Below, in pieces: positions 1 through 38,819 of a DNA stretch of 38,819 nt. Below the pieces are notes generated by a model. It did not search any database and was not told the origin of the DNA. It was given only the letters and a program-made list of their open reading frames with translations. This DNA is from an uncultured Candidatus Saccharibacteria bacterium (GTDB taxonomy: Bacteria > Patescibacteriota > Saccharimonadia > Saccharimonadales > Saccharimonadaceae). The position numbers and the translations under genes were made by a program. The stretch's first letter is position 1; each line of letters opens with the position of its first letter. The DNA lies in the NCBI GenBank assembly GCA_947306745.1, contig CAMZHH010000008.1, forward strand, positions 1 through 38,819, written 5' to 3'.

Positions 1-168
1 AAGAATTACATATTTGTTACTAAAATCAAAAGAAGTATCTTTATTCTTTATATTTTCCTTTATTTCATTCATATCAATGTTTTTACCTTTCCACTTTGGA
101 ATAAATATTATTCCTAAGATAATAATTATTAATATCAATATAATAGATATAATTATTTTTTTATTCAT
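1..168 (-). CDS. Partial small membrane-anchored or secreted protein, N-terminus only
   Basis: An open frame of 56 codons runs leftward off the window edge from an ATG at 166-168. The protein starts MNKKIIISII and continues with a long Ile/Leu-rich hydrophobic helix (about residues 4-23), then a basic patch (PKWKGK) and a polar, Lys/Asn-rich stretch. This looks like a signal anchor followed by an extracellular part. No stop codon occurs before the edge. It lies 11 nt downstream of the esterase gene on the same strand, so it is probably the third gene of the TetR-esterase operon. The segment is far more AT-rich than the rest of the window, with heavy ATA/AAT/AAA codon use, which suggests foreign origin. 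No family can be assigned from the fragment. Confidence 0.5.
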   Translation of the reverse strand, partial: MNKKIIISIILILIIIILGIIFIPKWKGKNIDMNEIKENIKNKDTSFDFSNKYVIL

Positions 169-179
169 TATTTCTTATT

Positions 180-1313
180 TTAAAACTCTTTGTCTAGTAA
201 GCCGAGGCCATAACTCTTCACCTCGCCATTTACGGCATCAATCATCCAGTCGGCGACGCTTTTGTCGTTCTCTAGTTTTTCGACTAAGTTTGATGAAATG
301 ATTGTGTGCTGTGTACCATTCCAATCGTCGTGAGTTCCGTACTCCCAAATATATATACCGACTCCGTCAATCTTGTCTTGCAAATCTTTCACCATTTGCT
401 TGAGGGCGATTTGGAATTTATCGCTGTTATCTTTTGACTGTTCCATTTTGCCGTTATCGATATAGCCCTGGTATTGCTGGAGAGTATCGTCTCTAACTGA
501 GCAATCAAACAGTATTTTAACTTGATTACCGCGTTTTTCGTGTAGCGCTACGAGGCTATCTAGGACAATATTATTTCCAGTAAGACGATCGCTGATTTCT
601 GCTGGGCTCTTCCAGAGTTCGGTTGCGGTCTTATGCCAATCTTCATATATAAGAAGCGAGCTATCTACTGCGACGGTTATGTTTTTGGTATTTGGGAAAT
701 AGTCGATTACGTCGTCCGCAAGCAGAGATGTTGCAAAGCCGCCCGCGCTAAAGCCAGTTACGAGTAGGGATTCTACATCATCGTAGTTAATATACTTTTT
801 AACTTCGTTCATTAATAGCGAATAATTATTGTAGCCATTATGATAGACGACTTTTTCTTTTCCGTTTCCGTTGGTATATTTATATTCGCCAGTGCCAGTA
901 TGGAAGTCGCCGGAGGCGTAAGGGACTACTATTTTGGTCCAGTCTTTGAATGGGTTTTCTTCAGCATCACTACCGATGCCGCCAAGCGCAACAAAGTCTT
1001 GCGCAGTCATGTTGGTCGCATAGAATTTGCTACCGCCTTCAGATGTTTCTGGCGTGATACTAACACCTCCACCAAAGAAATATACGACAACTTTATTCTT
1101 GTCTTTACCCAAATTGAAGAGTCCGTGCCAGCTGCTGCCGTCTGAGGATTTTGCGTCTTGCGGTGTAATATCATACCATTTCCCTGTTTCTGGATTTCCG
1201 GATAGCTCAGGATGCTTCATGAATATGGTTTTGTTGAGTAATGTGAATATTCCTATGCCAAGTACAATTAGTATGGCGAGGATTATTCCTATAATTTTTG
1301 CGATTTTTTTCAT
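180..1313 (-). CDS. Membrane-anchored pectinacetylesterase/Notum-like serine esterase
   Basis: This is a 377-residue protein of the pectinacetylesterase (vtpJ/Notum-like) alpha/beta-hydrolase family, predicted to remove ester groups from a glycan or other extracellular substrate. Residues 5-25 form a signal anchor. The oxyanion-loop motif GGGVS is at 81-85, the nucleophile elbow GFSAGG at 187-192 (Ser189), candidate acids lie around Asp270-Asp275, and the catalytic His is likely His336 in GTQHTI. The ATG at 1311-1313 is preferred to a longer upstream reading because it has AGGA upstream and the protein then starts directly with a signal sequence. The start overlaps the TetR stop by 4 nt (ATGA type), so the two are translationally coupled and the regulator probably controls the esterase. 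The real substrate is unknown; the family name does not prove activity on pectin. Confidence 0.75.
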   Translation of the reverse strand: MKKIAKIIGIILAILIVLGIGIFTLLNKTIFMKHPELSGNPETGKWYDITPQDAKSSDGSSWHGLFNLGKDKNKVVVYFFGGGVSITPETSEGGSKFYATNMTAQDFVALGGIGSDAEENPFKDWTKIVVPYASGDFHTGTGEYKYTNGNGKEKVVYHNGYNNYSLLMNEVKKYINYDDVESLLVTGFSAGGFATSLLADDVIDYFPNTKNITVAVDSSLLIYEDWHKTATELWKSPAEISDRLTGNNIVLDSLVALHEKRGNQVKILFDCSVRDDTLQQYQGYIDNGKMEQSKDNSDKFQIALKQMVKDLQDKIDGVGIYIWEYGTHDDWNGTQHTIISSNLVEKLENDKSVADWMIDAVNGEVKSYGLGLLDKEF

Positions 1314-1834
1314 GATATATCCTTTTTGCTTCCTTTTGTTCTTATATTTAATTCGATAATCTTGTTTGCAATTTGATCCGGGGATTCTTGGCAGCCCTTG
1401 AGTAGCCAATGAAGATAGACGTTGAAAATGCCGCCGATGAGGTAATATGATTGATATTCGTCTTCGCCGATATGGCTGTTGAGGTAACTATTATTGAATT
1501 CGTCGCGCAATATGTAGATCAAATTCGCGTCACAAATTAATTTAGCCCTAACGCGGGTAGCATATAAGTGTGTAAATAGCTTTATGAAGTAGTCACGACT
1601 ACCGTATGGTAAATCCTTAATGCCGGATTCGCTGAGGAATCGTTTCGTGACTTCGAATGTCCAGCGTTTCGCAATATCTTCCTTGCTAGAAAAGTTTCGA
1701 TAGAAAGAGGCACGGCCTACTCCTGCATGTTGAACTATTTCTGAAATACTGATTTCCGTGAAGCCTTTTCGTTGAAGCAATGCGAAAAAGTTATCCGTGA
1801 TTAGTTCTGTAACGCCTTGATTTTTATTATTCAT
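1310..1834 (-). CDS. TetR/AcrR-family transcriptional regulator
   Basis: A 174-residue repressor-type protein. The N-terminal helix-turn-helix (about residues 20-50, with SISEIVQHAGVGRASFYRNF) is a clear TetR signature; the C-terminal ligand domain is divergent and shorter than in many TetR proteins. It is the first gene of a leftward operon and overlaps the esterase start. No strong Shine-Dalgarno is seen; a weak AGG lies about 9 nt upstream of the ATG. An inverted repeat in its own promoter (1881-1896) is a candidate autoregulatory operator. The ligand is unknown. The neighbouring acetyltransferase on the opposite strand could also be a target, because both promoters lie in the same 209-bp gap. 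Confidence 0.85.
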   Translation of the reverse strand: MNNKNQGVTELITDNFFALLQRKGFTEISISEIVQHAGVGRASFYRNFSSKEDIAKRWTFEVTKRFLSESGIKDLPYGSRDYFIKLFTHLYATRVRAKLICDANLIYILRDEFNNSYLNSHIGEDEYQSYYLIGGIFNVYLHWLLKGCQESPDQIANKIIELNIRTKGSKKDIS

Positions 1835-1879
1835 GAATTCGCCTATTTGGAGTAAAGAAATTCAGTTAGCATTAGTATA

Positions 1880-1908
1880 ATGATACATTTGTCTCATAGC
1901 AGCGTCAA
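1880..1908 (-). promoter_or_regulatory. Promoter of the TetR-esterase operon with inverted-repeat operator candidate
   Basis: Reading leftward there is TTGACG (1903-1908), a 17-nt spacer and TATCAT (1880-1885). Positions 1881-1896 form an imperfect palindrome of the form TGA-ACA-TGT-TCA, with 12 of 16 positions symmetric, overlapping the -10 and the spacer. That position is typical for a TetR-family operator. A second possible -10 (TATACT) lies slightly downstream. Operator function is inferred from symmetry and location only. Confidence 0.4.
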
Positions 1909-2000
1909 TATGTGATCCGAGGCGCGTAGATATGCGGGCAGCCTGATTTCTAGTTTGTTTATGAGTTTCCTGATTCATAGATATTTTATCCGTGTGGCCC

Positions 2001-2006
2001 TATAAT
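2001..2006 (+). promoter_or_regulatory. -10 element upstream of the acetyltransferase gene
   Basis: A TATAAT hexamer lies 38 nt before the acetyltransferase ATG. No convincing -35 is seen at 17 nt. The leader would be about 30 nt and carries a GGGATG segment near the start codon that may act as ribosome binding site. Confidence 0.4.
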
Positions 2007-2043
2007 AATTAATAAAGATAAGAATTAGATGGGATGATAAATA

Positions 2044-2709
2044 ATGAAAGACGGAAAACATCCAGATCCGAATGTGGTGCATCCGATTGCGGGATACGAT
2101 AAGGAAATCTACGTAAAGCCAACAATTAAAAACCCAAATATCGTGGTTGGCGATTTTACATATATTGCGGATTCGGAATTCGAAAGTCATGTTACCCATC
2201 ATTACGAATGGATCGGCGATAGGTTGATTATTGGTAAGTTCTGCCAGATTGCGTCCGGTGTTGAATTTATCATGAATGGCGCTAATCATCAGATGAATGC
2301 CGTATCGACATTTCCATTCTATACACTTGAAGGATGGAATATGGAGCCGCCGAAGCCTTCCGATTTACCGCTCAAAGGCGACACGGTAATCGGGAATGAT
2401 GTTTGGATTGGTCAGAACGTAGTAATCCTTCCGGGTGTACATATTGGCGATGGAGCTATCGTTGGCGCTAATTGTGTGGTTGGGAGTGACGTCGAGCCGT
2501 ATACGATTACAATCGGGAATCCATCGAGAGAACTTCGCAAACGCTTCGATGATGAATTAATTGATTTATTGCTGCAATTCAAGTGGTGGGATAAGAGTAT
2601 TGAGGAAATCAACCAACTGATTCCGCTGCTCACTTGCAGTAACCTTGAAAAAGTGAAGGCCGAGATCTCGGAACGACTACATGAAAAAGTTTGGCTTAAG
2701 TCCCGTTAG
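2044..2709 (+). CDS. Xenobiotic acetyltransferase (Vat/CatB-type hexapeptide acyltransferase)
   Basis: A 221-residue trimeric left-handed beta-helix acetyltransferase of the XAT group, which uses acetyl-CoA to acetylate streptogramin A or chloramphenicol-like hydroxyls. Visible hallmarks are hexapeptide repeats (VIGNDVWIGQNV, ILPGVHIGDGAIVGANCVVG), the loop carrying the catalytic His in NGANHQMN (about residue 82), and the C-terminal FKWWDKS segment. Length matches the family (about 210-220). The sequence resembles the Firmicutes streptogramin acetyltransferase branch more than generic sugar acetyltransferases. It sits alone on the plus strand, divergent from the TetR operon. Resistance activity is inferred, not shown; some XAT homologues have unknown natural substrates. 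Confidence 0.85.
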   Translation: MKDGKHPDPNVVHPIAGYDKEIYVKPTIKNPNIVVGDFTYIADSEFESHVTHHYEWIGDRLIIGKFCQIASGVEFIMNGANHQMNAVSTFPFYTLEGWNMEPPKPSDLPLKGDTVIGNDVWIGQNVVILPGVHIGDGAIVGANCVVGSDVEPYTITIGNPSRELRKRFDDELIDLLLQFKWWDKSIEEINQLIPLLTCSNLEKVKAEISERLHEKVWLKSR

Positions 2710-2798
2710 GTCCTCCATTTTATTGTTTTAAAGCATTAAAGTAAAAACATATCTGGAAGATATACCGTTTGGGTGCATTTTTTTGTTTATACCGTATC

Positions 2799-2828
2799 TT
2801 AACGTTAATCGGTTCGGTGATTTATAAT
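2799..2828 (+). promoter_or_regulatory. Promoter of the Sel1-repeat gene
   Basis: TTAACG (2799-2804), an 18-nt spacer and TATAAT (2823-2828) precede a strong Shine-Dalgarno, AGAAGGAGG at 2835-2843, and an ATG at 2847. The leader would be about 12 nt. Upstream there is a direct repeat of TATACCGT (2761-2768 and 2788-2795) of unknown meaning. Confidence 0.45.
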
Positions 2829-2846
2829 ATCTGCAGAAGGAGGCTT

Positions 2847-4020
2847 ATGGGTAAAAAAATCAGATACGCGTGTAGTTAGTGACATTAAAGATGAATATCT
2901 TACCGAGCATGAAGTGGAGCGACTATTTGAACTTGGGGAGAATTATGAATATGGTGAGGTGGTGAAGCAAGATTATGGTGCGGCCTTCGAGATTTATCAA
3001 AAATGTGCGGCGAAAGGATACTCGCCTGCATTGAATAAGCTGGGGTGGTTCTACCATAACGGTTTAGCTGTAGATGAAGATATCGATAAAGCCTTTGAAT
3101 ACTACACCAGGGCTGCGGCGATGAATGATTCTGTCGCTATGGTTAATCTTGGTAATATTTACGAAAATAATGATTTCGATGAGGATGAAATTGATTGGAA
3201 AAGCGCCGCGAAATGGTATTTAAAGGCTGCACTATTGGGAGACATTAAAGGCAAGTTCAACTATGCTAATTGCTTACATTATGGCAATGGCGTGAAGAGA
3301 GACCGCGAGATGGCATACTGGCTCTTTCTGGATGTAGCTGGTAGAGGTGATACTGATGCTCTATTTTATTTAGGCCTTTATTACGAAAATGGATTTGTTG
3401 TTGAGAAAAATATTCAGAAAGCTGTTGCCTTATATCAGAATGGAGCTGAACATGGCGACGCGTATTGCTGTTCGAATTTGGGAAAGCTTTATGCTGATGG
3501 GTTTAAGGGGCAAAAGCCGGATTATAAGAAGGCGGCTGGATATTATCTTGATGCTTTAGTGCTAGGAGATGCGTTGGGCTATGCTGGTATTGGACACATG
3601 TATGAAGTTGGTACAATTGCTGGCAAAGAGGATATTGAAACGGCGAAGAAATGGTATCAGTTGGCGGCTAAACACGATTTTGAACCAGCCATCGAAGAAC
3701 TTAAACGTTTAGGTGATGAATTTGAGCCGCAGCTTGATATCGTCGAAAAAGTCCTCCGCGCTAAGTGTCTATTGGAAATAAAAGATCTTTCCTTTGAAGA
3801 TTTACGCGCGGCCGTAAAAGTTATTTTAGAGAATAAAAGATGTAGTTATTCGTTAGTTCAGAAGAGTATGGGATGGGGCCACGACCGTACGGAAGCGGTA
3901 CTGAAAAAATTCGAACGAATCGGAATCGTCTCACCAAAAACTGAGAATAAGAATGATAGAGATATTTTGATAGAAAAATACGCTAAATACGAAAAGATAG
4001 AAACGGCGATAAAGAACTAG
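2847..4020 (+). CDS. Sel1-repeat protein with FtsK-gamma-like C-terminal domain (frameshift near the start)
   Basis: The main reading frame encodes several Sel1-like (TPR-type) repeats over roughly residues 1-265, for example GWFYHNGLAVDEDIDKAFEY and LYADGFKGQKPDYKKAAGYY. Such repeats are protein-protein scaffolds. The last 90 residues (DLRAAVKVILENKRCSYSLV, then KSMGWGHDRTEAVLKKFE and IGIVSP) resemble the gamma winged-helix domain of FtsK, which binds DNA. The only start in frame with the body is a GTG at 2914 without a ribosome site. A perfect Shine-Dalgarno instead serves the ATG at 2847, whose frame stops after 10 codons. Removing one A from the seven-A run at 2853-2859 joins them, giving MGKKSDTRVVSDIKDEYL before the GTG codon. 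So this is a homopolymer error, a slippage-controlled gene or a recent frameshift. Function is unknown. Confidence 0.75.
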
Positions 4021-4526
4021 TTAATTGCGATTGCTTCGACGCTATTATTATTTAGAGTAAGATCGACGTAGAAAGTTTTATCTTGTAGGTTGGTAGTGAA
4101 TGCAAATGAGATTCTAGTAGTGGTCTTTTTGATGTTTTTGATGTCATAAACGACATAATCGAAGCTGCGCTCTCCGTAATGTGCATTTAGTTTATTGAAG
4201 ACTTCCATTTCGATTTTTTGAATGTCTTCATTCGAAATAGAATAATCTTTCAAAAAGTCTAGAGTTTCGTTCTTTGGAATGGACTCTTTGCCGCCACCAG
4301 TTTCTTCATCGCCGCTATCGTAAGTGATTTGTTCGGCATCGCGATGAAAATCGTTGTCATTTGTAAAAACAACAATCGCTACTGTAATGATAGCGCCAAT
4401 TATTAGTATTGCAACAATGATAAGAATGAGGCCTTTATGGCTGCGTTTTTGTGGAGGCTCTGGCGCGGGTGCATAATTTGCCGGCATAACCATTGATGGT
4501 CCGTTGTATTGATTGCCGTTATACAT
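4017..4526 (-). CDS. Small membrane-anchored protein of unknown function
   Basis: A 169-residue protein with a Pro/Asn/Tyr-rich cytoplasmic N-terminus, a single strong membrane helix (GLILIIVAILIIGAIITVAI, about residues 35-55) and an extracellular C-terminal domain of about 110 residues. That domain contains the conserved-looking patch YGERSFDYVVYDIKNI. The ATG at 4524-4526 is chosen because GGGAGG lies 10 nt upstream; it overlaps the stop of the upstream protease gene (TAATG), so the two are coupled. Its stop overlaps the Sel1 gene stop tail-to-tail (CTAG). No family is recognised. Its coupling suggests a role with the VirB2-like/protease protein. Confidence 0.7.
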   Translation of the reverse strand: MYNGNQYNGPSMVMPANYAPAPEPPQKRSHKGLILIIVAILIIGAIITVAIVVFTNDNDFHRDAEQITYDSGDEETGGGKESIPKNETLDFLKDYSISNEDIQKIEMEVFNKLNAHYGERSFDYVVYDIKNIKKTTTRISFAFTTNLQDKTFYVDLTLNNNSVEAIAIN

Positions 4527-5747
4527 TACTTCCAAACCTCCCAATAATCCGTGGCGTATCTAGTTGCTGTTTCGAAAGAAACACTGCTAAAGCTGCTGGA
4601 GGCTGGATTTTTGACGGATATAGTGTTGCCATTAATGGCGACGAACGCGACGAAGTGTCCGTTTTTGGAGAAGACTTTATTACTGTCGTCACCTCCACGG
4701 GCGCCGCGTGCGATTACGGCGTGGCCAGCGGCAATTGCAGATTTTACGCTTCCCTTGCCGATGCTTTTTACATTTACTTTATAGACGCTAGCGTAGTGAT
4801 TAATGATGTTGCCGCCAAGATTACTCCAGTCGCTATCGCTACTAAAAATACCACGACGATTCGAAAAGTTGCCGGTATAACTCTTCATTTCGTCGGCGAA
4901 CATGCGCGGTGTGAGCTTGCAGTTGGTCACTTTAATAATAGAGTTTAAGATAGCAATCATTGGACAACCGGATTGTCTAATTTTGCAGTTTGGACAATTG
5001 CCGCCCTTCCATTGAATATCAGCATATGAGCCAAATTGTGTATGATACTCTGTGCCCGAGCTGACTCCGTAATCTTTGCAAGTATTACCGGATGGAGTGG
5101 ATGGAGTTGAAGGTGTAGAAGGATTGGATGGCGTGGAAGGATCGGACGGTGTGGAAGGAGTAGATGGTGTAGAAGGGTCGGACGATGGAGTTGTTGGCGT
5201 ATCTGGGATATTTTCAACTGTGGCGACTTGTGGGTACGGATCAGTCGAGCGCTTCGACGTGGAGCTGACGACGGTTGGGCCACCGCTCGCTGCGCCTCCT
5301 GGCAAAAACATTGCTAAGCCGACGTCGAAAATTGTGAGAGCTACGATACCGATTACGGTTTCAAGGAAACGACGTTTGGCTTTTGCAACTTGCGCCTCAT
5401 TATCGCGGGCAGTAAGCCACAATGTGCCCGCCCAGATAACACCGATAGTGCCCGCTACGGCAATGCCGGCACTAATGACGGTCGTGACGGTTTGCGCTAT
5501 GCCTTTGGTACCGCCACAAAAAACAGCCGTTACCGTCGCCAAGAAGGATTGATTCGGCGCCGGCCTCAGTCTTTGTAGTGCCATCGGAATAAGTGTTTGT
5601 ACATTCGCAAGTAGTTACACCGCCGTCGGCATTGGTCGGGGTTGGATTAGATAATACTATAAATGATGCGCACAAGATTACAGCTAAGGAAAATATAATT
5701 CCGACAAGTCGAGTGCGGTAAGTTTTATGCCGCTGATGCTCCTTCAT
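4526..5747 (-). CDS. VirB2/TrbC-like membrane protein fused to a C39-like cysteine protease domain (frameshift at T6)
   Basis: Two overlapping frames make one logical protein of about 406 residues. The first (from ATG 5745-5747) gives a signal peptide (RLVGIIFSLAVILCASFIVL) and a Cys-containing segment ending GDGNGCF. The second gives two membrane helices around WLTARDNEAQVAKAKRR, typical of VirB2/TrbC-like proteins in Saccharibacteria, ending FLPGG. A Ser/Thr/Pro/Asp repeat linker follows, then a papain-like C39-type domain with Cys in RQSGCPMIA, His in NGHFVAF and Asn in VKNPAS. Deleting one T of the six-T run (plus-strand A run 5518-5523) joins the frames. The start has a TACAAT -10 box 6 nt upstream and no Shine-Dalgarno, so it looks leaderless. 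It is probably exported and processes or remodels surface peptides. If the shift is real, the downstream frame has no convincing start. Confidence 0.7.
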
Positions 5748-5830
5748 GCTTTAATTGTAACAAATGCATCGGAAAATGCTATTGGTTTTATTAGTTTCGA
5801 TGCGTCGTATGCGCTAAAATAAATATAGAA

Positions 5831-6778
5831 ATGAAGTATCTTACGCTTTTTTCGATTACGAAAAATGGAATATCGAGCAACGATCGTTCGGCGTTAGTTT
5901 TTAATACTCATCAAGAAGCAAGCTATTATGTCACGCGTTTCCGAAATGAGATGGCTGGGTATATTTTGAATGTTCGTGAAGGATTTGGCGCGGATCGATG
6001 GTACTTTGATTTACGCGATAATACGGTTGTTTATTTGGAGATTGTTAGCCGACCAAAAGCAGATGTACGTTTTGATGTGTCATATTCCGTAGGCGGTAGT
6101 GATGGTTTACGCCGTCGCTATTCAAAATTAGAGCTCGCAAAGGCGCATGTGAGTGAATTAATCCAGACTTTTTCTGATGCACAAATGGATTATTACGATG
6201 ATGATGGCGAATGGAACGTAATGACGCGCAATCATCGAGTATTAATCGCATCAATTACGATTGTAATCTTGGGTGGTCGCGATGCGGCAACGAATAGTGA
6301 ATATGAAAAAGCATGCGCAGTGCTTGGCGTAAAGCCTGGCGTTGGCGAAGAAGAAGCGAAAAGCGTGTTCCGTCAGCTGTCTAAAATTTATCATCCGGAT
6401 ATGCCAAATGGTAGTGCGGAAAAATTCAAAGAGATTAAGTCTGCCTATGAATATGTAGTGAATAATGAGCCGGAAGTTACAAAAAGTGGTCCGCGCCGTA
6501 TTGTCGAAGAATATTCGTACTTAGATATTATTCGGTTGTTCAAGAATGCTGAAGAAAAACAGATTCATAATCAGCTGCATTATGATGCGCCAGTCCGACC
6601 GAATATTAATAATAGACGCAAAGAAGCATCTCCTTTCGATTCGGGTACGAGGATGCTGGCCGGCATATTCTTGATGGTATTTGGTCTGGGCTTTATGCGT
6701 CTCTCGCCGATATTTCTATTTCTGTTCTTATATGGCCTGTTTACTTTTATCGACAACTTTGCAAGGCCGAAAGATTAA
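5831..6778 (+). CDS. Membrane-anchored J-domain (DnaJ-like) protein
   Basis: A 315-residue protein. Residues 1-150 form an unrecognised domain (start MKYLTLFSITKNG). A J-domain follows at about 157-210 (CAVLGVKPGVGEEEAKSVFR, then IYHPDMPNG with the invariant HPD, then FKEIKSAYEYV), which would stimulate an Hsp70 ATPase. The C-terminus has two hydrophobic helices (MLAGIFLMVFGLGFM and FLFLFLYGLFTFI), placing it at the membrane, with the J-domain probably cytoplasmic. The ATG follows a TAAAAT box (5815-5820) by 10 nt and has no Shine-Dalgarno. It is divergent from the VirB2-protease gene across 83 bp and convergent with the permease gene. It lacks the Gly/Phe and zinc domains of true DnaJ, so it is a specialised co-chaperone. 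Confidence 0.8.
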   Translation: MKYLTLFSITKNGISSNDRSALVFNTHQEASYYVTRFRNEMAGYILNVREGFGADRWYFDLRDNTVVYLEIVSRPKADVRFDVSYSVGGSDGLRRRYSKLELAKAHVSELIQTFSDAQMDYYDDDGEWNVMTRNHRVLIASITIVILGGRDAATNSEYEKACAVLGVKPGVGEEEAKSVFRQLSKIYHPDMPNGSAEKFKEIKSAYEYVVNNEPEVTKSGPRRIVEEYSYLDIIRLFKNAEEKQIHNQLHYDAPVRPNINNRRKEASPFDSGTRMLAGIFLMVFGLGFMRLSPIFLFLFLYGLFTFIDNFARPKD

Positions 6779-6781
6779 TTA

Positions 6782-8299
6782 TTAATTCTCTTCAACAATA
6801 AAATGTGAGCGCTGCTTGTAATAGAAAGCGGCACCAATCGCGATCCATACTAGAAGCATAATGTATGACTCGTTACCGAAGTGTACTCCTGATAAACCTG
6901 GAATTGGAATCAGCTGCAAGATCATGAATGATACTGAGAATATGACACCAGCGATAGCAAGCGCTTTCAGCCCCTTTCGCTTGTCTTTTTCGCGTTTCAT
7001 AGTGACTAATGTGGCCGCACAGGTAAAGAAGTAGCCGATTGATGCGCCAATGGCCGACATGTCTACGAACCAGCCTAAAGCTTCACGGCCGAGAATTGGG
7101 CCGGACAATGAAATGAGGATGCAGAAAATCATAGCATTTTTTGGTGTGCCGTATTTTTTGTCAATTTTGCCAAACCAAGCTGGTAAGTAGCCGTCGCGAC
7201 TCATGGAATACATGAGGCGACTGGAGGCTAAATAAAAGCCCATAATGCCAGACAATACGGCGCTCGATACGCCGAGTCCAATTAGAACTTTGCCGAATAC
7301 GCCAAGCATTTCTTCGGCGGCAACTAGTAATACCCAGTCACCGGCCATGACACGTTCTGGCCAGTTTTGTAATGCGATAGCGGCCACGGCATTGTTTGAG
7401 ACATACACAAAGCACCCGAATGCGATTGCGATAAGCATGATTTTGATAACTTTGCTGAATGGGAATTTGAACTCCTCTGCGGCTTGCGGGATCGTATCGA
7501 AGCCTACGAAGGCCCATGGCGCGATGGCAAAAGTTGCTAATATAGCGGATAAAATTCCCTGCGTGCCAAGATGTGCAAATTCGCCGATATTGGCAGTAGT
7601 GGCGCCAGCGGCAATAGCGGCAGCCTTATCGAAGCCCCAAATCGGTTCGAGGTTTACGCCTTTCGTTAGAGCAGCGACGATACCGGAAATAAATAATGTT
7701 ACCGCACAGCCGGCGAGCGTTGATGCGAGAACGGTCTGAATAAATCCAGCTTTCTTTACGCCAATAATATTTAGCCAACCAAATAATATGAGGATGCCGA
7801 CGGCGAGTAATATTTCGCCAAGGTAAACATCAAATCCGGCAATACTGTAATGGAAGCCCCATTTCAGTATATTGAGTGGACCGTCGAGGCCGTCTACGAT
7901 AAGTCCGATCGCGGTAGAATTCATTGGGACGTTGGTGAGATATGCTGCTACTAAAAACCAACCGCAGACGTAGGCGAGTTTTTTGCCGAAGCAGGCTTTT
8001 GTGAATGTGAATTCGCCGCCAGCTTTCGGATGTTTTGGCACCATGTAGGCGTAGCTAAAAGCAATAATGGCCATCACGAGGGCGCCAAGAATCATGGCGA
8101 TAGTAGTGCCGGCGATACCAGAGTTTGGTAAGAATTTTTTGCCAGGATTAATAAAAGATCCCCAGCCGATGATGCAGCCAAAAGCAATGGCCCAGACGTG
8201 CATTGGCGAGAGTTGCTTTTTAAGCTTTGGCCCTTTATCGGTTTTTGATTTTGTCTTGCGTACTGTAGACGCCTTCCCTTTTCTGGTTTTTGTTGCCAT
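6782..8299 (-). CDS. APC-superfamily amino-acid/amine permease
   Basis: A 505-residue polytopic transporter with a basic N-terminal tail (Lys/Arg/Thr-rich, about 30 residues) and roughly 12 membrane helices. The first helix has the APC signature IAFGCIIGWGSFI, and the glycine-rich breaks and the PKHPKAGGEF segment after TM2 also fit the amino acid/polyamine/organocation group. It is predicted to import an amino acid or amine at the cytoplasmic membrane. A good ribosome site (AGGAGG, 8299 upstream) lies in the 9-nt gap after the LicC-like gene, so the two form an operon. The partner gene suggests choline, ethanolamine or a similar amine as substrate, but this is inference from context only. 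Confidence 0.8.
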   Translation of the reverse strand: MATKTRKGKASTVRKTKSKTDKGPKLKKQLSPMHVWAIAFGCIIGWGSFINPGKKFLPNSGIAGTTIAMILGALVMAIIAFSYAYMVPKHPKAGGEFTFTKACFGKKLAYVCGWFLVAAYLTNVPMNSTAIGLIVDGLDGPLNILKWGFHYSIAGFDVYLGEILLAVGILILFGWLNIIGVKKAGFIQTVLASTLAGCAVTLFISGIVAALTKGVNLEPIWGFDKAAAIAAGATTANIGEFAHLGTQGILSAILATFAIAPWAFVGFDTIPQAAEEFKFPFSKVIKIMLIAIAFGCFVYVSNNAVAAIALQNWPERVMAGDWVLLVAAEEMLGVFGKVLIGLGVSSAVLSGIMGFYLASSRLMYSMSRDGYLPAWFGKIDKKYGTPKNAMIFCILISLSGPILGREALGWFVDMSAIGASIGYFFTCAATLVTMKREKDKRKGLKALAIAGVIFSVSFMILQLIPIPGLSGVHFGNESYIMLLVWIAIGAAFYYKQRSHFIVEEN

Positions 8300-8308
8300 A
8301 GACGCCTC

Positions 8309-9238
8309 CTATACGTCGTAAGATTTATCGATTGCTTTTAATTCGCGAATTGTATCAATTTCAATAATGTCTTCTTGTAGACATGGACGCATTTTGATTC
8401 TGTATTGTCCGCGGTAAGTTTGATTTGGTACGGTTTCCCAATAGCGTTCTTTGCCGCCCGGCGCCGCATAGGCCTCTTTGATGTGTCGTGAAAGCTTTGC
8501 GCCATCTGCTGAATTGAGATAATAAATACCAACCATTTGATAAGTATTAATGCCACCAATTGCTTCTTCGTGTACGTAACCATTCTTGTCGACATTTAGC
8601 ACCCAGTCGTCGGTGCGCTCTTTCCAAATGCCAAGTACATCCGAGGTGTAATGGTATTTAGTAATGATTGCCGGATTTGAAACAAGCAAATCAGCTTCTA
8701 GGATGTAGGCATTTTCGAGTAAATTGCTAGCAGCAACGACGGAACCGATGTTGTTGGCTTCTTTATATGAAGTGTTTTCGATGAATTTAATCATAGGATA
8801 TTTCTTCAATAATTCATCAAAGCATTCGGCAAGGTAGCCACGGACGATATAGATTTCTTTAATATCGGCTGCAATGCAGGCGTCGATAAGTGTTTCGATA
8901 ATGCGACGGCCATTTACTTTTACCATTGGTTTTGGCGTCGTGAGGGTAACTGGCATTAAGCGGCTACCAAAACCGGCAGCAACAAAAATAGCGCGTTTGG
9001 CGCGGTATGGTTCAAGTATCTTGAGGCCTTTTTTGGTAATTTCGTTTGCTTTAATTAAATCTTGGCTAGTAAGATCTTTGACGAGCTTATTGATAATACC
9101 GAGCGAATAGCCCAATTCGTGCTGAAGCTGGCGTTGATTGTAGGCTTTTTCGCTAGTAGCTAAAAGACGTAGTAAATTGAATTGCTTCTCAGTAAGAGCT
9201 TTGGGGTTTTGGTTTACGTTTTGGGTCGATGCGCGCAT
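8309..9238 (-). CDS. Winged-helix plus LicC-like nucleotidyltransferase (probable phosphocholine/phosphoethanolamine cytidylyltransferase)
   Basis: A 309-residue two-domain protein. Residues 12-72 are a MarR-like winged helix (LTEKQFNLLRLLATSEKAYN, then QRQLQHELGYSLGIINKLV). Residues 80-300 are a GT-A-fold nucleotidyltransferase with the signature FVAAGFGSRLMPVTLTTPKP followed by MVKVNG, and a metal-binding Asp in YILEADLLVSN. The catalytic domain resembles LicC, which makes CDP-choline from phosphocholine and CTP. The winged-helix plus LicC layout is known in Firmicutes, where a choline-kinase domain often follows; here that kinase is absent. An ACGGAG site precedes the ATG and a TACAAT -10 lies about 45 nt upstream. 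It is co-transcribed with the APC permease, which suggests uptake and activation of an amino alcohol for decorating envelope glycans. Substrate is not proven. Confidence 0.75.
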   Translation of the reverse strand: MRASTQNVNQNPKALTEKQFNLLRLLATSEKAYNQRQLQHELGYSLGIINKLVKDLTSQDLIKANEITKKGLKILEPYRAKRAIFVAAGFGSRLMPVTLTTPKPMVKVNGRRIIETLIDACIAADIKEIYIVRGYLAECFDELLKKYPMIKFIENTSYKEANNIGSVVAASNLLENAYILEADLLVSNPAIITKYHYTSDVLGIWKERTDDWVLNVDKNGYVHEEAIGGINTYQMVGIYYLNSADGAKLSRHIKEAYAAPGGKERYWETVPNQTYRGQYRIKMRPCLQEDIIEIDTIRELKAIDKSYDV

Positions 9239-9325
9239 GCTAGCTCCGTCTTACGGTTGATGTTCAATATATTTCTTATTGTACATGAAAATGAACAAAA
9301 GCAACATAAAAATTACTCAAAGAAT

Positions 9326-9356
9326 AAAAAATACCCATATTCTATGGGTATTTTTC
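9326..9356. terminator. Bidirectional intrinsic terminator
   Basis: ATACCCATA (9331-9339), a 3-nt loop and TATGGGTAT (9343-9351) form a 9-bp stem flanked by A5 on the left and T5 on the right. It ends the leftward SDR transcript and separates it from the LicC-permease operon. Confidence 0.8.
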
Positions 9357-9384
9357 TGGTTTAAGTATATTTACTCCTGAATGG

Positions 9385-10146
9385 CTAAATGCAAGTATAA
9401 CCGCCATCGATTGGCATAATAAGACCAGTAACATATGACGCTTCTTTGCTAGCTAGGAAGATGGCGCCGGCATTCAGTTCGCCTTCTTTACCATAGCGTT
9501 GCATTGGGACGTGAGTCTTGGCGAATTCCTGGAAGCGATCAGTATCTAAAACTTCTGTCGTGAGCTCAGTGTAGAAATAGCCTGGGCAAATTGCGTTGCA
9601 GGTAATACCGTCCATTGCTAATTCGGCAGCAACGGCGCGCGTGAAGTTAACGACGCCACCCTTGCTGGCATGGTAAGCGACAGTGTGAATTTCAGTATTG
9701 CCAACTAAGCCATACATGGAGGCAATATTAATGATGCGACCATAATGATTCTTCTTCATAATAGCGGCGAAAGCGCGCGTGACTTTAAAGACGCTTGTAA
9801 GATCGGTTGCGATAGTAAAATCCCATTCATCATCGGTCATTTCGATTACACCCTTATCTTTGCTAGAGCCGGCGCAGTTAAGTAGAATATCGACGTGGCC
9901 GAATTTAGTTTCGGCTTTTTTGGCGGCGTCTTTGATGTCTTCAGTGTTGGTTACGTCGCACTGAACTGGCAAAACTTGAACATGATACTGCTCCTCGAGC
10001 TCATCTTTGAGTTCTTTTAGTCGTTCAACGCGACGAGCCATAATTACAAGATTGGCACCTTGAGCGGCGAATGCACGCGCCATTTGACGACCGAGTCCTG
10101 ATGATGCACCCGTTACGGCGGCTACTTGGTCCTTTAAATCGAACAT
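9385..10146 (-). CDS. Short-chain dehydrogenase/reductase (FabG / gluconate 5-dehydrogenase-like)
   Basis: A 253-residue classical SDR oxidoreductase using NAD(P)H. The cofactor motif TGASSGLGRQMA is near residue 12, NCAG near residue 88, catalytic Ser in NIASMYG, and the YHASK motif supplies Tyr and Lys. The C-terminus ends GLIMPIDGGYTCI, the normal SDR ending. The ATG at 10144-10146 has GAGGAG 6 nt upstream and gives the standard family start (FDLKDQVAAVTGASSG), so the longer frame is rejected. It is a single-gene unit with its own promoter (palindromic -10 at 10173-10184) and terminator (9326-9356). The substrate cannot be told; FabG-type ketoacyl reduction and gluconate dehydrogenation are both possible. 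Confidence 0.85.
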   Translation of the reverse strand: MFDLKDQVAAVTGASSGLGRQMARAFAAQGANLVIMARRVERLKELKDELEEQYHVQVLPVQCDVTNTEDIKDAAKKAETKFGHVDILLNCAGSSKDKGVIEMTDDEWDFTIATDLTSVFKVTRAFAAIMKKNHYGRIINIASMYGLVGNTEIHTVAYHASKGGVVNFTRAVAAELAMDGITCNAICPGYFYTELTTEVLDTDRFQEFAKTHVPMQRYGKEGELNAGAIFLASKEASYVTGLIMPIDGGYTCI

Positions 10147-10172
10147 ATTTTTCTCCTCTTTTCGGTTATTTA

Positions 10173-10184
10173 TATTGTACAATA
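10173..10184. promoter_or_regulatory. Palindromic shared -10 for two divergent genes
   Basis: TATTGTACAATA is a perfect 12-bp palindrome that gives TACAAT on both strands: plus 10178-10183, minus 10174-10179. It lies 27 nt before the SDR start on the minus strand and 10 nt before the small membrane gene start on the plus strand. The two polymerases would compete for the same DNA, so the genes may be reciprocally transcribed. Confidence 0.45.
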
Positions 10185-10193
10185 AAAAGTAAC

Positions 10194-10358
10194 ATGAAGG
10201 TTCTAAAGTTCATTGGTCGCCTGATATGGTGTGTTATTGCAATACTTGCGATTGCTTTGGCGACTTGCTGGTTTCTAGTGATGACGTATGGCTACGACGG
10301 CTCAAAGTTGCCATGGAAAGCTAGCCAGTCCGCTGAGGCTAGTGCTACTAATAATTAG
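10194..10358 (+). CDS. Small single-pass membrane protein of unknown function
   Basis: A 54-residue protein starting MKVLKFIGRL with one membrane helix (IWCVIAILAIALATCWFLVM) and a short Ser/Ala/Asn-rich tail. A TACAAT box ends 10 nt before the ATG and no Shine-Dalgarno is present, so the mRNA would be leaderless or nearly so. It lies 18 nt upstream of capA on the same strand, but capA has its own -10. It has no recognised family. Codon use is like the neighbours, which supports a real gene. Confidence 0.55.
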   Translation: MKVLKFIGRLIWCVIAILAIALATCWFLVMTYGYDGSKLPWKASQSAEASATNN

Positions 10359-10361
10359 TGT

Positions 10362-10367
10362 TATACT
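10362..10367 (+). promoter_or_regulatory. -10 element of capA, near-leaderless
   Basis: TATACT ends 9 nt before the capA ATG, leaving room for a leader of only 2-3 nt. No ribosome binding site is present between the stop of the small upstream gene and the capA ATG. Confidence 0.45.
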
Positions 10368-10376
10368 TTAATTAAT

Positions 10377-11609
10377 ATGAAAAGCGTTGGGAAAATAATT
10401 ATTATTATTTTGGGTATCGCTGTAGTAGCAGGCGCTACCTGTGGGGTATTAGTCGCGATTAATAGTGGTTCTAAACAGCCGGAATCAACAGCCGAATCAG
10501 AACCAGAGCCAGAACCGGATCCGGTTGCGACGGCAGCAAAAATGCGCATAATGTATGCGGGAACGACCTTTTGGGGACGCCGTACGAATACGATGGCGCG
10601 CGAGTCGCAACTTGGTGTTAAATATCCTTTTTCTCAACTTGACACATTAGATCGTAAAAACTATGATGCCTGGATTGGTGGCTTGGAATGCCCAGTGACT
10701 GATAATGGCCATAATAAAGCTGAAGAAGAAAATATTTTTAAATTTAACTGCGACCCAGATTATTTGCCAGAAGCAGCGAAGTATTTTACAGCATTTGGGC
10801 TGGGCAATAATCACTCCGACAATCAAGGTGGTGGTGTTGGCTTAACTACTACACGTAAATATCTCGATCAGAATAAAATTCAGTATTTTGGTACGCCAAA
10901 ATATACTGGCACTGCCTCATCAGAATTAGCACGTGATACGGCGGAGGCTACGAATTGCGATATTGTCGTATTGCCAATTAATGTAACCTACGATAATGAA
11001 GAAACGAAAAAGATTCAGATGCCGTTTGGTTTTTGCTCGGCTCATGGCGTTTTCGGCGTGCCAGCGGAAGATTATTTGCAAAACATGAAGACTTATTCGA
11101 CGGTTGTGCCGACAATTGCGATGCCACATATGGGTGCCGAGTATAAATCTGTACACGATACTCTGCGTCAGAATTTGTATCATAAAATGATTGATTATGG
11201 CGTGGATGCAGTGATTGCCGATCATCCGCATTGGTCGCAAGATGCGGAAGCTTATAAAGGTAAACTAATTGTCTACTCGATGGGTAACTTTATGTTTGAC
11301 CAGGTTTTCAATAAAGAAGTGGTCCGTTCAGCGGCAATTGAAGCGAATGCTAAGATTAACATTGCTGACGTCGACTTTGATAAATGGAATGAGTTGGGTG
11401 AAGGGTGTTTGAAGGATAAAAAGACTTGCTTTACGAATATTCAAAATGCAAAATTACCACGCCTGCAAGTAACCTGGACTTATGATTATCATGCAACGAC
11501 TTCGGCCGATACGCGCATTACGCGCCTAGCGTCAGTTGCGGAGCAGGCCGATATGGGTGCGCGTCTAAAATGGTCTGCTATCCCAGCGGAAATGAAAGTT
11601 TCTAAATAG
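10377..11609 (+). CDS. capA: CapA-family (poly-gamma-glutamate capsule type) metallophosphatase-like protein
   Basis: A 410-residue protein of the PGA_cap/CapA family, calcineurin-like metallophosphatase fold, anchored outside the membrane by an N-terminal helix (IIIIILGIAVVAGATCGVLV) and a Glu/Pro linker. Family motifs are GGLECPVT (metal/Asn-Glu region), LGNNHSDNQG, the PHMGAEY segment, ADHPHWSQ and SMGNFMFD near the end. CapA proteins take part in poly-gamma-glutamate production or attachment in Bacillus; in other bacteria the role is unclear. Its 3' end overlaps the convergent ATP-grasp gene by 8 nt, so it sits next to the MurT/GatD/ATP-grasp cell-wall operon, which fits a surface-polymer role. 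The protein is longer than the core fold because of a Cys-containing C-terminal section. Confidence 0.8.
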   Translation: MKSVGKIIIIILGIAVVAGATCGVLVAINSGSKQPESTAESEPEPEPDPVATAAKMRIMYAGTTFWGRRTNTMARESQLGVKYPFSQLDTLDRKNYDAWIGGLECPVTDNGHNKAEEENIFKFNCDPDYLPEAAKYFTAFGLGNNHSDNQGGGVGLTTTRKYLDQNKIQYFGTPKYTGTASSELARDTAEATNCDIVVLPINVTYDNEETKKIQMPFGFCSAHGVFGVPAEDYLQNMKTYSTVVPTIAMPHMGAEYKSVHDTLRQNLYHKMIDYGVDAVIADHPHWSQDAEAYKGKLIVYSMGNFMFDQVFNKEVVRSAAIEANAKINIADVDFDKWNELGEGCLKDKKTCFTNIQNAKLPRLQVTWTYDYHATTSADTRITRLASVAEQADMGARLKWSAIPAEMKVSK

Positions 11610-12546
11610 ATTCTAGATACTCGAGATATTTGCGGACGGCTAAATCTGCGAATTCGTCACCGGAAGGCATGTAGAGTGAAGGTGAGCTGTTAATTTCTAG
11701 AATGTTTTCGCCAAAGAAATCAATACCGACGACTTTTAGCCCAGTAACTTTGGCGACACGAGTTGAGACGGCGCGTTGTGTGGCGGATAATTGGACGGTC
11801 TTTACGGTGCCACCCATACCAATATTGCAGGTTGAACTAACGCGTACTTTTACGCCCTGCTCTGGGATATTATTGGCCGTATCGCCGAGATATTTGAGCG
11901 CTTCTTCTTTATTAATGAAGGCGAGATTGGATTTGTAAGCTTCAGTGCGGATGGTTTGATTTTCGATATCGATTAACTCAGCTACGCTATGCTCGCCATC
12001 GCCTGTGATGGCGGCTGGAATACGCTCGAATGCGACAACGTATTCGCCGTTAATGTAGATGGCGCGAATCTCATTGCCGTCATATGCGACTTGTTTTTGT
12101 GCAATTACGGAACCTTGTTCGCAACGCGGTGCGAGTTCCGTTATGATTTTTGTGGCTTCTTCGGGGTCAGTAATGTTAGTAAAAATATCGCGTCCGTGAG
12201 CACCAAAAGTTGGCTTAATTACGATTTTGCCCTGCTCTTTGATGAAGTTGGTAATGTCTCCATGGACTGCGTCAATAGTTTCTGGTTGTGGCGCATTAAT
12301 GGTCTTTAATAAGTTATATGTAGCGAGTTTGTCACGTGCGATATTGCAGGCAAAATCAGTACTAGTTGGTGGTACGGCGGCAAAAATGCGTACTTCCTGG
12401 CCGTCCGGACGTGTCGCGAACAAGATGCTTGGACCGGGATGATAGAGCTTGCTAATTTTTGGCCAGCCACGTTCTTTGGCGCGACGCTGGAGCGCCTTCA
12501 TAGTCATTGGTAGCTCATCGGATGGGATGCTATAGAAATCTACCAT
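11602..12546 (-). CDS. ATP-grasp ligase (RimK / cyanophycin-synthetase-like)
   Basis: A 314-residue ATP-grasp enzyme that would join a carboxylate to an amine through an acyl-phosphate. Key parts are the Lys-containing KIVIKPTFGAHGRDIF nucleotide loop, NEIRAIYINGEYVVAFERIP, and the metal-binding C-terminal part VVGIDFFGENILEINSSPSL. The family resembles RimK, GshB and the cyanophycin synthetase core. It is the last gene of the five-gene operon and starts 2 nt after the gatD stop, with GAGG 7 nt upstream. The neighbourhood suggests it adds an amino acid to a peptidoglycan precursor or a Glu-containing polymer; the substrate is not known. A start at 12546 gives a normal N-terminal domain. Confidence 0.75.
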   Translation of the reverse strand: MVDFYSIPSDELPMTMKALQRRAKERGWPKISKLYHPGPSILFATRPDGQEVRIFAAVPPTSTDFACNIARDKLATYNLLKTINAPQPETIDAVHGDITNFIKEQGKIVIKPTFGAHGRDIFTNITDPEEATKIITELAPRCEQGSVIAQKQVAYDGNEIRAIYINGEYVVAFERIPAAITGDGEHSVAELIDIENQTIRTEAYKSNLAFINKEEALKYLGDTANNIPEQGVKVRVSSTCNIGMGGTVKTVQLSATQRAVSTRVAKVTGLKVVGIDFFGENILEINSSPSLYMPSGDEFADLAVRKYLEYLESI

Positions 12547-12548
12547 AA

Positions 12549-13265
12549 TTACCTCGGACGACTAATGGCAACTTTGTGTGCGCGCTGTTCGATGCGATCA
12601 TTTAAGACGGCGAGTTTTTGAGCTTTGCCGGTTTTCTTTTCAAGTGCTTTAAGGATTAAGAAGTCTGCTACGCGTGGGTTTTTCGGCAAGATTGGGCCAT
12701 GAAGATAGGTGCCGATGCAGTTTTTATACATTGCACCTTCGGTCATATCTTCGCCATTATTGCCAGCGCCATTGACGACGGTACCGAAGGCGAGCGTGCC
12801 TGGTTTAAGCGTGGTGAGGCCGGAATGATTTTCGTAGCCAACGACTTCGCCGAGTTCTGGCGTATTAATAGTAATGTTTCCTATTAAACGAGTTGGGCCG
12901 CCTTTGGTAGTAATACCAAGAATGTTAGTACCTTGAATTTTTTGACCTTCGCTAGTTTCAAAATATTCACCAAATAGCTGATAGAGACCGCAAATGACGA
13001 GCGTCGGCGTGCCGGCTTCAATCATTTCTTTCAATTCTGGCGCGATGCGAACAAGGTCTTTTTCGATTTTACTTTGACCGGAATCCTGACCGCCACCGCC
13101 AAAAATAATATCGATATCATTTGGAATTTCTTGGCCTGGTTCGTGCGTGTAAACTTTAGTTTTGATACCACGCCATTCGCAACGTTTACGGAGCGTTAGA
13201 ATGTTGCCGTGATCGCCGTAAAGGTTCATTTCTTTTGAATATAAGTGAAGAATATTTAGATTCAT
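12549..13265 (-). CDS. gatD: Lipid II isoglutaminyl synthase glutaminase subunit GatD
   Basis: A 238-residue class-I-like (CobB/CobQ-type) glutamine amidotransferase. It releases ammonia from glutamine and passes it to MurT for amidation of the D-Glu alpha-carboxylate in lipid II. The nucleophile is Cys92 in VICGLYQLFG and the catalytic His is His189 in YLHGPI, the same spacing as described for Staphylococcus aureus GatD (Cys94/His189). Length fits the family. The start ATG overlaps the murT TGA (ATGA), so both subunits are coupled for a 1:1 complex. Together with MurT this indicates a Gram-positive-like wall chemistry. Confidence 0.9.
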   Translation of the reverse strand: MNLNILHLYSKEMNLYGDHGNILTLRKRCEWRGIKTKVYTHEPGQEIPNDIDIIFGGGGQDSGQSKIEKDLVRIAPELKEMIEAGTPTLVICGLYQLFGEYFETSEGQKIQGTNILGITTKGGPTRLIGNITINTPELGEVVGYENHSGLTTLKPGTLAFGTVVNGAGNNGEDMTEGAMYKNCIGTYLHGPILPKNPRVADFLILKALEKKTGKAQKLAVLNDRIEQRAHKVAISRPR

Positions 13266-14497
13266 AGTAAGCTCTTTCCGGAGATTATTTTACGAATTTC
13301 TAGCATCGCCGTATAAGTGGTAAAGATGCGTTTTGGCTTTTTGTTGGCGGTGGCGAATTTATCGACGGCAGTTTCGAGATTTTCTTCGATTTTTTCAACT
13401 TTGACATCATCGTATTTGAGGCGCAAGGCCATGTCGGTAGCACGAATGCCGGAAACCATTTTAACGCTAGGAAGTGCTTTAAAATCGACATTCCAGAGCC
13501 AGGAAATATCGTGACCATCAGCAATATTGTCGTTAATTGCAATCATATAATCATGTTCATCGTCGACAAAACTGGCGAGGCTAAGTTGGAAGGCGCTCGG
13601 ATTTTTAACGAGCAGAATTTCAACTTCGGCATCATTAATTTTGAAGACTTCCCCACGGCCGAAGGCGGACTCCACTTTGCTGAGCGTCTGTACAAAATTG
13701 GCGCTATCGGTTTCTGGCAAAATAGTGCTAACTAGTGCGAGTGCGCCAGCGGCGTTGTAAGCGTTGTAAATACCCTTGAGCGTAAGGTTGGTTTGGTAGT
13801 CGCTAGTTTTGATGTGATAACTGGCTTTTTGGCCGTTGAGTTTTTCGAGCGTAACAAGTGCGGGCTGTGTGGAACTATGAATGTCGGCTTTATCGAGTAA
13901 ATTATCGTCGGATGGGAATTTTTTCAATAAAGTATCGGAAAGGCCAAAGAATACTTTATGCTTGGCTTTAATTTTACCAACGCGCGGATCCTCGCGATTA
14001 AGTACGACGGCTTTTTGGGCATTCTCGGCAACTTTCTGAAGTAATTCTGCCGTGTGGTCGATTTCGCCAAAGCGATCGAGCTGGTCGCGCTGGACGTTGA
14101 GTAAGAGCGCGTAATTAATCGGTACAACCTCGCAGAATTTAACTGCATGCGCTTCGTCGAGTTCAAGTACGGCGATATCGTAATCGAATTTTCCGCTGAG
14201 TTTGATATTTTTCAAAATGGCGGAAATAACACCACGGACGAAATTGCTACCGGTCTTGTTAGTGAAAACCTTAAGGCCTTCGGCTTCGAGTAATTCAGTG
14301 ACGATTTTAGTAGTGGTGGTTTTGCCGTTTGTGCCTGACACTACTACGACGCCATATGGTAATTTGGATAGAATATTGCGAACGAATTTTGGATTCGTAC
14401 GTTCGATTACGAGGCCCGGTAATGCGGAGCCGCCGTTGCCGCGAAGGCGGGTGACTTTTTGGACGCTTTTACCGAGGAGAATACTTAGTTTTTCCAT
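13262..14497 (-). CDS. murT: Lipid II isoglutaminyl synthase ligase subunit MurT, without zinc ribbon
   Basis: A 411-residue Mur-ligase-family protein. The P-loop is VSGTNGKTTTT (residues 53-63), followed by the Glu-containing LELDEAHAV and the NVQRDQLDRFGEI segment. The C-terminal DUF1727 part has GHDISWLWNVDF, where the Asp corresponds to the residue that completes the GatD catalytic triad in studied homologues. MurT uses ATP to activate D-Glu of lipid II for amidation with GatD ammonia. The Cys4 zinc ribbon that studied MurT proteins carry in the middle domain is missing: the protein contains a single Cys, near residue 123, and the region around residues 195-235 has none. It overlaps the ABC-2 permease by 13 nt and gatD by 4 nt. 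Confidence 0.88.
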   Translation of the reverse strand: MEKLSILLGKSVQKVTRLRGNGGSALPGLVIERTNPKFVRNILSKLPYGVVVVSGTNGKTTTTKIVTELLEAEGLKVFTNKTGSNFVRGVISAILKNIKLSGKFDYDIAVLELDEAHAVKFCEVVPINYALLLNVQRDQLDRFGEIDHTAELLQKVAENAQKAVVLNREDPRVGKIKAKHKVFFGLSDTLLKKFPSDDNLLDKADIHSSTQPALVTLEKLNGQKASYHIKTSDYQTNLTLKGIYNAYNAAGALALVSTILPETDSANFVQTLSKVESAFGRGEVFKINDAEVEILLVKNPSAFQLSLASFVDDEHDYMIAINDNIADGHDISWLWNVDFKALPSVKMVSGIRATDMALRLKYDDVKVEKIEENLETAVDKFATANKKPKRIFTTYTAMLEIRKIISGKSLL

Positions 14498-15741
14498 GTG
14501 CTACGTGGGCTCCCGAGTAATTTTTTAAAGTTGATTTTCGCCGTAAATTCGATAGCGTTTTTGCAGAAGATGTGGGTTGCAAGTTTTGTGAGTAAGGCGC
14601 CTACGATTACAATATCTGCGAGACCAACCCAGAATTCCCAAGTGGCGAGCGAACCAAAGATGGCGCGTAGCATGATAGCGATTGGTGCACTTGGCGGGAA
14701 ATAAGTTAGGAAATACATCATGAATTGGTTTTCGGTGCCACCAAAGCTGCCAAGGAAGAAAATTGGCAAAATCACCATAATGACTAAGACGCTGGAATAT
14801 GAGTTGGCGTCTTTAGCGGTTGGCGTAATAGTGCCAATGATGACACAGCAGGCTGTGAATAGGAAGTATGACGCAAGTAACAGTAATGAGTATTGCGCGA
14901 TTGATAAGGCATTCAAACTTTCAATTACGAATTCTGGAATCGCGTTATAATTCAAGCCAACTTTATACAATATGAGTACTGGAATTACGAGTACGGCGAG
15001 CTGGATTAAGCCGACAATCATCAAAGAAATAATCTTGCCGACGATTAAATTACGAGGATTAATACTAGTAAGCATCAATTCGCTAATGCGGTTTTCTTTC
15101 TCTTCCGTCATTGCTACTACAAGGCGGTTACCTAGTACGATGATTAGAATGTAAAACAGAGCGAGCGCGATAATTGGGCCGGAAATTTTGCCGGTGATTT
15201 CGCCCATTTCAACTTCGTGGTTGTCTTTAGCGTCGTAAGTCGTAGTGTCATAACTGATCGTGTTTGTGATGATAGCGTAATTGATCGGCGAGACATCCTG
15301 GACGGCTTGCGTTTGTAGAATTGTGGCAATTGGCAAAGAATAATTGTCTAGCAACTTTGCTTGATCTGGTTTGACGTAAATATTAACGGTTGGATTTTCG
15401 GCGAAGTTTTGCGGAATTGCATAAAAGACGTCAATTTCTTGATTCTGAACGGCCGCGATGCCGCTAGCTTCATCATCAAAAAGCGTGAATTCTTGTTCAT
15501 TGCCATCTTCGTTCACGATTTTGGTTGTTTTGAGATATTCGGCGCCATCATAAAGGCCAAGTGTCATATTGGATGTGTCAGTGGCGGAATCGAGCATCTC
15601 GCCAGCGGAATAACCGCTCATGGCGGCGATGAAAATGTAGAATGCAAATAAGACAGGAATCAGAATTGCAGCGGCCCAGAAACTCGGCTTCTTAATACTG
15701 CGCATAACCTCGAAACGAATGACTTCGAAAGTTTTATTCAT
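14485..15741 (-). CDS. ABC-2-type transporter permease (NatB-like)
   Basis: A 418-residue membrane subunit of an ABC exporter. One N-terminal helix (FWAAAILIPVLFAFYIFIAA) is followed by an extracellular domain of about 150 residues, then five or six membrane helices. The cytoplasmic segment VAMTEEKENRISELMLTS is the ABC-2 signature before TM3. The architecture matches NatB/YhaP-type exporters. The start at 15741 has GAGGA upstream and gives MNKTFEVIRFEVMRSIKKPS, the normal start for this family; it overlaps the ATPase gene end by 8 nt. The substrate is unknown; co-transcription with MurT/GatD points to cell-envelope work or antimicrobial defence. Confidence 0.85.
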   Translation of the reverse strand: MNKTFEVIRFEVMRSIKKPSFWAAAILIPVLFAFYIFIAAMSGYSAGEMLDSATDTSNMTLGLYDGAEYLKTTKIVNEDGNEQEFTLFDDEASGIAAVQNQEIDVFYAIPQNFAENPTVNIYVKPDQAKLLDNYSLPIATILQTQAVQDVSPINYAIITNTISYDTTTYDAKDNHEVEMGEITGKISGPIIALALFYILIIVLGNRLVVAMTEEKENRISELMLTSINPRNLIVGKIISLMIVGLIQLAVLVIPVLILYKVGLNYNAIPEFVIESLNALSIAQYSLLLLASYFLFTACCVIIGTITPTAKDANSYSSVLVIMVILPIFFLGSFGGTENQFMMYFLTYFPPSAPIAIMLRAIFGSLATWEFWVGLADIVIVGALLTKLATHIFCKNAIEFTAKINFKKLLGSPRSTWKN

Positions 15742-16483
15742 GGCTTTCCTCCTCTGCTTCGTTTTCGCCATAGACATCGACAAAGATTTGATCGAGTGAT
15801 TTGTTGTTGAATGATTTGCGAACTTCACTGACGGTACCGTAAGCGCGTGCGACGCCATCTTTTAATAGTAAGATGCGGTCGCAAAGACGTTCAACTTCAT
15901 CCATGTAATGAGTAATCATAATGATTGTGCTGCCCTTTTGATGTAATTCGTCAATGATATCCATCAGTAAGCGGCGATTAACTGGGTCGAAGCCTTTGGT
16001 TGGCTCGTCGAGAATAAGCAATTCCGGATCATTCATGACTGTGATGCCGAGCTGAATTTTCTGCTGCTGACCTTGACTGAGTTTATTGATACGCGTCTTG
16101 GTATGATCTTCGAGACCGACGCGTTTGAGGAAGTCTAAGCTCCATTCTTTCGGATTTTTGAGACCACGTAGGCGACCGAAATATACCATCACGTCGATGA
16201 CGGATTCTTTTTTATAAAGTCCGCGTTCTTCTGGCAAGTAGCCGATGCGAATATCGCCGCCAGGCTTAAATGGTTTGCCGTTAATAAGTAATTTACCGCC
16301 AGTTGGTTGGTAAAGATTAAGTAGTGCGCGAATGGTGGTAGTCTTGCCGGAGCCGTTACTACCAAGCAGGCCGAAAATCTCACCTTTTTCAACTGTAAAA
16401 GATAAGTCTTTGATAACGACCCGATCAGCGAAAGACATCTTGAAATGCTTTACGTCGATGAGCGCGGTATTTTTCTTCTGCAT
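15734..16483 (-). CDS. ABC transporter ATP-binding protein (NatA-like)
   Basis: A 249-residue ABC ATPase that powers the ABC-2 permease encoded next. The Walker A is GLLGSNGSGKTTT, the signature LSQGQQQKIQLG, Walker B LLILDEPTKG and the switch His is in MITHYMDE. It is the first gene of the five-gene operon. The ATG follows a TGCTAAAAT extended -10 box by 9 nt with no Shine-Dalgarno, so the whole operon mRNA would have a leader of only about 3 nt. The C-terminus after the nucleotide domain (SLDQIFVDVYGENEAEE) is typical of drug/Na-type exporters. Confidence 0.9.
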   Translation of the reverse strand: MQKKNTALIDVKHFKMSFADRVVIKDLSFTVEKGEIFGLLGSNGSGKTTTIRALLNLYQPTGGKLLINGKPFKPGGDIRIGYLPEERGLYKKESVIDVMVYFGRLRGLKNPKEWSLDFLKRVGLEDHTKTRINKLSQGQQQKIQLGITVMNDPELLILDEPTKGFDPVNRRLLMDIIDELHQKGSTIIMITHYMDEVERLCDRILLLKDGVARAYGTVSEVRKSFNNKSLDQIFVDVYGENEAEEESHE

Positions 16484-16582
16484 ATTAGAAATATTTTAGC
16501 ATTTTAGGGGTGAATTATGTAGAGCTGAAAAAGATTGCACTTATGCTTTTCATTTTGCGCGATTGACGGTTGGATAGAGCGC

Positions 16583-18097
16583 ATGAAAAAGATATTCGTA
16601 GTTATATTATGTGTGGTCGGTGGTCTGCTTTTTGGCGGACGTGCGTCGGCGGCGAGCTGTGTAGATATTGAGTTCATGTTTGCGCGTGGCTCGGGCGGTG
16701 TTCATGTTGAGAATGTCGAGTATCAAGCTTTCGTGCGTACGATGACGAAGATGGCGAATCGTATCGGTATGGCAAGTTATCGTTTTACGGACGTGGATTA
16801 TCCAGCAGTATCGGTGTCGGTTCCAGCTAACGCGATTGGTGCGTATATTTCTGCTGGTAAATATTATGCATTCGGTAGAAGCGTGACGTCTGGCGTGGAT
16901 TGGCTGACGGATTATTACAATAAGACGATGCGCAATTGTCCTACTACGCGTTGGGTGTTGGCGGGTTATTCGCAGGGCGCGATGGTGATAGCGCAGGCAG
17001 TACAGCGCTTTCGAGCGGATCGAGTGATCTATATTGGCCTAGTAGCAGATCCGCAGACTAATTTACCGGAAGGTCGCGGTTTAATTCCGGATGCCTGTTT
17101 GGGGCGCAATTATTCGCCGTATCGAGTTTTTGTACCGGTTTGTCGGACCGATAAAGGGCGTTTAGGGGCGCGTAATCCGTATCAATATGGCGATTTGGCT
17201 GGTAAGTATGGCCTATGGTGTGGGCGAAATGACTATGTATGCGGGAGTACGGCTTCGCCGTTGAATAATTCTGGCCACACTCAGTATGTTGATGCGGGAA
17301 GTTATATGCAAATGTCGTATTTAGTTCAGCAAAAACTGACGACTTCTACTTCTCCCGTAATGCGTTCAGCGCGGACTGTGGCGTCCGATGCAGAACTCTA
17401 CGCCTTTTTGAATCAGGATGAATTTTTTGCGCGGCCGGAAGATGAAGTAGTGATTTCTGCTGAAATGAGTTTTTCGACAAATAGCCAGATTACGACATAC
17501 GAATGGGCGATTGATGATAGCGACTATGCTGTCGGTGATGCTGTTTTGAGGATGAGTTTCCCGCTTGGTAAACATCAAATACGCCTAAAGATTCGAGACG
17601 CTAAAGGATTGACGGCGGAAGCGGTAGCGCAGGTGACGGTAGCGGATAGTTTCATGGATGAAGATTTGCCAGCTCCATTGGTGCGTGCAGAGCGTCAGGC
17701 GGATGCGGTCTACTTTACTTGGCATGACGTTCCAGAACGGGCGCAATATCTACTAGTGCGATTGAATGGTTTTGATTTGGATTATGTTAAGGCCGATAGT
17801 CTGGTGGTTGGTATTCACGATTTAGAGATTAATGATCAGGATACGCTTAGCGTGGCTTGGATGGATACGGATTTTAACGTGGGCGCCGAGCATATGGTTG
17901 CGATTAAGGATGTGGAAGAAGTGGAGGTGCTGTCGCATGAGCAGACTTTGCAGCCAAAAGACACAGACGCTGAATCGGCGAATGCTCCACAAACCGGCGT
18001 TAATATGAGTGATGTTTTCTTGCTGGGCGTTATTGTGATTTTGGCCTGTATTTTTGTCATTGTCATAAAAAATACCCGCCACTTGCGTGACGGGTAG
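16583..18097 (+). CDS. Exported cutinase-like serine hydrolase with PxTG-like C-terminal anchor
   Basis: A 504-residue secreted protein. Residues 1-24 are a signal peptide (MKKIFVVILCVVGGLLFGGR then ASA). Residues 25-260 are a cutinase-family alpha/beta hydrolase with the elbow AGYSQGA (Ser130), Asp217 in CGRNDYVCG and His232 in NSGHTQYVD; the Cys pairs fit cutinase disulfides. A PKD/Ig-like region (about 290-375) and a second beta-rich domain follow. The end is NAPQTGVN, a hydrophobic helix (FLLGVIVILACIFVIVI) and a basic tail (KNTRHLRDG), which has the layout of a sortase-type or PxTG anchor but lacks the Leu of LPxTG. Cutinases cleave esters such as lipids or mycolate-type esters. The ATG at 16583 is chosen because the signal peptide begins there. 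Confidence 0.8.
   Translation: MKKIFVVILCVVGGLLFGGRASAASCVDIEFMFARGSGGVHVENVEYQAFVRTMTKMANRIGMASYRFTDVDYPAVSVSVPANAIGAYISAGKYYAFGRSVTSGVDWLTDYYNKTMRNCPTTRWVLAGYSQGAMVIAQAVQRFRADRVIYIGLVADPQTNLPEGRGLIPDACLGRNYSPYRVFVPVCRTDKGRLGARNPYQYGDLAGKYGLWCGRNDYVCGSTASPLNNSGHTQYVDAGSYMQMSYLVQQKLTTSTSPVMRSARTVASDAELYAFLNQDEFFARPEDEVVISAEMSFSTNSQITTYEWAIDDSDYAVGDAVLRMSFPLGKHQIRLKIRDAKGLTAEAVAQVTVADSFMDEDLPAPLVRAERQADAVYFTWHDVPERAQYLLVRLNGFDLDYVKADSLVVGIHDLEINDQDTLSVAWMDTDFNVGAEHMVAIKDVEEVEVLSHEQTLQPKDTDAESANAPQTGVNMSDVFLLGVIVILACIFVIVIKNTRHLRDG
18067..18096 (-). terminator. Intrinsic terminator for the leftward small gene, inside the cutinase 3' end
   Basis: TACCCGCCAC (18073-18082) pairs with GTGACGGGTA (18087-18096) with one mismatch, and the minus strand continues with six T. 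It ends the transcript of the 86-codon gene. The plus strand has no T-run after the stem, so it does not terminate the cutinase transcript. Confidence 0.65.
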
Positions 18098-18111
18098 GTG
18101 CGAGGCTCCTC

Positions 18112-18372
18112 TTAGCCTTCGAACAGAGTCCAGGCCAAGGACGAGGTGTCGAATTCGAGTCGGCAATTGGACTTGCCGATGACGCATTCGAAGATGTGGC
18201 GGGCGGAATTCCCGACGAACTTGATGCGTTCACTGATGGTCTCAGTGATTTCGACTTCGTCCTCTCCTCGCTTGCGGAAGTAGAGCGGTTGGCATGGAAT
18301 GCGACTGTAGTTGAACAGCGCCATGACCTCCACTTTTTCTCCCTTTTCTGCTGGATTGTTAATATTGTTCAT
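18112..18372 (-). CDS. Small conserved-looking soluble protein of unknown function
   Basis: An 86-residue protein with the sections RIPCQPLYFRKRGEDEVEIT, RIKFVGNSARHIFECVIG and CRLEFDTSSLAWTLFEG, which read like a compact beta-strand domain. A strong ribosome site (AAGGAG, 7 nt before the ATG) and a terminator at 18067-18096 support a real gene. Codons end mostly in C or G, unlike the neighbouring genes, which favour A/T or mixed third positions; this suggests either high expression or a different origin. Upstream lies a leader of about 137 nt from a TATAAT box (18516-18521). No known family is recognised. Confidence 0.65.
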   Translation of the reverse strand: MNNINNPAEKGEKVEVMALFNYSRIPCQPLYFRKRGEDEVEITETISERIKFVGNSARHIFECVIGKSNCRLEFDTSSLAWTLFEG

Positions 18373-18521
18373 AAATTACTCCTTAAATTGATTAAATTTT
18401 TGGAGTCATTTATGTGAGCCATGGTTTGCGGCTCGGTGCCACCCGTACAATGACAAGATACGGATGACGGCGTATACTCCGACAATCAGTGACCGAAGTG
18501 TGATGTCGTACTTTCATTATA
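18373..18521 (-). promoter_or_regulatory. Promoter and long structured leader of the 86-codon gene
   Basis: A TATAAT (18516-18521, minus strand) would start a leader of about 137 nt; its -35 is poor. The leader has a hairpin GAGCC-9 nt-GGCTC and just before it GGGTGGCACCG (18434-18444). That string matches the core of the T-box motif, but no specifier stem or terminator of that class can be seen. It may be a regulatory leader of unknown type. Confidence 0.3.
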
Positions 18522-18627
18522 GGCTAGTCAAAATGCTTATGATAGTCTTGAAATGCGATGATTTTTTCTGCGAAATAGCGTGTAAAACCCCTGTTATGCC
18601 TGTGGAAAACTCAGAAGAAAATGTGGC

Positions 18628-18736
18628 TTAAAAACGGAAATGCATCGCTTGGTAGCGATGCATTTGCGTATAAGTTGTGGAGTTTACGGAGATGGATCAC
18701 TTGGTAGTCATACACCTGCGCTCTCTCAACTTGAAT
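18628..18736 (-). ncRNA. Candidate small RNA (about 110 nt)
   Basis: A consensus promoter (18743-18771) faces left into a 360-bp stretch without a gene. The first strong stop signal downstream is a perfect 12-bp stem with a 4-nt loop (18638-18649, 18654-18665) followed on the minus strand by CCG and five T, which is terminator-like. The RNA between would be about 110 nt. It contains two copies of a 16-nt segment that differ at 2 positions (18640-18655 and 18692-18707); the 3' copy forms half of the terminator stem. No match to SRP, 6S or RNase P RNA signature sequences is seen. The alternative is that the transcript reads through to the 86-codon gene as a long leader. The rest of 18418-18780 shows no open frame of note. 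Confidence 0.4.
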
Positions 18737-18742
18737 AACTTC

Positions 18743-18771
18743 ATTATAGCACAGACTTGCTAAAAAGTCAA
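18743..18771 (-). promoter_or_regulatory. Near-consensus sigma-70-type promoter
   Basis: On the minus strand TTGACT (18766-18771), a 17-nt spacer and TATAAT (18743-18748). It is downstream of the LURP-one-like gene and is not followed by an adjacent start codon, which is why a small RNA or a long leader is proposed. Confidence 0.75.
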
Positions 18772-18791
18772 TAGTATTTTACGATTTTAGG

Positions 18792-19319
18792 CTAAAATAG
18801 GCCTTTTTGTGGCTGATTTTCGCTTTTTTCTTGCTCTTTAAGCTTATTTACAGCGTCTTTTTGGTCCAAATAGACCGTAAATAGGATGGCGAGCGCAAGT
18901 GACATATCTTCAACTGCGACCGCATAAACGTCTAGGGCTTCGCCTACTGGAGTTTCGCGTTTGGACAAGGAAGCGATTTGAGTGCCCGTTTGATCTACGA
19001 TGGCGTAATTTAGGCCAATAAAATCGCCAACTACATACCACATTTTACCAACGACGGAGTATTTCCCGGTCTTTATACCGCCAATGCGACGCAGCTCGTA
19101 GCCGGTACGCTCGTCGTGATCGAATACCATATAATTTGGCTTGAGGCCAAAGTATTTTTGCTTGATTGTAGCTTCGATGTATTTGTCTGTTTTGATTTCA
19201 ATTTTGTGCCACGGCAAGAATGAACTGTCTTTTATTTCGTATTTTTGCTCTTTAGCGTCGGTATAGCCAAAGTAGCTATTTTGAAAAGATGCGAATTCCT
19301 GCTTTACGTAGATATGCAT
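18792..19319 (-). CDS. LURP-one-related (tubby-like fold) protein
   Basis: A 175-residue protein that fits the LURP-one-related/DUF567 group: a beta-rich barrel start (MHIYVKQEFASFQNSYFGYT), a middle part with VVGKMWYVVGDFIGLNYAIV and IASLSKRE, and a hydrophobic helix near the end (VEDMSLALAILFTVYLDQ). In this fold the helix sits inside the beta barrel. The biochemical role in bacteria is unknown; a membrane-lipid link has been proposed for related scramblase-like proteins. It is the last gene after tdk-tmk-ung, 9 nt behind ung. The C-terminal tail (KLKEQEKSENQPQK) is likely disordered. Confidence 0.7.
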   Translation of the reverse strand: MHIYVKQEFASFQNSYFGYTDAKEQKYEIKDSSFLPWHKIEIKTDKYIEATIKQKYFGLKPNYMVFDHDERTGYELRRIGGIKTGKYSVVGKMWYVVGDFIGLNYAIVDQTGTQIASLSKRETPVGEALDVYAVAVEDMSLALAILFTVYLDQKDAVNKLKEQEKSENQPQKGLF

Positions 19320-19328
19320 ATGTTTAGT

Positions 19329-19979
19329 TTACCATGCGATTGGAGACAGATTCCATTCGACGAGTTTTGCATTGCATTTGCTAAAGGGCTTAGAACCAAA
19401 GAAACCATTATGCGCAGACAGCGGTGATGGGTGGGCGGACTCGATAATGAAATGCTTTGATTGGTCAATCATTGGTTTCTTAGAGCGTGCATCGCGTCCC
19501 CATAATATAAAGACTAGATGCGGACGATTTTCGTTGAGGTATTTAATGATATGTTCGGTAAAAATCTCCCAACCTTTACCACGATGGCTGCCGGCTAGGT
19601 GTGCTTCGACTGTGAGCGTATTATTGAGTAGCATTACACCTTGCTCCGCCCAGCGCGTGAGGTCGCCATTGTCGGGGATTGGCGCGCCAATATCTTCGTG
19701 GATTTCTTTAAAGATGTTTTGCAAGGATGGCGGAATTTGAACGCCTTTGTGAACGGAAAAGGCCAAACCATTAGCCTGGCGTGGGCCATGATATGGATCC
19801 TGGCCGATAATGACGACTTTAATGTTATTCAAGTCGGTCGTGAAAGCCGAAAAAACCTGCTGCTTTGGCGGATAAATCGTCTTAGTAGCATAAGCGTCCT
19901 TCAGGAAAGCACTCAATTCCTGGAAATATGGTTGTGCGAATTCGGCTTGAAGGATAGGTTTCCAGGATTCATGCATCAT
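19329..19979 (-). CDS. ung: Uracil-DNA glycosylase (family 1)
   Basis: A 216-residue family-1 UDG that removes uracil from DNA to start base-excision repair. Motif A is GQDPYHGPRQANGLAFSV with the water-activating Asp61, and motif B is HPSPLSAHNGFFGSKPF with the catalytic His. Length is normal. The start overlaps the tmk stop (TAATG). The gene is in one operon with tdk and tmk, which fits control of dUTP/dTTP balance and uracil in DNA. Confidence 0.95.
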   Translation of the reverse strand: MMHESWKPILQAEFAQPYFQELSAFLKDAYATKTIYPPKQQVFSAFTTDLNNIKVVIIGQDPYHGPRQANGLAFSVHKGVQIPPSLQNIFKEIHEDIGAPIPDNGDLTRWAEQGVMLLNNTLTVEAHLAGSHRGKGWEIFTEHIIKYLNENRPHLVFILWGRDARSKKPMIDQSKHFIIESAHPSPLSAHNGFFGSKPFSKCNAKLVEWNLSPIAW

Positions 19980-20590
19980 TAAACTCCGAACATTTTTCTT
20001 AAAGTAGTTTGGAGTTCCTCGGCGCTTGGGCTGGCATCGACGGTCTGAATATCGAGATCTTTCGCAATATGTAGATACGCCGCATCGACTTTATGTTGAA
20101 AGTCGCTTGGCTTGGATTCAAAAGTGTCTTTAGAGGAGTTGTCGTCGCGAGCGCTTTGGCGAGCGAGGCGAGTCTTTTCATCGAGAGTTAGAATTGCCGA
20201 TTTGTCTGGTTTGACGTAGCGTTCTGGCATGGCTTCTTTGGTAATGCGAATAATGCGACTGCGCGAGATGCCTTGGCCATAACCTTGATAAGCCAGCGTC
20301 GACCACCAGTTGCGCGCTGAAACGACGAATCCGCCACGTTTCAAGACTGGTTCGGCAAGTTTACGCCATAGTTCTTGACGTGCAGCTGTGAATAGCAATA
20401 CGTGAGTCATTGGCTCTAGATTATAGGTCTTATCTTTAATAATGCGACGGAGCTCGTGTGCGGACTCCAACTCGCCATCCGGTTCGTGCATAGTGACTAC
20501 TTCCTTGCCCTGCTTGCGCAAATACTCAGCTAGCATTTCAACCTGTGTAGATTTGCCGGTGGCGTCTTGGCCTTCAATGACGATATACAT
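19979..20590 (-). CDS. tmk: Thymidylate kinase
   Basis: A 203-residue dTMP kinase that makes dTDP from dTMP and ATP. The P-loop is EGQDATGKST (residues 6-15). The DR(Y/H)-type motif region reads VVSARNWWSTLAYQGYGQG, where the usual DR(Y/W)xxS core is altered to ARNWWS, and the lid has the Arg-rich KTRLARQSARDD. The start codon overlaps the tdk stop (TAATG). The changed DR motif is notable because the Asp-Arg pair normally binds the dTMP phosphate, so specificity may differ. Confidence 0.9.
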   Translation of the reverse strand: MYIVIEGQDATGKSTQVEMLAEYLRKQGKEVVTMHEPDGELESAHELRRIIKDKTYNLEPMTHVLLFTAARQELWRKLAEPVLKRGGFVVSARNWWSTLAYQGYGQGISRSRIIRITKEAMPERYVKPDKSAILTLDEKTRLARQSARDDNSSKDTFESKPSDFQHKVDAAYLHIAKDLDIQTVDASPSAEELQTTLRKMFGV

Positions 20591-21174
20591 TAAGCTGTCT
20601 CCTTGTATTTAAAATAACAATGCGTACAGAGGGCACGATATTCGATTCTGCTCGTGCCATCAATTAAAACGTCTGGACCGTCGGTTACCATCTTGCCGTC
20701 GAGCCAGCGTGTATTTAGGGTGGCTTTGCGACCACAATCGCAGATAGTCTTGAGCTCTTCGATTTTGTGTGCGATTTGAAGTAAGCGCGTAGCACCTTCG
20801 AAACCGCCGTCGGTCATGCGGAAGTTAAGACGGAGGCCGTAACACATAACTGGAATATTAAGCTTCACGACGACCTGCATGAGCTGGTCGGCTTGTTTTG
20901 GGGTGAGGAATTGTGCTTCATCGACTAAAACGCAGTCGACGTTCGTGTATTCGGTGGCAATGCGCTTAAATAGGTTTGTGCGACGATCGAAACAAAAGTT
21001 CGTTTCACGTTCCGGCCCGATGCGAGTTAACAATTTCGTGCCATTTTTGGTATCGGTTGCAGGTTTGATTACGCAGACTTTCTGGCCGCGCTCTTCATAA
21101 TTAAACGCTACTTGTAGAAGCTGCATGGTTTTACCGCAGCCCATGGCGCCGTAGCGAAAATATAGCTGTGCCAC
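20590..21174 (-). CDS. tdk: Thymidine kinase (TK1-like)
   Basis: A 194-residue type II thymidine kinase, the salvage step before tmk. The P-loop is GAMGCGKT (residues 9-16), Walker B-like VLVDEAQFL (about 81-89), lasso-loop region CYGLRLNFRM, and the structural zinc site is formed by CDCGRKATLN and CTHCYF. The start is a GTG with GGAGGA 4 nt upstream; it gives AQLYFRYGAMGCGKT, the standard family N-terminus. It begins the tdk-tmk-ung-LURP operon. Dependence on salvaged thymidine fits a reduced, host-dependent genome. Confidence 0.95.
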   Translation of the reverse strand: MAQLYFRYGAMGCGKTMQLLQVAFNYEERGQKVCVIKPATDTKNGTKLLTRIGPERETNFCFDRRTNLFKRIATEYTNVDCVLVDEAQFLTPKQADQLMQVVVKLNIPVMCYGLRLNFRMTDGGFEGATRLLQIAHKIEELKTICDCGRKATLNTRWLDGKMVTDGPDVLIDGTSRIEYRALCTHCYFKYKETA

Positions 21175-21241
21175 TATTCCTCCTTTTGATATAAGTTTAA
21201 CACTTAGAGGTTGAATAGATTGTTGTATTTTTTATTTTAGA

Positions 21242-21259
21242 TAGCACTTGTGCTAAAAT
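21242..21259 (+). promoter_or_regulatory. Leaderless promoter of the PP2C gene with overlapping palindrome
   Basis: TGC-TAAAAT is an extended -10 (TAAAAT 21254-21259) ending 6 nt before the ATG. An inverted repeat TAGCAC-TT-GTGCTA (21242-21255) overlaps it and could be an operator. No Shine-Dalgarno is present. Confidence 0.5.
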
Positions 21260-21265
21260 TTAAGC

Positions 21266-22750
21266 ATGGGTATTTTTAATCGAAGAGGTGGCGAAAAGGC
21301 GGATCGCGCCGCCGAACAAGGCGCTGGAAAGTCCAATTGGGACAATATGGACGCCGTACCATTTAATGGCGGGCGTAATCAGGAAGCGGCCAAGAGTCAG
21401 GAGCAGTTAGATGCCGAGCGTCAGCAACGCAAAATTATTGCGGCACTTTATGGTGCGCGAGATGGCCACGTAGATACCGAAGCCTTTAAGTATCATGACG
21501 CACAGTTAAATGACGGTGTGCGTAGTGTAGTGCTGGATAGAATTTCTGATGGAACTATTACTCCAGACCTGGAAGATGATTTGATTGATGGCATTCGTGG
21601 GCCATTGCAATACAATCATGGCTCCGAAAAAGTCATGAATGATTTGAATACGCGTCAAGAAATGCGCATTTTAACCTCAATGGCCGGCGCCGGCTTCGAT
21701 AAATGGCAAACTGCCAACCCACATGATCTTGAACGATTTGTGGCGCTATACCCTAATCCGCGCTCATTCGAAGAACAGAGCGCAAAATTCCTCGACATGA
21801 TTAAAACTGCCAATTCAGATGCAAAATATCGCGAATACGTTGCCGCGATGGATAATTTCAAGCATAAAGTATACGGTAAGAAACAAGAGTACTGGGATCA
21901 ATTACAAGAATTGCATGTGCAAGCCAGCGAGAAAACCTATAACTCTCGTATGGGCAGAATTGCCAGAGAACAGGCCGATCGTAGACAGCAACGTCCGCGT
22001 AGCGCAGAAGTTGAGCGCAGCTCGGAATGGATGCCGGGTGAAGCTGGCTACTGGCAAACTTCTCGCATGCAGGCTGGTAATGGCATGGTAACGCGCGAGA
22101 ATATTGAACGTGGTCTATGGGCAGACCAATCCTGTGAAGATAGTATGTTTGTACGTCCAGACCAAAACATGTATGGCGTATTTGATGGTGCTGGTGGCCA
22201 TGAAGGTGGGCGTCTTGCTTCGCAATTAACCGCAAGCGTAGTGCGCGAATGCAGCGATCGCTATGCGTTGGAATCTGCTTCGAGCCTAGCTTACGTTTTG
22301 AATGTAGCAAACGAACGCGTAACGAATTGTGAAGGTGCCGGCTTGTCTACGGCGGTATTGACGAAAGTTGTTGAACGGAATGGTCAGAAGATACTTGCCT
22401 ATGCATCTGTCGGTGATTCGCGTATCTATATTGTAGACAAAGATGGCAATGCGCGTCAGATTACGCGCGATGAGGGCGAAGGCCGTTATATTTATAACGC
22501 AATCGGTCAAGGTGTTGAGTCGGGTCAGAGTCGTACGCAGCAATTTGGAGAGGAATTCTTGCGTAAAGGCGACCGCGTAGTGCTTTGCTCGGATGGTGTG
22601 ACTGGCGACTATGGAGATGATTTAATGGATCCGCGCGAATTGGGCTTTCTCGTGAGTCATTCGCGAAATGCGCTTGATGCCTCAAAGAATCTACTGGCGA
22701 ATGCGCGCAAACGCGACGATCGTACCGCTATCGTATTTGGTGAATACTAA
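21266..22750 (+). CDS. PP2C-type Ser/Thr phosphatase with a large N-terminal domain
   Basis: A 494-residue protein. The C-terminal part (from about residue 275) is a PP2C/PPM phosphatase with the metal motifs EDSMFV, VFDGAGGHEGG, SVGDSRIYIVD, CSDGVTGDYGDD and KRDDRTAIVFG. It would dephosphorylate Ser/Thr phosphoproteins. The N-terminal 270 residues are not recognised: a polar, Gln/Arg-rich helical region without signal peptide or membrane helix, so the protein is cytoplasmic. No partner kinase is in the window. The start sits 6 nt after a -10 box and the gene ends at a bidirectional terminator. Confidence 0.85.
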   Translation: MGIFNRRGGEKADRAAEQGAGKSNWDNMDAVPFNGGRNQEAAKSQEQLDAERQQRKIIAALYGARDGHVDTEAFKYHDAQLNDGVRSVVLDRISDGTITPDLEDDLIDGIRGPLQYNHGSEKVMNDLNTRQEMRILTSMAGAGFDKWQTANPHDLERFVALYPNPRSFEEQSAKFLDMIKTANSDAKYREYVAAMDNFKHKVYGKKQEYWDQLQELHVQASEKTYNSRMGRIAREQADRRQQRPRSAEVERSSEWMPGEAGYWQTSRMQAGNGMVTRENIERGLWADQSCEDSMFVRPDQNMYGVFDGAGGHEGGRLASQLTASVVRECSDRYALESASSLAYVLNVANERVTNCEGAGLSTAVLTKVVERNGQKILAYASVGDSRIYIVDKDGNARQITRDEGEGRYIYNAIGQGVESGQSRTQQFGEEFLRKGDRVVLCSDGVTGDYGDDLMDPRELGFLVSHSRNALDASKNLLANARKRDDRTAIVFGEY

Positions 22751-22751
22751 T

Positions 22752-22783
22752 AAAAAATACCCCCGTTCAAGGGGGTATTTTTT
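22752..22783. terminator. Bidirectional intrinsic terminator
   Basis: TACCCCC-6 nt-GGGGGTA flanked by A6 and T6, between the PP2C gene (plus) and hisS (minus). It serves both convergent genes. Confidence 0.9.
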
Positions 22784-22792
22784 GTTGGGCTT

Positions 22793-24082
22793 TTATAATT
22801 CGACGATTTCGCCAGTTTGAAGATTCTTGGCGGTGAATTTTTGACTAATCACTTCATCGTTGCCGATGACAATTGCATAGTCTGCAATCTTGCCGGCGCG
22901 GTTAAATTTATCACTTAACTTGCGTTCGGATAAGTCGACATCTACAGTCTTGCCTTCTTGGCGGAGCTTGTCGGCAAGTTGGAAAGAGGCCTCATGCTCT
23001 TCGGCGGTAATTGGCAAAATTACGTAATCAACTGGATTGCTCGTGGTCATATTAACGAGGTTGTATTCGCGCAGGACGAAGAATAAACGCGTGAGACCAA
23101 TCGAGCCGCCAACGCCTGGGAATTTCATATCGGTAAAGTTGCTAGCGAGGTTTTCGTAGCGACCGCCACTAGCGATGGAGCCGATTTCGCGATAATCTTC
23201 GAGCATGGTTTCAAACACGGTGCCAGTATAATAATCAAGGCCGCGAATAATCATGAAATCAATTGTGTAATTGCGAGTGCCTTTGATTTCGAGAATATGA
23301 GTAACTTCTTTAAGCTCAGCGAGGCCTTCGGCGACAGCGTCAAACTTATCGCCAAGGATGCGTTTGAGGGCGGATTCGACTTCGGCGTAGTTGCCAGAGG
23401 TAAACATGAAGCTAGTAATCTGATCAACTTGCTCTTGAGTGAGACCAAGTTCAAGCAGATCGGTGGCGCTCTGCTCTACCGGGACTTTTTCAGCATGGTC
23501 AATAATGTTCGAAATTTCGGCTGTCTTTGCACTCAAGCCGAGAGCTTCAAGAAAACCGGCAAGCACCTTGCGGTTGCTAATGCGGATAATCATCTTTGGC
23601 AAATTGAAAGTCTTTAAGGCGTCGTGGATACAAGCGATAACTTTTGCATCATAGCTGATTGGGAGCTTCTCGCGGCCGATAATATCTGCATCGCACTGAT
23701 AGAATTCGCGGAAGCGGCCACGCTGGGCGCGCTCGCCGCGGAAGTTACGATTAATCTGAGTAACCTGGAAAGGAAAGGCGAGGTCATTATTATGCTCAAC
23801 GACGTAGCGTGCGAGTGGCACCGTGTGGTCGAAGCGTAGAGCCTGATCGGCGGAGTCAGACGATTCAGCGGTCTTGCTAACCATATAAATCTGTTTTTCA
23901 GTATCGCCACCTGCCTTTGCAAGTAGAATATCGGTGCGTTCAATGATTGGAGTCTCGATACTTAGGAAACCGTAATGATGGTATACGTCGCTAATGTTGT
24001 TTTTGAGTTGATCAAAAACAGCCTGTTCGGTTGGTAGGAGTTCTTGCATGCCGGAAAGCGGCGACGTATTATATTTTTTCAT
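22793..24082 (-). CDS. hisS: Histidyl-tRNA synthetase
   Basis: A 429-residue class II synthetase that charges tRNA-His. Motif 2 is NFRGERAQRGRFREFYQCD, the His-specific loops are RGLDYYTGTVFE and ASGGRYENL, motif 3 is GVGGSIGLTRL, and a C-terminal anticodon-binding domain starts near residue 330 (VDYVILPI). The ATG lies 6 nt after a TGG-TAAAAT box and has no Shine-Dalgarno, so it appears leaderless. A 10-bp inverted repeat covers the -10 and start (24081-24106). It is followed by the shared terminator at 22752-22783. Confidence 0.95.
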   Translation of the reverse strand: MKKYNTSPLSGMQELLPTEQAVFDQLKNNISDVYHHYGFLSIETPIIERTDILLAKAGGDTEKQIYMVSKTAESSDSADQALRFDHTVPLARYVVEHNNDLAFPFQVTQINRNFRGERAQRGRFREFYQCDADIIGREKLPISYDAKVIACIHDALKTFNLPKMIIRISNRKVLAGFLEALGLSAKTAEISNIIDHAEKVPVEQSATDLLELGLTQEQVDQITSFMFTSGNYAEVESALKRILGDKFDAVAEGLAELKEVTHILEIKGTRNYTIDFMIIRGLDYYTGTVFETMLEDYREIGSIASGGRYENLASNFTDMKFPGVGGSIGLTRLFFVLREYNLVNMTTSNPVDYVILPITAEEHEASFQLADKLRQEGKTVDVDLSERKLSDKFNRAGKIADYAIVIGNDEVISQKFTAKNLQTGEIVEL

Positions 24083-24106
24083 AACTATATTTTACCATAT
24101 AGTTAT
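24081..24106 (-). promoter_or_regulatory. Inverted repeat over the hisS -10 and start codon
   Basis: ATAACTATAT (24081-24090), 6 nt, ATATAGTTAT (24097-24106): perfect 10-bp arms. The hexamer TAAAAT of the hisS promoter (24089-24094) lies in the middle, and the left arm covers two bases of the start codon. It is a candidate operator or mRNA hairpin. Confidence 0.45.
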
Positions 24107-24114
24107 AGATAAGA

Positions 24115-24966
24115 TTAGAGGTCAACTGTTCCGTAGATGGTATAAGTCAGTTTTTTATCGTTTTGAATTTGTGGAAGTGTGTTTTTGAAGAAGAAATCTG
24201 GATTGCTAATTTTGAGGGTTAGTTTAGAATTGTCATAATTATAATTTTTGGCGATACTGTCATTGCTCGGGCCTAGATCATTGATTTCGGTCTCGATGAT
24301 GTATTCATCGATACGCCAGAATAAACGTGCAGAGCCATGCGTTGCGGCGTTATCTTTTGTGCCGGTAAGGTGGTATTCCTGTGCAATCAAGTTTGGTTTG
24401 CTGTGGAATAGTTCGATTAATTCATTGATCGAAGTAACGCTTTTGCCGTGTTCGTCTAGCGTGATGGTTGAGAAACGTTTATCGCAGTTAATAGTAGTAG
24501 TGGCGCAATAATCGTCATACCTTCTATATCCGCTGGCGGTATTAATAAAGAAGCCTTCTTCGTATGTGCCACGTTGGCTGGATGTGCCAATAACTTCATA
24601 GATTGTGGCATTTTCACCGACGGTATTCTCGGAATTGCGAGCGACGATAAGCCAGACTAAACCAATTAATGCGATGGCGACTCCGGCAATAATGAGCGGC
24701 TTCTTGAATTTGTTTTGTTTTTGAGGCTCGCTGGCGCTTTTTATGGTCTCGATGGTTTCAAATGATGCGCCCTCTTCGTCTTCTTCTTTTTCTTCCTCTC
24801 CTTCTTCGGGTTCTGATTTTTTTGGCACGGTAATTTTAGGAAGATCCGTTGCAGATTCGTCGAGCGGGTCGCGATAAAGTGAAAAATCTCCAGCCGGCTC
24901 CGGCGCAGTTGATTCGGCAGATTCGGCGTCTGGAGTTGGATTTGGCGTAGGTTTTTCTTCGTCCAT
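24115..24966 (-). CDS. Single-pass membrane protein of unknown function
   Basis: A 283-residue protein. The first 85 residues are acidic and Pro/Glu-rich (DEEKPTPNPTPDAESAESTA; EEGEEEKEEDEEG), then one membrane helix (PLIIAGVAIALIGLVWLIVA) and an extracellular domain of about 160 residues with two Cys (YDDYCATTTINCDKRF) that may form a disulfide. No family is recognised. The ATG at 24964-24966 is preferred because a TATAAT (24973-24978) ends 6 nt upstream, giving a leaderless mRNA; an ATG six codons upstream would overlap that -10. Confidence 0.7.
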   Translation of the reverse strand: MDEEKPTPNPTPDAESAESTAPEPAGDFSLYRDPLDESATDLPKITVPKKSEPEEGEEEKEEDEEGASFETIETIKSASEPQKQNKFKKPLIIAGVAIALIGLVWLIVARNSENTVGENATIYEVIGTSSQRGTYEEGFFINTASGYRRYDDYCATTTINCDKRFSTITLDEHGKSVTSINELIELFHSKPNLIAQEYHLTGTKDNAATHGSARLFWRIDEYIIETEINDLGPSNDSIAKNYNYDNSKLTLKISNPDFFFKNTLPQIQNDKKLTYTIYGTVDL

Positions 24967-25024
24967 ATTTATATTATACCGCAAGCATTAAGAAAAAACG
25001 CTTCGCATTTTAAGATGACTGTGC

Positions 25025-25030
25025 TATACT
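25025..25030 (+). promoter_or_regulatory. -10 element of tRNA-Phe
   Basis: TATACT 12 nt upstream of the mature tRNA 5' end. The -35 is weak. Confidence 0.45.
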
Positions 25031-25042
25031 ACTATGTAGTGT

Positions 25043-25118
25043 GGCTCTGTAGCTCAGTTGGTAGAGCAGAGGCCTGAAGAGCCTTGTGTCGACGGTTCAA
25101 GTCCGCCCGGAGCCACCA
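25043..25118 (+). tRNA. tRNA-Phe (anticodon GAA), CCA encoded
   Basis: A 76-nt cloverleaf. The acceptor stem GGCTCTG pairs with CGGAGCC (one G-T pair), followed by discriminator A and an encoded CCA. The D-arm is GCTC/GAGC, the anticodon stem-loop GAGGC-CTGAAGA-GCCTT carries GAA at positions 34-36, and the T-arm GACGG-TTCAAGT-CCGCC has one A-C mismatch. It is a single-gene unit with its own promoter and terminator. Confidence 0.95.
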
Positions 25119-25131
25119 AACCGTGATTTTA

Positions 25132-25159
25132 CGCCGATTTGTCGGCGGTTTTTATTTTT
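25132..25159 (+). terminator. Terminator of tRNA-Phe
   Basis: CGCCGA (25132-25137), a 4-nt loop, TCGGCG (25142-25147), then a T-rich tract. Confidence 0.75.
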
Positions 25160-25173
25160 CTAGTTTTTTCATC

Positions 25174-25203
25174 AAAAAACCGCCAGCGCGTGACTGACGG
25201 TTT
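25174..25203 (-). terminator. Terminator of the acidic membrane protein gene
   Basis: On the minus strand AACCGTCAG, a 7-nt loop, CTGGCGGTT (one internal mismatch pair), then six T. It lies just after the stop of the leftward gene at 25209. Confidence 0.75.
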
Positions 25204-25208
25204 CTTAA

Positions 25209-26009
25209 TTATTCGTTTGTTTTATTTGGATCAACAGTCGATTCGGTTTGAGCGAATGGATCGACTAATTCTGGTTCGGACGGAGTTTCAACTGGAGTTT
25301 CAGTTGCGACTGGCGTTTCCGATTCGGCAGTTTTCGTTTCTGTTTCTGCTACTGGAGCTTCTGGCTCGGTAGTTGGTATTTCTGTTTCGGTAGCTAATGC
25401 TTCTGGCTCGTTCGCTGAGGCTTCAGTCTCGACTGGAGCGGTTGGCTCGGCGCTTTCGGTTGGAGTGGTTGGAGCTTCCGATGTGCCAGAGTCTTTATTA
25501 CCTTTCTTCTTAGACAATACGACAAATAATACGATTAAAAGAATTACAGCGATGGCAGCCACGGCGATAATGACGATCGTCATGGTTGGATCGTCTTTTT
25601 TGCTTTCGGTCTTTTTGGTATCTTCTTGCTTCGAGGTTTCTTCTTTCGCTTCTTCTTTGCCCTCTTTTTCATCTTCTTCTTCGACTAGCTCTTCGTCTTC
25701 GGCTTCATCTTCGTCGTCGACGTCTTCGGCGATTGCTTCCTCGTCATCGCAGAGGCTTGGATTTGCGGCGATAGTGCCGGCCTTTGCGCAGTCTGAAGAA
25801 TGTTTGCCGTAAAAGGTGACTGTAGCATCACCATCGGTCACGGTCACGCACTTAATCGGGTAATCTTTGCTTTGCGTAGTGGAGAGTTCAGGATAATCCG
25901 TGTCTTCTCCTACGCACTCGCTATAGAGAGCGAAGCTTGGTGCAGCGGCAAGCGTTACGACGACGCCGGCAACTGCGATTGTTTTGGCTGTGAATTTCAA
26001 AATGTTCAT
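25209..26009 (-). CDS. Exported acidic, Glu/Pro/Thr-rich single-pass protein
   Basis: A 266-residue protein. It has a signal peptide (MNILKFTAKTIAVAGVVVTL, then AAAPSFA), a small Cys-containing extracellular domain (four Cys, about residues 32-86), a very acidic segment (DVDDEDEAEDEELVEEEDEK), a membrane helix (MTIVIIAVAAIAVILLIVLF) and a basic stop (SKKKGNK). A cytoplasmic tail of about 95 residues made of imperfect ETE/PTEPEAP-type repeats follows. Function is unknown. A TAATCT box ends 6 nt before the ATG with no Shine-Dalgarno, followed by TTAAAGC as in two other leaderless starts here. Confidence 0.7.
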   Translation of the reverse strand: MNILKFTAKTIAVAGVVVTLAAAPSFALYSECVGEDTDYPELSTTQSKDYPIKCVTVTDGDATVTFYGKHSSDCAKAGTIAANPSLCDDEEAIAEDVDDEDEAEDEELVEEEDEKEGKEEAKEETSKQEDTKKTESKKDDPTMTIVIIAVAAIAVILLIVLFVVLSKKKGNKDSGTSEAPTTPTESAEPTAPVETEASANEPEALATETEIPTTEPEAPVAETETKTAESETPVATETPVETPSEPELVDPFAQTESTVDPNKTNE

Positions 26010-26035
26010 GCTTTAAGATTAACACGGAGAACGTA

Positions 26036-26075
26036 ATAAAGAAAATAGCCCGCATTGCGTACGCTTTGCGGGCTG
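26036..26075 (-). terminator. Terminator of the Gly/Pro-rich protein gene
   Basis: On the minus strand AGCCCGCA, a 12-nt loop, TGCGGGCT (8-bp stem), then ATTTTCTTT. Confidence 0.65.
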
Positions 26076-26092
26076 TGGGTGTTGGTGATGTT

Positions 26093-26668
26093 TTAGAACC
26101 AGAAGTTGTAGGCAAACCAGTCGCGGAATCTCGCGAAGAGACTTTTGCGAGGCGGCTTAACGGACTCCTTGCTAGCAGCGCTAGGTCCAACCGGACGACG
26201 ATAGTAGTAACCGGGATACCAAAGGCGTGCAGGATAGATTCCTAACCAGCCACCGAACCATCCGCGCGGATGACCGAATCTACCCCAGCCGAAACATCCG
26301 CCAGGACCATGACCGAAGCCGAAGCCCCAAGGGCCGGGACCGTAAGGACCGTAAGGACCGTGAGGGCCGTGAGGGCCCATACCCATAGGACCGTGAGGAC
26401 CAGGGCCATAAGGACCCATACCCATAGGACCATAAGGACTATGAGGACCACGAGGACCATAAGGGCCGCCATGACGACCGAACCAGCCGCCACCATGACC
26501 GTGAGGACCATGAGGGCCGAACGGGCCGCCAGGACCTGGACCAAATCCGCCGGGACCTCCGAAGAAGCCGCCAGGACCACCCCCCGGGCCGGGACCGCCA
26601 GGACCAGGGCCGCCAGGACCTGGGCCATAAAACATCACGTTAGGTGAAAGAGCTATTGTTCCAGTCAT
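26093..26668 (-). CDS. Gly/Pro/His-rich low-complexity protein
   Basis: A 191-residue protein. After a short N-terminus (MTGTIALSPNVMFYG) comes a long stretch of GPG, GGP, GPHGPHG and YGPYGPG repeats, with Trp/Phe/Tyr-rich parts (WGFGFGHGPGGCFGWGRFG; WLGIYPARLWYPGYYYRRP) and a basic, aromatic tail (SLFARFRDWFAYNFWF). There is no signal peptide. The many His and Gly residues could bind metal or form an aggregated or adhesive polymer, but that is speculation. The gene has a consensus promoter (26701-26729), a GGGGG ribosome site 9 nt before the ATG and a terminator, so it is real and probably well expressed. The GC content is much higher than in flanking genes because of Gly/Pro codons. Confidence 0.7.
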   Translation of the reverse strand: MTGTIALSPNVMFYGPGPGGPGPGGPGPGGGPGGFFGGPGGFGPGPGGPFGPHGPHGHGGGWFGRHGGPYGPRGPHSPYGPMGMGPYGPGPHGPMGMGPHGPHGPYGPYGPGPWGFGFGHGPGGCFGWGRFGHPRGWFGGWLGIYPARLWYPGYYYRRPVGPSAASKESVKPPRKSLFARFRDWFAYNFWF

Positions 26669-26700
26669 TCTGATTACCCCCTTTCGAACAATATACCCTC

Positions 26701-26729
26701 ATTATATCACACTCTTCAGCAAAAGTCAA
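26701..26729 (-). promoter_or_regulatory. Near-consensus promoter of the Gly/Pro-rich protein gene
   Basis: TTGACT (26724-26729), a 17-nt spacer, TATAAT (26701-26706) on the minus strand. It shares TTGACTTTT and TATAATGA with the promoter at 18743-18771. Confidence 0.8.
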
Positions 26730-26741
26730 TATACGCTTATG

Positions 26742-27443
26742 TTAATCGGAGGTTTCCCAGATACAATTGATGGTTTTAGAGATTGGAATGTCATCTGGCT
26801 GGAAGGTTTCGTCGATGTTACGAATCTCCTCATCATAGTCGTTAATCGAGCCGCGCATGGCTGTTTTGCGCATCATGGCGCCTTCATAGACGGCTTCGTG
26901 GTGTGGTGGCATGTCGATGTCGACGCGAACGCAATCGCGCAAATGCTTCCCCGCTGCTGCAACGAGCGCTTCGGCTTTAATTTTGGCATCATTGTAAGCG
27001 TCGGCTAATAATTCACGTTCGCAGGCTTTTGGATCTTTGAGCGTGAAGTTGATATGAAAACGTGGCGCATTTGGATTTTTAGAAGTCAAAACTAGCAATT
27101 TAGCGAGACGCTCTTTATTGAAATCAAACTCAACGGCGGCATATTGACTGAAGAAAAATCCATCCGAAACACGCTTGGTAAGATTCTTCTCGAGGTCGGC
27201 TTCGGTTTTTGGGTCGAGGCGATTAGTATGAAACTCTTCACGGATGTTGTATGAAGCGGTTTTGAAGTCGGAGATTTGAAAATCGGTATTGTCGACGACG
27301 AATTGGAGGTAATCTTTAACATTCTGTACGCCCTGCTTGAGTGCTTCGTCGTAGCTATCTGCATGAGTGCTAAAAGAAACGGAGGCGATGATTTGGTCTG
27401 GCGCAAATTCGCGTTCGGCCTGGCCTTTAACAAATATTTGCAT
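26742..27443 (-). CDS. SIMPL-domain (DUF541) protein
   Basis: A 233-residue protein of the SIMPL/DUF541 group. The family start reads MQIFVKGQAEREFAPDQIIA and conserved parts include SDFKTASYNIREEF, an Ala-rich ADAYNDAKIKAEALVAAAGK helix and a basic/acidic C-terminal strand. Members form ring-like oligomers; some are periplasmic or outer-surface, but this protein has no signal peptide and is likely cytoplasmic. It has a strong AAGGAG 9 nt before the ATG. It is alone in its unit, divergent from glyA. Biological function is not established. Confidence 0.85.
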   Translation of the reverse strand: MQIFVKGQAEREFAPDQIIASVSFSTHADSYDEALKQGVQNVKDYLQFVVDNTDFQISDFKTASYNIREEFHTNRLDPKTEADLEKNLTKRVSDGFFFSQYAAVEFDFNKERLAKLLVLTSKNPNAPRFHINFTLKDPKACERELLADAYNDAKIKAEALVAAAGKHLRDCVRVDIDMPPHHEAVYEGAMMRKTAMRGSINDYDEEIRNIDETFQPDDIPISKTINCIWETSD

Positions 27444-27605
27444 AATAAAAACTCCTTGTTTGATTCAATTTTAGCATACTGTTTATGTTAAAAGCGCGAC
27501 TGGAAATGCGCTCAAGATTAAGATATACTAGAGAAAATAATTGGGATTTGCGTATGATTTAACTCCATCTATATTCGAAGAACGTTAACTAAAAGGAGAA
27601 TTTTG

Positions 27606-28943
27606 ATGGATAAAAAAATCTTTGAGCTGATTGAAGCTGAACGCGAACGCCAGAGTGAAGGTCTTGAATTAATTCCGAGCGAAAATTATGTCTCACGCGA
27701 AGTGTTAGATGCGATGGGCTCGGTATTTACGAATAAATATTCTGAAGGTTATCCGAATTTTGACGGCCTGGACGGTGATGACGATGAGGTATTGGCGACC
27801 ACGACGGAAGATTTTCGTTATTATGGTGGCCAGCAGAATGTCGATAAGATGGAACGTCTCGCAATTGCACGTGCGCGTCGCCTATTCCATGCTGATCATG
27901 CGAACGTCCAGCCGCATTCTGGCGCGCAGGCTAATAACGCCGTCTATAATGCATGGCTACAGCCGGGCGATATAGTACTTGGCATGAATTTGGGCCACGG
28001 TGGTCACTTAACGCACGGCTCACCGGTAACGCAAAGTGCGAAAATCTATAACTTCATCGCTTATGGTACGAATCCGGAAACTGGCGATATCGATTACGAC
28101 GAGCTTGAGCGCCTTGCTAAGGAGCATCAGCCAAAGATTATCTTGGTTGGCTATTCGGCCTTTATGAAGATTCCAGATTTTGACCGCGTGGCAAAGATTG
28201 GTAAGGCAATTCCGGGCTGTTTATTGATGGCCGATATGGCGCATGTGGCCGGCTTGATTGCCGGTGGCGTACACCCGAATCCGCTCGAGCACGGCTTTAA
28301 TGTCATGACTACGACTACACATAAGACTTTGCGCGGTCCGCGTGGTGGTTTGATTTTGAGCATGGGCCATGTTGGCAGTCCGCTCCGTAAACCTGAGCAT
28401 ACTTTGGAAAATATCCCAACCTTAATTGACCGTTCAGTCTTCCCTGGTACGCAAGGTGGTCCGCTTGAGCATGTGATTGCCGCAAAGGCAGTGGCTTTCT
28501 ATGAAGCATTGCAACCGGAATTTCGTGATTATGCGGCCAAGATTGTCGAGAATGCAAAGACTTTGGCTGATGCTTTGAAGGAGCGCGGCTTCAAGCTAAT
28601 TGGCGATGGCACGGAGAACCACTTAATTTTGATTAATATTATCGAATCTTACGGTATTGATGGTAAGAAATTCGAGCGCGCCTTGGATCGTATTGGTTTA
28701 ACTTTAAATGCGAACTCAATTCCGAACGATACGCGTAAACCGTTCGAGCCATCTGGTGTTCGCCTCGGTACGCCAGCCATTACGACGCGTGGCCTCGGTA
28801 AAAAAGAAATGGTCAAGATTGCTGATTGGATGCAAAAGACGGCGGAAGTTTGTGCCGGCAAGCGCAAAGAAGCTGAACTCGATACGATGCGTGAAGAAGT
28901 GCGTAAATTGGCATTGAAGTTCCCTCTTCCGAGCGAGAAATAG
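27606..28943 (+). CDS. glyA: Serine hydroxymethyltransferase with a loop insertion
   Basis: A 445-residue PLP enzyme that makes glycine and 5,10-methylene-THF from serine. Conserved parts are LIPSENYVS, VQPHSGAQANNAVY, NLGHGGHLTHGSPV, DMAHVAGLIAGG, the PLP-Lys in TTTTHKTLRGPRGG and GVRLGTPAITTRG. In place of the short canonical link EGYPGKRYYGG there is EGYP, then about 20 extra acidic residues (51-70, NFDGLDGDDDEVLATTTEDF), then RYYGGQ. AAGGAG precedes the ATG at 27606 by 9 nt. A TATACT (27524-27529) gives a leader of about 70 nt. It ends at a terminator. Confidence 0.95.
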   Translation: MDKKIFELIEAERERQSEGLELIPSENYVSREVLDAMGSVFTNKYSEGYPNFDGLDGDDDEVLATTTEDFRYYGGQQNVDKMERLAIARARRLFHADHANVQPHSGAQANNAVYNAWLQPGDIVLGMNLGHGGHLTHGSPVTQSAKIYNFIAYGTNPETGDIDYDELERLAKEHQPKIILVGYSAFMKIPDFDRVAKIGKAIPGCLLMADMAHVAGLIAGGVHPNPLEHGFNVMTTTTHKTLRGPRGGLILSMGHVGSPLRKPEHTLENIPTLIDRSVFPGTQGGPLEHVIAAKAVAFYEALQPEFRDYAAKIVENAKTLADALKERGFKLIGDGTENHLILINIIESYGIDGKKFERALDRIGLTLNANSIPNDTRKPFEPSGVRLGTPAITTRGLGKKEMVKIADWMQKTAEVCAGKRKEAELDTMREEVRKLALKFPLPSEK

Positions 28944-28948
28944 TTACG

Positions 28949-28976
28949 AAAACTCCCCATCTCGGGGAGTTTTTTG
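28949..28976 (+). terminator. Terminator of glyA
   Basis: AACTCCCC, a 5-nt loop, GGGGAGTT and a T-run. The next gene's -10 starts just behind the T-run. Confidence 0.9.
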
Positions 28977-28988
28977 TATACTCAGAAT

Positions 28989-29246
28989 ATGAGAAGGTTA
29001 CAGATTAATCGAGTCTATCGTCATTTTAAGGGTGATTATTATCTCGTAGAAGGTGTGGCGAAGTTTTCGGAGGATAAATCCGATTTGGTGATTTATCGCA
29101 AATTATACGAAGATGGCACATTGTGGGCACGCCCGCTTGAAATGTTTTTGAGCGAAGTGGATCATGAGAAATATCCGAATGTGGAGCAAAAATATCGCTT
29201 TGAATTACAGAAGATTGATAGCGTGGCGAAGGATTTTAAAGGATGA
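28989..29246 (+). CDS. DUF1653-domain small protein
   Basis: An 85-residue protein of the DUF1653 type, with the family pattern INRVYRHFKGDYYLVEGVAK, VIYRKLYEDG and LWARPLEMFLSEV. The function is not known; the fold is a small beta barrel. The ATG lies 6 nt after TATACT (28977-28982) and without Shine-Dalgarno, so it appears leaderless. It overlaps the following pyrophosphatase-like gene by 4 nt (ATGA), forming a two-gene unit. Confidence 0.8.
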   Translation: MRRLQINRVYRHFKGDYYLVEGVAKFSEDKSDLVIYRKLYEDGTLWARPLEMFLSEVDHEKYPNVEQKYRFELQKIDSVAKDFKG

Positions 29247-29572
29247 ACGCGCGCGACTATATCGGTCAGCAAGTGACGGCGAAAATTGACCGCGCATTTG
29301 GCTCCAAACATCCAAAACATGGCTTTATCTATCCGATAAATTATGGCTATGTACCGGGTACAGTTTCGGGCGATGGCGAAGAATTAGACTGTTATATCTT
29401 GGGCGTGTTTGAGCCAGTAGAGGAGTTTACTGGCGAATGCATTGCAGTGATTCATCGCACGAATGACGATGACGACAAGTTAGTTTTGGCGCATAAAAAA
29501 TATTCCGACGATGCAATTGAAGCATTGACGGAATTTCAAGAAAGATTTTTTGAGCACGAAATCTGGCGCTAA
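29243..29572 (+). CDS. Short inorganic-pyrophosphatase-like protein
   Basis: A 109-residue protein matching only the core of family I soluble pyrophosphatases: HGFIYPINYGYVPGT (substrate loop), DGEELDCYILGV and a Lys/Asp-containing DDDDKLVLAH. The usual length is 160-180 residues. The metal motif DGDPxD reads DGEELD, so the central Asp is Glu (residue 46). It is translated with the DUF1653 gene through an ATGA overlap, and its stop overlaps the recR stop tail-to-tail. It could be a reduced pyrophosphatase or a relative with another phosphate substrate; activity is uncertain. Confidence 0.7.
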   Translation: MNARDYIGQQVTAKIDRAFGSKHPKHGFIYPINYGYVPGTVSGDGEELDCYILGVFEPVEEFTGECIAVIHRTNDDDDKLVLAHKKYSDDAIEALTEFQERFFEHEIWR

Positions 29573-30174
29573 AGGTTAGTGCGGTTATTCAAAGCGGAAG
29601 TTAAAGTAATCTGATCGGCGTATTCAAGTGACACTCCGAGTGGTAGACCGCGTGCAAGGCGGGTGATTTTGAGCTCTGGATATTTTTCGTGGAGTAATTT
29701 CTCGAGCAAAACGGCAGTCGATTCGCCCTCGACGGATGGGTTAGTAGCGATGATGATTTCCGTGACAGAATCGTCGGCGACACGGTCGATAAGTTCCTTA
29801 ATATGCAGCTTGTCGGCTGTAATGCCGTCCATCGGTGAAATAGCGCCACCTAATACATGGTAAGTGCCCGTGAAGGATTTCGTGCGCTCGATGGCGTAGA
29901 TATCGAGCGGTTCCTCGACGACTAGAACTAAGCTTTTGTCGCGCGTAGGGTCGTCGTAGAGTGGCGAAACTTCCTCGGAGGCATCCATGATGGCGAAAGT
30001 CTTTGGACAGGTCTTTACGCCAGTGTGAAGCGCCGAAAGCGCCGAAGCGATATTATCGGAAATATTAGCGTCAGATTTCAGCAAAAAGTATGCGTAACGC
30101 TCGGCTGTGCGCGAGCCAACGCCAGGTAGGCGCCCAAGGGCGTCAATCACATCGTTCAGCGCTGCGGGCAGCAT
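29569..30174 (-). CDS. recR: Recombination protein RecR with degenerate zinc finger
   Basis: A 201-residue RecR that works with RecF/RecO in loading RecA at gaps. It has the N-terminal HhH region (ALGRLPGVGSRTAERYAYFL), a Toprim domain (LVLVVEEPLDIYAIERT, VLGGAISPMDGI, IIATNPSVEGE) and a Walker B-like C-terminus (ITRLARGLPLGVSLEYADQ). The Cys4 zinc finger normally present near residues 55-72 is nearly gone: only Cys56 remains (KTCPKTFAIMDASEEVSPLY). It follows ybaB by 3 nt, as in many bacteria. Confidence 0.95.
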   Translation of the reverse strand: MLPAALNDVIDALGRLPGVGSRTAERYAYFLLKSDANISDNIASALSALHTGVKTCPKTFAIMDASEEVSPLYDDPTRDKSLVLVVEEPLDIYAIERTKSFTGTYHVLGGAISPMDGITADKLHIKELIDRVADDSVTEIIIATNPSVEGESTAVLLEKLLHEKYPELKITRLARGLPLGVSLEYADQITLTSALNNRTNL

Positions 30175-30177
30175 ATA

Positions 30178-30477
30178 TTACATTCCAAGACCGCCGCCAA
30201 GAACGCCCATGAATGGCTTCATCTTGTCGGTAGCAATTTCCTGTGCTTTGGCATAACCATCGCGCATGGCATTCTCAATCCAGCGTTCAAGCTCGTGAAT
30301 ATCGTCGAAGTCAATCTTCTCTGGATCGAGCTCGACTTTCTTAATCTTGAGCTCACCAGTAATTTGAATTACAACAGCACCGTCGCCGGCTTCAACTTCA
30401 ACAATCTCGTTCTTAAGGTCTTTTTGTACTTTGCGAAGCTGATTAATCATCTTCATTTGGTCCATAGTGGCACCCAT
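30178..30477 (-). CDS. ybaB: Nucleoid-associated protein, YbaB/EbfC family
   Basis: A 99-residue protein of the YbaB/EbfC family, a dimeric DNA-binding nucleoid protein. Parts seen are MINQLRKVQKDLKNEIVEVE, GAVVIQITGELKIKKVELDP and a C-terminal helix with KPFMGVLGGGLGM. It lies between the GT-C-like gene (1-nt gap) and recR (3-nt gap); the ybaB-recR pair is widely conserved. GGGAG lies about 9 nt before the first ATG (30475-30477). A second in-frame ATG lies four codons in. Confidence 0.9.
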   Translation of the reverse strand: MGATMDQMKMINQLRKVQKDLKNEIVEVEAGDGAVVIQITGELKIKKVELDPEKIDFDDIHELERWIENAMRDGYAKAQEIATDKMKPFMGVLGGGLGM

Positions 30478-30478
30478 G

Positions 30479-31939
30479 TTATTCTTCTCCCTTTTCTTCA
30501 GTAACTTTAGAGTATATATATAGTCTATCAGAATTTCTCTTCTTTGGCGATGTGATAATCTGTTGGAGCTTGAGGTTTTTATCGGAGCTGGATTGGCCTA
30601 GGATTGCGATTTTTGCCGAGTCGTTACGCTCTGGAATTGTGCTCATGACCGTGATGCTATTGTAGCGTTCGAGTAGTTTGTAGAAATTGTAGTTTTGGTT
30701 TCCTTCTTCGACGAGTAGGATATCGCCTGCATCGAGATTGTTCTTGATGATAGTGATATCGTTATCGAAGTTTTTTGCGACGCGTGGCGTGTAATGGTAA
30801 CCAAATACGAAATGTGACAAACCTGAAATGACAATCATCAACACGACAATTACGACCGGCGTGGTGCCGAGGAAATGCGCATATGGATTTTCTGGGAATA
30901 AGGAATGCCATTTGTCGATGATAGATTCAAGACCAGCTGCGGTGAGAATGGAAATTGGAATGATAATCGTAATCGCGAGATCCTGATTTAAGCCGGAGGC
31001 TAAGATGGCGAAGATGATTAATAGACTTACGACAGTATTGCGTGAGGTGAAAAGTTTGCTCATGGATGCGAGTGCGCCAATGATAATTAGAGCGACGGTA
31101 GCAAGGCCGAATAATGGCGCAAGATAGATGCTGTCGTATGCCATACTAAACGAGAAGAATGGTGCGAAAGCGGTGGCAATGTTATTGAAATAATTACCGA
31201 TATTGAAATCTGGCATCAAGGTTAATGTGCGGATGTTTTCTGGGCGCATGATGCAGCCAATGATAAGTGGAATCATTGCCAGCGCAAAAGCGGAAAAGCT
31301 GATGATTAATTGGTAGAATTCGAGTTGCTTTAATGCGAAACGTAGATGTGGGTGGCTAATGCCGGCAATACCGATGCCAATCGCGACATAAATAAGGTGT
31401 GGCGTATACATTGATAATGCCAATGAGATTACGAATGATATTACAAGGAGTGGATGCGTATTTTCGTTACCAACGATTTTCGAGCCAAGCCACAGAATGA
31501 GGGCGAGCCAGAAAATGTACATGATTGTAGGCGTGCCAGAGTCGGCAAGGAACAAGAAGGCGGTCGAAAGCGTGGTTAAGATGGAGCCAACGATGGCGAC
31601 ATCGGATTTGAACCAGCGGTTTAGTAACAATACAATAAAGAATGCCGCTAAGGCGCCAATGATGATTGACGGTAGCTTAATGGAGTATAAGGATAGACCA
31701 AAAATCGAGACGCTAGCTTTCTGTAGTAGATAATATGGAAGATTGATTACGTTCTCGTTTGTGGCAGAAGTGAAACTAATTTCGTTCGCGGCCACGACGG
31801 AATCCATCTCGGCCTGACTCAAGCCGCCTGGCGCAATGCGTGGCAAAAAGCACAATAAAATAAAGAATACGACCATTAAGGCTAAATAGCCTAAAATGAA
31901 GCGATAGCGATACAAAAATGGTTTATTTAATACTTTCAC
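30479..31939 (-). CDS. Polytopic GT-C-type glycosyltransferase-like membrane protein (PMT/ArnT-like)
   Basis: A 486-residue protein with about 10-12 membrane helices and a soluble C-terminus (about residues 400-486). The first loop has the acidic pair in GGLSQAEMDSVVAANEIS, which recalls the catalytic Asp/Glu of GT-C enzymes such as ArnT and PMT. Substrates would be a polyprenyl-phosphate sugar and a wall polymer or protein. The start is a GTG (31937-31939) that follows a TGA-TAAAAT box by 8 nt, without Shine-Dalgarno. It begins the GT-ybaB-recR operon. The exact family is not certain. Confidence 0.65.
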   Translation of the reverse strand: MKVLNKPFLYRYRFILGYLALMVVFFILLCFLPRIAPGGLSQAEMDSVVAANEISFTSATNENVINLPYYLLQKASVSIFGLSLYSIKLPSIIIGALAAFFIVLLLNRWFKSDVAIVGSILTTLSTAFLFLADSGTPTIMYIFWLALILWLGSKIVGNENTHPLLVISFVISLALSMYTPHLIYVAIGIGIAGISHPHLRFALKQLEFYQLIISFSAFALAMIPLIIGCIMRPENIRTLTLMPDFNIGNYFNNIATAFAPFFSFSMAYDSIYLAPLFGLATVALIIIGALASMSKLFTSRNTVVSLLIIFAILASGLNQDLAITIIIPISILTAAGLESIIDKWHSLFPENPYAHFLGTTPVVIVVLMIVISGLSHFVFGYHYTPRVAKNFDNDITIIKNNLDAGDILLVEEGNQNYNFYKLLERYNSITVMSTIPERNDSAKIAILGQSSSDKNLKLQQIITSPKKRNSDRLYIYSKVTEEKGEE

Positions 31940-31980
31940 TAGAGTTTATTTTATCACGAGCGCGTTAATAGCCGCAAGTT

Positions 31981-33336
31981 TTACTCATGCTTAGTGTCGA
32001 GCGACATAAAGCGGACGCGGGCTTTATCGAAGAAGAGTTCGACGGTGCCAGTGGCGCCGCGGCGGTGCTTAGCCAGAATTAAGTCGGTAATATTTTGACG
32101 ATCAGTATCTGGGTTGTAGTAATCTTCGCGATATAGGAACATTACGATATCGGCATCCTGCTCAATGGAGCCGGATTCACGAAGGTCGGAGAGCATTGGG
32201 ATTTGTGGTGAGCGCGTTTCGACGGTACGGGAAAGCTGCGACAAAGCAATCACTGGCACGTCAAGCTCGCGAGCGATCAACTTCAAACCACGCGAAATCT
32301 CGGAAATTTCCTGGACGCGGTTGTCCATGGCACGTTTGCTTGAACCGGACATCAGCTGCAAGTAGTCGACAATAATAAGGCCGAGGCCACCATGTTCGTG
32401 GGCGGCGCGACGGGCCTTAGTGCGCATTTCGAGGACGGTTAAGCCTGGCGTATCGTCGATATAAATTGGTGCTTCGGAAAGCTCGGCCATGGCTTCGGAA
32501 ATTTGAGAGAAATCTTCCCCGCTGAAGTTACCAGTTTCGAGTTTGAATGATTCAACGCCAGACGCATCGGAAAGCATGCGATTAATCAACTGCTGGCGGC
32601 CCATCTCTAAGGAGAAAATTAATACCGGCTTGTTGTTGATATTTGCGACATTGCTAGCGAAATTGAGTGCGAGCGCGGTCTTACCCATGGCCGGGCGCGC
32701 GGCTAGAATTACGAGGTCGGACTTATGGAAGCCGGCGGTCATGCGATCGAGATCTGGGTAGCCAGTCTTATAGCCGGCGATAGAGCCTTTGTTTTGGTGT
32801 AGCTCTTCGAGACGATCGAAAGTTTCGGAAAGCAAATCGGAGATTGAAATTAAATCATTATGAACGTTCTGCTCAGAGACTTCATAGAGCGAACGTTCGG
32901 CCTCACCGAGGAGTTCGATGGTTTCGGAGCCTTCGTCGTAGGCATTCTCGGTAATCGAAGCGGCAGCGCTAATTAAACGACGGCGCACGGCGGCTTTATT
33001 AACGATGTCCGCATAAGCTTTGGCGTGTGCGGCGGTTGGTACGTAACTTGCGAGCTCGGATAAATAAGCAGAACCGCCAGCTTTCTCGGTGAGTTTCTTC
33101 TTTTTAAGCTCGTCTTTGACGGTTAGGAGGTCGACCGGACAATGTCGTTCGTATAGATTCCACATCGCTTCAAAGATATGGCGATGGCGCTCGTCGTAGA
33201 AATCTTTTGGTTTAACAATTTCCGTGACGTCTGGGAGTGATTCTTCGGAGATTAAAATCGCACCGAGGAGGGATTTTTCGGCATCAAGATTCTGCGGCGG
33301 GATACGCTCGGCGCTGTTTTTCTTTTCATTACTCAT
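31981..33336 (-). CDS. dnaB: Replicative DNA helicase DnaB
   Basis: A 451-residue RecA-fold hexameric helicase. The N-terminal domain begins RIPPQNLDAEKSLLGAILI, the Walker A is AARPAMGKTALALN, Walker B GLIIVDYLQLM, and the arginine finger region AKHRRGATGTVELFF is at the end. The ATG at 33334-33336 overlaps the dnaX end by 8 nt and has AGAGGAGG 9 nt upstream, so a longer GTG start is rejected. It is in one operon with dnaX, which ties helicase and clamp-loader production. Confidence 0.95.
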   Translation of the reverse strand: MSNEKKNSAERIPPQNLDAEKSLLGAILISEESLPDVTEIVKPKDFYDERHRHIFEAMWNLYERHCPVDLLTVKDELKKKKLTEKAGGSAYLSELASYVPTAAHAKAYADIVNKAAVRRRLISAAASITENAYDEGSETIELLGEAERSLYEVSEQNVHNDLISISDLLSETFDRLEELHQNKGSIAGYKTGYPDLDRMTAGFHKSDLVILAARPAMGKTALALNFASNVANINNKPVLIFSLEMGRQQLINRMLSDASGVESFKLETGNFSGEDFSQISEAMAELSEAPIYIDDTPGLTVLEMRTKARRAAHEHGGLGLIIVDYLQLMSGSSKRAMDNRVQEISEISRGLKLIARELDVPVIALSQLSRTVETRSPQIPMLSDLRESGSIEQDADIVMFLYREDYYNPDTDRQNITDLILAKHRRGATGTVELFFDKARVRFMSLDTKHE

Positions 33337-34762
33337 CGATATGTACCTCCTCTCCGCCACCCATTAACTCGGCAATAGCTGCCAAATCCGCATCTTGATT
33401 CAAGACCTGATCGTTTACCTCTACAGTATAGTCCGCTGGCAACACCTCCGCAATGATACCGCGACGCTTGTCGATTTGCGTCTTTGGGAATTTCTTTTTG
33501 GCGTAAATCGTGAGCTTGTGGTCGGCAATCGTGCAGTCGCTTTCATTTAAGAAACGTACAATGCCCGGTGCTGCTTCTTCGGCGTGTAGGATAACTTGAT
33601 TCCAAATCTCGGCCGCATCAGCATCACTCGCGACGCGAACCGGCGCGGGTGCTGGTGCCGGTGTTGGTTCTGGAGTCGGCTCTGGCGCTGGAGTGGCAGT
33701 CTTCGGCTCAGCTTTCGGCGTTGGAGCTGGTGTTGGGGTTGGCTTTGGTGTGACAGTGGCTGGCTTGACGGCGGTAGCCATGGTAGCGCGTGGTGTTGGG
33801 GCTGGTGCGACTGGGAATGCTGGTGCTACTGGTGTGGCTGGCGCGGTGAGTGCGAGCAGTAATTTTACATTCGGATAGGCATTGCGGCTAACCTCGGTAA
33901 GTTTATCCATTAGGCCGAGCCAGATTGGTTGCGGATCGTCTAGGATGGCAGTAATGAGATTATCTGCGACAACTTCTGGTTTTATGCCGGTATCAAGCAA
34001 ATCGGCGAGCGTTTTGCGGACGCGGTCGGCATCGCCGGAAGCGTAACCTTGCAAAATATTCGTGAGAGCATCCTGAGCCGGCAGACCGAGGGCGTTATTT
34101 AGCAAGGTGGCATCAATTTGACCATCGGAAAGTGTAGAAACTTGGTCGAGCAAACTTAATGAATCGCGGAACGAGCCACCACCACGGCGAACGACGATTT
34201 CGAGCGCCTCGTCGGTAATGTTGATCTTTTCAGCCTTGGCGATTTTCTTGAGATGGTCGAGCATCGTGCTCGGATTGGCAAGCTTAAAAGTGAAAACCTG
34301 CGAGCGCGAAGTGATAGTGACTGGCACCTTGTATGCGTCGGTAGTAGCCATGATAAATATGACATGCTCTGGCGGCTCCTCGAGAGTTTTCAGAAGCGCA
34401 TTAAAAGCTGACTTGGATAGCATGTGAACTTCGTCGATGATGTAGACTTTATACTTCCCTTTGCTCGGGGCGACGATAGCCTTTTCGCGGAGTTCGCGGA
34501 TGTTATCTACGCCAGTGTTCGAGGCGGCGTCGATTTCGATGATGTCGAGATAATCGTCTTCAAGCTCGTAAGGAAAGCCATTGATTTCGTGAGCCAGGAT
34601 GCGTGCGACGGAAGTCTTGCCGGTGCCGCGCGGACCAATGAAAAGATAAGCGTGCGCAAGCTTGCCATTCGCGATGGCTTTTGCGAGCACGGAAGTGATT
34701 TGCTCTTGTCCAACTACCTCACTTAGCGTCTTTGGACGATATCTACGATACAACGCCTTCAT
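33329..34762 (-). CDS. dnaX: DNA polymerase III subunit gamma/tau without zinc module
   Basis: A 477-residue clamp-loader ATPase. It starts MKALYRRYRPKTLSEVVGQE, with Walker A GPRGTGKTSVARIL, DEVHML and SRSQVF sensor region. The four-Cys zinc module that normally follows Walker A (near residues 60-75) is replaced by the short cysteine-free HEINGFPYELEDDYLDIIEI. A Pro/Ala/Thr-rich linker (about residues 305-390) precedes a C-terminal domain (IWNQVILHAEEAAPGIVRFL). The ATG lies 7 nt after TAGAAT with no Shine-Dalgarno and gives the standard family start. Confidence 0.93.
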   Translation of the reverse strand: MKALYRRYRPKTLSEVVGQEQITSVLAKAIANGKLAHAYLFIGPRGTGKTSVARILAHEINGFPYELEDDYLDIIEIDAASNTGVDNIRELREKAIVAPSKGKYKVYIIDEVHMLSKSAFNALLKTLEEPPEHVIFIMATTDAYKVPVTITSRSQVFTFKLANPSTMLDHLKKIAKAEKINITDEALEIVVRRGGGSFRDSLSLLDQVSTLSDGQIDATLLNNALGLPAQDALTNILQGYASGDADRVRKTLADLLDTGIKPEVVADNLITAILDDPQPIWLGLMDKLTEVSRNAYPNVKLLLALTAPATPVAPAFPVAPAPTPRATMATAVKPATVTPKPTPTPAPTPKAEPKTATPAPEPTPEPTPAPAPAPVRVASDADAAEIWNQVILHAEEAAPGIVRFLNESDCTIADHKLTIYAKKKFPKTQIDKRRGIIAEVLPADYTVEVNDQVLNQDADLAAIAELMGGGEEVHIDE

Positions 34763-34804
34763 TGCTATTATTCTATCATAGCTTGACAGATTACGGGCGT
34801 CTGA

Positions 34805-34833
34805 TTGACTTTTGTGCTTATGCATGGTATAAT
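34805..34833 (+). promoter_or_regulatory. Near-consensus promoter of a small membrane protein gene
   Basis: TTGACT (34805-34810), a 17-nt spacer, TATAAT (34828-34833). It leads to a transcript with a leader of about 55 nt and a GGAGG ribosome site. Confidence 0.8.
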
Positions 34834-34894
34834 AAGAAGATAGACTATTTGCACCTTAAGTCTAAATCGTCACGAAAAACGGAGGTGGTGATAG

Positions 34895-35182
34895 ATGGTT
34901 TGGTTTGTCAGATTGTCACTAATTGCAACTTTCGCCTTCTTGATTGGAGGCATTCGCTGGATGACTATCGGTTCGAGAGTTTCGAACCGCAATCACAGAC
35001 TGACTGTTGTTTTATCCATTTGGGCAATAGCCCTTGCAGTTGTCATTGCATTGGGCGCGTATTATGTCTGGAACGATGGAATGTCGTTCTTGCTAGCTGG
35101 ATTAAACGCGGTAGTCGGTCTACCCTGTACGCTGGCGGTAATCGCCGTATATTTTACGCACGTGCGGCGATCAAGACGATAA
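34895..35182 (+). CDS. Small three-helix membrane protein of unknown function
   Basis: A 95-residue protein with three hydrophobic segments (LSLIATFAFLIGGIRWM; VVLSIWAIALAVVIALGAYY; FLLAGLNAVVGLPCTLAVIA) and a basic tail (HVRRSRR). A strong ribosome site (GGAGGTGG, 8 nt before the ATG), a consensus promoter and a terminator show that it is a real, expressed single gene. No family is recognised. Confidence 0.65.
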   Translation: MVWFVRLSLIATFAFLIGGIRWMTIGSRVSNRNHRLTVVLSIWAIALAVVIALGAYYVWNDGMSFLLAGLNAVVGLPCTLAVIAVYFTHVRRSRR

Positions 35183-35196
35183 GTAGACTACAAAAA

Positions 35197-35228
35197 GGCG
35201 CCCCCGCCGATGGGAGCGCCGCTTTTCT
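35197..35228. terminator. Bidirectional terminator between the small membrane gene and aqpZ
   Basis: GGCGCCCCC, a 6-nt loop, GGGAGCGCC (one mismatch), with a T-rich right side and five A on the left that give a U-tract for the leftward aqpZ transcript. Confidence 0.75.
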
Positions 35229-35237
35229 TGCTTGAAA

Positions 35238-35930
35238 TTATTTGCTCTTGATGCGAGTGATCCGTTTAGCTTTTTCTTCATTTAATAAACCGTAAGCAAG
35301 CGTAGCGAGAGCTGAACCGACGAATGGTGCAAGAATAAATACCCAAACTTGGCTAAGCGCTTCGCCGCCGAGGATTACGGCTGGGGCGAGGCTACGGGCT
35401 GGGTTGACGCTGGTGCCGGTGAGCTTAATGCCGAGAATATGGACAAAAGCTAAGGTTAAGCCGATAACAATGCCGGCTAGGTTACCTTTTTCTTTACTAG
35501 AAGTAACACCGAGAATGGTGTAGATGAATACGAAGGTTAAAATAACTTCGACTAGCATGGAGCCCCAGATACCGAGGTTGGATGTACTGTTGGCGCCAAG
35601 GCCAGAGACGGCTTTGTCGGTGCCAGTAAAGGCGACGATGGCCCAAAGCAGGAGCGAGCCAATAAATGCGCCAATAACTTGTGCAATTGTATAGCAAATG
35701 AAATCTTTGCCGGATAATTTGCCGCGAATCCACATCGCAAAGGATACGGCTGGGTTAATGTGGGCGCCTGAAATGTCGCCAATGGCGTAAGCGACCGCCA
35801 CAATCGATAGGCCGAAAGCTAATGCTATGGTTAAGATATCGCCAGAAATAATGGCGGTACCACAGCCGAAGAGTACCAAGACGGCGGTACCGATACATTC
35901 GGCAATGTATTTTTTGAGATCTTTATTCAT
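35238..35930 (-). CDS. aqpZ: Aquaporin (AqpZ-like)
   Basis: A 230-residue MIP channel with six helices and the two half-helix loops GAHINPAV and TSVNPARS. The Arg after the second NPA and a His in LAFVHILGIK fit the narrow, water-selective AqpZ filter rather than a glycerol facilitator. Length is normal. GAGGT lies 6 nt before the ATG. It is a single gene ending at the terminator at 35197-35228. A water channel is unusual among the few transporters of reduced genomes and may serve osmotic balance. Confidence 0.9.
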   Translation of the reverse strand: MNKDLKKYIAECIGTAVLVLFGCGTAIISGDILTIALAFGLSIVAVAYAIGDISGAHINPAVSFAMWIRGKLSGKDFICYTIAQVIGAFIGSLLLWAIVAFTGTDKAVSGLGANSTSNLGIWGSMLVEVILTFVFIYTILGVTSSKEKGNLAGIVIGLTLAFVHILGIKLTGTSVNPARSLAPAVILGGEALSQVWVFILAPFVGSALATLAYGLLNEEKAKRITRIKSK

Positions 35931-36013
35931 AAGATACCTCTTTGTTAATATTAATTTAAATATATCATGTATGGTTTAATTTGCCAGACTTGTGAAAGTG
36001 CTCACGCTTGTGA

Positions 36014-36019
36014 TATAAT
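36014..36019 (+). promoter_or_regulatory. Extended -10 of the 118-codon membrane protein gene, leaderless
   Basis: TGA-TATAAT (36014-36019) ends 7 nt before the ATG at 36027. No Shine-Dalgarno. Confidence 0.5.
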
Positions 36020-36026
36020 TAACGAG

Positions 36027-36383
36027 ATGCCAAAAAGCAAAACAAACAAACGAAAAACTCAAAAACTCTCGAAAACACGCCTAAAAGAAAAACAGCGTCG
36101 TGTGCGTTTTTATTGGATTGTTTTAGTTTGTGTTGCTTTTGCGGTCTTCTTCTTTAATTTTGTGTTGACGATTAGTGGTGGCTGGGACGATGTCGATGTG
36201 ACCGGACTACTCTTCTCGGCGATTGCCTCCGCAGTAGCTTTGGCGATTTCTGGCGTGAATGTTCTGAAATTCCACGCGCATAATTACGAGCTAATTGCGC
36301 CGCTTGCGGTGCTTGGAATGTCGGCGATGTTTTATTTCGCCATTACAGTTATCGGTGCCACTTCGGTAATGGCTGGTATATAA
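36027..36383 (+). CDS. Small membrane protein with a basic N-terminus
   Basis: A 118-residue protein. It has a very basic N-terminal tail (PKSKTNKRKTQKLSKTRLKE, Lys/Arg-rich to residue 30) and then three or four membrane helices (FYWIVLVCVAFAVFFFNFVL; LLFSAIASAVALAISGVNVL; LIAPLAVLGMSAMFYFAITV). The start is set by the -10 box; an earlier in-frame ATG would lie upstream of that box. It has no known family. A terminator follows directly. Confidence 0.65.
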   Translation: MPKSKTNKRKTQKLSKTRLKEKQRRVRFYWIVLVCVAFAVFFFNFVLTISGGWDDVDVTGLLFSAIASAVALAISGVNVLKFHAHNYELIAPLAVLGMSAMFYFAITVIGATSVMAGI

Positions 36384-36412
36384 AAAGCTCCCGGATGCGA
36401 CGGGAGTTTTTT
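36382..36412 (+). terminator. Intrinsic terminator
   Basis: CTCCCG (36388-36393), a 7-nt loop, CGGGAG (36401-36406), six T. The A-run on the left could also serve the convergent gene at 36422. Confidence 0.85.
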
Positions 36413-36421
36413 GAAGATTAA

Positions 36422-36949
36422 TTACAAACTTGCTTCAACAGCGGCCCAGGTGGCGTCGTCGTTATCGGCTGGGATAATAACGGTAACCTGATCGCCAACT
36501 TTGAGGCGGAAATAAGTAACAGAGGCGTAGAGAATCTTGAACTCCTTGCCGTTTACTTCTACGAAATATTGATCATCGTGGCTAGTGAGCGTACCGATGA
36601 CGGTCTTGCGCTCAACTGGACCAATCTGCTTATAGAGGAACTTACCACTTTCACCAATAGTGAGCTTCAAGATATCACCCTCAACGAGCTTCGACTTCGA
36701 AGCGTAGTTGGCTGGAACTGGATAGTTCTTGCCATCTGGGCCAATCATAATTTGACCATCAAAAACGCCTTCAATAATCTTGCCCTCAGGGCTGTCAATT
36801 ACGGTGCTAGCTGGGGCGGTAATAATATCGCCATCGCCGAGCATTGACGTTAATAATTCCTTTGCTGCGGAAAGGTTAGTTTCAGCCTCCGTCAAGAGGC
36901 TACGCAGCCGCTTTATTTGTTTTTCTGAAATTTCAGACATACCTCGCAT
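36422..36949 (-). CDS. Conserved-type protein with N-terminal coiled coil and C-terminal beta domain
   Basis: A 175-residue soluble protein. Residues 5-40 are a helical coiled-coil-like part (KQIKRLRSLLTEAETNLSAA). Residues 55-175 are beta-rich: GVFDGQIMIGPDGKNYPVPA, YASKSKLVEGDILKLTIG, KQIGPVERKTVIGTL and VGDQVTVIIPADND. The wording of this domain resembles a protein common in Patescibacteria genomes of unknown function; I cannot name a family. Two in-frame ATG codons (36949 and 36940) are possible and neither has a clear ribosome site. A TATAAT box lies about 24 nt upstream of the first. Confidence 0.65.
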   Translation of the reverse strand: MRGMSEISEKQIKRLRSLLTEAETNLSAAKELLTSMLGDGDIITAPASTVIDSPEGKIIEGVFDGQIMIGPDGKNYPVPANYASKSKLVEGDILKLTIGESGKFLYKQIGPVERKTVIGTLTSHDDQYFVEVNGKEFKILYASVTYFRLKVGDQVTVIIPADNDDATWAAVEASL

Positions 36950-37098
36950 CCTGCCTGTTTATAGATTTTATTAATTATATGATATATTTTTGCACAGGCA
37001 TTGTCAATGTAGGAATTTAAGAGTTTTTCCACAGCATTTCAAGATATGGTGCTAAAAACGTTGTATTTTTTACCATTGACAGAATGGTTATGGTTTAT

Positions 37099-37500
37099 TC
37101 AAAAAGTATGACTGTCGGACTGAGCGAGCTTACGTTCTTCTTCGGCCTGACGATTGCGTTCGAGGTATTCTTTTTCCTGACGCTCTTTTTCTTCGCGAGC
37201 ATATATTTCGGAACTAAAATCTTCACTGGCCTGAATTTTGGCCGAATCGCTTGAGGCGTGATGTGCACTAAAAACAGCTTGATGGCCGGAATTGATGGCC
37301 GGGGTGTCCATGTATTCGGAAGCGAGCATGTCTTGTGACGCGCTCATGCTCATCGTGTGATAATCGTCGTTGCGTTGAAGTTGAGTCTTTTCGTGATCCA
37401 TCGGATCGCTATCGTCTACGACGAAATTATGGTCAAGTTGATGTGTATCGATGCCGTAGTTGTTGCTATCGTCTGGCATCATTAATGAGTGCTCTGCCAT
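37099..37500 (-). CDS. Small charged protein, shortened paralogue of the upstream membrane protein
   Basis: A 133-residue hydrophilic protein with many Asp/His/Met residues, ending in a Glu/Arg-rich helix (YAREEKERQEKEYLERNRQA). The stretch EKTQLQ, MSASQDMLASEYMDTPAI and KIQASEDFSSEIYA parallels EKTAAQ, MRASRSMYQLAEDDSTPAI and KIQVNKDFEAEMAA of the neighbouring gene, so the two share an N-terminal domain. This copy lacks the membrane part. The ATG is 6 nt after TAAAAT (37507-37512), with no Shine-Dalgarno. It looks like a tandem duplicate that was truncated or diverged. Function unknown. Confidence 0.6.
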   Translation of the reverse strand: MAEHSLMMPDDSNNYGIDTHQLDHNFVVDDSDPMDHEKTQLQRNDDYHTMSMSASQDMLASEYMDTPAINSGHQAVFSAHHASSDSAKIQASEDFSSEIYAREEKERQEKEYLERNRQAEEERKLAQSDSHTF

Positions 37501-37521
37501 GTATCGATTTTACCACATTTG

Positions 37522-38604
37522 CTAATTTGGCCGTTTTGACACTTTGTAGGCGAGATTCTCGACGGAGAAATAAATTGGAAATCCGATTACAAAAGTTACG
37601 ATGCCGAACTGATCGCCTCTTCCCATTATGCTAGCGAAGGCAAATATGTTAAAAACGAACGTATTTAATACGACTAAATACATAGTGGTTGGCACATGAT
37701 ATCGATTGAGCAAATCGTATTGAATTGCGCCACCGATAAATGCGCTAATCGCCATAGCTAGTAATTGTCCAAACATATTGCCATATATCAACAGCGGCAA
37801 GGCGATAATAATACGTAATGCTAAGGTTGGAAAAATACTAAGCATAGTAAAAAGAAAGCGTTGTGTGGACGGCACGATATTACGATGACATTTCTTGCCA
37901 CCCTGATGCATAAATAGAATGGCTGCGGTTAAGACGCCGATATTCAAGAATGTGAAGATTAATTTAAGCGCAGCGGACGGCGTGGTAATTGTCATAACGA
38001 AGATGACTGCGGAGAGGAGTTGTAGTACACCGGAAATAATTAGTTTAGAACGGAGTTCGCTATTAAATTCATCAACGAGTTTGGCACGTTCCGGCAAAGG
38101 GTTTTCGTCGCTGATGCGCTTTTTCCATAGAGCATCGTCGACTTTATCGTACTGTTCTAGGCGGTCTGGATAAATCTTCTGCAGGTTGGCCTTGAAATTT
38201 TCATTAATACGCTGCTCCTTGATTTTTTCTGGATCGACTTCTTGCGCGTGGCTGAGTTCTTCTTCGAGCTTCTTCTTTTCTTCAGCTTCGCGCTTAGCCT
38301 TTTCGCGTTCGGCTTCGGCTTCACGTTTGGCTTTTAGCTCGTGCTCTTTCTGGGCGCGCGCAGCCATCTCGGCTTCAAAATCTTTATTAACTTGAATTTT
38401 TGGCTTAGTCTTATCGGCTTGAATAATATTTTGTTTTGCGGTGTGCTGCTCGATTGCTGGCGTCGAGTCGTCTTCGGCAAGCTGATACATGGAGCGTGAG
38501 GCGCGCATGGATTCGGTTTGATGCTCGTCCTCTAGCTGGGCGGCCGTCTTCTCTTCTAATTCTTCTGGTTCAGGGCCAGATAAAAATCCACTCGTATGCG
38601 CCAT
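37522..38604 (-). CDS. Membrane protein with a long charged cytoplasmic N-terminus
   Basis: A 360-residue protein. Residues 1-190 are hydrophilic, with a long Glu/Lys/Ala coiled coil (about 80-125, HELKAKREAEAEREKAKREA). Residues 195-350 hold about five or six membrane helices (LIISGVLQLLSAVIFVMTIT; LIFTFLNIGVLTAAILFMHQ; FVFNIFAFASIMG). The N-terminal part is shared with the neighbouring 133-residue protein. A TAAAAT box ends 9 nt before the ATG without Shine-Dalgarno. No known family. Confidence 0.7.
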   Translation of the reverse strand: MAHTSGFLSGPEPEELEEKTAAQLEDEHQTESMRASRSMYQLAEDDSTPAIEQHTAKQNIIQADKTKPKIQVNKDFEAEMAARAQKEHELKAKREAEAEREKAKREAEEKKKLEEELSHAQEVDPEKIKEQRINENFKANLQKIYPDRLEQYDKVDDALWKKRISDENPLPERAKLVDEFNSELRSKLIISGVLQLLSAVIFVMTITTPSAALKLIFTFLNIGVLTAAILFMHQGGKKCHRNIVPSTQRFLFTMLSIFPTLALRIIIALPLLIYGNMFGQLLAMAISAFIGGAIQYDLLNRYHVPTTMYLVVLNTFVFNIFAFASIMGRGDQFGIVTFVIGFPIYFSVENLAYKVSKRPN

Positions 38605-38623
38605 ATTGCTTATATTTTAACAC

Positions 38624-38653
38624 CAAAAAAGCGACCCGTTTGATTGGGCCGCT
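38624..38653 (-). terminator. Terminator of rplL
   Basis: On the minus strand AGCGGCCC, an 8-nt loop, GGGTCGCT (one mismatch), then six T, 38 nt behind the rplL stop. Confidence 0.85.
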
Positions 38654-38690
38654 GATTTGTAACAATTTCTGACTATAGATTTGATAGAAC

Positions 38691-38819
38691 TTAAGCGAGT
38701 TCGACAGTTGCGCCGGCGTCTTCGAGAGCCTTCTTGAGGGCTTCTGCTTCGTCCTTAGCAACCTTTTCCTTAACGGTAGCTGGAGCACCATCAACGATAG
38801 CCTTAGCTTCGCCAAGACC
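38691..38819 (-). CDS. rplL: Ribosomal protein L7/L12, C-terminal end (partial)
   Basis: The last 42 codons of bL12, entering from the right edge: [20 protein letters not shown] and [19 protein letters not shown]. This is the conserved C-terminal domain that binds translation factors. Normal ending, followed by a strong terminator. The 5' part, and probably rplJ, lie outside the window. Confidence 0.97.

Follow-up and report, generated by a model that had tools for sequence, protein, structure and literature searches.

The window, that is, the whole stretch of DNA analysed here (38,819 nucleotides), belongs to a genome of about 0.94 Mb, in a family with genome sizes of about 0.5 to 1.5 Mb, which is compatible with the name Saccharibacteria. 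It contains genes for an ABC exporter, MurT, GatD and an ATP-grasp enzyme on one strand and a convergent gene for a CapA protein, so that all genes named in the original prediction are indeed present. The features of the locus are as follows.

15734..16483, minus strand: DrrA/NatA-like ATPase of an ABC transporter, encoded at the head of the operon and conserved in the genus (Pfam ABC_tran, 1.4e-30)
14485..15741, minus strand: ABC-2 type permease, NatB-like (Pfam ABC2_membrane_3, 1.3e-31)
13262..14497, minus strand: MurT, ligase subunit of lipid II isoglutaminyl synthase (Pfam MurT_C, 6e-27; Mur_ligase_M, 5.8e-18)
12549..13265, minus strand: GatD, glutaminase subunit (Pfam GATase_3, 6.9e-38; NCBIfam GatD, 2.6e-63)
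12549..12557, minus strand: 3' codons of gatD, CCG AGG TAA, with the GAGG Shine-Dalgarno motif of the ATP-grasp gene
11602..12546, minus strand: stand-alone ATP-grasp ligase resembling the G domain of cyanophycin synthetase, between gatD and capA
10377..11609, plus strand: CapA/PGA_cap protein with an N-terminal hydrophobic segment (Pfam PGA_cap, PF09587, 3.5e-35)
16535..18097, plus strand: secreted cutinase-like protein, divergent and outside the operon, a neighbour conserved in the genus (Pfam Cutinase, 7.2e-15)

The arrangement had been described as an overlapping five-gene operon at 11602-16483 with a convergent CapA gene. The orientation of capA was correct, but the gene lies outside that range. 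Overlaps are present between the genes for the ABC ATPase and the permease (8 bp), the permease and MurT (13 bp), and MurT and GatD (4 bp), but gatD and the ATP-grasp gene are separated by 2 nt (AGG TAA TT ATG). The 3' ends of the ATP-grasp gene and capA overlap tail to tail by 8 bp. The permease gene starts at the conserved position 15741 and not at the first ATG at 15858.

A TAAAAT-type box is located close to the ATG of the ABC gene, and Shine-Dalgarno motifs precede the genes for the permease (AGGAGG), MurT (GGAG) and the ATP-grasp enzyme (GAGG). No such motif was detected in the 20 nt checked upstream of gatD, the start of which overlaps murT. These motifs fit a single transcript extending from the ABC gene to the ATP-grasp gene. 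Across the window (1-38819), a TAAAAT-type box only a few bases from the ATG tends to mark genes that resemble operon leaders and look leaderless, whereas operon-internal genes tend to have Shine-Dalgarno motifs instead. The cutinase-like protein (16535-18097) also matches PKD weakly and has a hydrophobic segment in its C-terminal part. An assembly chimera at the ATP-grasp gene is unlikely, since synteny with sister genomes extends over the flanking regions, the gene has GC and GC3 values near those of the neighbouring genes, and a suitable Shine-Dalgarno motif is located at the junction.

MurT-GatD and its neighbourhood

The best NCBIfam matches were MurT for the ligase subunit (1.2e-56; 192.5 bits versus a curated cut-off of 800) and GatD for the glutaminase subunit (214 bits, below the cut-off of 450); these equivalog cut-offs are set for characterised families and are not a biochemical definition. 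In MurT, the MurT_C domain (PF08353) and the Mur ligase middle domain (PF08245) score above the Pfam cut-offs, and the P-loop GTNGKTT at residue 55 and the motif DGHDISW are present. Cys92 and His189 of GatD match Cys94 and His189 of the Staphylococcus aureus protein. From its domains, the P-loop, the DGxDxSW motif and the two residues of GatD, the pair would be a standard lipid II amidotransferase converting D-Glu to D-iGln. These motifs and the organization as a two-gene unit are shared with MurT-GatD of S. aureus and S. pneumoniae, but the pair in the window differs in being embedded behind an ABC pair and in scoring under the NCBIfam cut-offs. Its MurT contains a single cysteine and is therefore without the cysteine tetrad, as is MurT in some other bacteria.

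MurT was detected in 106 of 121 genomes of the family. MurT-GatD was not found in the 16 genomes of genus g2 that were searched, nor in some genomes of genus g1 that are 97-100% complete (G158, G011, G126), and lipid II amidation has therefore probably been lost more than once. In G134, two FemAB-family genes adjoin the MurT-GatD-CapA block (L060:10309-12425).

For comparison of the neighbourhood, 20 sister loci from the genus of the window were used. The order ABC-permease-MurT-GatD is contiguous in 15; the ABC-permease genes are locally split off in four, and the ABC pair is absent from one. CapA is encoded beside MurT-GatD in 16 loci, convergently in eight and co-directionally in eight, while of the other four loci two end before this position and two hold another gene there. 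The secreted cutinase-like gene recurs in loci of the genus as well. The neighbourhood of ABC pair, MurT-GatD and CapA is a trait of the genus, in which the orientation of CapA towards the operon represents one of two arrangements. In genomes from outside the genus, the best permease and CapA homologues are encoded at a great distance from MurT or on different contigs, and no such neighbours were found at 20 MurT loci from other genera. The scattering in related genomes that was to argue against the original prediction thus largely occurs beyond the genus, but within it the genes other than that for the ATP-grasp enzyme are kept together in most loci.

A module of some kind linked to the wall is plausible, given that CapA keeps its place next to GatD whichever way it is oriented. 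Joint action of the ABC pair with MurT-GatD and CapA in the genus, for instance in envelope homeostasis and independently of the ATP-grasp enzyme, is favoured by the contiguity in most sister loci, whereas the four loci with a split, the one without an ABC pair and the separation outside the genus speak against it. We regard such joint action as possible, at somewhat less than an even chance; it is compatible with the explanation preferred below.

The PGA_cap domain is shared with CapA/PgsA proteins of poly-glutamate capsule export, but the adjacent CapB/CapC (PgsB/PgsC) are missing among the flanking proteins scanned, which were an SDR, an NTP transferase, an amino acid permease, MurT, GatD and the ATP-grasp enzyme. 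CapA of the window and 16 orthologues from the genus have in common the segment AGTTFWGRR, or close variants of it, and (G/A)GLECP; all of them keep NNH, and nearly all keep HPH. The first two segments presumably occupy the place of the metal-site residues (GD..., NLE) of typical PGA_cap proteins, and the metal site is possibly changed in these proteins.

A probably movable ATP-grasp gene

The ATP-grasp gene was not found behind gatD in any of the 20 sister loci, and this part of the expected gene neighbourhood did not hold beyond the window's genome. In the nearest sister locus (L048), gatD and capA abut. The last codon of gatD in the window, AGG, yields the GAGG in front of the ATP-grasp ATG. 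None of the 19 readable sister genes ends with AGG; arginine is kept at this position in about half of them and glutamine is found in most others. This codon choice suggests selection for translation of the ATP-grasp gene.

The 14 closest homologues all sit elsewhere. In G158, G150 and G134, which belong to the genus, a close homologue (41-46% identity) follows ftsA-ftsZ-nrdR-trx; ileS comes next in two of them, and the third copy ends near a contig end. In all eight sister genomes in which the ftsA-ftsZ-nrdR-trx slot was readable, it contains no ligase gene. The ligase is also present in 11 sampled genomes of genus g2 (40-47% identity). Among the 15 genomes carrying the close ligase clade, MurT is absent from 12, namely G158 and the 11 of g2. 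Most likely, the gene specifies a patchy, movable accessory ligase that was inserted behind gatD in the genome of the window.

An AlphaFold2 model of the 314 aa protein (pLDDT 89.4, pTM 0.86) matched cyanophycin synthetases (CphA1) best among solved structures (Z 26.9, rmsd 3.4 over 298 residues; Foldseek 2.8e-21), followed by GshF as second structural class (3ln6, Z 23.8). By sequence, phmmer gave 83 bits to CphA, and only positions 191-430 of the 862 in the NCBIfam CphA profile are matched. The structural similarity to the CphA1 G domain thus covers the whole length of the protein, but the N domain and the Mur-like M domain of CphA1 are lacking. A split cyanophycin synthetase, with MurT serving as M domain, was considered and rejected, because MurT is clearly MurT and the polymer contacts are changed.

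Residues were mapped onto TeCphA1 (PMC9427784). K220, K261, H267, R309, R323, N394, D431 and E450 are all kept, among them the equivalents of the P-loop histidine and of catalytic Arg309, Arg323 and Asn394. The ATP, Mg and acyl-phosphate residues kept in the window protein are K73, K111, H117, R161, R175, D276, E284 and N286, and N241 is kept as well. In contrast, Asn is found in place of E215 of CphA, Gly in place of S396, Ser in place of G456 and Tyr in place of R458, and of the contacts to aspartate or the polymer (E215, N394, S396, R458) only N394 is left. Given the conserved ATP, Mg and acyl-phosphate residues, activation of a carboxylate and formation of an amide bond are very likely, while the amino acid used is not predictable with Gly at S396 and Tyr at R458.

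In the phylogenetic tree, a separate clade (100/99) holds the ligase together with its kin, distinct from CphA (83/99) and from RimK, with E. coli RimK in another clade; GshB and DdlB are on long branches and their placement is unsure. The N-terminal domain of RimK (PF18030) was not matched by the window protein in Pfam searches.

Association of the wider family with RimB and RimK

Although the tree separates the ligase from RimK, the gene context of its wider family points to the Rim system. The retropepsin-like protease RimB (Zn_protease, PF05618) trims poly-glutamate from ribosomal protein S6, to which RimK adds it (PMC11957791, PMC7343187, PMC10092738). In 24 of 35 other homologue loci, RimB and/or RimK is encoded within six genes of the ligase, or the ligase is fused to RimB. 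For a random gene, the chance of lying within six genes of RimK was estimated as about 1.4% in a genome of about 900 genes, the loci not being independent of each other. Gene orders vary (RimB-RimK-ligase, ligase-RimB-RimK, divergent), suggesting more than one event. However, only seven of the 14 closest homologues adjoin RimB-RimK, and the window gene and those of G158, G150 and G134 do not; in the genome of the window, RimB-RimK is located elsewhere, on contig C1 (G000:C1). Part of the proximity to RimK may reflect shared synteny rather than function, and in genus g8 a distance of about 4 kb separates MurT-GatD itself from RimK-like matches. An initial assignment of the neighbour of ligase homologues as Ddl was wrong; it is RimK. 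Grouping with enzymes modifying ribosomal proteins, which was to count against a role in the wall, was therefore found by context, but not by tree.

Four fusions of a CphA-like ATP-grasp domain to a RimB-like retropepsin (PF05618) were detected (L071:7228-8775, L072:7785-9329, L073:7913-9463, L083:6854-8269). Three of these belong to the genus of the window and are located beside a second ATP-grasp gene or an ORF of similar size, while that of G101 is beside RimK. The three fusions from the genus keep S396, G456 and R458, of which S396 and R458 are Asp-binding residues of CphA. Tandem pairs of RimK-like and CphA-like ATP-grasp genes with overlapping ends occur in other genera of the family (L075:8788-10634, L074:7399-9226, L076:7808-9627). 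RimB-RimK fusions (RimBK) are known (PMC11957791), but in the hybrids described here the partner of RimB is a CphA-like ligase and not RimK. Pairing of an ATP-grasp enzyme with a RimB-like retropepsin is also seen in the rlo operon of Pseudomonas aeruginosa, which comprises the RloA protease, the membrane transglutaminase RloB and the ATP-grasp enzyme RloC (PMC12239564); unlike there, the RimB-like protease here accompanies a true RimK. A limited literature search revealed no papers on Saccharibacteria with MurT/GatD, ATP-grasp or RimK, or on Patescibacteria with cyanophycin synthetase.

Function of the ATP-grasp ligase

Taken jointly, a standard MurT-GatD in a genus-specific operon and an inserted, Rim-associated accessory ligase that adds no step to a new wall pathway is the explanation we prefer, and we consider it slightly on the probable side. 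MurT-GatD, encoded behind the ABC exporter pair and beside CapA, would amidate lipid II, and the ligase would be translated from the murT-gatD message by means of its own Shine-Dalgarno motif in the last codons of gatD. It would use ATP to turn the carboxylate at the C-terminus of a protein or peptide into an acyl phosphate, with participation of His117 and Arg161, and join an amino acid to it. The likeliest substrate may be the RimK-made tail of S6 or free poly-glutamate. Against this explanation stand the separate location of RimB-RimK in the window's genome and the similar situation of the nearest homologues in the genus, as well as the tree. The tight fit behind gatD would mean expression together with MurT-GatD, which could reflect function. 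A more specific proposal, which is tentative and less likely to be true than not, is that of a third Rim enzyme: a CphA-like ligase of small-genome bacteria that uses a further amino acid to extend, cap or change the RimK-made C-terminal tail of S6, or else free poly-glutamate, the product being trimmed by RimB. In the organism studied here, this enzyme would have come under control of a wall-amidation operon.

It is also conceivable, though rather unlikely, that a movable gene took advantage of operon expression by chance and encodes a metabolic dipeptide or cofactor ligase, similar to GshF or NAGGN synthetase and unrelated to its neighbours. The patchy and relocating gene, the rank of GshF among the best structural matches and Tyr at the R458 position, which is allowed in GshF, would be accounted for. 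However, His117 in the P-loop is of the CphA type and not Tyr or Phe as in GshF, and the repeated proximity to RimB/RimK and the fusions make it less likely that the family is purely metabolic; GshB is distant in the tree, but on a long branch.

Least probable, and by a wide measure improbable, is the undescribed wall-modification pathway originally proposed, in which the ATP-grasp enzyme attaches an amino acid to the lipid II produced by MurT-GatD, or makes a Glu-based polymer for handling by CapA and export through the ABC pair: the ligase gene 2 nt behind gatD with its own Shine-Dalgarno motif and the genus-wide linkage of the other genes are in its favour, as is a precedent from Enterococcus faecium, in which the D-Asp ligase (Aslfm) that modifies wall precursors is an ATP-grasp enzyme, but the ligase of the window is behind gatD in one genome only, most genomes of its close clade have no MurT, Glu215 of CphA as polymer contact is not kept, and the wider family clusters with RimB-RimK. 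Interpeptide bridges are usually made by FemABX enzymes. Their genes are present elsewhere in the genome of the window and in 43 of 45 genomes of the genus, so that an ATP-grasp bridge ligase is not needed, and a cross-bridge role of this gene, which is independent of MurT, was discarded as main reading. Coupling of an ATP-grasp wall ligase to MurT-GatD is thus not supported, and the link to RimB/RimK provides the better lead.

With the Rim-associated accessory ligase as preferred explanation, a tempting story of a wall pathway gives way to a testable link, a stand-alone CphA-like ligase that in related genomes is repeatedly encoded beside RimB or fused to it near RimK. The genus-level neighbourhood of ABC genes and CapA may be a hint to envelope genes that function together with the amidation of lipid II. 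If the ligase acts on S6 tails, it would represent new chemistry in ribosome modification of bacteria with reduced genomes.
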